Below are positions 1 through 64,000 of a stretch of DNA of 64,000 bases, piece after piece. This stretch comes from Fictibacillus terranigra (GTDB taxonomy: Bacteria; Bacillota; Bacilli; Bacillales; Fictibacillaceae): positions 868,001 through 932,000 of the forward strand of contig NZ_JAUHLN010000001.1 in NCBI RefSeq assembly GCF_030412265.1. The letters run 5' to 3'. The position numbers were made by a program, and so were the translations under genes. Within the stretch, counting starts at the first letter, position 1. Every line of letters starts with the position of its first letter. The notes under the pieces are model-generated. The model saw only the letters and a program-made list of their open reading frames with translations. It ran no database searches and had not been told where the DNA came from.

Positions 1-273
1 TGAAATTCTTCGAATCATATTATTGCAGCCTAAATAAATTAAATAAGCCGCTCCCGCCATACGGATAAACAAGTATAATAGAGCTGATTCTTTCAATATG
101 ACTGACAGTCCGAGAACGGCGAGAGTGAGATGCAGGATGAAGCTAGTACGATTTCCTAAAAAAGTAGCGTAGCCCATCCGTGTGCCATGGCTTAATGTAT
201 GTTTGGTCATTAATAAAAAATCAGGGCCTGGAGAGGCTGCAAGAGCGAGGCCGAGCAAAAATAAAACGAGCAT
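1..273 (-). CDS. LysE/RhtB-family amino-acid exporter (C-terminus cut by window edge)
   Basis: The reading frame begins with ATG at 273 on the minus strand and is open to the window edge, so only the first 91 residues are present. The start is preceded by GGAGG at normal spacing. The N-terminus is a hydrophobic helix followed by A-A-S-P-G-P-D-F, the loop typical of LysE/RhtB translocators, and a second hydrophobic stretch ends in G-A-A-Y-L-I-Y-L-G. This family exports amino acids or related small molecules through the cytoplasmic membrane; the substrate cannot be told from this part. It is divergent from the VOC gene at 376. Confidence 0.85.
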   Translation of the reverse strand, partial: MLVLFLLGLALAASPGPDFLLMTKHTLSHGTRMGYATFLGNRTSFILHLTLAVLGLSVILKESALLYLFIRMAGAAYLIYLGCNNMIRRIS

Positions 274-375
274 GTTTTGCCTCCAATTGTGATGGCTTGT
301 ATACTCTCACTATATGATTGTCTGTAAGGATTCAGACACAGAAAGAATAATCTAGAAGACCCGGGAGTTGGAACC

Positions 376-990
376 TTGAAACTATTTCATTATCATTTTT
401 GGACAGATAGAGTAGAAGAGACAGAAACTTTTTATCGGCGACTGGGCTTTCGTGTAGAAGGCAGATACGCAATGGAAAGGGGAACGGTAACTCCTTACCA
501 TCCTCCATTGGAATGGGATGACTTTCGTGAAAATGCCCTAATCTTCCGCATTATTGAAGTCAGAAAAGGAAATATCAATATAACGTTTGGAGCGGGTAAA
601 AAGCCAATCTTTGACCACATCGGATATTTAGTAAGCGATGAAGAACTGAAGCAGCTTTGCAATCGTGCTGATGTGATGGGATGGAAAACAGAAGTGGGGG
701 CCCGCAGAACATTTATTTATACTCCCTACAGGTTTAAGATAGAGCTGCAAACCCGCAAAGATGCAGTAGACGAGGGAGATGCTTATCTGGCCAGACTGGT
801 AATGGAAAGCCCTGATGAATCATTTGAAAGAGAACTGGAAAGGCTGTTTCACCGGGGAATGGTGGAAATCAGCTTTGTTTCGGGAGCACAGCTTCACCTT
901 CGGGAGGTTTTTATGAACGGTTTAGAAGGGAGCAGCAAAGATCCGAATAAGGTCATTGTGACGGGTTTAAATGATGAGAAGAGGCACTGA
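376..990 (+). CDS. VOC-superfamily (glyoxalase/dioxygenase-fold) protein
   Basis: The 204-residue protein opens with F-H-Y-H-F-W and a helix E-T-E-T-F-Y-R-R-L-G-F, the usual start of a VOC beta-alpha-beta module, followed by D-H-I-G-Y-L near residue 80 and I-E-L-Q near 121. His5 or His7, His81 and Glu123 are candidate metal ligands. VOC proteins carry out isomerisation, ring cleavage or drug inactivation; the substrate here is unknown. The start is TTG with GGGAG upstream. It appears monocistronic, with a strong terminator starting within its stop region. Confidence 0.75.
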   Translation: MKLFHYHFWTDRVEETETFYRRLGFRVEGRYAMERGTVTPYHPPLEWDDFRENALIFRIIEVRKGNINITFGAGKKPIFDHIGYLVSDEELKQLCNRADVMGWKTEVGARRTFIYTPYRFKIELQTRKDAVDEGDAYLARLVMESPDESFERELERLFHRGMVEISFVSGAQLHLREVFMNGLEGSSKDPNKVIVTGLNDEKRH

Positions 991-1012
991 TACATCAGTG
1001 CCTCCTTTTTTA
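981..1012 (+). terminator. Intrinsic terminator after the VOC gene
   Basis: Perfect 10-bp stem GAGGCACTGA/TCAGTGCCTC (981-990 with 995-1004), 4-nt loop, then a T-rich tail. The stem overlaps the VOC stop codon. Confidence 0.9.
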
Positions 1013-1174
1013 TCGTTTTTTGTTAAGACTTAATGCAGATTTAAGATCAGAGAAACATCTCATACAAAAGGCTGAAACGGATACTCAAATCTTTATTCTT
1101 ACAGCAAGGATGGGATCGCTGTCGATTTTATGAGCCAGCTGGTTTGTGAACAAATGAAGTGCTATCATTTCCAG

Positions 1175-2389
1175 CTAAAGGACGGTCAGCTTGAACTCCT
1201 TTAGTCCGTAAACAAACGTGCTCTGGATCGGTTCAAGCGTAAAATCATCGCTTCTTTTAAATGCAGGGTAGCGTTTTATCCATTCCTGCAGAGCAATCTC
1301 CGCTTCAAGACGGGCGAGCGGTGCTCCAAGGCAGAAGTGGATGCCTTTTCCGAAGGCGAGATGAGGGTTTGGTTTTCTTTTAATATTGAATCGCCCGGCA
1401 TCTTTAAACTGCTGCTCGTCCCGATTGGCTGACCCCATCCATGCTACAACGATGTCTCCGGCTTTAATCCGGGCTTCACCAAGCAGGGTATCTTCTTTAG
1501 CCACACGGCTCATGGCCTGAACCGGAGACCGATACCGAAGCACTTCCTCGATGGCCAGTGGCAGCGTCCCCTCGGTATCTTTAATTATTTCCTCAAAAAC
1601 TTCCGGGAATTCTGTAAAGCAGTAAAAGGCATTGCTGATCAAATTCGTCGTTGTTTCATTTCCTGCAACGAGAAGCAGGATGCAGAATCCGATAATCTCC
1701 TCTTCTGTGAGCACGGCGCCCAGTGCTTTTGCACCAAGCAAAACAGAGATAATATCTTCTCCAGGGGTCTCCCTTTTATTTCTGACAATCTCTTTAAAAT
1801 AGACATACAGCTCATGGTACGTTCTTTGCTGATTTTCTTCCAGAAGCCTGATTGCTTCGGGGCTGTTATCCTTTGGCCCTGCAACTACCCAATTCGACCA
1901 TTCTTTGAATCTGGATTGGTCCTGGAGCGGGACTCCGAGTATTTCAGCGATAACCATGACTGGTAACGGGTAGGAAAATTGTTTTACAACATCAATGTCA
2001 GCTGCCGGGTCGATGTTATCCAGCAGCTGTTTTGCGATGCGTTCGACGCGGGGGCGCCAGGCTTTCATCACTTTAGGTGTAAAGGCCTTGTTTACGAGAG
2101 AGCGCATTTGCGTATGTTTTGGCGGGTCAATGCTGATCAGGCTTAATTCGATCGGTGACTTCTGTTGATCATCTTGTTTTTTCGAACGGTTGGAGGAAAA
2201 AAATTCTTTTGCTTCGAGAACATACTTTACACTTTGATAGTCAAAGACGTCCCATGCTCCGCGTTTTTCGTCTTTACGGACAGGGCTTTCTTTCCGCATT
2301 TGTTCATACCAGGAAAAAGGTTCATATCTTTCTTCTTTCGTCGAGATTTCCTCTACTTGCCGAAAGGCTGTTTGAGTAGAATTTTCCAT
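1175..2389 (-). CDS. Cytochrome P450 (CYP109/YjiB-like)
   Basis: A soluble bacterial P450 monooxygenase of 404 residues. Diagnostic motifs are all present: I-helix A-G-N-E-T-T-T (242-248) for oxygen activation, the K-helix E-x-x-R (E282, R285), and the haem loop F-G-K-G-I-H-F-C-L-G with the axial ligand Cys353. Length and motifs fit the CYP107/CYP109 group that includes B. subtilis YjiB, which hydroxylates fatty acids and terpenoids in vitro; the native substrate is not inferable. No ferredoxin or reductase gene is adjacent. The start has a GGGGATG-type ribosome binding site and lies divergently from the methyltransferase at 2597. Confidence 0.92.
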   Translation of the reverse strand: MENSTQTAFRQVEEISTKEERYEPFSWYEQMRKESPVRKDEKRGAWDVFDYQSVKYVLEAKEFFSSNRSKKQDDQQKSPIELSLISIDPPKHTQMRSLVNKAFTPKVMKAWRPRVERIAKQLLDNIDPAADIDVVKQFSYPLPVMVIAEILGVPLQDQSRFKEWSNWVVAGPKDNSPEAIRLLEENQQRTYHELYVYFKEIVRNKRETPGEDIISVLLGAKALGAVLTEEEIIGFCILLLVAGNETTTNLISNAFYCFTEFPEVFEEIIKDTEGTLPLAIEEVLRYRSPVQAMSRVAKEDTLLGEARIKAGDIVVAWMGSANRDEQQFKDAGRFNIKRKPNPHLAFGKGIHFCLGAPLARLEAEIALQEWIKRYPAFKRSDDFTLEPIQSTFVYGLKEFKLTVL

Positions 2390-2596
2390 GGTTCATCCCC
2401 TCCAATTTTGGTGGTAGCTACAATTAAAGAATACGGGGTATGAATATAAAGTACAAATAATTTCCATTTAAATTTTTAGTGTTTTAACATTCTGTTCTTA
2501 TCATTAGTTTTACTTATGGGATTAGCATGTTTATTAGTAATTTTCTTACATCTGGCTTATGCATATGATGAAATGGAGAGGAAGGAGAGGGGAAAG

Positions 2597-3364
2597 ATGG
2601 ATATTAAAGCGAGGGTACAGGAGCAGTTTGGAAAAAATGCTGAAAAATATGTGAGCAGTCCCATTCATGCAAAGGGCAAGGATTTGGAACAAATGGCGAA
2701 GATCTCAAATGCTGGTGCGAACGACCGGCTGCTCGACATTGCCACTGGAGGCGGTCATACTGCTAATCTGTTTGCGCCTCTAGTGAAGGAAGTGACGGCA
2801 TTGGATTTGACGAGCGAAATCTTGGAAGCTGCCAAAACATTTATTGAAGGAAACGGATATCAAAATGTCTCCTTTATAAAAGGGGATGCGGAAAACCTTC
2901 CTTTTCCAAAGGAATCTTTTGAGGCAGTTACATGCAGGATAGCACCTCATCATTTTCCAGATCTTCAAGCTTTTATTTCTGAATCGTATCGTGTGCTGGC
3001 CCAGGGAGGAACCCTGTTGATCATAGATAACACAGCACCCGAAAAGCAGGAATATGATGAGTTTTATAATGACATAGAAAAACGAAGAGATCATAGCCAT
3101 TTTCGGGCATGGAAGAAATCAGAGTGGCTGAAATTCTTGGAAGAAGCGGGGTTTAAGATTGAGCAGATGCACGTTTTTAAAAAGACATTTTCATTTGACA
3201 GCTGGTGCAGCCGGATGCAGATGAAAATGGAGGAAAAAGAGCAGCTGATAAGAAAAATGCTGGAGTCGCCTTCTCATTTAAAAAAGTATTTTGGTGTACG
3301 GGAGCAGAGTGGGAAGATTCAGGAATTCAGCGGAGAGGCCGTTCTGATCAAAGCGATCAAATAA
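2597..3364 (+). CDS. Class I SAM-dependent methyltransferase (UbiE/YcgJ-like)
   Basis: A Rossmann-fold methyltransferase of 255 residues. Motif I is L-L-D-I-A-T-G-G-G-H (45-54); a later acidic strand end (T-A-L-D-L-T) should bind the ribose of S-adenosylmethionine, and G-D-A-E-N-L-P-F matches the adenine-binding region of the UbiE/COQ5 subgroup. I start at ATG 2597, with AAGGAGAGGGG just upstream, rather than at the in-frame ATG 2516, whose extra 27 residues lack a ribosome binding site. Another methyltransferase follows after 13 bases, so the two are probably co-transcribed. The acceptor is unknown. Confidence 0.88.
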   Translation: MDIKARVQEQFGKNAEKYVSSPIHAKGKDLEQMAKISNAGANDRLLDIATGGGHTANLFAPLVKEVTALDLTSEILEAAKTFIEGNGYQNVSFIKGDAENLPFPKESFEAVTCRIAPHHFPDLQAFISESYRVLAQGGTLLIIDNTAPEKQEYDEFYNDIEKRRDHSHFRAWKKSEWLKFLEEAGFKIEQMHVFKKTFSFDSWCSRMQMKMEEKEQLIRKMLESPSHLKKYFGVREQSGKIQEFSGEAVLIKAIK

Positions 3365-3377
3365 GGAGCTTACCATT

Positions 3378-4163
3378 ATGACTATGGATTTTCATGCGGC
3401 TCATAATAAACGCTCCTATGCCTCCAGAACGGCCGCAGCGGGCTGGAAGCAGCTGATCGAGCAACATATCACCCTGAAGGATCGCCTGGCGGTTGATATT
3501 GGCTGTGGCGGCGGAATTTATACAAAAGCCATGATCGAAATGGGTGCCAGACACGTGACTGCTGTCGATTTTTCCGAGAAAATGCTGGAGGCTGCCGGCG
3601 AAAACTGCAGCTCCCATAGTGCCATTGTCCGGTATGTAAGAGCAGATGCAGCGAATACGGGGCTGCCGTCCTATTCTGCCGATATGTTGCTGGAACGGGC
3701 GGTGATTCATCACTTAAACGGGCTGAAAGGATGTACTTCGGAAGCTTTTCGCTTGTTAAAGCCGGGTGGAACATTCATTGTTCAGGACAGAACACCTGAA
3801 GACTCTCTTCTTCCAGGAACAGACACACACATCCGGGGATATTTTTTTGAAAAAGCACCAGAATTGATAGAGAAAGAAATTAAAAGGCGGTTTTCAAGTG
3901 AGAGGGTGATCGAAACTCTTGAAAATGCGGGGTTTTCTCATGTGGAAGAGGTAAAGCTATGGGAGATGAGGAAACATTATTCTTCGGTAGGAGAACTTTC
4001 AGTAGACCTTAGAAAACGCACTGGACGCTCCATTCTTTTTGAAATGAACAATGAAAAATTGGAGCAGCTGATTTCTTACATTGAAACCAGATTGAGAGCA
4101 GATCAGGAAATAAGCGAGCGGGACAGATGGACTCTCTGGTTTGCCAAAAAAGAGAATGGATAA
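3378..4163 (+). CDS. Class I SAM-dependent methyltransferase
   Basis: The 261-residue protein has motif I A-V-D-I-G-C-G-G-G (38-46), an acidic residue at the end of the second strand (V-T-A-V-D-F-S), and L-L-K-P-G-G-T-F-I-V-Q-D, the motif that closes the Rossmann core in this family. It is only distantly like the preceding methyltransferase, so the pair is not a recent duplication. The upstream sequence AAGGAGCTTACC gives a good ribosome binding site. Substrate is unknown; small-molecule methylation is likely from family membership. Confidence 0.87.
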   Translation: MTMDFHAAHNKRSYASRTAAAGWKQLIEQHITLKDRLAVDIGCGGGIYTKAMIEMGARHVTAVDFSEKMLEAAGENCSSHSAIVRYVRADAANTGLPSYSADMLLERAVIHHLNGLKGCTSEAFRLLKPGGTFIVQDRTPEDSLLPGTDTHIRGYFFEKAPELIEKEIKRRFSSERVIETLENAGFSHVEEVKLWEMRKHYSSVGELSVDLRKRTGRSILFEMNNEKLEQLISYIETRLRADQEISERDRWTLWFAKKENG

Positions 4164-4170
4164 AAGAAAG

Positions 4171-4197
4171 AAGGGCAGCGTTAGCCGTCCTTTTTTT
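4171..4197 (+). terminator. Terminator after the methyltransferase pair
   Basis: Stem AAGGGCAGC/GCCGTCCTT with one G-T wobble and one mismatch, 4-nt loop, followed by seven T residues. Confidence 0.7.
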
Positions 4198-4322
4198 GAT
4201 TTCAAGAGAGAAAGAATGCTTGTTAAAAGTACGAAATTTATAATAAAATGTATTTCAAATTACGGCAATTTCCGGGGAAATGAAAAAGGAATCGAATTTT
4301 GCGTCAGAGGGGTGATCAAGGG

Positions 4323-5114
4323 ATGGAGCATGTATTGCTACAGTTAATTTTGCTGACATTTGTTATTCATATCATTGATACTCTGGGCTATTCTGTAAGA
4401 CTTAATTCAGTAAAAACGGGGCAAGTGGCATTATCTTTTTCCATTTTTAACCTCTTTGTGCTTGTTTCCAGAACGGCAAATATGTTTCAGGCACCTTTGA
4501 TCGGGAAAATCATCGGATTTAGCATCGCGAAAAATCTTGATCCGATCAACGATATGAGGTTTGTTATTGCCGCGGCTACAGCTGGTACGCTCGCAGGTTT
4601 TTTTCTGATTCCTACCTTTTTGAAAATTTTTCAAATAGGGGTAAAGAAAATTTCTTTGTCAGGGTCTGTTCCCTCTCTCGTGTTTGAAGCATTGCACGCA
4701 AACAATCTGAAGAGGATCGTTAAAAAAGCGACCGTTCCCCAAAAGAAGATGCTCCATAAATTGCGTTTTCGAGAAATTCCTAAACGATTTTTGCTTCTTC
4801 ATGCGGTGGTAACGGGTATCTATACAATAGGAGTACTTGCTGCCAACTATTCTTCATTACTGGTTCTGTCAGAAAACCAGCTGGCAGCGGCCGCTTCATC
4901 CGGTATGATTAACGGCGCAGCAACGATCATGCTAACCTTCTTCATCGATCCAAAGTCAGCAATTATTACCGATCAGGCGATCAGAGGGAAGCGGCCGTAT
5001 GGTGATGTCAAAGCTCTCGTTATTTTGCTCATCACAACTAAGCTGATTGGTACGATGCTTGGGCAGCTGCTTTTTTTGCCGGCTGCAAAAATCATTGCCA
5101 GTTTTTATCAGTGA
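4323..5114 (+). CDS. amj: Lipid II flippase Amj (DUF2837)
   Basis: A polytopic membrane protein of 263 residues. The N-terminus (L-T-F-V-I-H-I-I-D-T-L-G-Y-S-V-R-L-N-S-V-K) and the following S-R-T-A-N-M segment are the hallmark of the Amj/YdaH family, the alternative to MurJ that moves lipid II across the membrane for peptidoglycan synthesis. I place the start at ATG 4323, which follows AGGGGTGAT at good spacing, instead of an in-frame TTG 24 bases upstream. It stands alone. In B. subtilis amj is under the cell-envelope stress factor SigM; I did not find a convincing ECF promoter here. Confidence 0.88.
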   Translation: MEHVLLQLILLTFVIHIIDTLGYSVRLNSVKTGQVALSFSIFNLFVLVSRTANMFQAPLIGKIIGFSIAKNLDPINDMRFVIAAATAGTLAGFFLIPTFLKIFQIGVKKISLSGSVPSLVFEALHANNLKRIVKKATVPQKKMLHKLRFREIPKRFLLLHAVVTGIYTIGVLAANYSSLLVLSENQLAAAASSGMINGAATIMLTFFIDPKSAIITDQAIRGKRPYGDVKALVILLITTKLIGTMLGQLLFLPAAKIIASFYQ

Positions 5115-5233
5115 ATGAAGAAATATTGAAATGCCTGTTGATAGAAGACGGGCACTGGAGGCCTGGACTATAAAAAGGCTTTCTGTCTTCGGTCTCCTAA
5201 AATTGACATTTTACAAGAGAGGAAGTGGGTTCG

Positions 5234-5752
5234 TTGGAGATAAGAAGAGCCATTCCAGGAGACGAAAAGGGGATTGCCTTTGTACAGGTTGAAAGCTGGA
5301 GGACGACGTATAAAGGAATCATTGATGACGATCATTTATACAGGATGAGGGCTGAAGACCGGGAGGATATGTGGATGAACATCATCCAAAAGCCAATGGA
5401 GAAGAGTTTTTTATATGTTGCCTGTATTAATCAACAGATTATCGGCTTTTGCTCTGGCGGGCCAAACCGCTCAGGGCGCTTTCCATATGAGACGGAGCTG
5501 TATGCGATCTATCTTTTGCATGAATACCAGCGCAGAAGTATAGGCACCAGTCTAATACGCCATCTTGCTCAAACCCAGTATGATTTCGGCTATCGGACGA
5601 TGCTCGCCTGGGTTTTAAAGGACAACCCATCTAAAGCGGCATACGAAAAGCTGGGCGGCATCAAACTGGGGGAGGAAAACATCCAAATCGGGGAGCAGCT
5701 GTTGACAGAGGAAGCTTTAGGCTTCGATCTTGCGAAATTGCTGCAATTATAA
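5234..5752 (+). CDS. GNAT-family N-acetyltransferase
   Basis: The 172-residue protein begins I-R-R-A-I-P-G-D, the usual first strand of GNAT enzymes, and has the acetyl-CoA binding region Y-L-L-H-E-Y-Q-R-R-S-I-G-T-S-L (motif A, Q/R-x-x-G-x-G/S variant) followed by N-P-S-K-A-A-Y-E-K-L-G-G (motif B). A TTG at 5234 fits the AGGAAG ribosome binding site better than an in-frame GTG at 5225. The substrate is unknown. Its stop codon overlaps by six bases the end of a small convergent gene at 5747. Confidence 0.85.
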   Translation: MEIRRAIPGDEKGIAFVQVESWRTTYKGIIDDDHLYRMRAEDREDMWMNIIQKPMEKSFLYVACINQQIIGFCSGGPNRSGRFPYETELYAIYLLHEYQRRSIGTSLIRHLAQTQYDFGYRTMLAWVLKDNPSKAAYEKLGGIKLGEENIQIGEQLLTEEALGFDLAKLLQL

Positions 5753-5920
5753 TTCATTTCTCCTCTGAAGTTTATGGCGTATGAAAATTCTCTCCATCAA
5801 GGCAATGAGCTGGTTTTCATAGTTCGTCTTTTCCTTTAGGCAATCCGTCTCGTTTATTTTTCTTTTCAGCTGCTTCACCTTTTCTTTTTCTTCAGGTGTT
5901 AATTGATGGGAAAGAATCAT
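5747..5920 (-). CDS. Small basic hypothetical protein (57 aa)
   Basis: A 57-residue reading frame on the minus strand starts with ATG at 5920 behind a very strong AAGGAGG site. It is rich in Lys, Glu and Arg (L-T-P-E-E-K-E-K-V-K-Q-L-K-R-K) and would form a long charged helix; no membrane segment or known domain is visible. The composition and ribosome binding site suggest a real gene. It ends inside the last codons of the convergent acetyltransferase gene. Confidence 0.6.
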   Translation of the reverse strand: MILSHQLTPEEKEKVKQLKRKINETDCLKEKTNYENQLIALMERIFIRHKLQRRNEL

Positions 5921-6011
5921 AATTTTCCTCCTTATTGAAAAGAAAGTGTACGTTTACCTTATCACGGGCCTTGAGAAGCATTCTACTTTTCTGTCAGATA
6001 TTGTGACACAT

Positions 6012-6053
6012 AAAAAGCCTGGCGAACGTGAACTAATATCGTTCCAGACTTTT
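6012..6053 (-). terminator. Terminator downstream of the MDR oxidoreductase
   Basis: On the minus strand AAAAGTCTGGAACG pairs imperfectly with CGTTCGCCAGGCTTTTT and ends in a T run, 15 bases after the stop of the gene at 6068. Confidence 0.6.
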
Positions 6054-6067
6054 ACTGCGTTTATCAT

Positions 6068-7006
6068 CTAGGATTTCACTTGAATAATGATTTTTCCTTT
6101 TGCATGATGAGATTCACTTAATTCGTGAGCTTTCCTGACACCCTCCTGGGTAAGAGGAAAAGTTTCTCCGACAAAAGGTTTAATTTGGCCACTTTCTATC
6201 AACTTTCCAATCTCAGCAAGCTGTGCGCCATCCGGCTCCAAAAAAACAAATCCGGCTTTGACAGAATGATTGGTCGCATCTTTCTGTATAGGCGGACTGA
6301 CAATGGAAACGAGGATTCCACCTGGTTTGATCACTTTATAGCTGTTGTGCTGAACTTCTCCACCGATCGTATCAAACACGATGTCTACAGGATCGATCGC
6401 TTCTGTAAAATCTTTTTCTTTATAATTAATAAATTCGTCTGCGCCAGATTCTTTGATGATCTCTTCTGAATCTCCACTGCCCGTAGATATGACATAAGCT
6501 CCTTTTGCTTTTGCGAGCTGAATGGCAAAGCTTCCTACTCCTCCTCCGCCCGCGTGGACAAGGATTCTATGGCCTTCCTGAATGTTTGCGAACTCAACAA
6601 GGCATTGCCATGCCGTAAGGCCAACGAGAGGAATAGAGGCGGCTTCTTCAAACGTCAGGTTTTTGGGTTTGAACGCAACTAATTCTTCATCTGCAGCAAG
6701 CAGTTCAGCATAGGTGCCGTCCCGTTCTGTTGCAGGTCTTGTAAAAACTTCGTCTCCCGGTTTGAACTTGGTGACAGAAGAACCTGCTTCTTTCACGATC
6801 CCCGCTGCATCCCAGCCAAGGATGACAGGAAAATTGAAGGATAGGCGGTCTCTTAAGTAACCTTCACGGATTTTCCAATCGACAGGATTTACAGAGGAAG
6901 CATGGATTTCAATGAGAACATCTTTCGGGCCTGGCTTAGGATCGGCTATTTTTTTCTCCACAAGCTGATCTCTGCTTCCGTATTCATGGATAACGATGGC
7001 TTTCAT
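6068..7006 (-). CDS. NADP-dependent MDR oxidoreductase (quinone-oxidoreductase type)
   Basis: A 312-residue member of the medium-chain dehydrogenase/reductase superfamily. The N-terminal GroES-like part (N-P-V-D-W-K-I-R-E-G-Y) lacks the four-cysteine structural zinc lobe, and the nucleotide-binding signature A-G-G-G-G-V-G-S-F-A-I-Q-L-A-K-A-K-G (about 152-169) marks the zinc-independent quinone/enoyl reductase branch. A C-terminal H-A-K-G-K-I-I-I-Q-V is also typical. Such enzymes reduce quinones or alpha,beta-unsaturated carbonyls with NADPH. It is monocistronic and divergent from trpE. Confidence 0.88.
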   Translation of the reverse strand: MKAIVIHEYGSRDQLVEKKIADPKPGPKDVLIEIHASSVNPVDWKIREGYLRDRLSFNFPVILGWDAAGIVKEAGSSVTKFKPGDEVFTRPATERDGTYAELLAADEELVAFKPKNLTFEEAASIPLVGLTAWQCLVEFANIQEGHRILVHAGGGGVGSFAIQLAKAKGAYVISTGSGDSEEIIKESGADEFINYKEKDFTEAIDPVDIVFDTIGGEVQHNSYKVIKPGGILVSIVSPPIQKDATNHSVKAGFVFLEPDGAQLAEIGKLIESGQIKPFVGETFPLTQEGVRKAHELSESHHAKGKIIIQVKS

Positions 7007-7086
7007 TCCTTTTCACCTCATTTTAAATAAACTGCATCACTGGTAACCTTCCCTTTTGAAATAAGGTTAAATCCGCAAAGTAACGG

Positions 7087-7115
7087 TTGACAGTTTGCCT
7101 AATGCATTATATAGT
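7087..7115 (+). promoter_or_regulatory. SigA promoter of the trpE leader
   Basis: TTGACA (7087-7092) and TATAGT (7110-7115) are separated by 17 bases. Transcription would start near 7122, just upstream of the first TRAP triplet, giving a leader of about 125 nt. Confidence 0.85.
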
Positions 7116-7130
7116 GATTTTTAATCGCCT

Positions 7131-7198
7131 GAGGCAGTTGAGAAGAGTTGAGAGTTGAGTGAGAACAAAAGAATAGAGCAGAGCCGAGCTGAGATTAG
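7131..7198 (+). promoter_or_regulatory. TRAP (MtrB) binding site with 11 GAG/TAG triplets
   Basis: GAG triplets start at 7131, 7140, 7145, 7150, 7157, 7161, 7181, 7186 and 7191, with TAG at 7174 (or GAG at 7176) and TAG at 7196. That makes eleven triplets, mostly two bases apart, the number and spacing expected for the 11-subunit tryptophan-activated RNA-binding protein TRAP. The last two triplets lie in the left arm of the hairpin at 7192-7217, so TRAP binding and that hairpin exclude each other. No T-rich intrinsic terminator follows, unlike the B. subtilis trp leader. Confidence 0.85.
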
Positions 7199-7217
7199 CG
7201 GTTATGGTTGCTAATCT
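7192..7217 (+). promoter_or_regulatory. trpE: Leader hairpin that competes with TRAP binding
   Basis: AGATTAGC (7192-7199) pairs perfectly with GCTAATCT (7210-7217) across a 10-nt loop. If TRAP captures the left arm, the freed GCTAATCTTC could pair with GAAG...GATAGC (7232-7245), which covers the trpE Shine-Dalgarno, allowing one bulge and a 4-nt gap. The hairpin itself is seen directly; the switch is inference. Confidence 0.6.
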
Positions 7218-7246
7218 TCGTCTCTCGTAAAGAAGGGATGATAGCC

Positions 7247-8752
7247 ATGATACAACCATCATTGGAAGAAGTAAAACAAATGGCAGGAAACTATAATTTA
7301 ATTCCTGTGAGCATTGAGTTATTCGCAGATGTACATACAGTCATAGAACTGTATCAAACGTATTATAAGGAAGATTATTCTTTCTTGCTTGAAAGTGTAG
7401 AAGGCGGCCAGCAATGGGCCCGGTATTCGTATATCGGAAAAAATCCCTTCATGGTGGTCTCGTGCAAGAAGGGTAAAACCATCATCAAGAAAAAAGGCCA
7501 GGATGAAACCTTTACTGGGCATCCTATTGATATTTTAAAAACACTCCTCAACCAATTCAAAAGTCCCTCACATAAGAACCTGCCACAATTTACAGGCGGT
7601 GCCGTCGGTTATTTCGGCTATGATATTCTGCAATATTTTGAAAACATTCCACCTCACAGCAAAGATATAATTCACACCGATGATATGAAATTTTTATTCG
7701 TAGACGAATTGATCGTATTTGATCATTTAAAACAATCCATACAAATTGTCTGCAATCTCCATGTTCCGAAGAACCATACCCAGCAGCAACTCGAAGAAGC
7801 GTACAAGAAAGCGGAACAGTCCATCCAGAAAACGATGGAACAGCTAGAAAAGAATGTGAGTCATCCTGTTCCCGCCTTTCGATATCTTCCTCAACAGGAC
7901 GTGGATATAAGCGGAGTACAATCCAACCTGACAAAGGAAGAGTTTTGCAGGATGGTGGAACAGGCAAAAGAATACATTACTGCTGGCGATATCTTTCAGG
8001 TTGTGCTGTCACAGTGCTTTGAAAGTGAAGCGAAAGCCGATCCACTAACCGTTTACAGGATACTGCGGATCGTAAATCCTTCTGCTTACATGTATCTCTT
8101 GAAAATGCCCGATGAAACGATCGTCGGCTCATCCCCAGAGCTCCTGGTCAAAGTAGAGGGGCAGCAAGTAAGAACCCGTCCCATTGCCGGAACCCGCCCG
8201 CGTGGAAAAGATATGGAGGAAGACCAGAACTTAGCGGAAGAATTGCTGGCTGATGAAAAAGAAGTGGCTGAGCATATCATGCTTGTCGACTTAGGGAGGA
8301 ATGACATCGGCAGGGTTTCCGAGTATGGAAGTGTTGAAGTGTCGTCTTTTATGGAGATTGAAAGGTACTCTCATGTCATGCATATCGTATCGGACGTGAC
8401 AGGCCGTCTAAGAGAGGATAAAGACTTCTTTGATGCTCTCATCTCCTGCCTGCCAGCTGGAACGCTGTCCGGGGCTCCAAAAATCAGGGCCATGCAGATC
8501 ATATCCGAACTTGAGACGCAAGCAAGAGGAACCTATGCGGGAGCCATCGGCTACCTGTCTTTTTCCGGGAATATGGATTCGTGCATCACCATTCGCACCA
8601 TCCTTTTTAAAAATCAAAAAGCTTATATTCAAGCTGGGGCAGGCATCGTCGCTGACTCTGTTCCGGAGAACGAATACGAAGAGACATTCAATAAAGCGAA
8701 AGCCTTGCTGAAAGCCATTCAGGTGGCGGAAGCGATGGAACTCCATGTGTAA
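7247..8752 (+). CDS. trpE: Anthranilate synthase component I
   Basis: The enzyme makes anthranilate from chorismate with TrpG/PabA-supplied ammonia, the first step of tryptophan synthesis. The 501 residues contain L-L-E-S near the N-terminus, the tryptophan feedback-binding motif, and the chorismate-binding core: R-P-I-A-G-T-R-P-R-G, E-L-L-A-D-E-K-E-V-A-E-H, D-L-G-R-N-D and P-A-G-T-L-S-G-A-P-K. I start at ATG 7247, nine bases after GAAGGG; ATG 7238 abuts that site. No trpDCFBA follows, so trpE stands apart from any trp operon here, under its own TRAP leader. Confidence 0.93.
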   Translation: MIQPSLEEVKQMAGNYNLIPVSIELFADVHTVIELYQTYYKEDYSFLLESVEGGQQWARYSYIGKNPFMVVSCKKGKTIIKKKGQDETFTGHPIDILKTLLNQFKSPSHKNLPQFTGGAVGYFGYDILQYFENIPPHSKDIIHTDDMKFLFVDELIVFDHLKQSIQIVCNLHVPKNHTQQQLEEAYKKAEQSIQKTMEQLEKNVSHPVPAFRYLPQQDVDISGVQSNLTKEEFCRMVEQAKEYITAGDIFQVVLSQCFESEAKADPLTVYRILRIVNPSAYMYLLKMPDETIVGSSPELLVKVEGQQVRTRPIAGTRPRGKDMEEDQNLAEELLADEKEVAEHIMLVDLGRNDIGRVSEYGSVEVSSFMEIERYSHVMHIVSDVTGRLREDKDFFDALISCLPAGTLSGAPKIRAMQIISELETQARGTYAGAIGYLSFSGNMDSCITIRTILFKNQKAYIQAGAGIVADSVPENEYEETFNKAKALLKAIQVAEAMELHV

Positions 8753-8866
8753 AAATAAAAATAATTAAAACGCAAAGGTTTTTTAATCGTCCGCTCCTTT
8801 TTTCATTTACTTTGTAATAAAACCTTCTCATTTTTACCATTCTATAGTTATAGGATGGTGATAGAG

Positions 8867-9925
8867 TTGGATCTTTTAAAAGAATTAACAGAAACCAATG
8901 GTGCTCCAGGCTTTGAAAACCAAATACGAAAAATTATGAGGCGTGAGATCGAAAAGGCCGGTGCACCGCTTGTTTATGATCACATGGGAAGTGTTTTTGG
9001 CGAGAAAAAAGGATCGGCGGAAAGCCCTAAAATCATGCTTGCCGGCCACATGGATGAAGTAGCTTTCATGATCAGTGAGATTACGAAGGATGGCTATTTG
9101 AGATTTGTCCCACTCGGGGGCTGGTGGGATCAGGTTATCCTATCCCAGCGTGTTCATGTGATTACTGATAAGAAAACGTACACAGGTGTAGTAGGTTCGA
9201 AACCTCCGCACATTTTGACCGCGGAAGAACGCAAAAAAGTCTACCCAATGCGAGAAATGTTCATCGATATTGGGGCTAATGATAAAGATCAGGTGAAGGA
9301 ATGGGGGATTAAGGTCGGTGATCCAATCATGCCGATCTGTCCGTTTGAGATCTTGCCTGATAACGACACGATCCTCGCAAAGGCCCTGGATAACCGTGCA
9401 GGATGCTATCTTGCGCTGGAAGTGTTAAAGCAGCTGAAAGACAGCGGCCATCCGAACACCATTTATTGTGGTGCGACCGTCCAGGAAGAAGTTGGATTAC
9501 GAGGAGCTGCCACTGCACCTTATATAATGGAGCCAGATCTTGCGATTGCCATGGATGTAGGCATCGCGCAGGATGGGCCAGGTGACAACTCCAACAAAGC
9601 GAAGCTTGGAGCCGGACCGCTTATTACATTTCTTGACTCTTCCATGGTGCCGCATGTTCCATTGCGAAACATGGTGATCGAGATCGCTGAGAAACATAAT
9701 ATCCCTTATCAAGTCGATGTGATGCTTGGCGGAGGAACGGATGCCGGCAGGTTCCATTTATTTAAAAAGGGTATTCCTTCTCTCGTGATCGGTGTAGCCT
9801 CGCGTTATATCCACAGCCATGTTTCGATGGTGAGCAAGAGCGACCTGGAGAACTCGGTAAAACTGCTGGCAGCAGTCGTTAAAACGGTGGATCAGAAGAA
9901 AATGGACTCCTTGATAGATTTTTAA
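8867..9925 (+). CDS. M42-family aminopeptidase (YtoP/FrvX type)
   Basis: A cytosolic dinuclear metallo-aminopeptidase of about 352 residues. Visible motifs are A-G-H-M-D-E-V (metal His and Asp), L-D-N-R-A-G-C (bridging Asp), V-Q-E-E-V-G-L-R-G (catalytic Glu pair), M-D-V-G-I-A and G-G-G-T-D-A-G (last ligands). M42 enzymes trim N-terminal residues from peptides and form tetrahedral dodecamers. I prefer TTG 8867, which follows GGTGAT at good spacing; an in-frame ATG at 8855 has no spacing from its AGG and would add four residues. Confidence 0.9.
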   Translation: MDLLKELTETNGAPGFENQIRKIMRREIEKAGAPLVYDHMGSVFGEKKGSAESPKIMLAGHMDEVAFMISEITKDGYLRFVPLGGWWDQVILSQRVHVITDKKTYTGVVGSKPPHILTAEERKKVYPMREMFIDIGANDKDQVKEWGIKVGDPIMPICPFEILPDNDTILAKALDNRAGCYLALEVLKQLKDSGHPNTIYCGATVQEEVGLRGAATAPYIMEPDLAIAMDVGIAQDGPGDNSNKAKLGAGPLITFLDSSMVPHVPLRNMVIEIAEKHNIPYQVDVMLGGGTDAGRFHLFKKGIPSLVIGVASRYIHSHVSMVSKSDLENSVKLLAAVVKTVDQKKMDSLIDF

Positions 9926-9946
9926 ACGAAATAAGCTACAATAGAG

Positions 9947-9978
9947 AAAAGGTGTTCTTTTGAACGCCTTTTGTTTTT
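9947..9978 (+). terminator. Terminator after the M42 peptidase gene
   Basis: AAAAGGTGTTC (9947-9957) pairs with GAACGCCTTTT (9962-9972) with one G-T wobble and is followed by GTTTTT. Confidence 0.8.
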
Positions 9979-10003
9979 GAAACTTGTTTAAAAGGAGATC
10001 TCC

Positions 10004-10816
10004 ATGAGTACAACATTTCTTTTTATTGGCGCGGGCCGAATGGCAGAGTCAATGATTAAAGGACTTCAATCTTCCAAAGACCAGGATATATCCATCATTG
10101 CAGGAAATCAGGGCAACACTGAAAGGCTTCAGCAGCTTTTTTCGCTTTATGGCATTGAGACAACAACTGACTGGATTCATCATGTAAGGGAGAGCTCGGT
10201 GATTGTCCTTGCGGTTCCTCCTGATGCCCATGATGCAGTGCTTGAACAACTATCACCTGTGATAGACGGGCAGCTTGTCATCTCAGTGGCGGCCGGAATT
10301 GGACTGCAAAAACTGGAGAGCAACCTTCCCTCTGGTACACCGGTAGCCTGGGTCATGCCCAATACGGCTTCAGAGGCGGGAGAATCCGTCTCCATTTATA
10401 CACATGCTCAAAACTTGGATGATGGCCAGATTGAACGATTAAAAATCTTATTAGACAGTATCGGCTCTTCTGAAAAATGCACAGAAGAACAGATCCATAA
10501 GCTTACCGCTGTGACCGGGAGCGCTCCTGCGTTTCTGTATGAGTTTGCTTCTGCTCTTATTCATGCCGCGGCAAGCTATGGGATCTCAGAAGGACAGGCA
10601 CGAAAACTGGTTTCGCAGATGATCTATGGTTCGGCGGTTATGTTAAAAAGCGGCGTATCCCCGATTGATCTTAGGGAAGCCGTAACAACTCCAGGAGGAG
10701 CAACTGCAGCCGGGCTGGAGGTATTAAAAGAAGCTGATTTTGGACAGCTCGTTCAAAAAGCCGTTCAGGCAGCAAATGACCGGGCGGCTGAGCTGGGCAA
10801 GGCTGCGAAAGAATGA
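10004..10816 (+). CDS. proC: Pyrroline-5-carboxylate reductase
   Basis: It reduces pyrroline-5-carboxylate to proline with NAD(P)H. The 270-residue protein begins with F-I-G-A-G-R-M-A-E-S (nucleotide-binding loop), continues with V-M-P-N-T (about 105-109), and has the family signature T-T-P-G-G-A-T-A-A-G-L near residue 229. The ribosome binding site AAAAGGAGATC is strong. Bacilli often hold several P5C reductases (ProG, ProH, ProI, ComER), and I cannot tell which one this is. A DedA gene follows after 29 bases and may be co-transcribed. Confidence 0.9.
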   Translation: MSTTFLFIGAGRMAESMIKGLQSSKDQDISIIAGNQGNTERLQQLFSLYGIETTTDWIHHVRESSVIVLAVPPDAHDAVLEQLSPVIDGQLVISVAAGIGLQKLESNLPSGTPVAWVMPNTASEAGESVSIYTHAQNLDDGQIERLKILLDSIGSSEKCTEEQIHKLTAVTGSAPAFLYEFASALIHAAASYGISEGQARKLVSQMIYGSAVMLKSGVSPIDLREAVTTPGGATAAGLEVLKEADFGQLVQKAVQAANDRAAELGKAAKE

Positions 10817-10845
10817 GAGACATCAACACCGTTTTGGGGTAATCG

Positions 10846-11442
10846 ATGAGTAAAACGATTTTGGATTTGATTATTCACTATGAATATGTCGGTATCTTTC
10901 TTGCGCTCGCCTTTGGGTTAATCGGGTTGCCGGTTCCAGATGAAATTTTACTCACCTTCACTGGCTACCTTGTCTATTTAGGGAAGACAGGATTCACCTT
11001 GACCTTGATGTCTGCCTTTTTAGGAGCGATGTCCGGTATATCAGTGAGTTATTTTTTAGGCTGCAAACTCGGCCTTCCGTTTCTTGAACGATTTGGCCCG
11101 AGAGTCGGGATCACGGAGCAGAAAATAGAAAAATCGCAGCTCTATTTTCAAAAGTACGGGAACCTGATGATCATCATCGGTTATTTTATTCCTGGGATCC
11201 GTCACATTTCTGCTTATCTTGCCGGTATTGCAGCCATGAATTTTAAACGGTTTGCACTGTATGCCTATTCGGGCGGCCTCGTTTGGAGTTTTACGTTTAT
11301 CATGCTTGGAAAAGGTCTCGGCCGAAAGTGGAGAGTAGTTGAGCAGTATTTTCAAAACCTGGGATTGTATGCTGTTGTAACTGCCGGGGGCGTCGTCCTG
11401 CTGGTTTGGCTGTTTTATAAAATAAAAATGAGAAGAGCATAA
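10846..11442 (+). CDS. DedA/SNARE-associated family membrane protein (copy 1)
   Basis: The 198-residue integral membrane protein has the DedA motifs G-L-P-V-P-D-E (about 25-31) and G-Y-F-I-P-G-I-R-H near 108-116, with several hydrophobic segments. Members of the DedA superfamily have been shown to recycle undecaprenyl phosphate (UptA) or move phospholipids across the bacterial membrane. It closely resembles the second DedA at 13198: the stretches G-L-P-V-P-D-E, G-Y-F-I-P-G-I-R-H and F-A-L-Y-A-Y are shared. It ends at a bidirectional terminator facing the SpoVB-like gene. Confidence 0.9.
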   Translation: MSKTILDLIIHYEYVGIFLALAFGLIGLPVPDEILLTFTGYLVYLGKTGFTLTLMSAFLGAMSGISVSYFLGCKLGLPFLERFGPRVGITEQKIEKSQLYFQKYGNLMIIIGYFIPGIRHISAYLAGIAAMNFKRFALYAYSGGLVWSFTFIMLGKGLGRKWRVVEQYFQNLGLYAVVTAGGVVLLVWLFYKIKMRRA

Positions 11443-11475
11443 AACCGGACCTGATGAACTCATCGGGTCCGGTTT
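11441..11475. terminator. Bidirectional terminator between convergent genes
   Basis: A near-perfect stem of about 16 bp, AAACCGGACCTGATGA with TCATCGGGTCCGGTTT, sits between the DedA stop and the stop of the convergent flippase gene. Confidence 0.85.
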
Positions 11476-11477
11476 CG

Positions 11478-13010
11478 TTATTTTTGAGGTTTCATCCATA
11501 GGCGGCCAAGACCGTTTTGTACGAGGCGCAGTACATAAAATATTCCGTAGTAAAAAGAGAAGACAACCAGCAGCAGAAGAGTGATCGACATGTGATTTTC
11601 ATAATGGGTGGTATGCATCAGTTCACAGAGGCCGATGGTGACAATTCCAGATGCCAGGAATGTAAAGTACTCTGCGATTTTAGGCTTGAACCTCACTTCT
11701 TCAACAATGGTGTGATAATGCAGGAAGCAGAGCAGAACGCCGCTGAAGTTGACTGCAATAATGACACCGTGGATGCCGAAGGATGATTGTGAAGCAAGGG
11801 AGATAATGAGCAGGATGGACAGTATGTTAACCCATATGGTTTGCGAGAAAACATCCTTTGCACGGCCGAGGCCAAACAGGATCGCCTGCAGCGGTGCAAG
11901 CAAATAATGGAACAGAATAAATGGGGAAAGCAGCATCAGAAACTGTCCGGCCTGAGGAGAATGGTAGAAAAGTACGGTCAGTTCGTCCGCAAAAAAATAC
12001 ATGACGATCGAGCATGGGATACCATAAAGAAACGTAATATGAAAAGCTTGGTGAATCCTTTGATGCAGTCCTTTTTCATCTTGTTTTGAACGGGCCTCGG
12101 AAATGGAGGGAACGAGAGATACATACAGCGAATATCCGATAAACCCGGGAAAGTAGCCGATCGTCATCGCAAATGCCGTCAGCATCCCATACTGTTTTGT
12201 GGCGATGGAGGCCGTAATGCCGGCAAACATTAAACTTTGTGTGATTAAAATCGGATTTACTGCAGCCGTCAAAGCGTTCATCATGCGGACCCCTGTCGTG
12301 GGGAGGCTGACTTGGAAAAGCTTTTTTAAGATGCTCCTGCGCGGCACAGAAGCCATTTCAGATTGAGACGTGTCTTTTAAATTTCTCTGCCCCAATAAAA
12401 AGGAGGTTGAAAAGAAAAACAAGGAAACGAGCTCACCGGCCCCAATTCCCAATACAGCAGCAACTACACGATATTCCAAAGGGAGCCCCTTCATATACTG
12501 AAGCACATAAAAAATAAAACTCAACTGCGCCGTTTTTTCCAAAAGCTGAGCGATCGCAATGGGTTTCATTTTCTGAAGACCGCTGAAATAGCCTTTCAGG
12601 ATGGAAGTTGTTCCTATGACCGGAACGATCGGAATGAGAGCAAGTAAAGGATAGCCAAGCCTTGTATCGATCGTCTTCCATTTTAAAAGCAATACGGTAA
12701 TCGCGGCACTGATCAAGACAAGCAGAAGGCTCAATCCCATGATGACGTAAAAAGAAACTTTAACGATCTGCAGCCTCTGTTTTTCATTCTGGTGTACTTC
12801 CTCTTCCGCCAATACTTTGGAGAGAGCAGTCGGAAATTCAAGGGCCGCAATGGTGATCAGCAATCCGATCACCGGCAGTGCCATCATGTAAAACCCCATA
12901 CCCTCGCTTCCCAATGACCGTGCGAGAAGGATGCTGACTACAAATTCCACGACTTTTGTATAGAGCATTGCCAAAGATAGGATAAGCGTTCCTTTTAGAA
13001 ATTTTCCCAT
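11478..13010 (-). CDS. SpoVB/YkvU-like MOP-family polysaccharide or lipid flippase
   Basis: A 510-residue polytopic protein of the MATE/MOP exporter superfamily. It starts K-G-T-L-I-L-S-L-A and has L-L-A-R-S-L-G-S-E-G-M-G-F-Y-M-M-A-L-P in the first two helices, the region conserved among SpoVB, YtgP and MurJ-type lipid-linked-oligosaccharide flippases; about 12-14 hydrophobic segments follow. I use ATG 13010, which follows GGGTGA, not the upstream in-frame ATG at 13034. SpoVB homologues act in spore cortex formation, which is the likely role, though a vegetative role is possible. It lies between two DedA genes. Confidence 0.82.
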   Translation of the reverse strand: MGKFLKGTLILSLAMLYTKVVEFVVSILLARSLGSEGMGFYMMALPVIGLLITIAALEFPTALSKVLAEEEVHQNEKQRLQIVKVSFYVIMGLSLLLVLISAAITVLLLKWKTIDTRLGYPLLALIPIVPVIGTTSILKGYFSGLQKMKPIAIAQLLEKTAQLSFIFYVLQYMKGLPLEYRVVAAVLGIGAGELVSLFFFSTSFLLGQRNLKDTSQSEMASVPRRSILKKLFQVSLPTTGVRMMNALTAAVNPILITQSLMFAGITASIATKQYGMLTAFAMTIGYFPGFIGYSLYVSLVPSISEARSKQDEKGLHQRIHQAFHITFLYGIPCSIVMYFFADELTVLFYHSPQAGQFLMLLSPFILFHYLLAPLQAILFGLGRAKDVFSQTIWVNILSILLIISLASQSSFGIHGVIIAVNFSGVLLCFLHYHTIVEEVRFKPKIAEYFTFLASGIVTIGLCELMHTTHYENHMSITLLLLVVFSFYYGIFYVLRLVQNGLGRLWMKPQK

Positions 13011-13125
13011 GATTTCACCCTTTGTCCAGTTCATCTCTCTAACATGTATATGACCGGGGTGGGGAAAAAGAAGAGCCTTTTAAAATGTCGAAAAAAGGCA
13101 GCTTTTGGGCTGGAAAATAAAAGAA

Positions 13126-13155
13126 TTGTAAAAAAACGATACAAAATTGTATATT
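13126..13155 (+). promoter_or_regulatory. Candidate SigA promoter with overlapping palindrome
   Basis: TTGTAA (13126-13131) and TATATT (13150-13155) are 18 bases apart. The spacer and -10 carry the palindrome ATACAA-AA-TTGTAT (13139-13152), a possible operator for the downstream DedA gene. Both elements are A/T-rich, so confidence is limited. Confidence 0.4.
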
Positions 13156-13197
13156 TTCGGTAAAATAGAATTACTATCCTAAACTAGTTGGTGTTGT

Positions 13198-13812
13198 ATG
13201 GAGATCTTTTTACAAAATCTTTTTCATCATTACGGGTATTTGGCACTATATTTCCTTCTCGCGCTAGGTGTGATAGGACTACCGGTGCCTGATGAATTTC
13301 TGCTGACATTTGCCGGCTATATCGTTTATTCAGGTGAAGTCTCATTTGCTATGACCCTGTTTGCCGCTTTTGCAGGATCAGCGACCGGAATCACGATAAA
13401 CTATTGGCTCGGCAGAAGCTTTGGTTTACCCCTGCTGATTAAATACGGACCGAAATTTCATTTATCGTACCATAAAATACATACCTCACAATCTTATTTT
13501 CAACGATTCGGAAAACCGCTCATCATGTTCGGATACTTTATTCCAGGAATCCGCCACCTCACTGCTTATTTTGCAGGTATGTCCTCATTGCCTTATCGTG
13601 TATTCGCATTGTATGCGTATACCGGTGCGTTGATCTGGAGCTTTCTGTTCATCATGATCGGGAGAATTGTAGGCGCGAAATGGTACCTTGTGACCGAGTT
13701 TGTCCATAAAGCAAGCTTGCTTGGCCTTGCCGTCTTCATCATCGTCATCGCAGTGGCGGTGTATTCGTTTAAATTAAAAGGAAGAAAATCAGAGGAATAT
13801 GATATCTCATAA
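13198..13812 (+). CDS. DedA/SNARE-associated family membrane protein (copy 2)
   Basis: The 204-residue membrane protein has G-L-P-V-P-D-E-F-L-L-T-F near the N-terminus and G-Y-F-I-P-G-I-R-H-L-T-A-Y in the middle, both diagnostic for DedA proteins. It is a close paralogue of the DedA at 10846, about 1.8 kb away on the same strand. The ribosome binding site is weak (GGTGTTGT). Undecaprenyl-phosphate or phospholipid translocation is the family function; which of the two copies does what is not visible. Two tandem terminators follow. Confidence 0.9.
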   Translation: MEIFLQNLFHHYGYLALYFLLALGVIGLPVPDEFLLTFAGYIVYSGEVSFAMTLFAAFAGSATGITINYWLGRSFGLPLLIKYGPKFHLSYHKIHTSQSYFQRFGKPLIMFGYFIPGIRHLTAYFAGMSSLPYRVFALYAYTGALIWSFLFIMIGRIVGAKWYLVTEFVHKASLLGLAVFIIVIAVAVYSFKLKGRKSEEYDIS

Positions 13813-13814
13813 AG

Positions 13815-13843
13815 AAAAAAGCCTCCATCAAGGCGGCTTTTTT
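13815..13843 (+). terminator. First terminator after DedA copy 2
   Basis: AAAAAAGCC (13815-13823) pairs with GGCTTTTTT (13835-13843). Confidence 0.8.
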
Positions 13844-13869
13844 GTTACTTTGCGATCAGAAGAAAGAAC

Positions 13870-13893
13870 AAAAGCCGCTTCCATGCGGCTTTT
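13870..13893. terminator. Bidirectional terminator between DedA copy 2 and the 44-aa gene
   Basis: AAAAGCCGC (13870-13878) pairs perfectly with GCGGCTTTT (13885-13893). It backs up the first terminator on the plus strand and follows directly the stop of the small minus-strand gene. Confidence 0.85.
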
Positions 13894-13897
13894 TATT

Positions 13898-14032
13898 TTA
13901 GCACCCGATCTTCTCCTGCGCTCTTTGGGCACCATACAGGAGAATGTCATCCCTTTTATTGCGAATGTTCGTAAGATCTATAACCCGCCTTGGCACTTCA
14001 AGATAGTTGTTCACTCCTTGGAACAATCCCAT
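13898..14032 (-). CDS. Small hypothetical protein (44 aa)
   Basis: ATG at 14032 on the minus strand is preceded by GGGGTGAGG at suitable spacing and opens a 44-residue frame beginning M-G-L-F-Q-G-V-N-N-Y-L-E-V-P-R-R and ending Q-E-K-I-G-C. It is followed five bases later by an intrinsic terminator. It lies 75 bases downstream of the SRAP gene on the same strand and may share its transcript. No family was recognised. Confidence 0.55.
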   Translation of the reverse strand: MGLFQGVNNYLEVPRRVIDLTNIRNKRDDILLYGAQRAQEKIGC

Positions 14033-14107
14033 TTTAACCTCACCCCATCCTATACCCGCTTCCTAGTGTTCACGTATCCTCATCACCTGTACTCTTTATG
14101 ATGAAAA

Positions 14108-14773
14108 TTAAGAAATCAAAGGCACAACGCAGTCTTTGACATCATTTCTGGGTGAATTAACAACCGGCGAAACTTCAAATGCTTCCATCTGCTCACTTTC
14201 ATAAGGAACAAGGAGTGATTTCAGATACTCCTTATCCTGTATGGATGGGTCCAGCCAGCTTTCCTCTGCTTCCTTTGTTAGGATAACGGGCATGCGGTCG
14301 TGCAGATTTTTCATCAAACCATTGGGCCGGGTTGTAATATGGGTACAGGAAGTAATCACTTTTCCATTTTGTTCCCACTGGTCCCATAGTCCGGCAAAAG
14401 CAAATGGTTTGTGGTTTTTCAGCCGGATATGAAAAGGCTGTTTTAGTTTCTCATCCCTTTTCCACTCATAAAAGCCATCAGCGATCACAAGACAGCGCTT
14501 GTCTTTCAAGGGCCTTCTGAAAGAGGCTTTCTCATCTACCGTTTCTGCCCGGGCGTTGATCATCTTGTAGCCGATCTTCGGGTCTTTCGCCCAAAAGGGG
14601 ATAAGCCCCCATCGATGCATCTCGGCTTTTCGTGTCCTTCCATCCGATGTAATCACAAGTACGTTTTGTGAAGGTGCGATGTTGTAACGCTGTGGTATCG
14701 TGCCGGGAATCTCAATATCAAATTCTTCCTGAATGAAATGCATATCAGTATACAAAGAATATCTGCCGCACAT
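14108..14773 (-). CDS. SOS-response-associated peptidase-like (SRAP/YedK/HMCES) protein
   Basis: SRAP proteins cross-link to abasic sites in single-stranded DNA and so shield them. The 221-residue protein starts M-C-G-R-Y-S, so that after Met removal Cys2 is the catalytic N-terminus. Other conserved elements are N-I-A-P-S-Q, I-N-A-R-A-E-T, G-F-Y-E-W (catalytic Glu) and L-H-D-R-M-P-V-I-L (active-site His). It is full length. No LexA (CGAAC-N4-GTTCG) box was seen upstream, so SOS control is not supported by sequence. Confidence 0.92.
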   Translation of the reverse strand: MCGRYSLYTDMHFIQEEFDIEIPGTIPQRYNIAPSQNVLVITSDGRTRKAEMHRWGLIPFWAKDPKIGYKMINARAETVDEKASFRRPLKDKRCLVIADGFYEWKRDEKLKQPFHIRLKNHKPFAFAGLWDQWEQNGKVITSCTHITTRPNGLMKNLHDRMPVILTKEAEESWLDPSIQDKEYLKSLLVPYESEQMEAFEVSPVVNSPRNDVKDCVVPLIS

Positions 14774-14910
14774 ATGAAACAGCTCCTTTGATAAATTCTA
14801 CCCCTAGTGTAACGCAAGGCCGCTCTCTATCAAACATTTATCATCACAAAAGTGCCGTTAGTTGGTTCTTCGCCATAACGGGATTGAACCGCTTTTAAAA
14901 AACCATCTCA

Positions 14911-14944
14911 TAAAAAAAGAGAACCGTGATAAGAACGGTTCTCT
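14911..14944 (-). terminator. Terminator after the FAD oxidoreductase gene
   Basis: AGAGAACCGT pairs with AACGGTTCTCT across a short loop, and on the minus strand is followed by a run of seven T residues. Confidence 0.85.
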
Positions 14945-14953
14945 GTGCTGGCA

Positions 14954-16420
14954 TTAACCGGTCACTGCCAGTTGCTTTTCTTTTGTGCTTAGTTTTCCAG
15001 CGATGTCGCGGGCGATCCAAACTCCGCAGGCGCTCGCTTGCGCCAGTCCGCGCGTGATACCAGCACCGTCGCCACCGACGTAAAGCCCGGAGATTTCTGA
15101 TTCAAAACGGTCGTTCAGCTTTGGACGCGCGGAATAGAACTTGGCTTCGACTCCATAAAACAGCGTATGCTCTGATGCGATACCCGGGGTTACTTCGTTC
15201 AGTGCTTCTGTCATCTCGATCAAGCTTTTCATTGTATTGTATGGAAGCACGAGGCCAAGATCACCTGGCACGGCTTCTTTTAACGTTGGATTTAGAAAAC
15301 CCTCTTTGATCCGTTTCTCGGTAGAACGGCGTCCTTTTTTAATATCACCATACTTTTGGACGACCAGCCCGCCAGAGGATAACTGATTGGCAAGTCTTGA
15401 AACCTCATGGGCATATTCAGTAGGCTCATCGAACGGATCGTCAAATTTATGGGAAACAAGAAGAGCAAAGTTGGTATTGGGGCTTCCTAGAGAAGGATCC
15501 TTGTACGCATGGCCGTTGGCCAGCATGATACCAGAATGGTTTTCAACGACAACATGACCTGACGGATTGCTGCAGAACGTTCGGACTCTCGTGCCGACAG
15601 ACGTGTTGAAAACAAACTTGCCTTCATATAAATGCTCGTTGATTTCTTCCATCACCACATTCGATGTTTCTACCCGTACACCAATGTCGACCTGGTTGGC
15701 CGCCATCTTTAGGCGTCGTTTTTTTAAAATTTTAGTCAGCCAGGCAGAGCCGTCGCGGCCCGGAACAATTACGATTTTATCCGCCGAAAGCACTGTTCCG
15801 TCTTTTAGCTCCACGGCAGCGGCTCTATAAGTTTCATCTTCTTTTTCTGTAACAAGATCCAGCACTTCTGCTTTGTAGCGCATCTCGATTTTTTCCTTTA
15901 AGTATTCATAGATGCTTGTCAGGATTGCGAGGTTTTGTTCTGTTCCCAGGTGGCGGACCTGTGCGCGCAGCAGTTTTAATCCAGCAGCATACGCACGTTT
16001 TTCAATATCTCGTACCTCATCAGTGAGCGGATCGGTAATGGTTTCGGTCGCACCGTGTTCGAGGTTAATGCTGTCCACATATTTTATGAGATCAATAACA
16101 GTGTCATCCGGAAGGTAATCAGTCATCCATCCGCCGAATTCACTTGTAATATTAAACTTTCCATCAGAATAGGCTCCTGCTCCCCCAAAGCCGTTTGTAA
16201 TCGAACAAGCCGGAAGGCATCCGGCAAATTCTTTTCGTCCGGCAGCAGGCGGGCATTTTTGAATTTTCTTTTGAAGGATCGGGCAGTTTCTGGAATAGAT
16301 ATCGTGGCCTTTATCGATTAATAGAATTTTGGCGTCCGGCATTTTGCGTGTTAATTCATAGCAGGAAAATATTCCTGTCGGACCAGCGCCAACAACAATG
16401 ACATCGTATTGGTTATTCAT
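14954..16420 (-). CDS. FAD-dependent oxidoreductase (COG2509-type dehydrogenase)
   Basis: The 488-residue flavoprotein opens with V-I-V-V-G-A-G-P-T-G-I-F-S-C-Y-E-L, a dinucleotide-binding loop, followed by an acidic residue after the second strand. A cysteine-rich stretch (C-P-I-L-Q ... K-C-P ... G-C-L-P-A-C, about 46-73) precedes F-G-G-A-G-A-Y-S-D-G-K. The C-terminal G-G-D-G-A-G-I-T-R-G-L-A-Q-A is the second FAD contact. This matches the uncharacterised COG2509 dehydrogenases; the substrate is not known. The clustered cysteines could be redox active or bind metal, which is inference. Confidence 0.85.
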   Translation of the reverse strand: MNNQYDVIVVGAGPTGIFSCYELTRKMPDAKILLIDKGHDIYSRNCPILQKKIQKCPPAAGRKEFAGCLPACSITNGFGGAGAYSDGKFNITSEFGGWMTDYLPDDTVIDLIKYVDSINLEHGATETITDPLTDEVRDIEKRAYAAGLKLLRAQVRHLGTEQNLAILTSIYEYLKEKIEMRYKAEVLDLVTEKEDETYRAAAVELKDGTVLSADKIVIVPGRDGSAWLTKILKKRRLKMAANQVDIGVRVETSNVVMEEINEHLYEGKFVFNTSVGTRVRTFCSNPSGHVVVENHSGIMLANGHAYKDPSLGSPNTNFALLVSHKFDDPFDEPTEYAHEVSRLANQLSSGGLVVQKYGDIKKGRRSTEKRIKEGFLNPTLKEAVPGDLGLVLPYNTMKSLIEMTEALNEVTPGIASEHTLFYGVEAKFYSARPKLNDRFESEISGLYVGGDGAGITRGLAQASACGVWIARDIAGKLSTKEKQLAVTG

Positions 16421-16653
16421 AAAAAAGACCTCCCGAGTTCAAGCATTTGCAATTTTCTTCAATCAACCTTAGTAACTATATCAAAATCCTTTATTAAACA
16501 CAATAGTATTTACGAACTTTTAAATATAATTCAACTTTAATGTTCGTGTTTTACCTGTGTAAATGGAATAACTTACTTTTTTATTCGCTTTCAATTTATA
16601 AATGGAAATAAAACTCCTTTTAATAAATAAACCAGCACCCATTAACGGTAATC
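16421..16653. other. AT-rich intergenic region upstream of the mhq-type operon
   Basis: No reading frame is supported. It carries an isolated half-site ACTTACT (16571-16577) matching the operator arms at 16654-16702, and the likely promoter of the divergent FAD oxidoreductase gene. Confidence 0.5.
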
Positions 16654-16702
16654 GCTTGACATAAGTAAGTTATGTTTGGTATTATACTTACTATAAGTAA
16701 GT
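16654..16702 (+). promoter_or_regulatory. SigA promoter with two operator copies (YodB/CatR-like)
   Basis: TTGACA (16656-16661) and TATTAT (16680-16685) form a promoter with 18-base spacing. A perfect palindrome ACTTACTATAAGTAAGT (16686-16702) covers the start region. A second copy with the same ATA centre and an intact right arm AGTAAGT lies at 16654-16670 over the -35. The centres are 32 bases apart, three helical turns. The arms resemble the TACT/AGTA boxes bound by the quinone-sensing YodB/CatR regulators, which fits the catechol/quinone genes downstream; the regulator itself is not in the window. Confidence 0.75.
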
Positions 16703-16761
16703 TAATGAACCACCCTTTAAAAGGGAATAGTAACTGGGGAGATTCGAAGGGAGACAGGATT

Positions 16762-17715
16762 GTGAAAAAAAGGACTAGCGGAATTCACCATATTACAGCC
16801 ATCGTTGGAAATCCTCAGGAAAACGTTGATTTTTACGCAGGAGTGTTGGGGCTCCGGCTTGTAAAAAAAACAGTAAACTTTGATGATCCCGGTACGTATC
16901 ATCTCTATTTTGGAGACGAGGAGGGTTCACCAGGAACCATCATGACTTTCTTTCCATGGCCTGGAGCATACAGCGGCAGAACAGGAGCGGGTCAGGTAGG
17001 GGTCACGACATTCGTGGTGCCTGAAGGGGCGTTAAGCTTTTGGGAAAAACGGCTTGAAAAATTCAATGTTGCGTTTCAAAAAACAGAGCGGTTTGGTGAG
17101 CAGTATATAGCTTTTGACGATCCTCATGGCCTGCACCTTGAGGTGGTAAGCCGCAGTGAAGGGAAAGACAGTAAATGGTCCTTTGGCGGTGTATCTGCAG
17201 AGGTTGCCATCAAAGGATTTGGCGGCGCTGTTCTGTTGTCAGGCGCTCCACTAAAAACGATGAATCTGCTCACTGATGTGATGGGTATGGAGAAAGCAGG
17301 GGAGGATGGAGATTTTGTAAGGTTCAGAGCGTCTTCCGATTTGGGAAATATCATTGACATTAAGATGTCAGCAGTCGGAAGGGGATCGATGGGTGCGGGC
17401 ACGGTTCATCATATTGCATGGCGTGCTGCCGATTATGAAGACCACGAAAGCTGGCGGTCCCATGTTGGCGAGAATGGATTTGAAGTAACACCCGTCATCG
17501 ACCGGCAATATTTTAATGCGATCTATTTTCGTGAATCAGGCGGCATTCTTTTTGAGATTGCGACGGATCCGCCGGGATTTGCCCGTGATGAGCCTAAAGA
17601 TGTTATGGGGAAAAACCTTCTTCTTCCTCCTTGGCTGGAACCCGAGCGGGAAAAGATTGAATCGGTGCTCATGCCGGCAGAGGCACGTGTCTTAAAGGAG
17701 GATGAAGCAGAATGA
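16762..17715 (+). CDS. Ring-cleaving dioxygenase, MhqA/MhqO-type VOC protein
   Basis: A 317-residue two-module VOC dioxygenase. Metal ligands are visible as H-H-I-T-A-I (first module, near 8-13), T-V-H-H-I-A-W (second module) and I-L-F-E-I-A-T-D-P-P-G-F, the last a signature of the MhqA/E/O group that protects bacilli from hydroquinones and catechols. The start is GTG 16762 after AAGGGAG; the longer frame from 16672 would begin inside the promoter. It overlaps the next gene by four bases (ATGA), so the two are translationally coupled. Confidence 0.9.
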   Translation: MKKRTSGIHHITAIVGNPQENVDFYAGVLGLRLVKKTVNFDDPGTYHLYFGDEEGSPGTIMTFFPWPGAYSGRTGAGQVGVTTFVVPEGALSFWEKRLEKFNVAFQKTERFGEQYIAFDDPHGLHLEVVSRSEGKDSKWSFGGVSAEVAIKGFGGAVLLSGAPLKTMNLLTDVMGMEKAGEDGDFVRFRASSDLGNIIDIKMSAVGRGSMGAGTVHHIAWRAADYEDHESWRSHVGENGFEVTPVIDRQYFNAIYFRESGGILFEIATDPPGFARDEPKDVMGKNLLLPPWLEPEREKIESVLMPAEARVLKEDEAE

Positions 17716-18329
17716 AGCATATATTCATAAAAGGAAAAAACGAAGAGGCTCCAGTATTGCTGTTGCTCCACGGAACAGGGGGAACAGAACAAGATCTTTT
17801 GCCGCTGGGCTCCATGATCTCACCGGAGTCCTCCATCCTCAGTGTCAGGGGAAATGTCTCTGAAAACGGAATGCCGCGCTTTTTCAGGAGATTAGCTGAA
17901 GGAATCTTTGACGAAGAGGACTTGAAATTTCGAACAAAAGAACTGCATGACTTTTTGGATCATGCAGCTGAGCAATATGGTTTTAACAGGAACAATGTCG
18001 TGGCAATTGGCTATTCGAACGGCGCAAACATAGCCGGCAGCCTATTGTTTCATTTTGAAGGTGAGCTGCGTGGAGCCGTCCTTCATCATCCGATGGTGCC
18101 ATTAAGAGGAATGGGCCTGCCAGATCTTAAAGGAAGTGAAATCTTTATCGGTGCAGGGAAAAATGATCCGATCTGTCCGCCGCAGGAAACTGAAGAGCTG
18201 GAAAACCTGCTGCGAGGAGCCGGAGCGAATGTTGAGACGTATTGGGGAAATTACGGCCATCAGCTGACCCAGCAGGAGGCAGAAGCTGCGGCAGCCTGGT
18301 TTCAGCAGCATTATTCTTCTAAAAATTGA
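17712..18329 (+). CDS. mhqD: MhqD-like phospholipase/carboxylesterase
   Basis: An alpha/beta hydrolase of 205 residues with the nucleophile elbow G-Y-S-N-G-A-N, a downstream Asp in G-K-N-D-P-I-C-P and the catalytic His in G-N-Y-G-H-Q-L. The early L-L-H-G-T-G-G provides the oxyanion hole. In B. subtilis mhqE-mhqD are co-expressed under the quinone-sensing regulator MhqR, and the arrangement here (dioxygenase then esterase, overlapping ATGA) is equivalent. AAGGAGGATG lies upstream. The natural ester is unknown. Confidence 0.87.
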   Translation: MKHIFIKGKNEEAPVLLLLHGTGGTEQDLLPLGSMISPESSILSVRGNVSENGMPRFFRRLAEGIFDEEDLKFRTKELHDFLDHAAEQYGFNRNNVVAIGYSNGANIAGSLLFHFEGELRGAVLHHPMVPLRGMGLPDLKGSEIFIGAGKNDPICPPQETEELENLLRGAGANVETYWGNYGHQLTQQEAEAAAAWFQQHYSSKN

Positions 18330-18350
18330 TCACCAGGAAGTAGAACCTGC

Positions 18351-18962
18351 ATGAAAGCAATCGACCCAAAACGTTTGTCCGCTAAAGAAAACTATAAGTT
18401 TTTGACAGGAAGCATCATTCCCAGGCCAGTAGCTTTTGTCACGAGCACAACAAGAGAGGGTATATTGAATGCCGCCCCCTTCAGTTATTTTAATATTGTC
18501 AGTTCATCCCCTCCCCTTATCTCGGTTTCTGTTCAAAGAGTGAACGGCCAGCTGAAGGATACGGCGAGGAATGTGATGGATGCTGGTGAATTTGTCGTTC
18601 ATATCTCGGATGAAAACTATATAGAATCGATCAATCAGACAGCAGCAAGCCTGCCGCCGGATGAAAGCGAGGTTGAGCTTGCAGGGCTCACACCAATTAA
18701 GAGTACAAAAGTTGCCGTTCCGGGATTAAAAGAAGCAAGTATCCGTTTGGAGTGTCTTCTCGAGCAGGCTATCCCTCTCGGTGGAAACAGCGAGAATCCG
18801 GTATGCGATCTGCTCATCGGTGAGGTCGTCTGCTACCATATTAAAGAGGATCTATACAATGAAGGACGCATCGATGCTGCAGGTTTAAAGCCAGTCAGCC
18901 GGCTGGCGGGCAGCAGCTATTCTAAACTTGGTGAAATTTTCACGCTGGAACGTCCAAAATAG
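18351..18962 (+). CDS. Flavin reductase-like (DIM6/NTAB) FMN-binding protein
   Basis: The 203-residue protein has the flavin-reductase split-barrel start N-Y-K-F-L-T-G-S-I-I-P-R-P-V-A-F-V-T-S, then N-A-A-P-F-S-Y-F-N-I-V-S-S-S-P-P-L, which bind FMN in this family. It lies 21 bases after the mhqD-like gene and ends before a strong terminator, so it is the third gene of the operon. A role in reducing flavin for, or directly reducing, quinone-type compounds is inferred from context. Confidence 0.85.
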   Translation: MKAIDPKRLSAKENYKFLTGSIIPRPVAFVTSTTREGILNAAPFSYFNIVSSSPPLISVSVQRVNGQLKDTARNVMDAGEFVVHISDENYIESINQTAASLPPDESEVELAGLTPIKSTKVAVPGLKEASIRLECLLEQAIPLGGNSENPVCDLLIGEVVCYHIKEDLYNEGRIDAAGLKPVSRLAGSSYSKLGEIFTLERPK

Positions 18963-19024
18963 GCCGCTTGAATATGAATAAAAAATCCCGACATCACCTC
19001 GTCGGGTAAGTGTAGCCGAATGCT

Positions 19025-19064
19025 AAAGACCTTCATCTTCATAAAAAGATGAAGGTCTTTTTTA
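19025..19064 (+). terminator. Strong terminator of the mhq-type operon
   Basis: AAAGACCTTCATCTT (19025-19039) pairs with AAGATGAAGGTCTTT (19046-19060), then T residues. A weaker hairpin CCCGAC/GTCGGG precedes it near 18988. Confidence 0.92.
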
Positions 19065-19152
19065 GTGGGCAGCTGTAGCGCTTAAATGACAGGCATATGA
19101 GAGAGTAATTAACGGTAATTTAGTGTATTTGTAAATTTCATGTTTTGGAAAC

Positions 19153-19296
19153 TTATTTGAAAAAGATAAAAAGAATCATAACAACCGTGGGCACTCCATA
19201 AATCAGTGACTGCTGAATGGTCATTTCCCTGTCAAAACGTTCTTTCCACGTTTTATAATTGGCACGTTTCCCTACATACCAGTTACCGCTGTTCAT
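19153..19296 (-). CDS. Small membrane protein (47 aa)
   Basis: The 47-residue frame begins M-N-S-G-N-W-Y-V-G-K-R and ends with one hydrophobic helix (I-Y-G-V-P-T-V-V-M-I-L-F-I-F-F-K). The basic N-terminal half followed by a C-terminal membrane helix suggests a tail-anchored protein. ATG 19296 follows AGAGGTG at good spacing; an in-frame ATG at 19383 would add 29 residues but has only a weak site. The function is unknown. Confidence 0.55.
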   Translation of the reverse strand: MNSGNWYVGKRANYKTWKERFDREMTIQQSLIYGVPTVVMILFIFFK

Positions 19297-19441
19297 CAGA
19301 TGGACACCTCTTTGCTTTGAATTTGATAGTTTGTGTTTTCCCGTTTTACCAGATTCATTAACAAGTTCATCCCAAAAAGTCATACTCTCTGTTCAGTGTG
19401 TGGTAGCATGTTAGAAAAGAGCAATTAAGGGAGGAAATGGA

Positions 19442-19999
19442 ATGAAGGGTGCGGCAGCTCATCCACTCGTTACGGACCGTCTGATACTAAGAATGTTTGA
19501 TGCGGAGCGGGATGGAGAATCATATGCCCAAGTACTGGGCCAGGACGAAGTAGGCAGGTGTTTGCCGAAAAAAGGAGCCTATACTCCTGATGAATCAAGG
19601 CGCATGATGGATTTTTTTATTAGAGGGTGGCAGAACCATGGATTCGGTACGTTTGCCGTTCAAACGAAGGATGGAGAACTGATCGGGCATTGCGGATTAA
19701 ATTATGTAAAGGATTTGGATGAGGTCGAACTGTTATATGCGTTCAGCAAGGAAACCTGGGGCAAGGGCTATGCGACGGAAGCCGCACAAGCCTGTGTGAA
19801 GGATGCGTTTAAAAGGCTGCATCTCAACCGGCTGATCGGGCTGATCATGCCTGCAAACCAAGATTCAGGAAAGGTTCTAAAAAAAGTGGGGATGGTCTGG
19901 GAAAAGGATATAAGCCTATGGAATATGGAACTTCAGTATTTTAGTATGAGCGCTGAAATGGATGGGCGTTCACAAAAACATTTCAAATACGAAAGCTGA
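19442..19999 (+). CDS. RimJ/RimL-type GNAT acetyltransferase
   Basis: The 185-residue protein starts with L-V-T-D-R-L-I-L-R-M-F, the classic first strand of RimJ/RimL-like enzymes, and has W-G-K-G-Y-A-T-E-A-A (acetyl-CoA pyrophosphate loop) and N-Q-D-S-G-K-V-L-K-K-V-G-M near the C-terminus. GGGAGGAAATGG precedes the ATG. Family members acetylate ribosomal protein N-termini or small molecules; the substrate here is open. It lies 79 bases before the PBP gene. Confidence 0.88.
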   Translation: MKGAAAHPLVTDRLILRMFDAERDGESYAQVLGQDEVGRCLPKKGAYTPDESRRMMDFFIRGWQNHGFGTFAVQTKDGELIGHCGLNYVKDLDEVELLYAFSKETWGKGYATEAAQACVKDAFKRLHLNRLIGLIMPANQDSGKVLKKVGMVWEKDISLWNMELQYFSMSAEMDGRSQKHFKYES

Positions 20000-20078
20000 A
20001 GTGAGGGGTTATCACTTCGATTATTTATTAAAATGGATTAAAATAGGAATGAGAGAAGCAGTCAGGAGGGAATATCTT

Positions 20079-22106
20079 TTGAAATATAAGATAGGTATAT
20101 TTTTTATCGTGCTGGTGCTCATGATTATCGCGGGCTGTTCAGATGGTCCCAAGCCGGAACCGAGAATAAAAGACTACATGAAAAACTGGCAGTCTATGAA
20201 GTTCGATAAAATGTACAGCATGCTTTCAGATGAAAGCAAGAAAGAGATCTCCAAGGATGAGTTTGTGAAGAAATACACAGCGATATATGGTGGCATACAA
20301 GCCCAAAACATTTCCATTAAACCCGTTATTCCGAAAGAAGAGCCTGAAGAGGACAAGAACGGGAACGTCACCTATACATATCAAGTGAAAATGGATACAC
20401 TCGCAGGCCCCGTCCAATATAAGCATAAAATCAAGATGAAAGAGCAGGAAAAGAAAGATCAAAAGGATTGGTATATCAATTGGGACTACTCACAAATCTT
20501 CCCGGGAATGGCGAACGGAGACAAGGTAAGGGTCCAAACCAATAAAGCGAAGCGGGGAGAAATTCTTGACCGCAATGGGAACGGAATAGCAGTGAACGGA
20601 ATGGCAGCACAGATTGGAATTGTTCCTCAAAACCTTTCTGAAAACAAAGAGGCGAGCAAGGCGCAGCTCGCAAAGATACTCGGAATCGATAAAAAGACGA
20701 TCGACAACGCGCTCAACGCTTCTTGGGTACAGCCAGGATTCTTTGTCCCAATAAAAACGATTCCCGAAAAGGATCCCCGTCTTTCAAAAATCCAGAAAAT
20801 CAAAGGGGTCAGCACGAAGTCCATTGAGACGAGAGTGTATCCGTATAAAGAAGCGGCATCCCATCTTACGGGATTTGTGCAGCCGATTAAAGCGGAGGAA
20901 CTCGAAAAATTAAAGTCTGAAGGCTATGAATCTACGGATGTGATCGGAAGAAGAGGCCTTGAGAAATTTTATGAAAAGCAGCTTCGCGGGAAAAACGGTG
21001 GAGTAATCAGGATCGTTGATTCTGGAGAAAACGAAAAACGAACCGTAGCGAAAAAAGAAGCAGTGGACGGAAAGTCAGTAACATTGAACATCGATATGTA
21101 TTTGCAGAGCGACCTCTACAATCAGATGAAAAAGGATGTCGGCACTGCTTCAGCCATCAACCCGGTGACGGGAGAAGTACTGGCCCTAGTCAACAGTCCT
21201 GGATTTGATCCGAATGACTTTGTATTGGGCATCACTGCTCCACAGTATCAGAAGCTTGAAAAAGATCCGAAGCATCCGATGTTAAACCGCTTTGCCTATA
21301 CGTATGCCCCTGGCTCAACGTTTAAGCCCATCACGGCCTCTATCGGTTTAGAGACGAATAAATTGAATCCAAACAAGGAAGTTGCCATCTCGGGGAAAAA
21401 GTGGCAGAAAAAAGGCTGGAATAATAAATTTGTAACGAGGGTTTCTGCGGTGCCATCTGTTAATCTGCAGAAAGCGCTCATGTATTCCGATAACATTTAC
21501 TTTGCCCAAGCGGCGCTGGCCATTGGAAAAGAAGATATGGTGAAAGGCGCGGAAAAATTTGGTTTTAATGAAGGCATGCCGTTTGACCTGGATTTTGAAA
21601 ATTCTTCCCTGAAGACGGAAGAAATTGATTCAGAAGGTATGCTTGCTGATACCGGATATGGTCAGGGAAGAGTAGAAATGAACATCCTGCATCTGGGGCT
21701 TGCCTATACACCTTTTATCAATAACGGAAATTTGATTGCACCACAGTTGGTGAAAGCAGACAATCCAAAAGCGAAAGTGTGGAAGAGTAACGTCATTTCC
21801 CCGGAAACGGCCTCTAGAATCAGGAGCGATCTGGTAAAGGTGGTCGAAGATAAGAGAGGAACTGGATACAGGCCGCCATTGAAAAATATGGTGCTTGCCG
21901 GTAAGACCGGAACGGCGGAGCTGAAATCCAAAATAGGTGAAAAAGGCCAGGAAAATGGATATTTCGTAGCGTTCAACCAAGAACAGCCAAGCCTTCTCGT
22001 CTCCATGATGATTGAAAATGTTCAGGATAAAGGCGGCAGCCATTATGTGGTGCCAAAAGTAAAGAATACATTTAAATCCTATATGAAAGAAAAGCCTCTT
22101 CGTTAA
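20079..22106 (+). CDS. pbpC: Lipoprotein class B penicillin-binding protein (PbpC/MecA type)
   Basis: A 675-residue peptidoglycan transpeptidase. The TTG start at 20079 follows AGGAGGG at ideal spacing. A signal sequence ends in the lipobox I-A-G-C, so the protein should be lipid-anchored outside the membrane. An NTF2-like domain (residues about 25-140) typical of MecA/PBP3 precedes the dimerisation domain (N-K-A-K-R-G-E-I-L-D-R-N-G) and the transpeptidase domain with S-T-F-K, S-D-N and K-T-G active-site motifs. B. subtilis PbpC has the same architecture; such PBPs often bind beta-lactams poorly. Confidence 0.92.
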   Translation: MKYKIGIFFIVLVLMIIAGCSDGPKPEPRIKDYMKNWQSMKFDKMYSMLSDESKKEISKDEFVKKYTAIYGGIQAQNISIKPVIPKEEPEEDKNGNVTYTYQVKMDTLAGPVQYKHKIKMKEQEKKDQKDWYINWDYSQIFPGMANGDKVRVQTNKAKRGEILDRNGNGIAVNGMAAQIGIVPQNLSENKEASKAQLAKILGIDKKTIDNALNASWVQPGFFVPIKTIPEKDPRLSKIQKIKGVSTKSIETRVYPYKEAASHLTGFVQPIKAEELEKLKSEGYESTDVIGRRGLEKFYEKQLRGKNGGVIRIVDSGENEKRTVAKKEAVDGKSVTLNIDMYLQSDLYNQMKKDVGTASAINPVTGEVLALVNSPGFDPNDFVLGITAPQYQKLEKDPKHPMLNRFAYTYAPGSTFKPITASIGLETNKLNPNKEVAISGKKWQKKGWNNKFVTRVSAVPSVNLQKALMYSDNIYFAQAALAIGKEDMVKGAEKFGFNEGMPFDLDFENSSLKTEEIDSEGMLADTGYGQGRVEMNILHLGLAYTPFINNGNLIAPQLVKADNPKAKVWKSNVISPETASRIRSDLVKVVEDKRGTGYRPPLKNMVLAGKTGTAELKSKIGEKGQENGYFVAFNQEQPSLLVSMMIENVQDKGGSHYVVPKVKNTFKSYMKEKPLR

Positions 22107-22119
22107 GAAGAGGTTTTTC
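22090..22119 (+). terminator. Terminator at the end of pbpC
   Basis: AAAGCCTCTTC (22091-22101) pairs with GAAGAGGTTTTT (22107-22118); the stem contains the stop codon region. Confidence 0.85.
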
Positions 22120-22181
22120 TTGCCTGAGAGTAGAAAGATAACTATGATTGCTTTCATAACACTGTACAAAGGGTGATCTCC

Positions 22182-22943
22182 GTGCAAACACATCTTCTGT
22201 TTAATATGAATATCGGAACACAAAAACCGGAAAGCATACGGAACACAGAAACAAAATGCCCCTTTTGTGAAAGGGAAAGCCTGGCAGGAATTATTGAAGA
22301 AAAAGGAGATATCATCTGGCTTAAGAACAAGTACCCTGTACTTGCCAATGCGTTCCAGACCGTTATCATTGAAACGAAGGAGTGCTACTCCGAGCTGTCT
22401 CAGTATACAAAAGAAAATCTGTATGATCTCTTTGAATTTGGCCTTTCTGCATGGGAAAAGACCATCCGCAGCGGTGAATACCAATCCGTGATCTTCTTTA
22501 AAAACCATGGGCCGTATTCTGGCGGAACGCTCCGCCACCCGCATATGCAAATCATTGGATTTAAAGAAGCTGATTATCATCAGAATATCCATCCTTCACA
22601 ATTTGAAGGAATCATCATTGAAAAGCAGCCGGGCATGGAATTCAATATTTCTACAAAGCCGAAAATGGGATTCTATGAACTCAACATTCTGCTTGAAGAC
22701 CGGAGCAAAGTGAAGGAGCTCGCTGATTACATTCAACTCTCCGCACACTTCCTGCTGAACGGCTTCAGCAAGACATGCAACAGCTATAATCTTTTCTTTT
22801 ATCAATGGGAAGAAAAAATCATTGCCAAGGTCGTTCCGCGATTTGCAGCTTCACCGCTGTATGTTGGTTATTCCTTCCCGCAGGTGGCAAGCAATATCGA
22901 TGCTGTAGCTGAAAAGATCAAACAAATGTATCTGCAGATGTAG
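22182..22943 (+). CDS. DUF4931 protein (GalT/HIT-like fold)
   Basis: The 253-residue protein contains C-P-F-C-E near residue 28 and L-R-H-P-H-M-Q-I near 113-120. This zinc-knuckle plus H-x-H arrangement is that of the GalT/HIT nucleotide-transferase superfamily, and the whole resembles the DUF4931 family of bacilli. A role in nucleotide-sugar or dinucleotide chemistry would be expected, but the reaction is unknown. GTG 22182 follows GGGTGATC; an upstream in-frame GTG at 22173 lies within that site. Confidence 0.8.
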   Translation: MQTHLLFNMNIGTQKPESIRNTETKCPFCERESLAGIIEEKGDIIWLKNKYPVLANAFQTVIIETKECYSELSQYTKENLYDLFEFGLSAWEKTIRSGEYQSVIFFKNHGPYSGGTLRHPHMQIIGFKEADYHQNIHPSQFEGIIIEKQPGMEFNISTKPKMGFYELNILLEDRSKVKELADYIQLSAHFLLNGFSKTCNSYNLFFYQWEEKIIAKVVPRFAASPLYVGYSFPQVASNIDAVAEKIKQMYLQM

Positions 22944-22980
22944 AGATGAAAGGGAATAGTAAGGCCCGAAGACCTTGAGC

Positions 22981-23011
22981 AAAGCGTTTCGTTCGTGCGA
23001 GCGCTTTTTTT
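22981..23011 (+). terminator. Terminator after the DUF4931 gene
   Basis: AAAGCG (22981-22986) and CGCTTT (23002-23007) with additional internal pairing, followed by a T run. Confidence 0.7.
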
Positions 23012-23160
23012 GTTGCTTTTTCCTGAAACATTATTGTGCAGAAAAATGGCCTGCTGCCCTTGCCCGACAAAAATTCCAAAAAGAAATGGATGAAACCTGC
23101 CCCTGTTCCTGTTAAGCCCATCCCGATTCCAACACCGTGCCGTATTTAAAAAATAGTGTG

Positions 23161-23195
23161 AAAAACCAAAAGGCAATTCATGCTTTTTGGTTTTT
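23161..23195. terminator. Second, bidirectional hairpin terminator
   Basis: AAAAACCAAAAGGCA (23161-23175) pairs with TGCTTTTTGGTTTTT (23181-23195) with one mismatch. No confident gene ends immediately before it on either strand. Confidence 0.7.
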
Positions 23196-23344
23196 CTTGT
23201 GGGCATTTACTCCCATAGAAGACTTTTCCAAAAAAGAAACAAGGGATTTTTGCAAGTGTGGTGAAGTAGTAAACTAGGTACAAATGAGGACTGCAGCAGC
23301 AGAATCAGGGGATCGAATCTATTATTTTCTAAGGGAGGAATTTA

Positions 23345-24976
23345 ATGATGATGAATGTGCCTTTAAGAGTGACAGCCATGATAGAGCATGCGGAAGCATT
23401 TTTTCCAAAGAAGACAGTGGTCAGCCGGACAGCTTCCGGGATCAGAACGTTTACGTACCGTGAAATCGCAAACAGGACGAGAAGACTGAGCAGTGCGCTT
23501 AAAAAGATTGGCGTTCAAAAGGGGGACAAAGTGGGGACGCTGGCCTGGAACCATCACCGCCACTTGGAGGCCTATTTTGCCATCCCGGGGGCCGAGGCCA
23601 TTCTTCATACCATTAATATCCGCCTTTCTCCCGCTCACATCGCATACATCATTAACCATGCCGAAGATAAGGTTCTGCTCATTGATCAGGACATCCTTCC
23701 GCTGATAGAAAAGTTAAAAGATGAAATCGCCGGTGTTAAAGCGTTTATCTTGATGACAGATGAGCAGGAGCTGCCGGCTTCATCGCTTGAACCGCTGTAT
23801 CATTATGAAAAACTGCTGGAAGAAGGAGAACCATCATTTACTTTTAATCCGGATATTGATGAAAACGAACCGGCAGGGATGTGTTATACGTCAGCCACGA
23901 CCGGAAATCCAAAGGGAGTCATCTATACTCACCGAGGGATCGTTCTGCACAGCATGGCACTCGGGCTTGCAGATGGCGGCAGTGTATCTGAGTCAGACAT
24001 CTGCATGCCGGTTGTTCCCATGTTCCATGTGAACGCGTGGGGGCTTCCCTTTGCGGCGGTCTGGTTCGGAACGACTCAGGTGCTTCCTGGGCCGCAGTTT
24101 ACGCCAAAGCTGCTTGCACAACTGATCGAACGGGAAAAAGTGACGATCACCGCAGGAGTTCCAACCATCTGGCTTGGCCTTTTAAAAGAATTGGATGAAG
24201 GGAACTATGATACAGGAAGCCTCCGATCTATTTTATGCGGCGGTTCCGCAGCACCTAAAGGAATGATCAAAGCGTTTGAAACAAGGCACAATATTCCGTT
24301 TGCCCATGCATACGGGATGACAGAAACAAGCCCGCTTGTTATTTTTTCACGGATTAAAAGTTATCAGCAGGACTTGGACTATGAAGAAAAGCTTAACATT
24401 CGGGCCAAGCAGGGTTACCTTGTTCCCGGTGTGGAGATGAGAGTGAAAGGTGCATCTGGAGACGTCAAATGGGATGGGAACGAGATGGGTGAACTGCTCC
24501 TGCGGGGCAACTGGATCGCCGATGAATATTACGGTGATGAAAACCGTTCGGCCTTTGAAGAGGGATGGCTGCATACAGGAGATGTTGTCACCGTCGATGA
24601 GGAAGGAACGATAAAAATCGTCGACCGTACGAAAGATTTAATAAAGAGCGGAGGAGAATGGATCTCTTCTGTCGACCTTGAAAACGCTCTCATTGCGCAT
24701 GACGATATTTATGAAGCGGCAGTGGTTGCTGTACCCAATCCGCAATGGCAGGAAAGGCCGGTTGCCTGTGTCGTACTAAAAGATAAAGCAAAAGGTAAAG
24801 TAACAAAGGAAGATATCAAAGAATACTTACAACCTCAATTTGCAAAATGGTGGATACCCGACGATGTACTGTTTATGGATGAAATACCAAAAACGTCTGT
24901 CGGCAAGTTTCTAAAAAGAGCGTTGAGGGACCAGGTGAAAGACCATTATGCCGGGGCTCAAACATTGGAAAAATAA
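23345..24976 (+). CDS. Fatty acyl-CoA synthetase (AMP-binding enzyme)
   Basis: A 543-residue acyl-adenylate/CoA ligase. The phosphate-binding loop reads Y-T-S-A-T-T-G-N-P-K-G (Ala in place of the usual Gly in T-S-G-T-T-G), followed by Y-G-M-T-E-T (motif A5) and D-R-T-K-D-L-I-K-S-G-G-E-W-I-S (hinge), with the catalytic Lys near the C-terminus in P-K-T-S-V-G-K-F. This matches the medium/long-chain fatty acid ligases that feed beta-oxidation. AAGGGAGG precedes the ATG. A terminator separates it from the sigma-54 activator gene. Confidence 0.92.
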   Translation: MMMNVPLRVTAMIEHAEAFFPKKTVVSRTASGIRTFTYREIANRTRRLSSALKKIGVQKGDKVGTLAWNHHRHLEAYFAIPGAEAILHTINIRLSPAHIAYIINHAEDKVLLIDQDILPLIEKLKDEIAGVKAFILMTDEQELPASSLEPLYHYEKLLEEGEPSFTFNPDIDENEPAGMCYTSATTGNPKGVIYTHRGIVLHSMALGLADGGSVSESDICMPVVPMFHVNAWGLPFAAVWFGTTQVLPGPQFTPKLLAQLIEREKVTITAGVPTIWLGLLKELDEGNYDTGSLRSILCGGSAAPKGMIKAFETRHNIPFAHAYGMTETSPLVIFSRIKSYQQDLDYEEKLNIRAKQGYLVPGVEMRVKGASGDVKWDGNEMGELLLRGNWIADEYYGDENRSAFEEGWLHTGDVVTVDEEGTIKIVDRTKDLIKSGGEWISSVDLENALIAHDDIYEAAVVAVPNPQWQERPVACVVLKDKAKGKVTKEDIKEYLQPQFAKWWIPDDVLFMDEIPKTSVGKFLKRALRDQVKDHYAGAQTLEK

Positions 24977-24982
24977 GTGGAG

Positions 24983-25012
24983 AGCCGCCTTGTTCCGATA
25001 AGGCGGCTTCTT
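24983..25012 (+). terminator. Terminator between acyl-CoA ligase and sigma-54 activator genes
   Basis: AGCCGCCTT (24983-24991) pairs perfectly with AAGGCGGCT (25000-25008), followed by TCTTGCTT. Confidence 0.75.
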
Positions 25013-25034
25013 GCTTAAAGAAGAGGTGTCAGGG

Positions 25035-26423
25035 TTGCTGCTTACTGAAAATCAATTTAAGGATGAACTGCTTGAAACCATACTTGATAATGCCTTCCAT
25101 TGTGTCGTTGTTGTGGATGTAGATGGCGTCATCACGTATATCAATAAAGCCTATTGTGATTTTATAAAAGTAGATCAAATGGAATCGATCGGGAAGCATG
25201 TTACGGATGTCATTGAAAATACCCGTATGCATATCGTCGCCAGAACAGGTAAAGAAGAGATCGCCGATCTTCAGCACATTGAAGGAAACTATATGATTGC
25301 AGACCGCATCCCGATCTTTCGGAACGGACAGACTGTCGGAGCGGTGGGAACGGTTACTTTCCGGGATACCGAAGAATGGCGAACGATGAATTCCCACATT
25401 AAAAATCTCTTAACGGAGCTGGAGTACTACCGAAATGTGCAGGAGGAAAATACTGGCGCCAAGTACTCCCTGCATGATATTGTGGGGAAATCCGCACCGA
25501 TCATCGTACTGAAGGAGCGCATCAAAAAAATTGCAACCAGTGAAGTATCCGTGCTGATACGAGGGGAGAGCGGCACTGGCAAGGAATTGTTTGCCCATAG
25601 CATCCATCAGCTCAGTGAACGAAGCAATAAGCCGTTCATTAAAGTAAACTGCGGGGCCATACCGGAGCATTTGCTCGAATCAGAACTCTTTGGGTACGAA
25701 GAAGGAGCTTTTACCGGTGCAAAAAAAGGCGGAAAGCTCGGGAAGTTTCAGTTGGCAGACGGGGGGACGCTTTTACTGGATGAGATCGGTGATATGCCGA
25801 TGCACATGCAGGTCAAGCTGCTTCGTGTCCTTCAGGAAAAAGAAGTAGAGGCGGTTGGCGGTGTAAAACCGGTTAAAGTCGATGTCCGCGTGCTAGCGGC
25901 GACAAACAAACCTTTAGAAAAGATGGTAGAGGAACAGCGGTTTCGTGAAGATTTATTTTACCGGATCAATGTCATCCAGATCAATATTCCTTCACTTCGC
26001 GAGCGGCCGGAAGACATCGAACAGCTGTCACAGCATTTTCTTCAAAAAATCAATAAGCGGACAGGCAGAAGAATCCTCGGGATGCATAAGGACGTCACCC
26101 GCCTTTTCGCTAAACATAACTGGCCAGGCAATGCCCGCGAACTTGAGAACGTCATGGAAGCGGCAGTCCACCTATGCCAAGGAGAGTGGATTACAAACGA
26201 CGCTCTCCCTGATTACATGAAAGAAGATTCGACCATGGAACTGGGGACTAAAAGTCTGAAGGAAATACTCGAAGACACCGAAAAAAGAGTGCTGCGGGCC
26301 GCATTAAGGGAACATCACGGCGACAAGCTTCAAGCCGCTAAGAGCCTCGGGATCGGGAAAACGAGCCTGTATGACAAGCTGAAGAAGTATGGAATGGTGG
26401 AAAAGGCTCCAGACTCCACATAA
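25035..26423 (+). CDS. Sigma-54 enhancer-binding protein, PAS-AAA+-Fis architecture
   Basis: A 462-residue activator of sigma-54 (SigL) RNA polymerase. A PAS domain (about 10-120) should sense the signal. The AAA+ domain has Walker A G-E-S-G-T-G-K-E, the sigma-54-contacting G-A-F-T-G-A loop, and Walker B G-T-L-L-L-D-E-I. A Fis-type helix-turn-helix (A-A-K-S-L-G-I-G-K-T-S-L-Y-D-K-L-K) is C-terminal. TTG 25035 follows AGAGGTG; the frame is open from 25011. Ligand and targets are unknown; the only good sigma-54 promoter seen in this window is at 58.5 kb. Its 3' end overlaps the truncated MocR gene. Confidence 0.9.
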   Translation: MLLTENQFKDELLETILDNAFHCVVVVDVDGVITYINKAYCDFIKVDQMESIGKHVTDVIENTRMHIVARTGKEEIADLQHIEGNYMIADRIPIFRNGQTVGAVGTVTFRDTEEWRTMNSHIKNLLTELEYYRNVQEENTGAKYSLHDIVGKSAPIIVLKERIKKIATSEVSVLIRGESGTGKELFAHSIHQLSERSNKPFIKVNCGAIPEHLLESELFGYEEGAFTGAKKGGKLGKFQLADGGTLLLDEIGDMPMHMQVKLLRVLQEKEVEAVGGVKPVKVDVRVLAATNKPLEKMVEEQRFREDLFYRINVIQINIPSLRERPEDIEQLSQHFLQKINKRTGRRILGMHKDVTRLFAKHNWPGNARELENVMEAAVHLCQGEWITNDALPDYMKEDSTMELGTKSLKEILEDTEKRVLRAALREHHGDKLQAAKSLGIGKTSLYDKLKKYGMVEKAPDST

Positions 26424-26713
26424 CTGCTCCAATTAGGAGGAGGGGCTGAAGTGAGTAAACTCCATGTCTTATTGATGACAAACGTTCCTTTTCCCACTCT
26501 TGACTCAATCAATCCATCTGCTGCGAGATCATCAAGAGCAAATACAATTGTACTGCGGTTCACGTTGAATCTTGAAGCAAGGTCACGCTGGGGTGGAATC
26601 TTTGTTCCAACCGTCCATTCCCCGTTTTCTATTTTTTGTTTGATAAATTCATATACTTGACGGTGAAGGGGAGTGGCAGAAACTTTGCTTGGTACCCATT
26701 CATTTTCAGACAT
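26330..26713 (-). pseudogene. Truncated MocR/PdxR-type GntR regulator
   Basis: The first ~97 residues are a normal MocR N-terminus: a GntR winged helix (L-H-R-Q-V-Y-E-F-I-K ... I-P-P-Q-R-D-L-A-S-R-F ... V-G-K-G-T-F-V-I) and the linker N-K-T-W-S-L-L-T-S-A-P-P-P-N-W. A MocR protein should continue for about 350 residues as an aminotransferase-like, PLP-binding domain. Here it stops after 127 residues, and the last part is antisense to the 3' end of the sigma-54 activator gene. A deletion that joined the two genes is the simplest explanation. The divergent LysE gene is its likely former target. Confidence 0.8.
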
Positions 26714-26801
26714 GATGGACCTCTTCTTTTTTCTATTATTATAATGGATTGGCTGGGTAGGTATCCATCCAATTGGTTGGAGACGAATCCATTATCATGA
26801 A

Positions 26802-26816
26802 TTACACTCGGTGTAA
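26802..26816. promoter_or_regulatory. Palindrome in the MocR-LysE divergent region
   Basis: TTACAC-TCG-GTGTAA (26802-26816) lies just before the ribosome binding site of the LysE gene. The surrounding 26755-26785 also holds several GGATTGG/CCAATTGGTTGG-like repeats, as expected for MocR operators. Regulator assignment is inference. Confidence 0.45.
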
Positions 26817-26838
26817 CGTGGTTTAAGGAGGAGAAGGA

Positions 26839-27450
26839 ATGTTTGAAGCCATTATTCATGGTTGTATATTATCTTTGGGCCTGATTCTGCCGCTAGGGGT
26901 GCAAAATATATTCATATTCAATCAGGGTGCAGCTCAACCAAGATTTTTATGGGTACTTCCAGCAATCATTACGGCGTCTGTATGTGACTCGGTCCTGATT
27001 GCACTGGCGGTGTTAGGCGTTTCAGTGGTTGTTCTTGGTTCGTTCTGGATAAAGGTTACTCTGCTGTCCGCCGGGGTCCTCTTTTTAGTTTATATGGGTT
27101 TTGTTACTTGGAGAAGCAATCCTAGTGTGATGCAAGATGAAACCCTATTATATCAACCAAAAAAGCAGATTGCTTTTGCCTTGTCTGTGTCATTGCTAAA
27201 CCCGCATGCCATTCTGGATACAGTAGGTGTAATTGGAACCAGTTCCTTACGTTATACCGGTACGGAAAAAATAGCTTTTGCTCTGGCGTGTATAGTCATT
27301 TCATGGATTTGGTTTACGGGTTTGGGTATTGCAGGGGGAATCATCGGAAAGGTGGATAGGACAGGACATTTTATTAAGGTCTTAAACAAACTATCAGCCA
27401 TTGTGATGTGGGGTACTGCTGTCTATATTGGTTCTTCCATTTTAAAATGA
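26839..27450 (+). CDS. LysE/ArgO-family amino-acid exporter
   Basis: A 203-residue membrane protein with the LysE pattern: hydrophobic first helix (L-S-L-G-L-I-L-P-L-G-V-Q-N-I-F-I-F-N-Q-G), V-C-D-S-V-L-I in the second, and L-N-P-H-A-I-L-D-T in the third region. The Asn-Pro-His-Ala motif and the Q-N-x-F start favour the LysE/ArgO branch that exports basic amino acids. AAGGAGGAGAAGG precedes the ATG. It is divergent from the truncated MocR gene, so its control may now be lost. Confidence 0.9.
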   Translation: MFEAIIHGCILSLGLILPLGVQNIFIFNQGAAQPRFLWVLPAIITASVCDSVLIALAVLGVSVVVLGSFWIKVTLLSAGVLFLVYMGFVTWRSNPSVMQDETLLYQPKKQIAFALSVSLLNPHAILDTVGVIGTSSLRYTGTEKIAFALACIVISWIWFTGLGIAGGIIGKVDRTGHFIKVLNKLSAIVMWGTAVYIGSSILK

Positions 27451-27457
27451 ATGCGAT

Positions 27458-27494
27458 AAAAAAGCGTTTAGAAGATTCCTAAGCGTTTTATCTT
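27458..27494 (+). terminator. Terminator after the LysE gene
   Basis: CGTTTAG pairs with CTAAGCG (one G-T), flanked by A and T runs. Confidence 0.7.
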
Positions 27495-27514
27495 TTGTTT
27501 TCATCCATTATGGT

Positions 27515-27745
27515 ATGTATTGTTCAGAGACGGTAAATAAAAATGCCGTATTCGGTCTAAAGGAATTGTTCGAGCATTTTAGGCTGCTTGGAAACACACT
27601 GCACAAAAACGAAAAGGATCTGCAGAATTCTGAAAGAGCAAAACGGGAATGGATTCAAGGGATTTCACACGATTTAAAAACACCTTTCACCCATATTATC
27701 CGGTTATTCGACGATGCTGATCAATGCCCAGTATCGGTGGAGTAA
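27515..27745 (+). pseudogene. Fragment of a sensor histidine kinase
   Basis: The 76 codons read as the end of a HAMP/linker helix and the HisKA phospho-acceptor helix (R-A-K-R-E-W-I-Q-G-I-S-H-D-L-K-T-P), with the H-box histidine intact. Sequence similarity to kinases ends about eight residues later and a stop follows. No membrane sensor precedes it and no ATPase domain follows, so this is a gene remnant. Confidence 0.7.
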
Positions 27746-27759
27746 AGAGGAACAGAGGG

Positions 27760-28034
27760 AATTCAGCAGTGCCCCTTGGGCAGCGATGGATTCCCTTTTT
27801 GGCTGGAAAATGTGTCCCCACTGCTTTGGCCGTTGTTCCTGCTGCAGTTGTCTCTGTTATGTTGACCACTACTGGTACTCGAATCGTCCTCGATTTCTTT
27901 GTCAGCGGTGATTATACAAATTGGGGGGCATCCACTCCGCTCCTGCTGTTCCCAATATGGGGGATTGCAATAGGATCCGCGATGATCCTCTATTATTACA
28001 GGAGAACAGGGTTTGCAATCAATGCGGACAATAG
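27760..28034 (+). pseudogene. Frameshifted membrane-protein remnant
   Basis: One frame gives two hydrophobic segments (T-A-L-A-V-V-P-A-A-V-V-S-V-M-L and P-L-L-L-F-P-I-W-G-I-A-I-G-S-A-M-I-L-Y-Y-Y-R-R). Near 28006 the sense appears to move to another frame that ends V-C-N-Q-C-G-Q-stop at 28034, a C-x-x-C tail plausible for this type of small membrane protein. Immediately downstream a third frame (28022-28156) encodes one more membrane helix that runs into the convergent kinase gene. I read the whole as decayed DNA. Confidence 0.45.
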
Positions 28035-28100
28035 ATGGAAGGACTCCAAATCTGTTGGCTATCGGCTGGGCTGTTGTTTATACAGCTCTTTTTCATTCCG

Positions 28101-29321
28101 TCATAATAATGTACTTAATTGCTTTTTATAATGTTTGTCAGAACACGGTATCTTGATTTCTACCGTTGTTCCCTCCAGGACTTTGCTCTGGATTGTTAAA
28201 AGACCATTATGGTTTTCGATAATTTTGCAGCAAATCATTAATCCCAGGCCGGTTCCTTTATCCTTGGTTGTATAAAATGGTTCTCCAAGAGTAGGGATTC
28301 TTTCCTCAGGAATCCCTATGCCTTCATCAATAATTTTAATAGAAACCATTTCTCCTTCTTTTTTTAACTTAACCATAATCACACCACCATCAGGCATGGC
28401 TTCTATAGCATTCATGAGCAGATTAAGAAAAACTTGTTTTATTTGATTTTTATCGCGATACGATAGTGGAAGATCAGGCTCGTATTCTTCTAATATCATA
28501 ATGTTGTTTGCATCAGCTTGGGTTTGGATCATGGTAATGACTTCTTTTAGTACAAGCATCATATTTTGCTCAATAAATACAAGATCCCTGGGTTTTGCAA
28601 GGACAAGAAGATCGCCAACAATACCATTGATTCTATCAATCTCATCCAAAACAATGGAAACATACTCTTCTTCTCGCCGGTTAACTTTGATGAGTTGAAT
28701 AAATCCCTTGACAGAAGTCAATGGATTCCTTATCTCATGTGCAATTCCGGCTGCCATTTGGCCCAGCAAAGCCAGCTTCTCTGATTTTCGCAGAAGACGA
28801 TTCGTTTCCTCCTGTCTTGCCGTAACATCTTTTATGACGGAAAGGATCGCCTTATTTTTGCCAAACACAATCATGAGCGAGGAAAGTTCCAAGAATGAGA
28901 TAACACCTTGACTTTCGACCTTGACTTCAAAAGTATTTAAAGGCAGATTTTCTGTATCTTTTAATAAACGTTCCACATGTTCGGGTGCGACAAAGTCATA
29001 TAGGGATTTCCCTATAACATCTTCCTTTCTGCCCGCTCCCCACATTTGAGCCGCGGCTTGATTGATGTAAATAATGGCTGTGTTTCGATGAATAATCACT
29101 GCCTCAGGCAATGCATCGATCAAGGTTTTATAACTCTCTTCATTTGCCCGAGCGTTTTTACTATTTTCTCTAGCAGTATCATACTGCCATCCAACGAGCC
29201 ATGCAATCACTGTAAAGATCATAAAATCAAAGGTGAAAAAAGGCTCATCGCTCAAGACTTTTTGATAGGCAGTAAAAGCGATCGAAAGGCAAACTAAGGT
29301 TACTTGTCCGACTTTTTTCAT
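28101..29321 (-). CDS. PAS-domain sensor histidine kinase (sporulation-kinase-like)
   Basis: A 406-residue membrane kinase with one or two short N-terminal membrane helices, a PAS domain (about 65-170, E-A-V-I-I-H-R-N-T-A-I-I-Y-I-N), HisKA H-box G-I-A-H-E-I-R-N-P-L-T-S-V-K-G-F, and the ATPase boxes N-L-L-M-N-A-I-E-A-M (N), D-E-G-I-G-I-P (G1) and G-T-G-L-G-L (G2). H-E-I-R-N-P-L-T-S-V-K-G-F-x-Q-L is the form found in KinA-KinE kinases that feed Spo0F. No response regulator is adjacent, which fits an orphan phosphorelay kinase. Confidence 0.88.
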   Translation of the reverse strand: MKKVGQVTLVCLSIAFTAYQKVLSDEPFFTFDFMIFTVIAWLVGWQYDTARENSKNARANEESYKTLIDALPEAVIIHRNTAIIYINQAAAQMWGAGRKEDVIGKSLYDFVAPEHVERLLKDTENLPLNTFEVKVESQGVISFLELSSLMIVFGKNKAILSVIKDVTARQEETNRLLRKSEKLALLGQMAAGIAHEIRNPLTSVKGFIQLIKVNRREEEYVSIVLDEIDRINGIVGDLLVLAKPRDLVFIEQNMMLVLKEVITMIQTQADANNIMILEEYEPDLPLSYRDKNQIKQVFLNLLMNAIEAMPDGGVIMVKLKKEGEMVSIKIIDEGIGIPEERIPTLGEPFYTTKDKGTGLGLMICCKIIENHNGLLTIQSKVLEGTTVEIKIPCSDKHYKKQLSTLL

Positions 29322-29395
29322 CCCAGGCTCTCCATTTACGCATTTTATTTTTATTTTATCATATCGTCAGAAAATTTCGTAAAATAAGGTCTATT

Positions 29396-29425
29396 AAAAA
29401 GACGTGCTGCCATCTCGCACGTCTT
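29396..29425 (-). terminator. Minus-strand terminator upstream of the kinase gene
   Basis: AAGACGTGC (29399-29407) pairs with GCACGTCTT (29417-29425); on the minus strand a run of T residues follows. It must serve a transcript that begins to its right, such as the small frame at 29430. Confidence 0.8.
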
Positions 29426-29429
29426 ATTT

Positions 29430-29504
29430 CTATCCGATAACTTTTATGGATTTGGACTCATCAGGATTCCACATTCCAGCTTCGGCTGCATTTGGCAGGG
29501 TCAT
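29430..29504 (-). CDS. Possible 24-aa peptide gene
   Basis: A minus-strand ATG at 29504 opens a frame M-T-L-P-N-A-A-E-A-G-M-W-N-P-D-E-S and ends five bases before an intrinsic terminator of the same orientation. The amino-acid make-up looks protein-like and the unit lies between two terminators, but the ribosome binding site is poor. It may be a small gene or the remains of a longer one. Confidence 0.25.
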   Translation of the reverse strand: MTLPNAAEAGMWNPDESKSIKVIG

Positions 29505-29533
29505 GAATTTTTTTAAAATCAGCCTTGCACAAG

Positions 29534-29568
29534 AGAAGCCCGGGGAGATATTCCCGGGCTTCTTCTTA
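29534..29568 (+). terminator. GC-rich hairpin upstream of the molybdenum hydroxylase operon
   Basis: GAAGCCCGGG (29534-29543) pairs with CCCGGGCTTC (29553-29562), followed by TTCTTAT. It insulates the downstream operon from plus-strand read-through; no gene ends just before it. Confidence 0.7.
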
Positions 29569-29666
29569 TATATCATGCTCCTATCTCGCATTCCTTTGCC
29601 ATGGAAAGTGAGTACTAAAACAGTTTCACCATTAATAGGATTTTATAGATGCAAAGGGGGGATCGT

Positions 29667-32045
29667 ATGAATCCGTATCGTGTCATAGGAAAAAGTGTGC
29701 CAAAGAAAGAAAGCTGGGATAAGGTTTCCGGGAGAGTAAAGTATGTGGATGACAATCAAGAGGTCGGTACATTGCATGTGAAGCTGCTGACGAGTCACTA
29801 TGCGCATGCGTATATAAAGAAAGTTGACACAGAGGAGGCGCGGAAGGTACAGGGAGTGCATGCGATTGTGACGGGTAAAGACTATCCGCTTTTAATTGGG
29901 ACCACAATCAAGGACCGTCCATTGCTGGCTTTTGACAAGGTAAGGTATTATGGGGAGCCGATTGCAATGGTGATCGCAGATACGGAAGCCATAGCCATTC
30001 AGGCTGTCACATTAATACACGTAAACTATGAACTGCTGCCTGTCGTAAACTCTTCTCTGCAAGCGTATCAAAAGGGCGCTCCTCTTGTTCATGAACGATT
30101 AGAAGAATACCTCATTGACCAGGAAAATGAGACCACTGGTACATCCGGGGGCATAAGGCCGATCCCCGGTACAAATATTGCGAACCGGCAAGGCATTCGA
30201 AAGGGGAATACCGATGAGGGATTTGCTCAGTCTGACTTCATCGTAGAAGAAGTGTTTTCCTTTCCTCAATCAGACCATACAGCGATAGAGACAAGATGTT
30301 CCGACGTCGAAATCAAGAAGAATGGAGACGTTATTATACACTCTGCATCTCAGGAACCGTTTGAAATGAGAGAACTCATAAGTGAAACGTTCAATATCGA
30401 TCAAGGGAAGGTGCACGTTCATATACCGTTAGTCGGAGGATCGTTTGGTGCTAAAACCAGTGTGCAATTAGAACCGTTGGCCTATGTTGCTTCTAAGTCA
30501 GTAGGCGGAAGAAGGGTAAGGCTGCGTAATAGCCGTGAAGAAGACATTGTTACATCTGCTGTTCATATTGGATTACATGCCAAGATCAAAATGGGTTGTA
30601 CAAAGGACGGGAAATTACAAGCAGTAAAGTTCTTATTTCTATTTGACGGAGGTGCTTATGCAGAAAGGGCAGTACCAATTTCCAAGGCCGCAGCCTTTGA
30701 CTGTACTGGACCATACGCCATAGATAATGTATGGTGTGATTCACTATGCATGTATACAAACCATCCATATGCAACGGATTTTAGGGGCTTCGGGCGTACG
30801 GAGGCTGCTTTTGGAGTAGAACGGACGATGGATATCCTGGCCCATAAAGTGGGACTATGTCCGCTTGAATTTCGTCTGATCAATGCGATACAGCCAGGTG
30901 ACACGTCTCCTACTCAAGTACTTCTGAATAGAAGCAATCTTGGAGATATCAAGGAGTGCATCTTAAAGCTAAAGGAGCTTATTGATTGGGATCAGGGACA
31001 GCGGATCAAAATCTCGGATCGGAAGGTAAGGGCAAAAGGAATTAGCTGCGCTTGGAAAAATGGAGATCCCCCTCCAGGTGTTGGAGCAGGTGCGGTTTTA
31101 ACCTTTACCTCAGAAGGAGGCGTGCTTATCAATAGCGCCGCTGTAGAAATTGGGCAAGGGACAAAAACCGTTTTAACGCAAATGGTTGCTGAAAAAATGA
31201 GGATGAGCGTTCATGATGTAAATATTCAAATGGAGGTAAATACGCAGCTTAACCCTGAAAGCTGGGAGACTGCAGCGAGCCGAACGACGTTTCTGTCTGG
31301 AAATGCTGTTCTCAGAGCTGTTGCTGATGCGGTCAATCAACTTAAAAGAACGGCTTCTGTTGTATTGAATGTTCCAGCAGAGGAGCTGGTGGTTGCAAAT
31401 AAGAAGGTATTTAAGAAGACTGCACCTCAAATTTCCATTGATTTCTCTGAGATCGTGTACGGCTATATCTTTCCTGACGGGACAGTCGCAGGGACGCAGG
31501 TGATCGGAAGAGGGTCGTATATCATTCCGGGGCTTACGGAAATGAATCCCGAAACGGGAAAGGGTGTTCAGGGACCCGAGTGGAATGTAGTGGCGCAAGC
31601 GGTAGAAGTTGAATTTGACAAAAGAGATAACACCTTTACATTAATTCGCGCTATTACTGTTGCAGATGCAGGTACAGTCCTGAACTATAAAGGCGCGGAG
31701 ACACAGGTAATGGGTGCGATGAATCAGGGATTAAGCTTTGCGACGAGAGAAGGATTCATATATGACGATGAGGGTAAGGTCTTAACTACGCAATTTCGCT
31801 CCTATAAAGTGATGCATTATGGAGAGCAGCCCGAATATATCGTACGTTTCATCGAAAACCCAGTAAAAGGCTCCCCGTTTGGTTCACGGGGTCTTGGTGA
31901 GCATGGCATTATGGGTATGCCTGCAGCGGTTGCGAACAGTTTATCCATTGCGGCAAAGGTTCCTCTCAATCAGCTCCCTCTTACACCAGAATTTATTTGG
32001 AAAACAAGGCTGCAGAGAGGGGGAGGTTCAAATGCTTCACTATAA
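29667..32045 (+). CDS. Molybdenum hydroxylase large subunit (xanthine dehydrogenase PucD type)
   Basis: The 792-residue molybdopterin-binding subunit starts at ATG 29667 after AAAGGGGGG. Key family elements are D-K-V-S-G-R-V-K-Y-V-D-D (N-terminus), G-G-S-F-G-A-K (Moco contact, near residue 261), F-R-G-F-G-R-T-E-A, and R-G-L-G-E-H-G-I-M-G near the C-terminus, where the Glu is the catalytic base. Genes for the FAD and 2Fe-2S subunits follow in overlap. Xanthine/hypoxanthine is the likely substrate from the D-C-E order of the B. subtilis puc genes, but other N-heterocycles or aldehydes are possible. Confidence 0.88.
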   Translation: MNPYRVIGKSVPKKESWDKVSGRVKYVDDNQEVGTLHVKLLTSHYAHAYIKKVDTEEARKVQGVHAIVTGKDYPLLIGTTIKDRPLLAFDKVRYYGEPIAMVIADTEAIAIQAVTLIHVNYELLPVVNSSLQAYQKGAPLVHERLEEYLIDQENETTGTSGGIRPIPGTNIANRQGIRKGNTDEGFAQSDFIVEEVFSFPQSDHTAIETRCSDVEIKKNGDVIIHSASQEPFEMRELISETFNIDQGKVHVHIPLVGGSFGAKTSVQLEPLAYVASKSVGGRRVRLRNSREEDIVTSAVHIGLHAKIKMGCTKDGKLQAVKFLFLFDGGAYAERAVPISKAAAFDCTGPYAIDNVWCDSLCMYTNHPYATDFRGFGRTEAAFGVERTMDILAHKVGLCPLEFRLINAIQPGDTSPTQVLLNRSNLGDIKECILKLKELIDWDQGQRIKISDRKVRAKGISCAWKNGDPPPGVGAGAVLTFTSEGGVLINSAAVEIGQGTKTVLTQMVAEKMRMSVHDVNIQMEVNTQLNPESWETAASRTTFLSGNAVLRAVADAVNQLKRTASVVLNVPAEELVVANKKVFKKTAPQISIDFSEIVYGYIFPDGTVAGTQVIGRGSYIIPGLTEMNPETGKGVQGPEWNVVAQAVEVEFDKRDNTFTLIRAITVADAGTVLNYKGAETQVMGAMNQGLSFATREGFIYDDEGKVLTTQFRSYKVMHYGEQPEYIVRFIENPVKGSPFGSRGLGEHGIMGMPAAVANSLSIAAKVPLNQLPLTPEFIWKTRLQRGGGSNASL

Positions 32046-32871
32046 TATTGACTATTATGAACCTTCTTCTATATCAGAGGCAGTGAAGTTATTCGATAAG
32101 CTGGATAAAGAAGGGAAAAAACCATTATATTTAGCAGGCGGAACAGAAATCCTGACACTCGGCAGACTTAATCAGATTTACACAAAGGCCGTGATCGATG
32201 TAAAGGGAATTCCAGATTGTAATGTTCAAGGCTTACATCGAAATTCCGTTGTAGTTGGAGCCGCCCTTACATTAACGCAAATTTTTGAAGCGGGAGTATT
32301 TCCGTTTCTTGGCGAAGCGTGTGTAAGGATAGCTGACCGTACATCACGGAACCAGATCACGCTGGGAGGAAACCTTGCCAGTGACATCATCTACCGCGAA
32401 GCCGTACTCCCCTTGCTGCTCACTGATGCTACGATTGTGATCGCAGGCAATGACGGAATTCGCCACGTACCCATTCATCAAATATTCAACGAAACGCTGT
32501 GCTTAAACCCGGGAGAATTTGTCGTACAAATTATAGCGGATTCACAATATACAAAGATGCCTTTTGTGATCGAGAAAAAAAGAAAGAGCGAGAGGGTAGA
32601 TTATCCGCTTCTCACTCTGGCCGTATTAAAAACGGATAGCTCCATTCGGGCTGGGTTTAGTGGTTTGTGTGCTTTTCCATTTCGTTCTTCTGCCATGGAG
32701 AAGGAATTAAATAATACAAGTTTGACGCTAAAGGAACGAGTTGACAGCGCTATAAGACTTATTCCGGCTCCTGTAATACAGGATATTCGAGGCTCAAGGG
32801 ACTATCGGCTGTTTGTGCTTCAATATACATTGCTCGACGCTTTAACCGATTTAGAAGGGGTGAGATTGTGA
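32032..32871 (+). CDS. Molybdenum hydroxylase FAD-binding subunit (PucC type)
   Basis: The 279-residue medium subunit contains Y-L-A-G-G-T-E-I-L-T (first FAD loop, about 36-45) and the second FAD motif R-N-Q-I-T-L-G-G-N-L-A-S-D (about 106-118) characteristic of XDH/CO-dehydrogenase medium chains. The start at ATG 32032 lies inside the end of the large-subunit gene (14-base overlap) behind AGAGGGGGAGG. It passes electrons from the iron-sulphur subunit to NAD or another acceptor. Confidence 0.88.
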   Translation: MLHYNIDYYEPSSISEAVKLFDKLDKEGKKPLYLAGGTEILTLGRLNQIYTKAVIDVKGIPDCNVQGLHRNSVVVGAALTLTQIFEAGVFPFLGEACVRIADRTSRNQITLGGNLASDIIYREAVLPLLLTDATIVIAGNDGIRHVPIHQIFNETLCLNPGEFVVQIIADSQYTKMPFVIEKKRKSERVDYPLLTLAVLKTDSSIRAGFSGLCAFPFRSSAMEKELNNTSLTLKERVDSAIRLIPAPVIQDIRGSRDYRLFVLQYTLLDALTDLEGVRL

Positions 32872-33353
32872 ATGTAAAGCTGACACTTAATATTAATGGA
32901 GAAAGACGGAAAACGTCGATCAGAGCCGCGGATACACTGTTAGATACATTAAGAGGCAAATTTGACTTGACAGGCGCAAAGCGTGGCTGTGAGAACGGAG
33001 ATTGCGGTGCCTGCACGGTGCTTGTAGACGGTTTGCCGGCCAAGTCATGCATGATGTTCGCTGTGGATGCGCGCAGGAAGCACATTACTACCATCGAAGG
33101 ATTAAAAAATACTCCCATGCAGCATGCTTTTGTTGACAAATGGGCCTTTCAGTGCGGTTATTGTACATCTGGATTTATTCTAAACGCTCATTCCCTCGTT
33201 AACCTCCATCCTGACGCAACGGATGAAGTCATGGAAGAATGGCTAAGCTCCAATATTTGCAGGTGTACTAGTTACCAGGAAATTAGAGAAGCTGTAAAAT
33301 CCGTCTTAATGAAGGAGCGGACAAATGTAAAGAAAAAACGGAAAAAGAAATAA
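32868..33353 (+). CDS. Molybdenum hydroxylase 2Fe-2S subunit (PucE type)
   Basis: The 161-residue small subunit holds the plant-ferredoxin-like cluster site C-E-N-G-D-C-G-A-C-T-V (about 44-54) and the second cluster site C-G-Y-C-T-S-G-F with C-R-C-T-S-Y in the four-helix domain. It starts with GTG overlapping the preceding stop by four bases, completing a tightly coupled three-gene unit. No XdhC/PucA or MobA-like/PucB chaperone genes are next to it, so cofactor insertion must rely on genes elsewhere. Confidence 0.92.
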   Translation: MNVKLTLNINGERRKTSIRAADTLLDTLRGKFDLTGAKRGCENGDCGACTVLVDGLPAKSCMMFAVDARRKHITTIEGLKNTPMQHAFVDKWAFQCGYCTSGFILNAHSLVNLHPDATDEVMEEWLSSNICRCTSYQEIREAVKSVLMKERTNVKKKRKKK

Positions 33354-33400
33354 CTTACCGCTAATTTGTACTGCCAATCCCAGCAGGGGATTTTTCAACG

Positions 33401-33436
33401 AAAACGCCTGCGTCTTCATTGATGCAGGCGTTTTTT
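33401..33436. terminator. Terminator after the molybdenum hydroxylase operon
   Basis: AAAACGCCTGC pairs with GCAGGCGTTTT, followed by T residues; it also faces the stop of the convergent small gene at 33440. Confidence 0.9.
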
Positions 33437-33439
33437 GAA

Positions 33440-33613
33440 TCAGGATCGTTTTGGGTTTTTCGTGTACTTTATTGAATAAATTGGAATAGTACCTATCGGC
33501 GTAATTTGCTTTGGGATTGGATCCAGCACAACAGGAACAGGAGGAAGATGGGTAGGTACCACTCCATTGCTTCTTCCATCGATTCGATTACTTTTATATT
33601 TTTTAGAAGCCAT
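33440..33613 (-). CDS. Small Pro/Lys-rich hypothetical protein (57 aa)
   Basis: ATG 33613 follows AGGAGTGAT and opens a 57-residue frame starting M-A-S-K-K-Y-K-S-N-R-I-D-G. The middle is rich in Pro and Val (H-L-P-P-V-P-V-V-L-D-P-I-P) and the end is basic. It has no membrane helix and is probably disordered. Such small basic proline-rich proteins are frequent in spore-formers, but no family was recognised. A longer in-frame start at 33685 lacks a ribosome binding site. Confidence 0.6.
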   Translation of the reverse strand: MASKKYKSNRIDGRSNGVVPTHLPPVPVVLDPIPKQITPIGTIPIYSIKYTKNPKRS

Positions 33614-33717
33614 TTCATCACTCCTGACATAAAAGATGGTATTATTCAATATATACAGGAGTGATGAATTGGTTTGGACATTCATCTACATTCACTTCAG
33701 AGAGGCTTGACGCTTTT

Positions 33718-34563
33718 CTATTGCCCCTTCTCTACCTCACTGATCTTCCACGAAGACCATGGAGATAACCTCACTATTGTAATGTTCAGCTTCACTTTTT
33801 CTGCTCCCTCATTCTTTCTATAAATGATGGCTTTTACCGGGACGACGGTTTTGACGGCCAGATGCTTATGTGATTTCTTTCCTCGAATATCGTAATGAAT
33901 AGCTGTAATCCCGCGTGCCGATTTCAGAAGATTCATGCGTACTCTTCCTTTCTCAGGCAGAACAGGCTTCATCAAATCTGTATCGTTCTCTTTCAGTGAC
34001 AGTAAATACATTTCAGCCACCTCATGTGGATTGGCATGATGAGCGTAGTCGTCCAGTTTGCCGCCAGCTTTTAAAATCATCATTTTATGGGATGGATCAG
34101 CGTTCCTCGTTCGATGTGTGGTGCTGCCCGCAAAGTGAATGCAAAAATGCCCTGGGAAACCATTTTGCAGGGCCCCGTGTCCATGTGGCATACCATGCAT
34201 GGAAGCAGCCAGCATTTTTCCTTTTACAGGGATCAGGATCGCTCTTCTTCGCCAGCTCCATTTTCCGTTATAAAGATGTTTCAATACCGCTGTATCCTTA
34301 TAGGTTAAGGGCTGGACATCAGCGTGCTTGTTTCCTGCACGCCGCTGAACGGAAAAATAGAAGCCGGTTTCCAAATCAATCACTTTAAATTTGCTTCCTT
34401 TAGGGAGGAGTTTGTCCACCTTTGTCCATCTCATGATTTTCCCTTTATCTGGAACAGGGTAGACGGTGAATGGAAACTCACCCGAGGCTGCCGAATGGAT
34501 GGGCATCGTTAACAACACAATGATTAGAACTAGCAAAGCTGCACTGTATTTTTGTTTGAACAT
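33718..34563 (-). CDS. Secreted protein with conserved His/Cys motifs, possible L,D-transpeptidase-like
   Basis: The 281-residue protein has a cleavable signal peptide (hydrophobic residues about 8-24, then H-S-A-A-S-G). The mature part contains A-A-S-M-H-G-M-P-H-G-H-G and, about 20 residues on, G-H-F-C-I-H-F-A-G-S-T-T-H, then D-P-S-H-K-M-M-I. A His motif followed by a Cys motif of this kind recalls cell-wall proteins with an L,D-transpeptidase-like active site found in firmicutes, but spacing differs from the standard YkuD signature. I offer the enzymatic role only as a possibility. It is monocistronic. Confidence 0.5.
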   Translation of the reverse strand: MFKQKYSAALLVLIIVLLTMPIHSAASGEFPFTVYPVPDKGKIMRWTKVDKLLPKGSKFKVIDLETGFYFSVQRRAGNKHADVQPLTYKDTAVLKHLYNGKWSWRRRAILIPVKGKMLAASMHGMPHGHGALQNGFPGHFCIHFAGSTTHRTRNADPSHKMMILKAGGKLDDYAHHANPHEVAEMYLLSLKENDTDLMKPVLPEKGRVRMNLLKSARGITAIHYDIRGKKSHKHLAVKTVVPVKAIIYRKNEGAEKVKLNITIVRLSPWSSWKISEVEKGQ

Positions 34564-34749
34564 GCTATTCTCTCCTTGGAATGATCATCTTCTTTTAATA
34601 TGTCAAGGAATGTTAAAAATAAACGTAATTTAACATTATTGGCAATAAGTTTTAAGAACCGTGCAAAAGTCCTAAATTTATATGTTAAAATTGTAACAAT
34701 TCTGAACTAAATATCGTCCATTCTTTTTAAAGGAAAAAGGGGGGGGAGA

Positions 34750-35604
34750 ATGGCGATTTTACGAAAAATGTTGATACAATTTTTGCTGACTGTGGTTTCC
34801 ATCGTCTTGATCAGTGGCTTACCGGATCTTTTTCTTACAAAGAACGTGTCCTCTTATTGGGAAAAGATAAAAGACGTGAGTGTGTCTTTGCTTCATCCAG
34901 GACATCTACAATACATACCGTTTAAGCAGCCAAGACCTTTATTCCCGGATTTTTTGGATCCATATTTTTATTCAATAACCATTCTTCTCACGGCATTTCT
35001 TCTGGCATTTTTTCTTGCTCAGGTGCTGGCATGGATGACGATGACGCTGCCAGAGCGGGTGAGGGCTGTGATAAAAAATTTACTGACGCTATTGGAGTCT
35101 CTTCCTGATCTGCTCGTCTTTGCGCTCGTACAAATGTTTATCGTGTTCTTTTATAAGCAGACGAGCATTCTTTTGTCTGATGTTGCTTCACTCGGTGAAC
35201 AGCGGATTTATGTTATTCCAATCATGTGCCTCATGATCCTGCCGTTTATTTATTTTTATAAAATGATGGTCCTGCTGTCAGAGGAAGAAAGCAAAAAGCC
35301 CTATTTCGAGTTCAGCCGGGCGAAAGGACTGCGAAGAACGTACGTGTTGTTATTTCACGTGACACGGAATACATATGAAACCCTTTTTCATTTTTCAAAG
35401 ACCGTCCTGTGGTTTATGATCTCCAATCTGCTTCTTGTGGAATGGATTTTTAATATTGATGGGATCACATATTACCTTTATTCCGATTTCAGGGCTGAGA
35501 TCATGGCTGTTATCTTGGTTTTTCTTGCTATTCCGTTTTTCGTTTTCTTCGGATTCCTTGAGTTTTTGTTGTCCATTCGCTTGAGGCGGGAGGCGGGGGC
35601 ATGA
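34750..35604 (+). CDS. Oligopeptide-type ABC transporter permease (OppB/DppB-like)
   Basis: The 284-residue membrane protein has about six hydrophobic segments and the EAA-like loop F-S-R-A-K-G-L-R-R-T-Y-V-L-L-F-H-V, where the permease would contact an ATPase. The extracellular insertion between the first two helices is typical of OppB-class permeases. AAAAAGGGGGGGAG precedes the ATG, and its end overlaps the next permease gene by four bases. No ATPase or binding-protein gene is adjacent. Confidence 0.82.
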   Translation: MAILRKMLIQFLLTVVSIVLISGLPDLFLTKNVSSYWEKIKDVSVSLLHPGHLQYIPFKQPRPLFPDFLDPYFYSITILLTAFLLAFFLAQVLAWMTMTLPERVRAVIKNLLTLLESLPDLLVFALVQMFIVFFYKQTSILLSDVASLGEQRIYVIPIMCLMILPFIYFYKMMVLLSEEESKKPYFEFSRAKGLRRTYVLLFHVTRNTYETLFHFSKTVLWFMISNLLLVEWIFNIDGITYYLYSDFRAEIMAVILVFLAIPFFVFFGFLEFLLSIRLRREAGA

Positions 35605-36614
35605 TCAGAAGCATAAAGTTTTGGGCTGGGTGCATTGTGCTGGCTGCTCTTATCGGTTCCAGTCTGGTTCATCAGATGGTTTTTGACAGCAAAATTAAAA
35701 AGGTGCCGGTTTTATACAACGATAAAGGAGAGGCGGTTAAAGCCGCTCCACTGCCAGCCTCTCCTGATATGCCTTTTGGTACAGACAGACAGGGCTATGA
35801 CATGTTTGCAAAAGTGATGCAGGGAGCCAAGTATACGATTCCATTTGCTATATTAATCGCCTTGCAGCGTGTGGTCATCGCTTTTTTTATCGCCATTCCG
35901 TATGCTTTTTACTTTCCTTCCTGGGCAAGAAAGGGGCTGGAACAATTATTAAGCTCTTTTTATTATGTTCCATTGACCATTATTGCTATATTTTTGCTGG
36001 AGCCGGTGCTGGTGGAAAGGATTGCCGGAGAAAAAGAATATTTTACCTATGATTTTTCAGTGAGGATTTTTCTTGAAGTAAGCATTCTAACGCTCCTCGT
36101 CGTTCCTATGGTCAGTGTTATGATCGGCAATATGATGACGGCTCAGCTAAAAGAGGAATTTATACAGAGTTCACAGGTGCTTGGCGCGGGGAAGATACGA
36201 ATTTTCAGGAAGCATGTTGTACCTCATCTGCTGCCGAAATTATGCATTGTTTTCACTCAGCAGTGCGTATCTGTTCTGATTATCTTTGCACATCTCGGCT
36301 ACTTTAAGCTGTTTTTTGGCGGAACGGACGTGTGTTATACACCGTTCTGTGATATTCCTCCGCAATCGATTTCCAATGAATGGTCGGGGCTGATCGGTGA
36401 GTATTACCAGAATATATTTGCTCATCCTCTGATCGCACTGGGCCCAGTCATCATGTTTGGAATTGCAATCTATGCTTTTAATCTTGTGACGGAAGGGTTG
36501 CAGACGCACTTTGCATCCGGAAAGCGGAAGAGAACATACAAAAAAGAAGAGAAGGAAGACACAATCCCGGCTGGCGCTGAACAATTTACATTTATTAATG
36601 AAAAAGGGGCATAG
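35601..36614 (+). CDS. Oligopeptide-type ABC transporter permease (OppC/DppC-like)
   Basis: The 337-residue partner permease contains the OppC-type motif P-F-G-T-D-R-Q-G-Y-D-M-F (about 53-64) in the first periplasmic loop and an EAA loop Q-V-L-G-A-G-K-I-R-I-F-R-K-H-V-V-P-H. It overlaps the OppB-like gene by ATGA. The inserted loop before the last helix has several Cys residues (C-Y-T-P-F-C-D), unusual for this family. As no ATPase or solute-binding protein follows, these permeases must recruit components encoded elsewhere or have a different role. Confidence 0.82.
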   Translation: MIRSIKFWAGCIVLAALIGSSLVHQMVFDSKIKKVPVLYNDKGEAVKAAPLPASPDMPFGTDRQGYDMFAKVMQGAKYTIPFAILIALQRVVIAFFIAIPYAFYFPSWARKGLEQLLSSFYYVPLTIIAIFLLEPVLVERIAGEKEYFTYDFSVRIFLEVSILTLLVVPMVSVMIGNMMTAQLKEEFIQSSQVLGAGKIRIFRKHVVPHLLPKLCIVFTQQCVSVLIIFAHLGYFKLFFGGTDVCYTPFCDIPPQSISNEWSGLIGEYYQNIFAHPLIALGPVIMFGIAIYAFNLVTEGLQTHFASGKRKRTYKKEEKEDTIPAGAEQFTFINEKGA

Positions 36615-36720
36615 CGCCTCTTTTTGTTTTTTCGGGCTTATCGCACTGGGCCAAGTAATCACCTTTCTCCATACGTCCCCATATCTTGTATATTATCCTG
36701 TGTGAACAGGGGGGCTAAAG

Positions 36721-37491
36721 TTGATCTATGTAAAAAGAACGCAGATTCATTCAATAGAGGAGATACCGGGGTCAGGACAGTTTTCAGAGGCCCAAAGGGG
36801 AACCGCCCTTAAGCTTGTGAACGGCAGGGAGTCCTTTTTTTACGATAATCCCCGCCAGCTTCAGTTTGAGATTACCTACCGCGCCAACATTGTATCATCA
36901 GCTTATGCATTGAAAAACAGCGGAGCAAGGTTTGCGACGTTTACAACAGCGAAGGCCAACCGAAACTTCTGGATACTGACCGCGTATGGCGGATTTCTCA
37001 TCAGGCCTGATGTCACACCAGCGGATGCCATTACCGATATATTTGTCCAGGGGCGAAAATATGCTTTTGAGTGTACGACTGCCATGATGATCATTCTTTA
37101 TAAGGCGCTGCTTGAAACGATCGGCCCGTCGACATTCAACCAGCTGTTCAGGGGGCTTCTGTTATGGAGTACCGAGCATGATGAAGACCTTCAGCTAACA
37201 TCAGTCTACCAAGGAGATTCTCTGCCTGGGGATATCCGTTATATCCAGAACCCCGAGTTCCACCCGGCGACACCGCAGTGGCAGGGTGAGAATCTTATTG
37301 ACCTGGGAAACGGCATGTTTTTTGGGCACGGGATTGGAACAGGGATGATCGGGGAGTTTATTGAAGTCCTCAACCAAAGAAGAAGGCCAGGCGCAACGAC
37401 TTCTGCCTTCCTCACGAAACAGATCATCCGCCCAAATTTCAGAAGAATGGCAGAATATACGGGCCATCCGCTTCGCCGTTTGCTCGTATAA
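36721..37491 (+). CDS. tgl: Protein-glutamine gamma-glutamyltransferase (spore coat transglutaminase)
   Basis: Tgl forms epsilon-(gamma-glutamyl)lysine cross-links between spore coat proteins late in sporulation. The 256-residue protein matches B. subtilis Tgl throughout: catalytic Cys in Y-A-F-E-C-T-T-A-M-M-I-I-L-Y (near residue 119), and the substrate-access region G-H-G-I-G-T-G-M. It starts with TTG behind a GGGGGG site. In B. subtilis the gene is read in the mother cell; a CATA-containing sequence at 36680 might be a SigK -10 but is not a clear match. Confidence 0.92.
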   Translation: MIYVKRTQIHSIEEIPGSGQFSEAQRGTALKLVNGRESFFYDNPRQLQFEITYRANIVSSAYALKNSGARFATFTTAKANRNFWILTAYGGFLIRPDVTPADAITDIFVQGRKYAFECTTAMMIILYKALLETIGPSTFNQLFRGLLLWSTEHDEDLQLTSVYQGDSLPGDIRYIQNPEFHPATPQWQGENLIDLGNGMFFGHGIGTGMIGEFIEVLNQRRRPGATTSAFLTKQIIRPNFRRMAEYTGHPLRRLLV

Positions 37492-37526
37492 AAAGAACTG
37501 GCTGAATGAATTCTGCCAGTTCTTTT
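37491..37526. terminator. Bidirectional terminator between tgl and the M23 gene
   Basis: AAAAGAACTGGC pairs with GCCAGTTCTTTT, with A and T runs on the two sides. Confidence 0.9.
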
Positions 37527-37536
37527 TTGCATGTTG

Positions 37537-38868
37537 TTATTGAATGTAAGGAAGTGGATTAACTGCATTGGTCTTGTTGATATTCCATGGCCCTTTGTGA
37601 AGCTCAAAGTGGAGATGCTGGCCATAAGAATGTCCGGTGTTACCCATATGTCCAAGGGTTTGTCCCTGAGAGACGGTTTGTCCTGTGCTGACTGCACGGT
37701 CTCTCATATGTGCATAAACCGTTGTATAAAGCTGTCCATCGATGTAATGGGACAGGAATACCACGTTGCCATACGTAGACGATGTGTATGAGCGTGCTAC
37801 CGTTCCAGATGCAGAAGCATGAATCGGAACATAGCCAGCCTTGGCGATATCAATGCCGGCATGAAACTTATTCCATCTTGAACCGAGCTGAGACGTGACA
37901 TAGCCAGCTGATGGGAAGATGAAAGCTCTGGCTGCACTTGGTGCTTCATAGGAAGGCTCAGGCTTTGGTGCTGGAGCAGGTGCCGGTGCAGGAGACGAAT
38001 GATGGGAAGGCTGTTTTGCTCTTTCCCTTGCCGCCCGTTCAGCGGCCGCTTTTTGTTCGGCTGCACGTTTTGCGGCGGCTGCCTTCTCTGCTGCTTCACG
38101 GCGTGCGCGTTCAGCTGCTTCTTTTTTAGCGCGGGCAATCTCAGCTTTAATCGCTTTCTCCTGATCCGCTAGAAGTGCGTCTTTCTCTTCTAGTTTACCA
38201 ATGTCATCATGAAGATGCGCCTCTTCACTTTTAAGGCTCTTCATAATTTTGTTTTTCTTCACTTTCTGGGCTCTTAACTGGCTGTTAAGAGAATTTAATT
38301 CTGATAGTTTGCTGTTTAATGAGGCAAGCTGTGTTTCTACCTGCCCCTTCTTTTTCTCTACTTCTGCTTTATCGCGTTTATGTTCTTCTAGAATCGTCTT
38401 GTCCTGTTCAGCGATGATGTTCAGGCTGATCATACGGTCAAGGAAATCTCCAAATCCTTGAGAGCCGAGAAGAACCTCAATATATTTTATCGCACCGCCG
38501 TTTTCGTACATGTTACGGACACGATTCTTTAACAGGGCGTCACGTTCTTCAATTCGCTTTTCCAGAACAGCAATCTCTTTTTTGAGCTGCTCGATGTTTG
38601 CTTTTGTTTCTGCGATTTCATTTCTCTTTGTCTCGATATCGCTGGCTGTTTTTTTCAAAGAAGCATCAAGCTTGTCCAGTTCTTTAAGAAGCTGATCCTG
38701 TTCACCCTGAACCTCTTTAACTTGTTTGTTTTTCTTTGATTTTTCAATATGGTTCTCAGCTTGTTTCTGTTGGATTTCCTTCAATGTTTCAGCGGATGCT
38801 GAGCTATATGTAAATCCGGTTAGACCAATGGTTAATGATAAAGCAGCTGTTAAAAACTTCTTTCTCAA
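37537..38868 (-). CDS. Secreted coiled-coil M23 murein hydrolase (EnvC/CwlO-like layout)
   Basis: The 443-residue protein has a signal peptide (Ala-Ser-Ala-Glu cleavage near residue 26), a long coiled coil (about 30-280) ending in an Ala/Lys/Arg-rich helix, a Pro/Ala linker, and a C-terminal LytM (M23) domain with zinc ligands H-A-G-I-D and H-L-H-F-E. M23 enzymes cut peptidoglycan cross-bridges, and coiled coils of this kind bind FtsEX-type regulators in EnvC and CwlO; such a partnership here is inference. The start is TTG after GAGGGGG. A TGCTATAAT extended -10 lies at 38922-38930. Confidence 0.9.
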   Translation of the reverse strand: MRKKFLTAALSLTIGLTGFTYSSASAETLKEIQQKQAENHIEKSKKNKQVKEVQGEQDQLLKELDKLDASLKKTASDIETKRNEIAETKANIEQLKKEIAVLEKRIEERDALLKNRVRNMYENGGAIKYIEVLLGSQGFGDFLDRMISLNIIAEQDKTILEEHKRDKAEVEKKKGQVETQLASLNSKLSELNSLNSQLRAQKVKKNKIMKSLKSEEAHLHDDIGKLEEKDALLADQEKAIKAEIARAKKEAAERARREAAEKAAAAKRAAEQKAAAERAARERAKQPSHHSSPAPAPAPAPKPEPSYEAPSAARAFIFPSAGYVTSQLGSRWNKFHAGIDIAKAGYVPIHASASGTVARSYTSSTYGNVVFLSHYIDGQLYTTVYAHMRDRAVSTGQTVSQGQTLGHMGNTGHSYGQHLHFELHKGPWNINKTNAVNPLPYIQ

Positions 38869-39235
38869 CTATTTTTCCCCCTCATTGTGAAAATGTTACC
38901 AATCTATTAATCACAAAGGTAATTATAGCACTTAAGAGCAGGATAATTTTGTGAAATAATATTACAGTTATATTTCAAAATGTTACAAAATGCGACAGTT
39001 AAACGACAGTTTTTACTAATAAAGGAATTTTTATAGGAATAAAACAGAATGTAGGGTATTTTTGTAAAAATCCCCAAAGAGGAGTCATTACGCATCGATC
39101 AACTGCTGACGATGAGGTTTTAGGTAGATTTAATTAAAAAGTTGATTAAAAACATAATGAATTCTAAAAAGGCCGATTATCCTGTGTAAAAGGATCATCG
39201 GTCTTTTTGTTCTTTTATAATATCTAAACTTTTAT
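38869..39235. other. 367-base AT-rich intergenic region
   Basis: It contains the extended -10 (TGCTATAAT, minus strand, 38922-38930) of the M23 gene, several TGTAAC/TGTAAT half-sites, and a strong hairpin at 39166-39208. No reading frame here is supported. Confidence 0.5.
39166..39208. terminator. Strong hairpin terminator
   Basis: AAAAAGGCCGATTATCCT (39166-39183) pairs with AGGATCATCGGTCTTTTT (39191-39208) with two mismatches. On the minus strand it would end a transcript carrying the small frame at 39236-39358. Confidence 0.75.
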
Positions 39236-39358
39236 TTAACCAACAAATTTTCCTCGCGTGAAATAGCTTTTGTCAAAACCACGCCTGTGTGGCAAGAATG
39301 GATAAGGATTGGCTTGAGCGACTTCATTACAGAATAGATCAGAAAAAACAGCCTTCAT
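39236..39358 (-). CDS. Possible translationally coupled 40-aa protein
   Basis: The minus-strand ATG at 39358 overlaps the stop of the DDAH-like gene as ATGA and opens a 40-codon frame rich in aromatic and basic residues (N-P-Y-P-F-L-P-H-R-R-G-F-D-K-S-Y-F). The overlap suggests coupling, and a second terminator follows 28 bases after its stop. Against this, the start lies in the loop of a strong terminator (39343-39371), so most transcripts should not reach it. Confidence 0.3.
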   Translation of the reverse strand: MKAVFSDLFCNEVAQANPYPFLPHRRGFDKSYFTRGKFVG

Positions 39359-39371
39359 AAGGCTGTTTTTT
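39343..39371 (-). terminator. Terminator overlapping the DDAH-like stop codon
   Basis: AAAAAACAGCCTT (39343-39355) and AAGGCTGTTTTTT (39359-39371) are perfectly complementary, with a three-base loop, and include the last codons of the gene at 39355. Confidence 0.8.
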
Positions 39372-40191
39372 CACGGTCCAGCGGAAGGGTGCAGCAACGG
39401 AAGGCACCGCCGGATTTTATGATTTCTGAAATATCAACTTCGATCACTTCATAACCGTTTTCTCTCAGTTTAGCATTGATTTCCTTGTTAACGGGCAAGG
39501 CAAGAACGGTCTTGTTGCCGATCGATAGAATATTGGTGCCAAGGGTGAACTGTTCCTCTTTATTGATCTCCATCGTTTTATATTTTGAGGCCAGGAGTTT
39601 TAGCTCTTCTTCATGAAAAGCGGGCGGATAAATAATGGCCTCCTCCGGGGAAAGGATGTTAAAGACACAATCAAGGTGCAAAAATTTTTCATTGAAAGGT
39701 ACCGGAATGACGTTGTAATCAGGCTCATGCTTCTGAAGGTTCTCGATAGCCGCCCTGCTTGTCCTGTGGCTCACGCCTACAAAGACGGTCTGGCGGTCCA
39801 GCAGAACATCTCCGCCTTCTATGCTGTCACTCTTTAAATCTTTGATGGTGATATGTTCTTCATTTATCCAGTCTTTTAATACTTTTTCTTCGCCCTGCCT
39901 GATCTCGCGCCCCATCTCTGAAATGTATAGGGTGTGGCCGATCGTGAATCCTATATCGCGGGTAAATACTTGTTCCGGGTATTTTTCAAGAGGAGGAAGC
40001 TGGCGAACCGTAATCCCTCTGTCCTCCAAAGCTTTGGAAAACTGCTTATGCTGCTTCATGGCCAGTTCAGTGTCTATATTTTCATCCGCATAATATTTTT
40101 GAGTTTCATTGATCACTTCACGGATCTTCATGAATGAAGGCTGACAAAGAATGACGTCTTTTAATGCTTCATACTCACTATAGCAGGCCAT
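39355..40191 (-). CDS. Dimethylarginine dimethylaminohydrolase-like amidinohydrolase (YkgA type)
   Basis: A 278-residue guanidino-modifying enzyme (pentein fold). Motifs are F-T-R-D-I-G-F (substrate Asp, near 76), E-G-G-D-V-L (near 127), an H-L-D-C core and the C-terminal catalytic Cys in G-G-A-F-R-C-C-T-L-P-L. These fit the DDAH/arginine-deiminase superfamily and B. subtilis YkgA. It may release citrulline from arginine or a methylated arginine. It lies 74 bases downstream of a RocB-like gene on the same strand, suggesting a joint role in arginine-derived nitrogen use. Confidence 0.85.
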   Translation of the reverse strand: MACYSEYEALKDVILCQPSFMKIREVINETQKYYADENIDTELAMKQHKQFSKALEDRGITVRQLPPLEKYPEQVFTRDIGFTIGHTLYISEMGREIRQGEEKVLKDWINEEHITIKDLKSDSIEGGDVLLDRQTVFVGVSHRTSRAAIENLQKHEPDYNVIPVPFNEKFLHLDCVFNILSPEEAIIYPPAFHEEELKLLASKYKTMEINKEEQFTLGTNILSIGNKTVLALPVNKEINAKLRENGYEVIEVDISEIIKSGGAFRCCTLPLDREKTAL

Positions 40192-40265
40192 TTTTTTCCC
40201 CCGTTTTCATAAATTCTTTTACTTTATTCTTGCCATCAACGGGATAAATCATTCGACAATCCGTA

Positions 40266-41882
40266 CTATTCATTGGTCAGAAGTTTAGAGATGGTAAAGG
40301 AAATCAAGTCTTGTGTCTGAATGAACGAGTTCATATGAAGCCGTTCTGTCCATTTGTGCGCGTCACGTCCGAGAGGTCCGAGATTCATGACAGGCATCGA
40401 CATGGAAGCCATCGCATCAATCGGCAGCTTGTATCGTTCACCGAAGACCGGCATATTTTCAAGTAATGGTATTAGTTCGGCCTTTTCATAAGGTAAACCG
40501 ATATAGCTGAGATCCGAAAGACCGGCAAAATAATTCTGTTTCTTAAGCGTGACTTGATGTTTATCCTTTGCAAACTGAATGACTTCACGGGATGTTTTCT
40601 GAATAAGCCCATCATCCTTGGAACAGACAGCCGGATAAAAAGGAGGAGCGTAAAACAATACAATCATGGGTGCGTATTGCTTGCACAAGCTTGCCAGGTC
40701 ATTCACCAGCATGGTTGTAACATCACGGTCATCGAGATGTGGATGATTGGACAGGATGTAATTTTCACGTCTTGTAATTTCTTCTTGTCCGTGCAGCTCA
40801 ACCGCATGCTGATACAGTTCTTGAAAGGTGAATACGGATATGGATATTTCGTTTACCTCAAAAGGAACAAGCTTTGAGTACTGCAGTGACCGCTCATAGA
40901 AGAAGGATTCTACTTCCTTGGCTGCTTTTTTTGCGATCGATAAAAGCTGTGAGTTGATCTCTTCCAGCGACTTTTCCATCAGAAGCAGATTGAACATGGT
41001 AACAGCGATATGCGGAATCTGTACAGAATAGTGATCTTTTAAGTCTTTTTGAACGAGGTTCGTTGGAGGAGGAATCGCCTCATCGTCCATCGTCTCACAA
41101 AAATCCATGTTCAATTCAAGCAATCTTGTTATTTGTGAAGCCATGAGGTTTCCGTTTAAGCCTCCAAAGGGCTCACCGACGTGTGTTTCGCGTCCATAAC
41201 AAAGAAATCCGGGTAAGATTTTGCCTACCGTCCCTGTATAGAAATACTGGTTCTCGTCACCGGGGTAACGGGTAAAGGCGGGTTCTCCGTTCAAACAGGC
41301 TTTATATGTAATATTGTACTGTTTCTTCAGCTGCTCCAATACCGGTACAGCAGCGAGCATTCCGGCAGAATTCACTTCTTCATCGGGAACAGAAACCATG
41401 AGGATGTTTCCGGGGAATTTACCGTGTGCTGCTTGCTCGACCATAGACAGATGAAGAGCAACACCTGCTTTCATATCCATCGTACCCCGTCCAAACAGCC
41501 AATCTTCTTCTTCCAATTCTTTTTTTAAGCCGTCAGGCAGCATATCCGCCTGGTAAAACTGTTCTGTTAATTCAGAAGGCCGAAAAGCTAAATGTTTCCA
41601 ATCTCCGAAATCTTCCACATTGACGACGTCGAAATGGCTGAGAAGGATGATCGTATCCTCGTGTGAGCCATTCTGTACAAAAGCGGTCAATAGTTTTCGT
41701 CCATCTGGCATCGGCTGAAGCTGCAAATGATGTGGGTTTTTCTTGAAATAATCAAGTGACCCTAATGTGTAAAAAAGATGCTCCGCCATCGCAATCTCTG
41801 CGGGCTGCTGAGATATGCTCGGGATTTCAACCAGCTCTTTCACAAGCCCTGTCAATGCTTCTCTGCTTTGCCATTTATTCAT
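40266..41882 (-). CDS. RocB-like M20-family peptidase/deacylase
   Basis: The 538-residue protein matches the long M20 branch that includes RocB of arginine catabolism. Visible metal-site motifs are L-L-S-H-F-D-V-V (His and Asp), F-G-R-G-T-M-D-M-K-A-G (bridging Asp), V-S-V-P-D-E-E-V-N-S (catalytic Glu and ligand) and L-G-P-L-G-R-D-A-H-K (last His). The biochemical role of RocB is unsettled. It is probably the first gene of a two-gene unit with the DDAH-like gene. Confidence 0.88.
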   Translation of the reverse strand: MNKWQSREALTGLVKELVEIPSISQQPAEIAMAEHLFYTLGSLDYFKKNPHHLQLQPMPDGRKLLTAFVQNGSHEDTIILLSHFDVVNVEDFGDWKHLAFRPSELTEQFYQADMLPDGLKKELEEEDWLFGRGTMDMKAGVALHLSMVEQAAHGKFPGNILMVSVPDEEVNSAGMLAAVPVLEQLKKQYNITYKACLNGEPAFTRYPGDENQYFYTGTVGKILPGFLCYGRETHVGEPFGGLNGNLMASQITRLLELNMDFCETMDDEAIPPPTNLVQKDLKDHYSVQIPHIAVTMFNLLLMEKSLEEINSQLLSIAKKAAKEVESFFYERSLQYSKLVPFEVNEISISVFTFQELYQHAVELHGQEEITRRENYILSNHPHLDDRDVTTMLVNDLASLCKQYAPMIVLFYAPPFYPAVCSKDDGLIQKTSREVIQFAKDKHQVTLKKQNYFAGLSDLSYIGLPYEKAELIPLLENMPVFGERYKLPIDAMASMSMPVMNLGPLGRDAHKWTERLHMNSFIQTQDLISFTISKLLTNE

Positions 41883-42096
41883 ACGATCCCCTCATTTCCC
41901 TTCATTTTCTTGATTCTTTCATCCTACCATAAAATTTTAGGGGATGATTGACAATGGAAAAAACTGTGAGTAACATTTGTACTAGATAGGGTAATACACG
42001 TGGAGGAGAAAAGGAAAAAAAGGTGGTTTTTTCTTACATAGTTCACGCAAAATGCCTCTATTGATAAGATAAAGGCATGTGAAGGGGGAGGGCATT

Positions 42097-42792
42097 ATGA
42101 AGCAGATCATAGCTTTGGGCGGGGGCGGGTTTTCCATGGAACCCGAAAACCCTTTGTTGGATCAGTATATCTTGCGGCAATCTCGGAAGAACAATCCGAA
42201 GATCTGTTTTTTGCCGACAGCGAGTGGAGATGCGGATGGCTATGTAGAACGTTTCTATCAATCGTTTAAACAGCATGAGTGCATCCCGTCACATCTCTCG
42301 CTGTTCAAGCCGCCATCTGTAGACCTTAAACGGTTTGTTCTGGATCAGGACGTGATATATGTCGGCGGAGGCAATACAAGGAATTTAATGGCCTTGTGGC
42401 GGGAATGGGGGCTGGATCATATTTTGCACGAAGCTTATGTAAAGGGAATCGTTCTTGCCGGCATCAGTGCCGGAGCGCTTTGCTGGTTTGAAGAAGGGGT
42501 CACCGATTCGATCCCAGGCAAACTGACACGGATATCTTGTCTCGGTCTTCTAAAAGGGAGCCATTGCCCTCATTATGATGGGGAAGAGAACAGAAGGCCA
42601 TCCTATCATGACCTCATTCTGCATGGGTTATCGGAAGGCTACGCAGCCGATGACGGGGCGGGACTTCATTTTATAGATGGAGAGCTTGCGAAAATAATAA
42701 GTTCCAGGCCCTATGCCAAAGGATACAAGGTTTCGAAAAACGGCGGTAGAATTATCGAAGACGTACTTCCAACGGATTATTTAGGTTCTTAA
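42097..42792 (+). CDS. Peptidase E-like S51 serine peptidase
   Basis: The 231-residue protein has I-A-L-G-G-G-G-F at the N-terminus, V-G-G-G-N-T-R-N-L (near 94), and the nucleophile motif A-G-I-S-A-G-A-L-C-W-F (near 123). This is the S51 dipeptidase E group; the E. coli enzyme cleaves Asp-X dipeptides. ATG 42097 follows GAAGGGGGAGG; an upstream in-frame ATG at 42079 has no site. The next gene starts 125 bases on, after an unusual leader. Confidence 0.88.
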   Translation: MKQIIALGGGGFSMEPENPLLDQYILRQSRKNNPKICFLPTASGDADGYVERFYQSFKQHECIPSHLSLFKPPSVDLKRFVLDQDVIYVGGGNTRNLMALWREWGLDHILHEAYVKGIVLAGISAGALCWFEEGVTDSIPGKLTRISCLGLLKGSHCPHYDGEENRRPSYHDLILHGLSEGYAADDGAGLHFIDGELAKIISSRPYAKGYKVSKNGGRIIEDVLPTDYLGS

Positions 42793-42798
42793 AGGTTT

Positions 42799-42915
42799 AA
42801 AACTCCTCCAGGTAGGTCAACACATTAATGAATGACTTTGTCATGACGTAAATGTGTTGACTCGGTCATCACATAAATGTGAGACTCGGTCATCACATAA
42901 ATGAGGAGGAGTTTT
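42799..42915 (+). promoter_or_regulatory. Long-range anti-Shine-Dalgarno pairing before the SOD-like gene
   Basis: AAAACTCCTCC (42799-42809) is perfectly complementary over 11 bases to GGAGGAGTTTT (42905-42915), which is the ribosome binding site of the gene at 42918. If transcription starts upstream of 42799 the pairing would hide the site; with its six following T residues it could also act as a terminator with a large loop. The complementarity is seen directly; the function is inferred. Confidence 0.55.
42834..42906 (+). repeat. Three tandem 24-25-bp repeats in the SOD-like leader
   Basis: Units run 42834-42858, 42859-42882 and 42883-42906. Units 2 and 3 share GACTCGGTCATCACATAAAT exactly; unit 1 is a diverged copy (GACTTTGTCATGACGTAAAT). 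Across the end of unit 2 lies the palindrome TCACATAAATGTGA (42869-42882). The array sits between the two arms of the anti-Shine-Dalgarno pairing. Confidence 0.85.
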
Positions 42916-42917
42916 TT

Positions 42918-43511
42918 ATGAAGAAATGGACTATGGCTCTGTGTGTCTTGATGACATGTACGCTGCTTGCTGCTTGCGGCAGTACCGGCCAGGAGGATCA
43001 TAAGAATCACAATATGGACAGTGGGAAAAAATCAGAAGGAGCATCCAGCATGACAAAGGCAAAGCCGGTAACGGTGGAGTTAATGGATGCGAAAGGCAAG
43101 AAAGCCGGTACCGCGACACTACAGCAGGCAGCTGAAGGTGTTAACGTAAAAGTGGAGGCTGCAGGGCTGACTCCGGGTGAACATGGAATCCACTTTCATG
43201 AAAAAGGAGTTTGTGAAGCGCCGAAGTTTGAATCAGCAGGAAAGCATTTCAATCCTACAAGCAAGTTGCATGGATTTAAAAACCCGAAAGGCCCGCATGT
43301 GGGTGATCTCAAGAATATAAAAGCAGATTCATCCGGCAAAGCGACAGGTGACCTCATGTCTTCGCTCGTGACCCTTCAGGAAGGAAAAAGCAATTCCCTG
43401 CTGAAGGAGGGAGGCACTGCCCTTGTCGTTCATGCAAAAGCGGATGACTACAAGACCGACCCTACCGGAAATTCCGGAGACCGTGTCCTTTGCGGAGTGA
43501 TCAAAAAATAA
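42918..43511 (+). CDS. Cu/Zn superoxide dismutase-like lipoprotein (YojM type)
   Basis: The 197-residue protein has a lipoprotein signal (L-L-A-A-C-G at about 15-20) and so should sit outside the membrane. The SOD domain shows H-G-I-H-F-H-E (two metal His), the disulphide Cys in G-V-C-E, A-G-K-H-F-N-P, G-P-H-V-G-D and the C-terminal L-V-V-H-A-K-A-D-D-Y-K-T-D-P-T-G-N-S-G. The expected copper and zinc ligands appear to be present, which is notable because B. subtilis YojM lacks some. ATG 42918 follows GGAGGAG; the longer frame from 42879 begins in the repeats. Confidence 0.88.
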   Translation: MKKWTMALCVLMTCTLLAACGSTGQEDHKNHNMDSGKKSEGASSMTKAKPVTVELMDAKGKKAGTATLQQAAEGVNVKVEAAGLTPGEHGIHFHEKGVCEAPKFESAGKHFNPTSKLHGFKNPKGPHVGDLKNIKADSSGKATGDLMSSLVTLQEGKSNSLLKEGGTALVVHAKADDYKTDPTGNSGDRVLCGVIKK

Positions 43512-43681
43512 CATAAAAAGAGAAAATTCCTCACAGCAGGATCTGGCTGGTTTAGTTAGATCGTTTGGATTTTTCCAACTTTATTATGCTTTAAAAGAGC
43601 CTTTCTTTGACATTTCCACTTTTTTTCCGGACAATACTTCCTTTTTGGGAAAAATTATTTTATAATGTGTCTAACTTCATA

Positions 43682-43754
43682 GACTCGTATAATCGCAGGG
43701 ATATGGCCTGCAAGTCTCTACCGGATCGCCGTAAATGATCCGACTACGGGTGTC
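43682..43754 (+). ncRNA. Guanine-class purine riboswitch aptamer
   Basis: The conserved core is present in order: TATAATCGCAGGGATATGG (P1/P2 start and junction), CCTGCAAG (P2 right arm), CTACCGGATCGCC, GTAAATGATCCG (P3 loop and arm) and GACTACGG. The C in GACTA corresponds to position 74 of the B. subtilis xpt aptamer, which selects guanine/hypoxanthine rather than adenine. A TATAAT box at 43661-43666 lies just upstream; its -35 is weak. Confidence 0.93.
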
Positions 43755-43833
43755 GCTTAAATCGTTCTGTTTTTGTTTGCACGTTTTGCGGATGGAAACC
43801 CTTCGATTTTTTAATTTTCGGGTACCGATTATG

Positions 43834-43887
43834 GCTCGGAGAAACGCTTCACTCACGTAGGGAGGCGCTTTTCCGAGTCTTTTTTTT
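43834..43887 (+). terminator. Riboswitch-controlled terminator before xpt
   Basis: CTCGGAGAAACGC (43835-43847) pairs with GCGCTTTTCCGAG (43865-43877) with G-T wobbles, followed by about ten T-rich bases. Purine binding should favour this terminator and switch xpt-pbuX off. Confidence 0.88.
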
Positions 43888-43909
43888 GTCAGTAACTTAA
43901 AGGAGATAG

Positions 43910-45825
<1,916 letters not shown>

Positions 45826-45828
45826 ACC

Positions 45829-45889
45829 GGTGCCAGGCACCGCAATTACACACATGTGTAATGCGGGTGCCTGGCACCATGTTTTTTTT
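45829..45889 (+). terminator. Terminator built from an inverted pair of GGTGCCAGGCACC repeats
   Basis: GGTGCCAGGCACC (45829-45841) and GGTGCCTGGCACC (45866-45878) form the outer stem, ATTACACA/TGTGTAAT the inner stem, and a run of eight T residues follows. The 13-mer is itself nearly palindromic and recurs at 51979-51993; it is a dispersed element seen in many bacillus genomes. Confidence 0.8.
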
Positions 45890-45959
45890 ATGCCATTATT
45901 ACAACGAACTTTTTGGGTTCTGCGTCAATATAATGTAGAAGAAAAAGGAGGCGGGTCTC

Positions 45960-46046
45960 TTGGTCGCAAGGAAAGCTGATCACAGATGGAAGGGATTCGC
46001 CATAGAAGAACAAGGCCTTTTAAGGGATTTGGTTCTTTTTTTATGA
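45960..46046 (+). CDS. Possible 28-aa leader peptide before the UMP-kinase paralogue
   Basis: TTG at 45960 has a strong AAAAGGAGG site at ideal spacing and opens a 28-residue frame beginning M-V-A-R-K-A-D-H-R-W-K-G-F and ending L-R-D-L-V-L-F-L. The last codons run through a T-rich stretch (46034-46042) preceded by weak dyad symmetry (AGAAC/GTTCT), and the kinase gene starts 54 bases later. This is the layout of a translated attenuator leader, but no pyrimidine-dependent mechanism is shown. A TATAAT lies at 45929-45934. Confidence 0.45.
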   Translation: MVARKADHRWKGFAIEEQGLLRDLVLFL

Positions 46047-46100
46047 ATGGACAGACAACAATCGATCAAATGCTGATTTTACCTTGAGGGAGGAAAAGAT

Positions 46101-46838
46101 ATGTTGAGGTATAAGAGGGTGCTGATCAAATTAAGCGGAGGAGCGGTCGCAGGACAAGGGGATTTTGGATTCAATCCGAAAAAACTGAGCCATATTGCAC
46201 AGGAAATGATTAATGTAGCGGACTGTGGCGTTGAAGTATCGGCAGTGATCGGAGGAGGAAACATATTTAGAGGAAGCCTTGCAGAGCAATGGGGAATGAA
46301 CCGGGTAGAAGCCGATCAAATTGGTACGTTAGGAACGGTGATCAACAGTTTAATGCTTAAAAGCGCCCTTAAGAGTCTGACAGATCGGGAAGTCATTGTC
46401 ATGGCGTCAGAACAGCTGGCGGCGGCAGAGCATTACAACCGTGTGAAAAGCATCAAACACCTCGAGCAAGGTGCTATTGTACTCTTCGCGGGCGGCAATG
46501 GGCAGCCCTTCGTCTCAAGTGACTATCCAGCGGTCCAGCGCGCTCTTGAAATGGATGCGGAGGCACTGCTTGTTGCCAAACACGGGATAGATGGTGTATA
46601 TTGCAGTGACCCTAAAATAGAGAAAAAGGCAAAACGGTACGTCTCTCTCTCCTACGAAGAAGCGATAAAAAATGACCTGAAAGCGATGGACCAGACAGCG
46701 TTGATTTTGGCAAAAGATTATCAGCTTCCGATCCACTTGTTCAACTTTGACCAGAAGGGCGCATTTTCGGAGATCTGCAAGAACGGCCACAATCCTGGAA
46801 CAACCATCAGCAGCAATAAGACCATTGTTTTGATCTAG
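46101..46838 (+). CDS. UMP kinase-like amino-acid-kinase-fold protein (divergent paralogue)
   Basis: The 245-residue protein aligns by eye with PyrH along its length: K-R-V-L-I-K-L-S-G-G, I-G-G-G-N-I-F-R-G, A-D-Q-I-G-T-L-G-T-V-I-N, I-K-H-L-E-Q-G, G-I-D-G-V-Y and M-D-Q-T-A. Several usually invariant PyrH positions differ: K-L-S-G-E-A is K-L-S-G-G-A, and the G-T-G-N-P-Y-x-S-T-D nucleotide loop reads G-N-G-Q-P-F-V-S-S-D. The housekeeping pyrH is normally next to tsf and frr, so this is likely a second, specialised copy. UMP phosphorylation is the family activity; whether it is kept is open. Confidence 0.8.
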   Translation: MLRYKRVLIKLSGGAVAGQGDFGFNPKKLSHIAQEMINVADCGVEVSAVIGGGNIFRGSLAEQWGMNRVEADQIGTLGTVINSLMLKSALKSLTDREVIVMASEQLAAAEHYNRVKSIKHLEQGAIVLFAGGNGQPFVSSDYPAVQRALEMDAEALLVAKHGIDGVYCSDPKIEKKAKRYVSLSYEEAIKNDLKAMDQTALILAKDYQLPIHLFNFDQKGAFSEICKNGHNPGTTISSNKTIVLI

Positions 46839-46839
46839 A

Positions 46840-46886
46840 ATCCCGTTTTTACTGCCCTCTCCCCGAAAAAACGGGATGGGGTTTCT
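46840..46886 (+). terminator. Terminator after the UMP-kinase-like gene
   Basis: ATCCCGTTTTT (46840-46850) pairs with AAAAACGGGAT (46867-46877), followed by GGGGTTTCTTT. Confidence 0.7.
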
Positions 46887-47017
46887 TTACGTTTGGCTAA
46901 TCCATTCCCTTTTGTTTACAATACATATATAGCCATATACTTTTGAAGATGCACGAAATGATGTTAAGTTCTCATTTTCATACGCAGTGGTTTCGAATGT
47001 TAAGGAGGAACAATTTA

Positions 47018-47794
47018 ATGAAACAAACGATGGACGATAAGATTAAAAACAGAAACAGCTGGTTTAAGATTATCCTGATCAGCCTGTTTTGCATGGTTCT
47101 CATGTTTAAAGTAGCGACGGCCAAGTTTACCTTTCATTTCTCGGACTTATTATCTTTTATTTTAGCCGTGTTTGCGATTGCGATCGCAGCTCTGTTTTAC
47201 TCAAAAGTAAACGAGATTGTCCACTTATTAGGGGGCAGTGCACCTGGGCTGTTGAAACAAAACAGGAAGCGGGGTCATACGGCGTCTATTGCTGAGAATG
47301 CCCCTGTAAAAAGTGAAGAAGATCTAGTGAAATCACTTGATGAGCATAAGGACCAGCTGAAACGGTTAAAAAAGGTGCAGAATGAAATCATCGACCGGTT
47401 GCTGCTCAATCAAGATCTTCAGCAAGAAGACAAGAGAGATTACATTGATTATCTTCTGCAAAAAGAGAAGGAAGCAGCTCTCATTCAGATGGAAGCGGAC
47501 AAGGTTGCTGCTCAGCTTGAAGATGCGGATGAATCCGCAAATGTCCACATCTCCGCAGAAACCGTGACAGTCAACAGCCTCAATGATGTTATAGCGGTTC
47601 TAGGAAAAGACGTGATCCTCGGTGCGACGTTTGATGAATTAAACCAGAAAGTCAAATCCATTCAGCCGACAATAAGCCAGGAGGTCTCTGAATCACTCCT
47701 GCAGGAAGGCTATGTGGATCAACACTTCAATATTACAAGAAAAGGCTTGAAGGAATTTCGAAGCACTGCCAAAAGAATGAAAAATAGAGGATAA
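47018..47794 (+). CDS. Membrane-anchored coiled-coil protein of unknown function
   Basis: The 258-residue protein has two N-terminal membrane helices (about 17-40 and 46-66), then a hydrophilic cytoplasmic part with a coiled coil (K-D-Q-L-K-R-L-K-K-V-Q-N-E-I-I near 110-125). The C-terminal 80 residues (V-H-I-S-A-E-T-V-T-V-N-S-L-N-D-V-I ... T-R-K-G-L-K-E-F) look like a small winged-helix-like module. AAGGAGGAAC precedes ATG 47018; the frame is open from 46943 without a site. No family was recognised. Confidence 0.7.
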   Translation: MKQTMDDKIKNRNSWFKIILISLFCMVLMFKVATAKFTFHFSDLLSFILAVFAIAIAALFYSKVNEIVHLLGGSAPGLLKQNRKRGHTASIAENAPVKSEEDLVKSLDEHKDQLKRLKKVQNEIIDRLLLNQDLQQEDKRDYIDYLLQKEKEAALIQMEADKVAAQLEDADESANVHISAETVTVNSLNDVIAVLGKDVILGATFDELNQKVKSIQPTISQEVSESLLQEGYVDQHFNITRKGLKEFRSTAKRMKNRG

Positions 47795-47805
47795 GAATTT
47801 GATGC

Positions 47806-47837
47806 AACAAGCCCCGCTTTTAGGGCTTGTTTTTTTT
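47806..47837 (+). terminator. Terminator after the coiled-coil protein gene
   Basis: AACAAGCCC pairs with GGGCTTGTT, followed by seven T residues. Confidence 0.9.
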
Positions 47838-47878
47838 CTGAAAGAAAGGGAATCGTTGAAAGTGGGAGGAGATGCTCA

Positions 47879-49000
47879 GTGGAACATTTTAATATAAGAA
47901 CACTCAAGCATGAAAACGAGCTGGAAGCCGTTCTTCAACTGCTCGAAACAGTTTTTCCGGAAGAGAAATCGTTCTTTCAAGACCGTTTAAATAAGGAAAC
48001 CAACTACTCATTGGATACTACTTGGATTGCAGAATCAGAAGGGAATATCGTATCGGTTGTACAGATTTTTCCTTTTTCGGTCTATATCTCAGGTTTGCCG
48101 TTTAAAACGGCGGGTATAGGAAATGTGGCAACCTTGCCAGAATATCGCGGGTTTAGCCTCACACATCGAATTTTAAAACAAGCAGAAGAACAGCTAAGCC
48201 ATGAAGGATTTGTTTTTTCCATTCTGTTTACTGGCATACCTGGATTTTACGAAAAAGCCGGATGGCACAGTATCGCTCATCCTGTTTTTCATGTGGATGC
48301 CAAAGAGGCGCGACGGAGTTTTAAAAAAGTACAGCGAAATAAAGAATGGGATATGGCAACTCCTAACCATAATGATTGGGGCAGGTTAGCTTTGATCTAT
48401 GAGTCTTTTTCCAAAAAATTAAACGGGCCGCGAATCCGGTTGAAAGATTATTGGCTAAAGCAGATAGAAAGTGATAAGACCAATGATGAGATCTTCTTGC
48501 TGGCTCAATATGGCGGAAGAATCCGGAGCTATGCACGGGCGGAAAAAAAACAAAATAAGCTGATCATCCATGAGCTCTGCGGTATGGAGGGTGGGGAAGA
48601 TAGCATGTCCGAGCTGTTCTTAACGTTATTGGATGAAGAGGTGGAGAAAATTGTGTGCCTTTTGCCTCAGGAACATCCAATTTTTTCGGAAATGTCATGT
48701 AGGGCTGAGAACCTTCGAGAAGACATGTGGAAAATCATAAACAAAAAAGAGGTGCAACATTCCCTGGAACCTATTTTAAAAGAAAGGGGACGCTTAGCAG
48801 GAAAGAAGGATGTGATCCTCTCTCATTCGGGTGAGTCTTGGAAGTTTCGTTGGGGGAATGAAGAATTGACAATTCATACAGCGGATTTTTTAAGCTGTCT
48901 ATTGAAGGGTGCTTCCGAACAATTGAGAGGCTCCCTCATTCCATTTGAAACATTGTTTCCTGAAGCTTCATATATCTTTTGGTCAAAAGATCACTTTTAA
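47879..49000 (+). CDS. Two-domain GNAT acetyltransferase (Eis-like)
   Basis: The 373-residue protein has an N-terminal GNAT module with A-T-L-P-E-Y-R-G-F-S-L-T-H-R-I-L (acetyl-CoA loop, about 83-98) and F-Y-E-K-A-G-W (about 121-127). A second, diverged module follows in the C-terminal half, as in Eis and related enzymes that acetylate amines or aminoglycosides. The GTG start follows GGGAGGAGATG. It appears monocistronic, and the substrate is unknown. Confidence 0.8.
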   Translation: MEHFNIRTLKHENELEAVLQLLETVFPEEKSFFQDRLNKETNYSLDTTWIAESEGNIVSVVQIFPFSVYISGLPFKTAGIGNVATLPEYRGFSLTHRILKQAEEQLSHEGFVFSILFTGIPGFYEKAGWHSIAHPVFHVDAKEARRSFKKVQRNKEWDMATPNHNDWGRLALIYESFSKKLNGPRIRLKDYWLKQIESDKTNDEIFLLAQYGGRIRSYARAEKKQNKLIIHELCGMEGGEDSMSELFLTLLDEEVEKIVCLLPQEHPIFSEMSCRAENLREDMWKIINKKEVQHSLEPILKERGRLAGKKDVILSHSGESWKFRWGNEELTIHTADFLSCLLKGASEQLRGSLIPFETLFPEASYIFWSKDHF

Positions 49001-49134
49001 AAACAGGTGAGCTTGTTATCGATTGCCCGCCCATAATGGTGTAATCGTCCTGGTGAATGGTATCCCTTGTGATTATATGGTAAATTACTAAAGGTACATC
49101 TACATACAAAATCACACAGGGGGATTATTCTCAT

Positions 49135-50217
49135 ATGCTGTTTGTTGCAAAAGCGGTTTTATATGTTGTTTTTTCACTTTTTATTGGAGCGTTCTTATTG
49201 TATACGATGCCTGCTGAGAAGCGTCCCACCATTCATATACCTAAAAACTGGCTGCTGATATGCATTTTCCTGATTCCGGTCACAGCATTCTCTCCAGTCC
49301 TTGAGCTTGCGCTGACATTGGGGAAGGACTTCGGATTTTGGCCAACTCTGAACGATATTCTATTTTCATTTGATATCGGGAAGGGCTGGTTCTTTATACT
49401 AGCCCTCTCTTTTCTGTTGTTTGTTCTTGTGTATTTTAATGATGTTTCAAAGGATCGCTTTCTTGCCAGGCTTTCATTCATTATTGGAATCATGATTACA
49501 GCTGCTATAGGTTATACGAGCCATGCAGCAACGCTTAATGAATGGGGTGGCCTTGCTGCTCACTCTCTCCATTTTCTTGCGGTAACCAGCTGGACGGGAA
49601 CTTTACTGGCAGTCAGCTGGTTCTCAAAAGATCGAGAGAAGCTTCCTGCCTTTCTAAAATGGTATACACCGTTTGCGCTCATTTGCCTCTGTGTGTCCAT
49701 TGCTGCAGGAATCTGGCTGATGAGTTTCATTGTGCCTCAGTATTACAATTCATGGATGTTAAACTATGGCCAGGCTCTTTTAATCAAACATGTATTGCTT
49801 GTAGTCGTTGTCGTCTATGCATTCATCAACACGTTCTGGATTCGCCGGAAAATCAACGAACCGGCATTTTCTCCCTACAAGTGGATGAGGCTGGAGGGCG
49901 TGTTCCTGCTCCTCATTTTTATTGCCACTTCCATTATGACGCAGCAGGAGCCTCCGCATGATGTAGCTCAAACACTGGCTTTTCAGAAGCCGTCCGGGCT
50001 CTTTACCTTTTTCTTTGACAAGGGTGTCACTGCCGGGACAACGGTGCAGCTTGTTCCTAGTGTTTTGTCAGGCGCATTTGGCGCTATGTCTCTTGTCTTT
50101 CTTTTAGCTGCCTTCCTCCTTTTTCGCAAAAATGCGGGGCCATGGTTCATGTTTTTGCTGACAGCTGGTTTAGCATTGGCTCTTTATCTTACTGTTATGT
50201 TTTCTGTTTCCATTTAA
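49135..50217 (+). CDS. CopD-family copper resistance/uptake membrane protein
   Basis: The 360-residue protein has about nine hydrophobic segments. The core A-A-I-G-Y-T-S-H-A-A and A-A-H-S-L-H-F-L-A-V-T-S-W-T-G (about 121-157) matches the CopD/YcnJ C-terminal domain, whose His residues are thought to bind copper in the membrane. The CopC-like periplasmic domain of YcnJ is missing, so this is a CopD-only protein. A hairpin terminator-like sequence follows at 50220-50256. A role in copper import is inferred from family. Confidence 0.82.
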   Translation: MLFVAKAVLYVVFSLFIGAFLLYTMPAEKRPTIHIPKNWLLICIFLIPVTAFSPVLELALTLGKDFGFWPTLNDILFSFDIGKGWFFILALSFLLFVLVYFNDVSKDRFLARLSFIIGIMITAAIGYTSHAATLNEWGGLAAHSLHFLAVTSWTGTLLAVSWFSKDREKLPAFLKWYTPFALICLCVSIAAGIWLMSFIVPQYYNSWMLNYGQALLIKHVLLVVVVVYAFINTFWIRRKINEPAFSPYKWMRLEGVFLLLIFIATSIMTQQEPPHDVAQTLAFQKPSGLFTFFFDKGVTAGTTVQLVPSVLSGAFGAMSLVFLLAAFLLFRKNAGPWFMFLLTAGLALALYLTVMFSVSI

Positions 50218-50327
50218 AATGATCGGCCGCTTGCCTCGTGCAGCGGTCGTTTTATGATATATAAAACGTGAGTTATTGTATACTGAAATAGGAACCTACT
50301 AGTAAAAAAGAACGGGTGGAGAACGGG

Positions 50328-51422
50328 ATGACGGCTGCGATAATCACAATTATTCTAATGGTGCTTTTTCTTTATGTTTTTCTGAAGGGATATCCTGTCT
50401 TTGGAACAAAACCCTCCAAGCAAAGACGGCTGTCTTTTCAGGCCTCGGCCCAATTTTCAGACCGCCGTTTTATGAACGAAATCCCGACTGTCATGGACAC
50501 CTCATTCACTACGACTCTCTCAATCGCTAAAGATTTTATCAAAGGAAACCCTAATGGGAAGCCTCATCAGCAGCTGAAAACCATCGGCTTTGATGTAAAG
50601 GCTGACAGAGGCTCAAAGGACGCAGGGATTACCTGGTTTGGCCATTCTGCTCTTATGCTGGAGATGGACGGAAAGCGTATGCTGATAGATCCGATGTTTG
50701 GAAAATCTCCGTCTCCTTTTCCGATGTTCGGAGGGAAGAGGTACAGCAAGACCTTGCCGTTTGAAAATTCACATCTTCCTTTCATAGATGCCATCTTTAT
50801 TTCGCATGATCACTACGATCATCTGGATTTCGGGTCCATCAAGAAATTGAAGGAGAAAACAGGACGGTTCTTTGTTCCTCTTGGGGTTGGAGGCCATCTG
50901 GAGAGATGGGGAGTGGATCAGGAAAAAATTAGTGAGCACGACTGGTGGGATGAAGTCGAGTGGGAAGGCCTGGATCTCGTATGTACGCCCGCCCGGCACT
51001 TTTCAGGGCGCAGTTTAACCGATCGGAATGCTACATTGTGGTGTTCCTGGGTAATCGGAGATAAGCAGACCAAAGTTTTTTTTAGCGGAGACAGCGGGTA
51101 TGGACCCCATTTCAAAACGATTGGGGAACGTTACGGACCATTTAATGCAGCCTTGATGGAATGCGGACAATACGACGATCGCTGGTCGAACATCCATATG
51201 ATGCCTGAGGAGACCGTTCAAGCATTTATAGATGTGAAAGGCGGTTTGCTTATTCCGATTCATTGGGCAGCATTTACACTTGCACTTCATGACTGGAATG
51301 ATCCGATTGAACGGGTAACGAAAGAAGCTGCGAGAAAAGGCTTGCCAATCGCATCTCCTCAAATTGGAGAGACAGTTTTCATTGGGGAAGATAAGTATCC
51401 AAATTCCGTCTGGTGGAAGTGA
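50328..51422 (+). CDS. MBL-fold metallohydrolase (NAPE-PLD-like)
   Basis: A 364-residue zinc hydrolase with an N-terminal hydrophobic helix that could anchor it in the membrane. Metal motifs are I-T-W-F-G-H-S-A, I-D-P-M-F, S-H-D-H-Y-D-H-L-D (the H-x-H-x-D-H site), A-R-H-F-S-G-R, F-S-G-D-S-G-Y and P-I-H-W-A-A-F. This pattern is that of the NAPE-PLD/UlaG-like group, which hydrolyses phosphodiester or lactone bonds; the substrate is unknown. ATG 50328 follows GGTGGAG. Confidence 0.85.
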   Translation: MTAAIITIILMVLFLYVFLKGYPVFGTKPSKQRRLSFQASAQFSDRRFMNEIPTVMDTSFTTTLSIAKDFIKGNPNGKPHQQLKTIGFDVKADRGSKDAGITWFGHSALMLEMDGKRMLIDPMFGKSPSPFPMFGGKRYSKTLPFENSHLPFIDAIFISHDHYDHLDFGSIKKLKEKTGRFFVPLGVGGHLERWGVDQEKISEHDWWDEVEWEGLDLVCTPARHFSGRSLTDRNATLWCSWVIGDKQTKVFFSGDSGYGPHFKTIGERYGPFNAALMECGQYDDRWSNIHMMPEETVQAFIDVKGGLLIPIHWAAFTLALHDWNDPIERVTKEAARKGLPIASPQIGETVFIGEDKYPNSVWWK

Positions 51423-51429
51423 AATCGAT

Positions 51430-51465
51430 GGAAAGAAAGCGCGTTTTTGGCAGGCTTTCTTTTTT
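51430..51465 (+). terminator. Terminator after the MBL hydrolase gene
   Basis: AAAGAAAGC pairs with GCTTTCTTT, followed by further T residues. Confidence 0.75.
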
Positions 51466-51508
51466 ATCGCTCTATTGTTACAATGACGAAAAATAGGAGG
51501 GAATTGAC

Positions 51509-51760
51509 ATGGAACAGCAGCTTCGCGAGCAGTTTGACGGTCTATTGGAGAAATATACTGAACTGCTGCTCGGTGACAGTGATGAGGATAAGAAGGAAAA
51601 AGTAAAGATGTGGGCTTTGTATACCTATATCGCTAAATCAATGCCGGCTCTTGTTAAGCATTGGAACGAAAGTTATCCAGAAGGCAAAGAAGGCATCAAA
51701 GAGATCATTTCTGAGATCAAGCAGTTGAACGACCAGCAACGCCAAAAAAGCGGTGAATAA
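51509..51760 (+). CDS. yusU: DUF2573 family protein (YusU-like)
   Basis: An 83-residue, mostly helical soluble protein (F-D-G-L-L-E-K-Y-T-E-L-L-L-G ... K-V-K-M-W-A-L-Y-T-Y-I-A-K-S-M-P). Length and sequence fit the DUF2573/YusU family of bacilli, whose function is unknown. In B. subtilis yusU lies in the same yus neighbourhood as the proline dehydrogenase and fadNAE homologues, which here follow as well. AGGAGGG precedes the ATG. Confidence 0.75.
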   Translation: MEQQLREQFDGLLEKYTELLLGDSDEDKKEKVKMWALYTYIAKSMPALVKHWNESYPEGKEGIKEIISEIKQLNDQQRQKSGE

Positions 51761-51976
51761 TGATGAAAATGGGGGTTTTCTTCAGGGCAGAAAGAAGAAA
51801 ATTCCCTTATAGATTCATATCATAAAGGAAAACAGGATGTTCTTGGATTCTGGAGAATGAGGATGATACGACAAAAAATGTCGAAATTTTTCAAAAAATC
51901 CCAAAACGATCATTTAAATGATATGATTAAAGCGGATACATCATTGAAAGTTCAGTAAATTAAGCGCTGCCAAAAA

Positions 51977-51995
51977 AGCGGTGCCAGGCACCGCT
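51977..51995. repeat. Dispersed GGTGCCAGGCACC palindrome
   Basis: AGCGGTGCCAGGCACCGCT is a perfect-arm palindrome around the 13-mer that also forms the pbuX terminator at 45829. Here it stands alone, 53 bases before the proline dehydrogenase gene, without a T run. Confidence 0.75.
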
Positions 51996-52047
51996 ACAAA
52001 GAGATAGATAATTGGGCAACTGATACTGAATAATAGGGGGAAAAGTT

Positions 52048-52965
52048 ATGGAACAGGCGATGAGAGATTTCTTTCTGTTTCTTGCAAAAAACAAAACAAT
52101 GACAAAGCTTGCGAAGAGGTACGGCCTCAAATTTGGAGCAAGCCGATTCGTTGCCGGAGCATCACTAGACAGCTCCATTTCAGCGATCAAAAAACTGAAC
52201 GAGAAAGGAATGCCTGTAACGATCGACCATCTAGGCGAGTTCGTTGATAACGAGCTTGAAGCGAAGGAAATGACAGAGCATTGCATCGATGCGATCAAAG
52301 CGATCGCAAAAGAAAACGTGAACTCCCAGCTATCCTTAAAGCTGACGTCCATGGGTCTTGATATCAGTGATGACCTTGTGATGGCCAACATGCGCAAGAT
52401 CATGCAAACTGCCCAGAAGCATAATGTATTCGTTACCATAGATATGGAAGACTATTCGCGCTGCGCCAAGACACTTGATATCTTCAAGAAGCTTAAAAGC
52501 GAATTTGATAATATTTCAACCGTTATTCAAGCGTATCTGTACCGCTCGCTTGATGATGTAAAGGATTTAAATGAATACCAACCGAACCTTCGTCTCGTGA
52601 AGGGCGCGTATAAGGAATCCTCAGAAGTAGCGTTCCCTGATAAGACGGATGTGGATGAAAACTATAAAAAACTTATTGAAACACACCTGTTGAACGGCAA
52701 CTATACGGCCATTGCGACTCATGATGATGAAATCATCAACTATACGAAAGCACTTGTTGAAAAGCATTCCATCCCGATGGATCAGTTTGAATTCCAGATG
52801 CTTTACGGCATTAAAGTGGAGCGCCAGGATCAGCTCATGCAGGAAGGGTACAAAATGCGTATTTATGTCCCATACGGGAACGACTGGTACGGCTACTTCA
52901 TGCGCCGTCTGGCTGAACGTCCAGCAAACGTGATGTTTGTTTTAAAAGGTGTGTTCGGCAAATAA
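52048..52965 (+). CDS. Proline dehydrogenase (YusM/FadM type)
   Basis: A 305-residue monofunctional PRODH that oxidises proline to pyrroline-5-carboxylate with FAD. The TIM barrel signatures are visible: R-F-V-A-G-A near 32-37, L-R-L-V-K-G-A-Y-K-E (near 187-196, FAD/substrate Lys), A-T-H-D-D-E (near 228) and E-F-Q-M-L-Y-G-I near 248; the C-terminal Y-F-M-R-R-L-A-E-R-P-A-N contributes the two substrate-binding Arg residues. The next proline enzyme (P5C dehydrogenase) is not in the window. Confidence 0.93.
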   Translation: MEQAMRDFFLFLAKNKTMTKLAKRYGLKFGASRFVAGASLDSSISAIKKLNEKGMPVTIDHLGEFVDNELEAKEMTEHCIDAIKAIAKENVNSQLSLKLTSMGLDISDDLVMANMRKIMQTAQKHNVFVTIDMEDYSRCAKTLDIFKKLKSEFDNISTVIQAYLYRSLDDVKDLNEYQPNLRLVKGAYKESSEVAFPDKTDVDENYKKLIETHLLNGNYTAIATHDDEIINYTKALVEKHSIPMDQFEFQMLYGIKVERQDQLMQEGYKMRIYVPYGNDWYGYFMRRLAERPANVMFVLKGVFGK

Positions 52966-52969
52966 CAGG

Positions 52970-53003
52970 AAAGGATGTCCGTTATTAACGGGCATCCTTT
53001 TTT
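52970..53003 (+). terminator. Terminator after proline dehydrogenase
   Basis: AAGGATGTCCGTT pairs with AACGGGCATCCTT across ATT, then T residues. Confidence 0.88.
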
Positions 53004-53065
53004 AAAATTAAGAGAGCACCTGAGCTGATCAACAGAAGAACAGGTGCTAACCTGCGGATGTTGTC

Positions 53066-54610
53066 TTATTTACCGTCGACAGCGGTTGTCATCGGTTCTC
53101 GTTCTTTTCCGGTTATTAAATCAATGACTTTCGCCGGGTCGTCCGGTGCTCCAACCTTCTTGCTGCCCGGGGCCTTTTTATGTTTTTCTACCCAGTCAAC
53201 GAGCAGATCGAATGATTGATAGACGTAAGGAAGTAGAGGCTGAAGCTCTTTGTTCGGATCGGTCGCACTGTTCCATACAAGACTGTCTACATGGTTGCCC
53301 TTCTCGATGGTATACAGCCGGTGAAGGCTGCCCCGGCCCTTCTGTTTTATCAGTTTATCATAAGGGTCAGCATGGATGGATGGAAAGATAAGAGAATCCC
53401 AGGAACCGGTCAGGCTGATTAGGGGAACGTCGATTTCACCAGTATTTTCAATGTCTTCCACGTTCTTTTTCACCTGTTCCGGCCGGGAGCTATAATCATA
53501 ATCTTGAAAAATGGAATCATAGGTGCGGTCGCGGACCCCGTTCTTGAAGTTTAAGTAGTTTCTCCAGTCCAGGCGGTTTGGAGCGGTGGGATCCAGTTCA
53601 TCTCTGTAAATATTTAGGGTCACAAACCAGTATACCTGGTCATGATAATTCCATAGATTTTCTGATCCTTTAGGAAGGCCGGAATGGTATAACGCTTCCC
53701 GGGCCGTCCTCTGTTCCGCAGGCGTTCCGTACAACGCCTTTTCCGCATGATTGACAACAGGAGTGAGAGAGGTGATCAGGTTGGGTTTGTGAGCCCTCCA
53801 CAATACACCTTCCCAATCGATGCCGCCGTCAAATAAAGCAGGATACCCCGTTTTTTTCATGCCGTCATGCTCCAGTGCGTAGCGGACAACATAGCCTCCA
53901 TTGGATATGCCGACCGCGTATGTCGGCACCCGGTGGTAAGGCTTGATCAGCTTGCTTGCAGGGTTTTTTCTGTCGTTTCTCCTGATAAGCTGGTCAGAAT
54001 AATGTTTTACGAGATAGTTTTGTGCAGCGATAGTGATCTGCCGGAATCTTTGGTGCCATTCGGAAATGCTGTCATCATCGCTTGCAAGAGCATTTTTTAC
54101 CTTTGCGAAAGGATCGCTGGGATCTTCTGTCCCTTGAGTGCCTTTATCAATGGCGGCAAAGGCATATCCTTTAGCCAGCATAAAGTCACTGAACAGGAGG
54201 TCTGTTGACGTTTCATTCCGAGTAGCAGGAATACCTGAAACAACAAGCTTGCCGTTCCAGTCATCTGGCACCCTGACTACAAATTTGGCATCATCGAAGG
54301 TTCCGTTCACTTGAGTGCCCTTAACCTCTGCCGGCTGATACAGCTTGTTCCAGCCTGTTCCCTTTGACTTTTCTCCCCAATTGTAAGGAGCCAGACCAAG
54401 ATTTCCATAGACAGTAGCCGCTTCATACTGCTTTTGATTCTTCGTTGTTAGCCAATTGCCGTCTTTCCCATCAAAGCGGGTTTCTATAACATCATGTGCC
54501 CCTTTAAAATCAGCGGGCTGTTGCGGCCCTTTCCCAGCATGAACCTCTGATAGACTTGAAAACAGCAATAGCGCAGTTGCAGCCGTTATTCCAATCCATT
54601 TCCCTCTCAT
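53066..54610 (-). CDS. Secreted alpha/beta hydrolase, likely 3-hydroxybutyrate-oligomer hydrolase/tannase-type
   Basis: The 514-residue protein has a clear signal peptide (cleavage near V-H-A-G, residue 25) and is exported. The catalytic Ser lies in [10 protein letters not shown] (near 230), with a candidate His in [23 protein letters not shown] and [11 protein letters not shown] resemble secreted 3-hydroxybutyrate-oligomer hydrolases and tannase-like esterases. The position directly downstream of a 3-hydroxybutyrate operon favours polyhydroxybutyrate or its oligomers as substrate, but that is inference from context. Confidence 0.7.
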
Positions 54611-54632
54611 CTTATTTCCTCCATTCTAAATA

Positions 54633-54670
54633 GAGAAAAGCCCTCCAGACTCACAGGCGGGCTCTTTCTC
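54633..54670 (-). terminator. Terminator between the dehydrogenase and secreted hydrolase genes
   Basis: On the minus strand AGAAAGAGCCC pairs with GGGCTTTTCT and is followed by a T-rich sequence, 17 bases after the dehydrogenase stop. The hydrolase may therefore have its own promoter or depend on read-through. Confidence 0.7.
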
Positions 54671-54687
54671 GAAGTTGGTCTCTATTT

Positions 54688-55473
54688 TTATTGGGCGGTG
54701 TATCCGCCGTCGATGACAATGGCCTGGCCAGTAACTCCTCCAGCTTTATTGCTGGCGAGGAAGATCGCATAATCAGAGATCTCCTTAACTGAAAGCAGTC
54801 GTTTTTGCGGAACGAGAGGATAGATGACCTCCTCCAGAACTTTTTCAAGTTCTACATTCCGGGTCCGAGCCAAGTCTGAGAGCTGATTTCTTACAAGCGG
54901 TGTATCGACATATCCAGGGCAGATGGCATTTACCGTAATTCCATGCTCTGCACCTTCAAGGGCAGCCACTTTTGTCAGACCGATCACGCCATGCTTCGCA
55001 CTGTTATAGGCAGCTTTTCCGGCAAACCCGACGAGCCCATTGATGGAGGCCATATTAATGATGCGCCCGAAGCCTTGTTTTTTCATGATCGGAAATGCAT
55101 GCTTTGTCGCCATGAATGGCGCAGTCAGCATCACTTTGATCAGAAGCTCAAATTTCTCAGTCGGAAACTCTTCAATCGGTGATACGTGCTGGAGGCCGGC
55201 ATTGTTGATGACGACGTCCAGTCTTTCGAATTCCTTAACAGCCTCATCCATGGCTTGTTTGAGAATCCTTTCATCGCTGACATCACAAGCTGTTCCTATA
55301 GCATGATATCCTTTTTCCCGCAGTGAAGCCGCCGCATCTCTGGCCTTTTCCTCATTTAAATCACAAATGGCCACTTTTGCGCCTTCTTTGGCAAAGTCAA
55401 TAGCGATCTCAAGTCCGATTCCGCTTGCAGCTCCTGTAATAAATGCGACTTTATCCTGTACTAAGCTTCCCAT
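54688..55473 (-). CDS. 3-hydroxybutyrate dehydrogenase (SDR family)
   Basis: It oxidises (R)-3-hydroxybutyrate to acetoacetate with NAD. The 261-residue SDR protein has T-G-A-A-S-G-I-G (11-18), N-N-A-G-L-Q-H-V-S-P-I-E-E-F (about 90-103, the NAG motif with the dehydrogenase-specific Q-H-V), the active site Y-N-S-A-K-H-G (Tyr/Lys near 156-160) and N-A-I-C-P-G-Y-V-D-T-P-L-V. AAAAAGGAG precedes the ATG. It is the fourth gene of the sco operon, 109 bases after the permease. Confidence 0.9.
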   Translation of the reverse strand: MGSLVQDKVAFITGAASGIGLEIAIDFAKEGAKVAICDLNEEKARDAAASLREKGYHAIGTACDVSDERILKQAMDEAVKEFERLDVVINNAGLQHVSPIEEFPTEKFELLIKVMLTAPFMATKHAFPIMKKQGFGRIINMASINGLVGFAGKAAYNSAKHGVIGLTKVAALEGAEHGITVNAICPGYVDTPLVRNQLSDLARTRNVELEKVLEEVIYPLVPQKRLLSVKEISDYAIFLASNKAGGVTGQAIVIDGGYTAQ

Positions 55474-55522
55474 ACCATTTTCTCCTTTTTACGTGTTGAT
55501 GTAAGCGAAATTTGTGAAGGAA

Positions 55523-55540
55523 TGTCTAGCTCCAGCACCC
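55523..55540. repeat. Partial copy of a dispersed bacillus repeat
   Basis: TGTCTAGCTCCAGCACCC between the permease and dehydrogenase genes resembles the start of the TGTCTAGCTCCAGCGCC-type intergenic element common in Bacillaceae; the usual continuation is not recognisable. Confidence 0.45.
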
Positions 55541-55582
55541 AAGGCTAAAGCGTGTTTCTTGTTTTCAGCCAAGGTTTTTAAA

Positions 55583-56977
55583 TCAAACGATGCCAAAAAG
55601 ATAATAGAGGGCGATCACGAAAAATACAGCAATCGTTTTAATGATGGTCATCGCAAAAATGTCAAAATAGGATTGTTTATGTGTTAATCCCGTAACAGCA
55701 AGCAAGGTGATGACTGCTCCGTTATGAGGAAGAGTGTCCATTCCGCCGCTCGCCATGGAAGCGACTCTGTGAAGAACTTCAGGGTCGATACCAAGTTTGT
55801 CGGCCTGTGCGGCATACTTATCTCCCATCGTGGCAAGGGCAATACTCAAACCGCCGGAGGCTGAACCCGTAATGCCAGCCAGGGCAGTTGTTGTCACAGC
55901 TTCGTTAACGAGAGGATCCTGAATGGTATCGGCCATCCCTTTGTTAACTGCCGCAAAGCCAGGGAGAGCCGCGATCACTCCACCGAATCCGTATTCGGAA
56001 GCGGTATTGAGCGTAGCGAGCAGTGCTCCGCCGATTGAAACATTGATGCCGGCATTGAAATTTGATTTTACTTGTCTGAAAGCAAACAAGAGAACGGTTA
56101 CAATTCCGATCACAAGGGCTCCTTCGACCGCCCATACCGCAGCGAGTTTAGGAATTTCAACAGGAGGGACATCCTTCATTCCAATTTTTGAGAAATCAAA
56201 CACGGTTCCGTAATACTTAGGAATGAGGTTCGTAAATACTTTATTGAAAATACCGACGAGAAGAAGAGGCAGGATGGCAACAAACGCATTTGGCAGCACT
56301 TCATCCGGAATTTGTTCCGGCTCGTTAATATGACCGGTTCCATAGCCCTCTCCAGCTCTGGCTGCTTTCCTTCTTCTCCATTCCAGATAGGTCATCCCAA
56401 TCGCAAGAACAAACAGACCGCCGATCAATCCAAGCCAAGGTGCAGCCCACGTATCCGTCTTAAAAAACGTAGTAGGAATGATATTCTGAATTTGCGGTGT
56501 TCCCGGGAATGCATCCATCGTAAAGGTGAACGCACCGAGCGCAATCGTTCCAGGGATGAGGCGTTTCGGAATATCCGCCGCTTTAAATAGCTCGGAAGCG
56601 AACGGATAGAGTGCAAAGGCTACGACGAACAGGGAGACGCCGCCATAGGTAAGGATAGCCCCGACAAGGACAATAGCCAGCATGGCTCTGCTCGGTCCGA
56701 TTAATCTGATGACCGCTCTTGTAATGGATTTTGCAAAGCCTGACATTTCTATTACTTTTCCGAAAATCGCACCAAGCAGGAAGACAGGGAAATATAGTTT
56801 AATAAACCCGACCATCTTTTCCATGAACACTCCCGAGAAGAACGGGAGGACATGGCCAGGATCAGTTAAAAGGACGGCGAAAAGCGCAGCGATCGGTGCA
56901 AACAAAATAACGCTGAAGCCGCGGTACGCGACAAACATAAGGAAAAATAAAGCCAATAAGATAATAATGATATCCAC
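55583..56977 (-). CDS. GntP-family permease, likely for 3-hydroxybutyrate
   Basis: A 464-residue transporter with about 12 membrane segments. Family motifs include T-Y-G-G-V-S-L-F-V-V (about 110-119), T-M-D-A-F-P-G-T-P-Q-I-Q-N (near 153) and G-S-A-S-G-G-L-S (near 373). The gluconate permease family includes the B. subtilis YxjC protein encoded beside scoAB and a hydroxybutyrate dehydrogenase, the same set as here. Proton-coupled uptake of 3-hydroxybutyrate is therefore the best guess. Confidence 0.88.
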   Translation of the reverse strand: MDIIIILLALFFLMFVAYRGFSVILFAPIAALFAVLLTDPGHVLPFFSGVFMEKMVGFIKLYFPVFLLGAIFGKVIEMSGFAKSITRAVIRLIGPSRAMLAIVLVGAILTYGGVSLFVVAFALYPFASELFKAADIPKRLIPGTIALGAFTFTMDAFPGTPQIQNIIPTTFFKTDTWAAPWLGLIGGLFVLAIGMTYLEWRRRKAARAGEGYGTGHINEPEQIPDEVLPNAFVAILPLLLVGIFNKVFTNLIPKYYGTVFDFSKIGMKDVPPVEIPKLAAVWAVEGALVIGIVTVLLFAFRQVKSNFNAGINVSIGGALLATLNTASEYGFGGVIAALPGFAAVNKGMADTIQDPLVNEAVTTTALAGITGSASGGLSIALATMGDKYAAQADKLGIDPEVLHRVASMASGGMDTLPHNGAVITLLAVTGLTHKQSYFDIFAMTIIKTIAVFFVIALYYLFGIV

Positions 56978-57075
56978 TAGGTAACCCCCCTATTGTGTTA
57001 ATGACCTGAATGTTAAAGTCCTTTGGAAAACGGTTGAAGGAACGGCATCACTCCTTTCATTGCTCTGGACATCAT

Positions 57076-57753
57076 TTAATAGGAATCGAGGTTAATATTT
57101 TCTGAAAGAGTAAGGTCGGGCTCGGTGCATTGGCGGATGTCCTCCACGTTATAGCCATTGGCTACTTCGACAAGCACCAAACCGTTATCGGTGACGTCGA
57201 TCACAGCTCGTTCTGTGATAATCCGGTTGACCACACCTCGCCCCGTTAACGGCAGGGTACATTCATCTAATATCTTGCTTTTTCCGTCTTTGCTGACATG
57301 GTCCATGATGACGACGATCTTTTTCGCCCCGTGGACAAGATCCATCGCGCCTCCCATGCCTTTTATCATTTTTCCGGGGATCATCCAGTTCGCCAGGTCG
57401 CCACTTTTGGAAACCTCCATGCCTCCAAGGATCGCCACATCGATATGCCCGCCCCGGATCATTCCGAAGGATTCTGCACTGTCAAAATAAGAAGCGCCCT
57501 CGATTGCTGTGACCGTTTCCTTCCCGGCATTGATTAAATCAGGATCGACGTTAGCTTCATCAGGATAAGGCCCTATTCCTAAAAGTCCGTTCTCAGACTG
57601 CAAAACAACACGCTTATCTCCCGAGATATAATTGGCAACGAGAGTAGGCATTCCGATCCCTAGATTGACATAGTAACCGCTTTCAATTTCCTGTTCAGCA
57701 CGTCTGGCGATTTTTTCTCTAATCGCTTTTTTGTCCATTACTTTCATGCTCAT
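57076..57753 (-). CDS. scoB: 3-oxoacid CoA-transferase subunit B
   Basis: The 225-residue beta subunit carries the catalytic Glu in [11 protein letters not shown] (near 53) and the family start [22 protein letters not shown]. With ScoA it moves CoA from succinyl-CoA to acetoacetate, allowing entry of ketone bodies into thiolysis. It follows scoA by 17 bases, with GGAGG before the ATG, and the permease gene follows after 98 bases. Confidence 0.93.
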
Positions 57754-57770
57754 CGGTATCCTCCGTTCTA

Positions 57771-58460
57771 TTAATTGGCAACTGTTAACCTTTCAATTCT
57801 TTTTTCCTGTGACCCAACAATCAGGGACTGGACATAGATTCCAGGAGTGTGGACGGCATCGGCATCCAAAAATCCTGCCTCGTTCAGTTCTTCCACCTCT
57901 GCGATCGTTGCCTTGCCCGCTGCGGCCATCAGAGGATTAAAGTTTCTTGCTGTTTTGTGATAGACCAAATTGCCCATTCTGTCCGCTTTGGCAGCCCGAA
58001 TGAGACTGAAATCTGCCTGAAGCCCCGTTTCCAGCATGTATTCTTTCCCTCCGAAAGATCTGATCTCTCTGCCTAGAGCAAGTGGAGTTCCTACTCCGGC
58101 AGGGGTATAAAACGCCGGGATGCCTGCACCGCCTGCTCGGATACGCTCCGCCAATGTGCCTTGCGGGATCAGTTCAACCTCAATTTCACCCGATAAAACT
58201 TGCCGCTCAAATTCTTTGTTCTCTCCTACATAAGAACCTACCATCTTCTTTATCTGGTTATTTTTCAGAAGAAGGCCAAGGCCCCAATCATCGACGCCAC
58301 AGTTATTGGAGATGATGGTTAAATCCTTAGTCCCTTTTTCGACAAGGGCAAGAATAAGATTTTCAGGGATACCGACCAAGCCAAAACCGCCTACCATAAG
58401 TACGGAACCGTCCTGAATGTCCTTCACCGCTTCTTTAAATGAAGATAATACAGGTTTCAT
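57771..58460 (-). CDS. scoA: 3-oxoacid CoA-transferase subunit A
   Basis: The 229-residue alpha subunit has the CoA-binding loop [11 protein letters not shown] (about 22-32) and [11 protein letters not shown], typical of SCOT alpha chains. It is the first gene of the 3-hydroxybutyrate operon, behind AAAAGGAGTG and a sigma-54 promoter whose -12 element lies about 40 bases upstream of the start codon. Confidence 0.93.
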
Positions 58461-58496
58461 AAATGTTCACTCCTTTTTTCTGCTCTGTCATTCTAT

Positions 58497-58515
58497 CTTG
58501 CAAGTTCCGTGCCAA
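58497..58515 (-). promoter_or_regulatory. Sigma-54 (SigL) promoter of the sco operon
   Basis: On the minus strand TTGGCACGGAACTTGCAAG matches the sigma-54 consensus TGGCACG-N4-TTGCA, with the invariant GG (58513-58512) and GC (58501-58500) 12 positions apart, as required. The predicted transcription start is near 58489, about 29 bases before the scoA ATG. Confidence 0.9.
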
Positions 58516-58578
58516 AATGAAGCAGATAAAGGGCTGTCACACTTTTGATATTTTTATGAATATTTTAAACAGAGAAAA

Positions 58579-58594
58579 TTCCGGTAATGCGGAA
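58579..58594. promoter_or_regulatory. Enhancer-like palindrome copy 1 (TTCCG-N6-CGGAA)
   Basis: TTCCGGTAATGCGGAA, centred about 85 bases upstream of the sigma-54 -12 element, within the usual distance for an enhancer-binding-protein site. Confidence 0.75.
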
Positions 58595-58647
58595 AAAAAG
58601 TGAAGGTAAATGACCGGAAAGGCAAAGGAGAAAAGGACAAAACCCTT

Positions 58648-58683
58648 TTCCGAAAAAACGGAATCAATTCCGTTTTTTCGGAA
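58648..58683. promoter_or_regulatory. Enhancer-like palindrome copies 2 and 3 (TTCCG-N6-CGGAA)
   Basis: Copy 2 is TTCCG-A6-CGGAA (58648-58663) and copy 3 TTCCG-T6-CGGAA (58668-58683). Their centres are 20 bases apart, two helical turns, suited to cooperative binding. A further half-site TTCCG lies at 58688. The two copies also form a perfect 20-bp inverted repeat (about 58645-58686), so a hairpin or terminator role for the gene at 58701 cannot be excluded. Confidence 0.7.
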
Positions 58684-58700
58684 AAGATTCCGTCGAAATG

Positions 58701-59576
58701 TTATAGGTTATTTACAGTTTTCCAGAGTTTGGCCAGCGAGGTACTGATAGAGTCGATGATTTTATCTGTTTTAAAATAATACAAGTGGGAGAGAGGAGAC
58801 CATGAAGTGAAAAGATTTCCTGTGTTCACTTCGATGTCTTTTGTCACAGACCGGCTGTATTCTTCATTTAATGTTTTTAAAGGAAATGCAATAACATCAT
58901 CCTGATCATAAAAATTAATCCATTCACCCTGCACACGGCTGTAGTGTTTTTTTAAAAGCGGTGATGGAACACGGATGGGACTGTCAAAATCTGAATATCT
59001 CAACGTCCATAGAGGCATGGGAGTCCCCATCGTATAAAAGCTCGTCAGGGTTTCACCGTTTTCAAGAGGGTTGTCTGATTTAATCCGTTTTATAGATTCA
59101 GAAATTTTATCCGGTATATATTGAAGGTCATAAAAATAATTGCTTGCAATGACGGTGCCAAGGCTGTGGGAGACAACAGACAGAGGGGTTTGATCTCCTG
59201 CTTTGTTCCGAAGCGTATGCAAGGCTTTCGCCACGGTCTCATGTACTCGTTCATAATTAGGATTTAAATGGGGCAGTGCTGCAGGAGCAGGCTGATAGGC
59301 GATGGCATCTCCGAAAAAGCGGATGACAAACTTGCGGAGAGGAGCATAGTTGAGCGATATCTTTTGGTTCACCGATGTCCATAAGTCCTCTTCACGGTCA
59401 TTAAATACGCTGCCCCAAAAAACAGGTATCATTTCAAGCTGTGTTTCGGGTGAATGATGATGGGAAGCGATTTTTGTTCCGAAGCTGCGGTTTAAAGCCT
59501 GCATAAAATCATCGGCGTATGTTTCATCCTGATTGCCGATGCCATGGAGGATCAGAACTCCTACTTTAACTGACAT
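58701..59576 (-). CDS. Cytoplasmic alpha/beta hydrolase
   Basis: The 291-residue protein starts V-L-I-L-H-G-I-G-N-Q-D (oxyanion region) and has the nucleophile elbow V-V-S-H-S-L-G-T-V (Ser near 138) found in lipase-like serine hydrolases; a candidate Asp is in F-Y-D-Q-D-D-V. No signal peptide is visible. It lies upstream of the sco operon on the same strand but is separated from it by about 240 bases with the sigma-54 control region. An intracellular esterase is likely; a link to hydroxybutyrate oligomers is only suggested by position. Confidence 0.72.
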   Translation of the reverse strand: MSVKVGVLILHGIGNQDETYADDFMQALNRSFGTKIASHHHSPETQLEMIPVFWGSVFNDREEDLWTSVNQKISLNYAPLRKFVIRFFGDAIAYQPAPAALPHLNPNYERVHETVAKALHTLRNKAGDQTPLSVVSHSLGTVIASNYFYDLQYIPDKISESIKRIKSDNPLENGETLTSFYTMGTPMPLWTLRYSDFDSPIRVPSPLLKKHYSRVQGEWINFYDQDDVIAFPLKTLNEEYSRSVTKDIEVNTGNLFTSWSPLSHLYYFKTDKIIDSISTSLAKLWKTVNNL

Positions 59577-59650
59577 GACTTCACTTCCTTTGATGTTAGT
59601 CTCGCCTTTACTATGACAAAAACCTTTACAAAAAGAAAGAAAATTCTATG

Positions 59651-59679
59651 TTGTCAAAATAATTAAAATGAATTATGAT
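59651..59679 (+). promoter_or_regulatory. SigA promoter of the fadNAE operon
   Basis: TTGTCA (59651-59656) and TATGAT (59674-59679) with 17-base spacing; the start would be near 59686, upstream of the FadR box. Confidence 0.85.
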
Positions 59680-59729
59680 GGGTGTAGAACTAAATTTCAA
59701 AATTAGTCATTTATTTTTTGCCCTAAAAA

Positions 59730-59747
59730 TGAATGAGTGTTCATTCA
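59730..59747. promoter_or_regulatory. FadR operator
   Basis: TGAATGAGTGTTCATTCA is a perfect TGAATGA/TCATTCA inverted repeat with a 4-base centre, matching the B. subtilis FadR (YsiA) consensus. It lies about 45 bases downstream of the predicted start and would block elongation until long-chain acyl-CoA releases FadR. Confidence 0.9.
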
Positions 59748-59768
59748 ATAGCTGAAGGAGGAAATAAG

Positions 59769-62165
59769 ATGGCCATAACCATTCAAAAGGCTGCTGTTCT
59801 AGGGTCTGGAGTGATGGGAGCAGGAATCGCTGCACATCTCGCGAATGTTGGAATCCCTACTCTGCTTCTGGATATGGTGCCGAGAGAGTTGTCAGAAGCT
59901 GAAAAGGCAAAAGGCATCACGGAAGAAAGCCCGCAGTTCCGCAACAGGCTCACCATACAGGCAAAAGAAAGAATGCTTAAGCAAAAACCAGCACCTCTGG
60001 CAGTAAAAGAAAATCTCGATTTAATCTCAATCGGAAACTTCACAGATGATTTACCAAAGCTGAATGATGTGGACTGGATCATCGAGGTCGTTGTTGAACG
60101 GCTGGATGTAAAGCGTCAGATCTTTGAACAAGTGGAGCAATTCCGCAAGAAAGGTTCGATCATCAGCTCGAACACATCGGGTATTTCGATCCATGCGATG
60201 GCAGCGGACCGTTCCGATGATTTTAAGGAGCATTTTCTTGGCACACATTTCTTTAATCCGCCGCGATACTTAAAACTGTTGGAGATTATTCCAACAAAAG
60301 ATACCAGCCCTGATATTGTTTCTTTTATGAAAGAGTTTGGGGAGAACATACTTGGAAAAGGCGTAGTTATCGCAAAAGATACACCGAACTTCATCGCTAA
60401 CCGGATTGGCACTTACGGCCTGATGGTCACTGTTCAGGAAATGATGAAGCAAGGCTACAGCGTAGGAGAGGTTGATTCTGTAACTGGTCCGCTGATCGGC
60501 CGCCCGAAGAGTGCCACCTTCAGAACACTGGACGTGGTAGGTTTGGACACCTTCCTTCACGTGGCAAGGAATGTTTATGATCAGGTTGAAGGAAAAGAGA
60601 AAGAAGTGTTTGACGTTCCTCCATTCTTGAATGAAATGGTCGAAAAAGGATGGATGGGAAGCAAATCAGGCCAAGGTTTCTACTTAAAACAGAAAGGCAA
60701 GCAGGGCGGAGAGATCCTTGAACTTGATCCTTCCACACTGGAATACAAGCCTCGCCAAAAGCTGAAAACGGCTACCACCGAGCAGGCGAAACAATTGAAA
60801 ACAACAGAGCAAAAAGTGAAAGCGCTTTTATACAGTAAAGACCGAGCAGGGGAGATGCTCTGGTCCATTGTTAAGCCAGTGTTGATCTATTCTGCTGAAA
60901 AAGCATACGAAATCGCTGATGATATAGTTGCCATTGATAATGCGATGAAATGGGGCTTCGGATGGGAGCACGGGCCATTTGAGATTTGGGATGCCATCGG
61001 AGTAAAGGAATCCGTAAAACGCATGGCCGATGAAGGAGAAGCTGTTCCCGCCTGGATTCATGAGTTTATTGAAAACGGAAACACTTCGTTCTACCAGACA
61101 GCACAGGGTGAAGTTTCGTTCTATCATAACGGTGACTATAGAAGAGTCAACGAAAACAAAAAGACGATCCACCTTTCATTGCTGAAAAACAAAGGAAACC
61201 TGATCACAAAGAACAACGGTGCGAGCCTGATCGACATGGGTGATGGTGTAGCATGTCTGGAATTTACGTCCCCAAACAATGCGATGGGGCCAGACATCAT
61301 CATGATGATCCACAAAGCGCTGGAAGAAGTAGAACGAAATTACGAAGGGCTTGTCATCGGGAATCAGGGAAAAAACTTCTGTGTGGGTGCAAACCTGATG
61401 CTCATTTTAATGGAGGCACAGGATGACAACTTCTATGAGCTGGATATGATGGTACGCCAGTTTCAGAACACGATGGGCATGGTCCGCTACAGCAAAAAGC
61501 CGGTCGTTACTGCAAACTTCGGCATGAGCCTAGGAGGCGGAGTGGAAGTTTCGCTTCCTGCAGCTGAGATGCAAATGTCTGCCGAAACCTATATGGGTCT
61601 GGTAGAAGTAGGTGTCGGATTAATACCGGGTGGGGGCGGAAACAAAGAATTGCTGCTTCGCCAAGTGGAACGTCTCCCTAAAGGTGCGAAACTTGATCTT
61701 CAAGGAGTTGTTAACCAAGTTTTTGAAACAATTGCGATGGCTAAAGTTTCTACCTCCGCACAAGAAGCTGAAAAACTCGGATTCTTAAGGCCGCAGGATG
61801 GAATCTCTGTTAACAGCGATCATCTGCTGTATGATGCAAAACAACGAGTGCTCTCCTTAGCGAAGCAAGGGTATCAGCCGCCGAAACGCAAAAAGATACC
61901 TGTGGTTGGAGAAGCAGGGTATGCGACACTTTCACTCGGTGCGGAAACGATGAGATTTGGGGGTTACGTCTCTGAGCATGATCTGAAAATTGCTAAAAAG
62001 CTTGCCTTTGTACTTTCAGGCGGAAGAGTTCCTGAAGGCACACTGGTCGATGAACAATACTTATTAGATCTTGAAAGGGAAGCTTTCTTGAGTCTTGCGG
62101 GTGAGCCAAAATCTCAGGCGAGAATGCAATACATGCTGACTAAAGGAAAACCGCTTCGCAACTAA
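59769..62165 (+). CDS. fadN: 3-hydroxyacyl-CoA dehydrogenase/enoyl-CoA hydratase
   Basis: A 798-residue bifunctional beta-oxidation enzyme. The NAD-binding domain starts A-A-V-L-G-S-G-V-M-G-A-G-I-A-A-H (about 7-22), with the dehydrogenase signature H-F-F-N-P-P-R-Y-L-K-L-L-E (His near 160). The C-terminal crotonase part (about 495-700) contains G-K-N-F-C-V-G-A-N and G-G-G-V-E-V-S-L-P-A oxyanion elements. The dehydrogenase-first order is the FadN type. ATG 59769 follows GAAGGAGG; an earlier in-frame ATG at 59733 lies inside the FadR box. Confidence 0.94.
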   Translation: MAITIQKAAVLGSGVMGAGIAAHLANVGIPTLLLDMVPRELSEAEKAKGITEESPQFRNRLTIQAKERMLKQKPAPLAVKENLDLISIGNFTDDLPKLNDVDWIIEVVVERLDVKRQIFEQVEQFRKKGSIISSNTSGISIHAMAADRSDDFKEHFLGTHFFNPPRYLKLLEIIPTKDTSPDIVSFMKEFGENILGKGVVIAKDTPNFIANRIGTYGLMVTVQEMMKQGYSVGEVDSVTGPLIGRPKSATFRTLDVVGLDTFLHVARNVYDQVEGKEKEVFDVPPFLNEMVEKGWMGSKSGQGFYLKQKGKQGGEILELDPSTLEYKPRQKLKTATTEQAKQLKTTEQKVKALLYSKDRAGEMLWSIVKPVLIYSAEKAYEIADDIVAIDNAMKWGFGWEHGPFEIWDAIGVKESVKRMADEGEAVPAWIHEFIENGNTSFYQTAQGEVSFYHNGDYRRVNENKKTIHLSLLKNKGNLITKNNGASLIDMGDGVACLEFTSPNNAMGPDIIMMIHKALEEVERNYEGLVIGNQGKNFCVGANLMLILMEAQDDNFYELDMMVRQFQNTMGMVRYSKKPVVTANFGMSLGGGVEVSLPAAEMQMSAETYMGLVEVGVGLIPGGGGNKELLLRQVERLPKGAKLDLQGVVNQVFETIAMAKVSTSAQEAEKLGFLRPQDGISVNSDHLLYDAKQRVLSLAKQGYQPPKRKKIPVVGEAGYATLSLGAETMRFGGYVSEHDLKIAKKLAFVLSGGRVPEGTLVDEQYLLDLEREAFLSLAGEPKSQARMQYMLTKGKPLRN

Positions 62166-62180
62166 AAGGAGGGGAAAACT

Positions 62181-63362
62181 ATGCTGAAAGATGCTGTAAT
62201 CGTAGCAGGTGCAAGAACACCGATAGGAAAAGCAAAAAAAGGGTCATTCGCTCAGATGCGTTCAGATGAGCTTGCCGCAATCACTGTAAAAGAAACACTG
62301 CGGCGTGCTGGCGGTTATGACGGCCCGATCGATGATCTGATTATGGGGTGTGCCATTCCAGAGGCAGAGCAGGGAATGAACATGGCAAGATTAATCGGGG
62401 CGAGAGCAGGTCTCCCGGATACCATACCGGCAATCACTGTTAATCGGTTCTGTTCTTCGGGGCTTCAAAGTATCGCCTATGGCGCCGAGAAGATTATGCT
62501 CGGGCATGCTGAAGCTGTGCTGGCCGGGGGAGCGGAATCCATGAGCTTGCTGCCGATGGAAGGCCATGTCATCAAACCGAATCCTCACCTTGTTGAAACG
62601 GTTCCTCAATATTACATGGGCATGGGCTTCACGGCTGAAGAAGTGGCAAAGCGGTTCGGTGTTACGAGGGAGGACCAGGATGCCTTTGCGGTTCGAAGCC
62701 ATCAAAATGCAGCACGGGCCATTAAAGAAGGCAGATTCAAGGACGAAATTGTACCTGTCTCCGTGACGAGGCGCTGGCTTGGAGAAGACAACAAGCTAAA
62801 AGAAAAAGAGTTTGTGGTTGATACGGACGAAGGTGTTCGTCCTGATACCTCGTTAGAAGGCCTCTCCCGCCTGCGCCCTGCGTTCTCCATCAACGGCTCG
62901 GTAACAGCAGGGAACGCATCACAGACAAGTGATGGTGCTGCGACTGTTCTTGTGATGGACCGTGAAAAAGCAGAAGCAGAGGGATTGACGCCGCTGCTGA
63001 AGTTCAGAAGCTTTGCCGTGGCAGGTGTACCGCCTGAAATCATGGGAATCGGACCTGTTGCTGCTGTTCCTAAAGCGTTAAAACTTGCGGGACTTGAAGT
63101 ATCCGATATCGGCTTGTTTGAGCTCAATGAAGCGTTCGCCTCACAGGCTGTACAGGTCATTCGCGAGCTTGGCCTTCCGGAAGACAGAGTCAATGTCAAT
63201 GGAGGAGGTATCGCTCTAGGCCATCCGCTTGGATGCTCCGGAGCAAAACTTACTCTTACCCTTCTTCATGAGATGAAGCGGAGAGGAGAGCAGTTTGGTG
63301 TCGTAACCATGTGCATCGGCGGCGGCATGGGCGCTGCTGGCGTGTTCGAACTAGTAGGCTAA
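62181..63362 (+). CDS. fadA: Acetyl-CoA C-acyltransferase (3-ketoacyl-CoA thiolase)
   Basis: The 393-residue thiolase has the acylated Cys in [10 protein letters not shown] (near 90), N-E-A-F-A (near 315), [14 protein letters not shown] (catalytic His near 349) and C-I-G-G-G-M-G (second Cys near 379). It cleaves 3-ketoacyl-CoA to acetyl-CoA and could also use acetoacetyl-CoA from the sco pathway. It follows fadN by 15 bases with AAGGAGGGG. Confidence 0.95.
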
Positions 63363-63384
63363 TCCAATACAGGAGGATATAAAC

Positions 63385-64000
63385 ATGTCTAACACAATGG
63401 AAAAGGTTTTTAAAGGCGGAAGCTTTTTAGTGGAAGATATTCAGGCGGAGGACCTCTTCACACCGGAGGATTTTTCAGAAGAGCACCTCATGATCGCAAA
63501 GACAACCGAGGATTACGTGGTTAAGGAAGTTGTCCCGCAAATCGATAAGCTCGAAAACCATGAGTTTGATATTTCTAAACAGCTTTTGACAAAAGCAGGG
63601 GAACTTGGTCTTCTTGGTGCTGACGTTCCTGAAGAATACGGAGGACTTGGCCTTGATAAAATCTCTTCTTCATTGATTACTGAGAAGTTTGCACGCGGAC
63701 GCGGTTTTTCCATCAGCTATGGCGCCCACGTCGGAATCGGTTCTCTGCCGATCGTGCTTTTCGGTAACGAAGAACAGAAGAAAAAGTATCTCCCAGATCT
63801 GGCAGTTGGAGCAAAAATCGCAGCGTATGCACTTACAGAACCCGGATCAGGATCCGATGCACTGGGTGCTAAAACAACAGCACGATTGAACGCTGAAGGC
63901 ACTCATTATGTGCTGAACGGAGAAAAGCAATGGATCACAAATTCCGCTTTTGCCGATGTGTTTGTAGTTTATGCAAAAATTGATGGAGAACAATTCTCTG
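63385..64000 (+). CDS. fadE: Acyl-CoA dehydrogenase, N-terminal part (cut by window edge)
   Basis: The frame starts at ATG 63385 behind AGGAGG and is open to the end of the window, giving about 205 residues. It shows the acyl-CoA dehydrogenase N-domain helices (L-L-G-A-D-V-P-E-E-Y-G-G-L-G) and the FAD/substrate loop A-Y-A-L-T-E-P-G-S-G-S-D-A-L. It is the third gene of the fadN-fadA-fadE operon, as in B. subtilis. The catalytic Glu region lies outside the window. Confidence 0.93.
   Translation, partial: MSNTMEKVFKGGSFLVEDIQAEDLFTPEDFSEEHLMIAKTTEDYVVKEVVPQIDKLENHEFDISKQLLTKAGELGLLGADVPEEYGGLGLDKISSSLITEKFARGRGFSISYGAHVGIGSLPIVLFGNEEQKKKYLPDLAVGAKIAAYALTEPGSGSDALGAKTTARLNAEGTHYVLNGEKQWITNSAFADVFVVYAKIDGEQFS

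Follow-up and report, generated by a model that had tools for sequence, protein, structure and literature searches.

HbcR (PA2005) of Pseudomonas, for which Lundgren et al. (2015) is said to be the original description, is by analogy a functional precedent for the regulator described here. Papers citing that work present HbcR as an enhancer-binding protein (EBP) of (R)-3-hydroxybutyrate (3HB) catabolism that works with RpoN (PMC8694187, PMC10482368). As portrayed there, it resembles our regulator in being a sigma-54 EBP of 3HB catabolism with an N-terminal PAS domain (PA2005 residues 17-123), reportedly activated by R-3HB. However, it comes from another phylum, and the two are likened by function rather than by sequence, binding site or gene layout. 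AtoC (AtoSC) of Escherichia coli appears in passages of PMC3162934 as an EBP for acetoacetate and short-chain fatty acid genes, and sigma-54 control is again tied to a ketone-body signal. GabR of Bacillus thuringiensis is described as a PAS-AAA+-HTH EBP regulating GABA genes, whose protected region holds an inverted repeat of 21 bp with a 5-bp separation, like the site pair reported below; the word "terminator" is absent from the text of that paper (PMC4279683). The accessible part of PMC4428206 names eight EBPs of B. thuringiensis, none of them a 3HB regulator. An in silico survey of sigma-54 regulons names COG1788/2057, COG2610 and COG1028, partly for Bacillota, and predicts sigma-54 promoters for CoA-transferase, gluconate-symporter and SDR genes; unlike the present analysis, its accessible part mentions neither an EBP nor a binding site, and neither a link between the genes as an operon nor a terminator (PMC12316311).

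Here, we analyzed a 64-kb stretch of DNA from a member of Fictibacillaceae (the window, meaning this stretch at its full length). It carries a 3HB/acetoacetate operon, and the region upstream of it very probably acts as its sigma-54 (SigL) enhancer and promoter, with the EBP encoded at 25011-26423 as activator and with two of the enhancer sites doubling, in relatives, as the terminator of the EBP gene. The first-pass annotation of this DNA knew of no published EBP with the site TTCCG-N6-CGGAA; our search, which most subscription journals lay outside, again found none, nor did it find literature on the site, on this EBP in Bacillales or on a terminator-enhancer overlap.

Promoter, palindromes and genes of the 3HB operon

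Three exact copies of TTCCG-N6-CGGAA occur in the window, against 0.10 expected, and at least three were reached in 0 of 100 dinucleotide-preserving shuffles; allowing up to one mismatch, six matches were found against 2.27 expected. We treat the three exact copies as putative UAS sites, to which no strand is assigned. Site 1 (58668..58683) is met first in the direction of transcription and lies farthest from the promoter, site 2 (58648..58663) lies 20 bp from it, and site 3 (58579..58594) is promoter-proximal. The array also includes the extra half-sites TTCCG (58688..58692) and CGGAA (58615..58619). The -24/-12 promoter TTGGCACGGAACTTGCA (58499..58515, minus strand) has no mismatches to TGGCAY-N5-TTGCW, and the scoA ATG (58460) lies 38 bases beyond it. 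The initial description of this region, a near-consensus -24/-12 element before scoA, palindromes about 85, 155 and 175 bases upstream of its -12, two of them 20 bases apart, and an extra half-site, agrees with our measurements, which place the palindrome centres at about 85, 154 and 174 bases.

Across the whole genome the palindrome was found at 12 places, compared with 6 for a reversed-pattern control. A wider regulon formed by the other copies was considered and rejected. Seven of the eight examined were located inside ORFs of at least 100 aa, and at none of the eight places examined (of nine outside the scoA promoter) was there a sigma-54 element with fewer than two mismatches within 300 bases; we take these copies as chance occurrences. 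A second perfect -24/-12 match, TTGGCACCGTCATTGCA, lies at 59145-59161 (minus strand) inside the ORF at 58701-59576. Within the genus it has a one-mismatch version at one locus (L157) and none at four (L153-L156), and is probably a chance match. An element TGTGACA/GTCACA, suspected by eye between site 3 and the promoter, was dropped after it was found at 6 of 88 loci against 2.0 expected.

All genes of the operon lie on the minus strand. The two subunits of 3-oxoacid CoA-transferase are encoded by scoA (57771..58460; TIGR02429, 264 bits) and scoB (57076..57753; TIGR02428, 329 bits), and 3-hydroxybutyrate dehydrogenase (HBDH) by the gene at 54688..55473 (TIGR01963, 370 bits), all three matches exceeding their cut-offs. 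Between them, a GntP-family permease-like ORF (55583..56977) scores 18.4 bits to PF02447, below the cut-off of 22.5. A GntP-like gene is a recurrent operon member in relatives, and this one is a probable 3HB/acetoacetate transporter. After HBDH there follows a hydrolase-like ORF (53066..54610) with a sub-threshold Tannase match (PF07519, 26.9 bits, cut-off 29.8) and no NCBIfam match, which we take to be a possible 3HB-oligomer hydrolase; a 73% relative of it sits between scoA and HBDH at locus L184. On the other side of the array, an ORF that looks alpha/beta-hydrolase-like by eye (58701..59576, minus strand; no Pfam or NCBIfam match) occupies, in this genus, the spot that the EBP gene holds elsewhere.

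The candidate activator and its association with the array

The EBP gene at 25011..26423 (plus strand) encodes, according to Pfam, PAS, Sigma54_activat and Fis-type HTH domains. The matches are PF00158 at 245 bits, with the GAFTGA motif present, and PF02954 at 44.8 bits and PF00989 at 31.1 bits, each over its cut-off. AtoC resembles the proposed activator in its link to a CoA-transferase operon. It is, however, a two-component response regulator, unlike the window EBP, which has a PAS domain and no receiver-domain match in Pfam. The EBP gene and the scoA operon, both in the window, are 32 kb apart, and in six genomes of the genus the distance is about 23-33 kb. In Halobacillus litoralis, Virgibacillus litoralis, Oceanobacillus piezotolerans and Bacillus sp. 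RAR_GA_16, scoA directly follows an EBP gene, and the palindromes or near-copies of them lie between the two together with a near-perfect -24/-12 element. The window EBP is 63, 63, 59 and 64% identical to these four EBPs, respectively.

The genome encodes a single RpoN (one PF04552 match, 213.5 bits) and has 13 Sigma54_activat matches of at least 140 bits. With that many candidates, and with the window EBP gene 32 kb from the operon, another EBP of the same genome might activate the scoA promoter. We give this almost no credence, since the window EBP is the best match to the scoA-linked EBPs whereas the remaining ones reach at most 42% identity to them over at least 400 residues. Moreover, no exact palindrome was found within 1.5 kb of the 13 other perfect sigma-54 matches in the genome; two of these have a one-mismatch palindrome at least 400 bases off. 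Judged by these sequence comparisons, the window EBP is the likely activator of the array, which it would bind directly.

In the family sample, the EBP was found in 33 of 34 genomes, and all 33 also had the sigma-54 promoter and the array. Promoter and array precede scoA in six genomes, all of the window's genus, and GntP in the other 27. The six loci of the genus (L152-L157) each have three exact sites and a TTGGCAY-N5-TTGCW element with no mismatches before scoA. At the 18 loci of genus g2 and the eight of genus g4, the array lies between the EBP stop and the GntP gene; many copies in g4 and a few in g2 are one-mismatch versions of the palindrome. One g2 locus (L183) has a single exact site, its two others being degenerate, and at another (L150) the promoter is located farther off. 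In the remaining genome (G019, locus L184), the array lies between the EBP gene and a divergent run of GntP, HBDH, hydrolase, scoA and scoB. The 24 scoA paralogue loci that are not linked to the EBP (3.7 kb each) had neither the exact palindrome nor an exact -24/-12 element; five of them had a one-mismatch palindrome and six a one-mismatch -24/-12. The sole family genome that lacks the EBP has no sigma-54 promoter with sites at its scoA.

Across the order, an EBP at E <= 1e-130 was found in 202 of 397 sampled genomes. After two loci with no whole EBP ORF detected (L263, L264) were excluded, 66 EBP loci were analyzed, 63 of them outside the family (the 26 best-scoring and 37 chosen to spread over genera). 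A sigma-54 element with at most one mismatch was present within 500 bp at 60 of them (50 exact). A same-strand gene resembling scoA, scoB, HBDH or GntP was present within the stretch examined at 59, a count that takes in weak or distant cases (L184, L237) and loci with an AMP-ligase-type gene first (L252, L254, L265). Strict sites, TTCCR-N6-YGGAA, numbered at least one at 47, at least two at 36 and at least three at 27 of the 66 loci, and loci short of strict sites need a relaxed outer base or a mismatch. With the outermost base relaxed, 59 of the 60 loci that bear the promoter have a site pair 18-23 bp apart scoring at least 18 of 20; among 1860 shuffled regions, 1 does. Site 3 scored 10 of 10 at 48 of these loci (6 of 3000 shuffles) and at least 9 at 55 (109 of 3000). 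Shuffles in these tests, and in those of hairpin z, TGTGACA and sigma-A patterns, preserve base composition without preserving dinucleotides. A free test of the pair is provided by the 60 order loci and not by the six regions of the window's genus, because the latter were cut by reference to the sites; nor do any of these counts represent independent events, because the genomes are related.

The array follows the EBP gene irrespective of whether scoA, HBDH or GntP is the first gene downstream. At five loci (L245, L257, L258, L260, L261) neither the promoter nor strict sites were found downstream of the EBP, the EBP frame of L245 being split. L262 has the promoter and no site pair (pair score 14), and L184 has its promoter on the other side of the EBP. 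In sum, the palindrome goes together with sigma-54 promoters, with 3HB genes and with a single group of EBP orthologues in 33 of 33 EBP-bearing family genomes and most of the order sample, which is the check that the first-pass annotation had proposed. This comparison supports its reading of TTCCG-N6-CGGAA as the binding site of an EBP that would respond to 3HB or acetoacetate.

The regulon is not limited to 3HB genes, because some EBP orthologues (56-58% identical; L243, L253, L259) precede an AMP-ligase-type gene. In the window, an AMP-ligase gene (23345..24976, plus strand) lies directly before the EBP gene, a neighbour retained at five other EBP loci of the genus. Some loci of other genera (L243, L252-L254, L259, L265) have an AMP-ligase-type gene on the downstream side of the EBP, with 27-28% identity. 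These neighbours hint at a wider ketone/fatty-acid regulon. Some genomes have two EBP copies (G060, G102, G329, G360). In G060, one copy (L244) precedes GntP/HBDH and another (L243) an AMP-ligase-type gene; the two have separate sigma-54 promoters and form a possible sub-functionalised pair.

Site geometry and the hairpin of sites 1 and 2

Geometry and covariation were tested with one locus per genus. From a set of 93 loci, L262 was removed before the covariation and hairpin tests, which left 92 loci and 44 genera, and loci with a site-3 score below 9 were removed from the site-3 tests, which left 88 loci and 41 genera. The spacing between the starts of sites 1 and 2 (scanned from 18 to 23 bp) is 19-22 bp in all 44 genera, with 20 bp in 32 and 21 bp in nine. 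The distance from site 3 to the start of the -24 element falls at 55-57, 66-68 or 77-81 in 38 of the 41 genera, that is, in steps of about one helical turn, and this periodicity was matched by 0 of 2000 jittered controls. Distances between sites 2 and 3 are periodic as well, more weakly (2/2000). Helical phasing of site 3 to the promoter is what an activator bound to DNA would need. We propose that EBP dimers would occupy three TTCC[G/A]-N6-[C/T]GGAA sites, two of them tightly paired at a distance of about 20 bp (two helical turns) and the third in phase with the promoter. The bound subunits would then form an active AAA+ ring, with GAFTGA loops that could act on the sigma-54 polymerase complex at TTGGCAY-N5-TTGC to open it. 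Sensing of 3HB, acetoacetate or a close metabolite would probably fall to the PAS domain.

Sites 1 and 2 are also the two arms of a perfect 20-bp inverted repeat (58645..58686, minus strand) that resembles a terminator hairpin with a weak T-tract tail, GTTTTGTCCT. The repeat and its surroundings (96 bases in all) have a folding energy of -35.9 kcal/mol (z -6.3), and the repeat is located between the stop of the upstream same-strand ORF (58701) and site 3. A terminator scan over 7 kb is weak on its own, because it returned nine terminator-like sites where shuffles gave 8.0. Among relatives, hairpin z was below -3 at 87 of 92 loci, and 34 of 44 genera have at least six T among the ten bases that follow site 2, compared with 3 of 41 for site 3.

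The two arms covary. Mirror matches between sites 1 and 2 were more frequent within loci than across them for the outermost base (0.955 vs 0.540), the R/Y base (0.773 vs 0.498), the spacer (0.663 vs 0.482) and the four flanking bases (0.511 vs 0.398), all at 0/2000, and the outermost pair occurs as T-A, G-C and A-T. There was no such excess between sites 1 and 3 or 2 and 3 in the one-per-genus test; two weak ones seen with all 88 loci (11/2000) were gone when shuffling was done within genera. Under within-genus shuffling, the spacer excess of sites 1 and 2 persisted (0.732 vs 0.670, 0/2000), and the outermost base (318/2000), the R/Y base (140) and the flanks (578) were not above chance.

Since two of the three sites form one hairpin, we weighed first whether the 20-bp-spaced palindromes are solely the intrinsic terminator of the upstream gene, with an accidental likeness in site 3 and no EBP array. 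The perfect inverted repeat after the upstream stop and the T-tract that 34 of 44 genera have behind site 2 would fit such a terminator. Nevertheless, the 16-bp motif recurs as site 3, with full scores at 48 of 60 loci against 6 of 3000 shuffles, mostly goes without a T-tract there and is phased to the promoter. Furthermore, in the window's genus only one of six loci has at least six T after site 2, yet the sites are exact at all six. On site 3, phasing and these exact sites beside a weak T-tract, we reject a terminator as the whole story and regard it as highly improbable.

A further possibility is that the complementarity of sites 1 and 2 is a mutational by-product rather than a terminator. 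Inverted copies 3-6 bases apart are prone to quasi-palindrome correction by template switching, and covariation alone would be compatible with it. Such correction could give the covariation, yet not the T-tract; the spot right after the EBP stop and the T-tract (34 of 44 genera after site 2 against 3 of 41 after site 3) are what a terminator needs. We therefore consider the by-product explanation unlikely. In relatives, the low hairpin z together with the T-tract after the EBP stop is read as an intrinsic (Rho-independent) terminator of the EBP gene, made from two putative enhancer sites. In the EBP mRNA, the tight pair would form a hairpin followed by U residues and end the transcript. One stretch would thus have both roles, as enhancer in DNA and as terminator hairpin in RNA. 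The layout of EBP gene, array, promoter and 3HB genes is widespread and probably ancestral. In the window's genus, the EBP gene would have come to lie apart from the operon, with another ORF before the array, exact sites and a weak T-tract. The use of an enhancer as terminator was also considered as a general rule, and the intergenic regions between EBP genes and sigma-54 promoters at three other loci of the genome (L002, L006, L012) were inspected. It is not general in this genome, because one region (L012) has an ordinary GC-rich terminator and no inverted repeat of at least 9 bp was found in the other two.

A sister clade without the GAFTGA motif

GAFTGA is missing from the regulators of Ureibacillus sinduriensis (L069) and Paenisporosarcina (L039). 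Relatives of this kind were first sought in the order sample of the window, where the matches listed are at most 49% identical to the U. sinduriensis protein. We sampled the Ureibacillus family (151 genomes, 39 with a match to this type) and analyzed 30 loci, including that of U. sinduriensis. All 30 lack GAFTGA, and none has a sigma-54 element at up to one mismatch in 520 bases. The site pair is nevertheless retained at a score of at least 19 of 20 at 28 loci and the full relaxed site 3 at 26, and the downstream gene is scoA at 17 and GntP at 13. A loose sigma-A pattern was found at 28 of the 30 loci, and a strict one (TTG-N3, 17 bases, TTTAAT) at 26, in a near-constant place, against 6 of 1500 shuffles. 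An rpoN match is present in 22 of the 30 genomes and in none of the other eight. In this clade the array would have outlived sigma-54 control, the -24/-12 element being replaced by a sigma-A-like promoter and the regulator left without its GAFTGA loop; the two losses may represent a single ancestral event. Passages of PMC3162934 describe VpsR, YplP and DhaR as EBP-like proteins that also lack GAFTGA. Unlike those cases, here one orthologous operon family includes both GAFTGA states around one conserved array.

After the regulator stop, 24 of the 30 loci have cre-like boxes (e.g., TGAAAGCGCTTT) a short way downstream of the sigma-A-like promoter, and catabolite repression may have come along with the exchange of promoters. 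The region from site 3 to the sigma-54 promoter has cre-like matches at 2 of 88 loci, a count not comparable like for like with the former because pattern and region differ. In Bacillus sp. HF117, a 46% EBP homologue near scoA (L055, 9428-11431, minus strand), in another context, also has no match to the GAFTGA pattern.

Survival of the array next to a regulator that lost GAFTGA could indicate that another regulator, for instance a repressor, binds the sites and that the EBP acts elsewhere. On the other hand, the array follows the EBP gene whichever of scoA, HBDH or GntP comes first, lies at activator distance and in phase with the -24/-12 element, and its exact palindrome is absent from all 24 scoA paralogue loci unlinked to the EBP. 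A different regulator is therefore very unlikely, and we retain the EBP as the protein that would bind the array.

The enhancer-terminator overlap and the sigma-factor swap go beyond the first-pass annotation. We lean slightly towards accepting both together, that is, an enhancer-terminator chimera in about 40 genera, possibly coupling EBP occupancy to EBP synthesis, plus a change of sigma factor around a fixed array in the sister clade. Such coupling could arise if bound EBP formed a roadblock at the 3' end of its own gene, or if termination spared the enhancer from passing polymerase.

Bacillales include bacteria that store poly-3-hydroxybutyrate. If the proposed reading is true, it would name an activator, a binding motif and a set of genes by which many Bacillales use ketone bodies (3HB). 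It would also document, by comparison, an enhancer that is constrained twice, as protein sites at the DNA level and as a terminator at the RNA level. Likewise, the sister clade would be one in which a like regulator and site array abandoned sigma-54, and a change of sigma factor in an EBP-controlled operon would be open to direct test by promoter swaps around one array.
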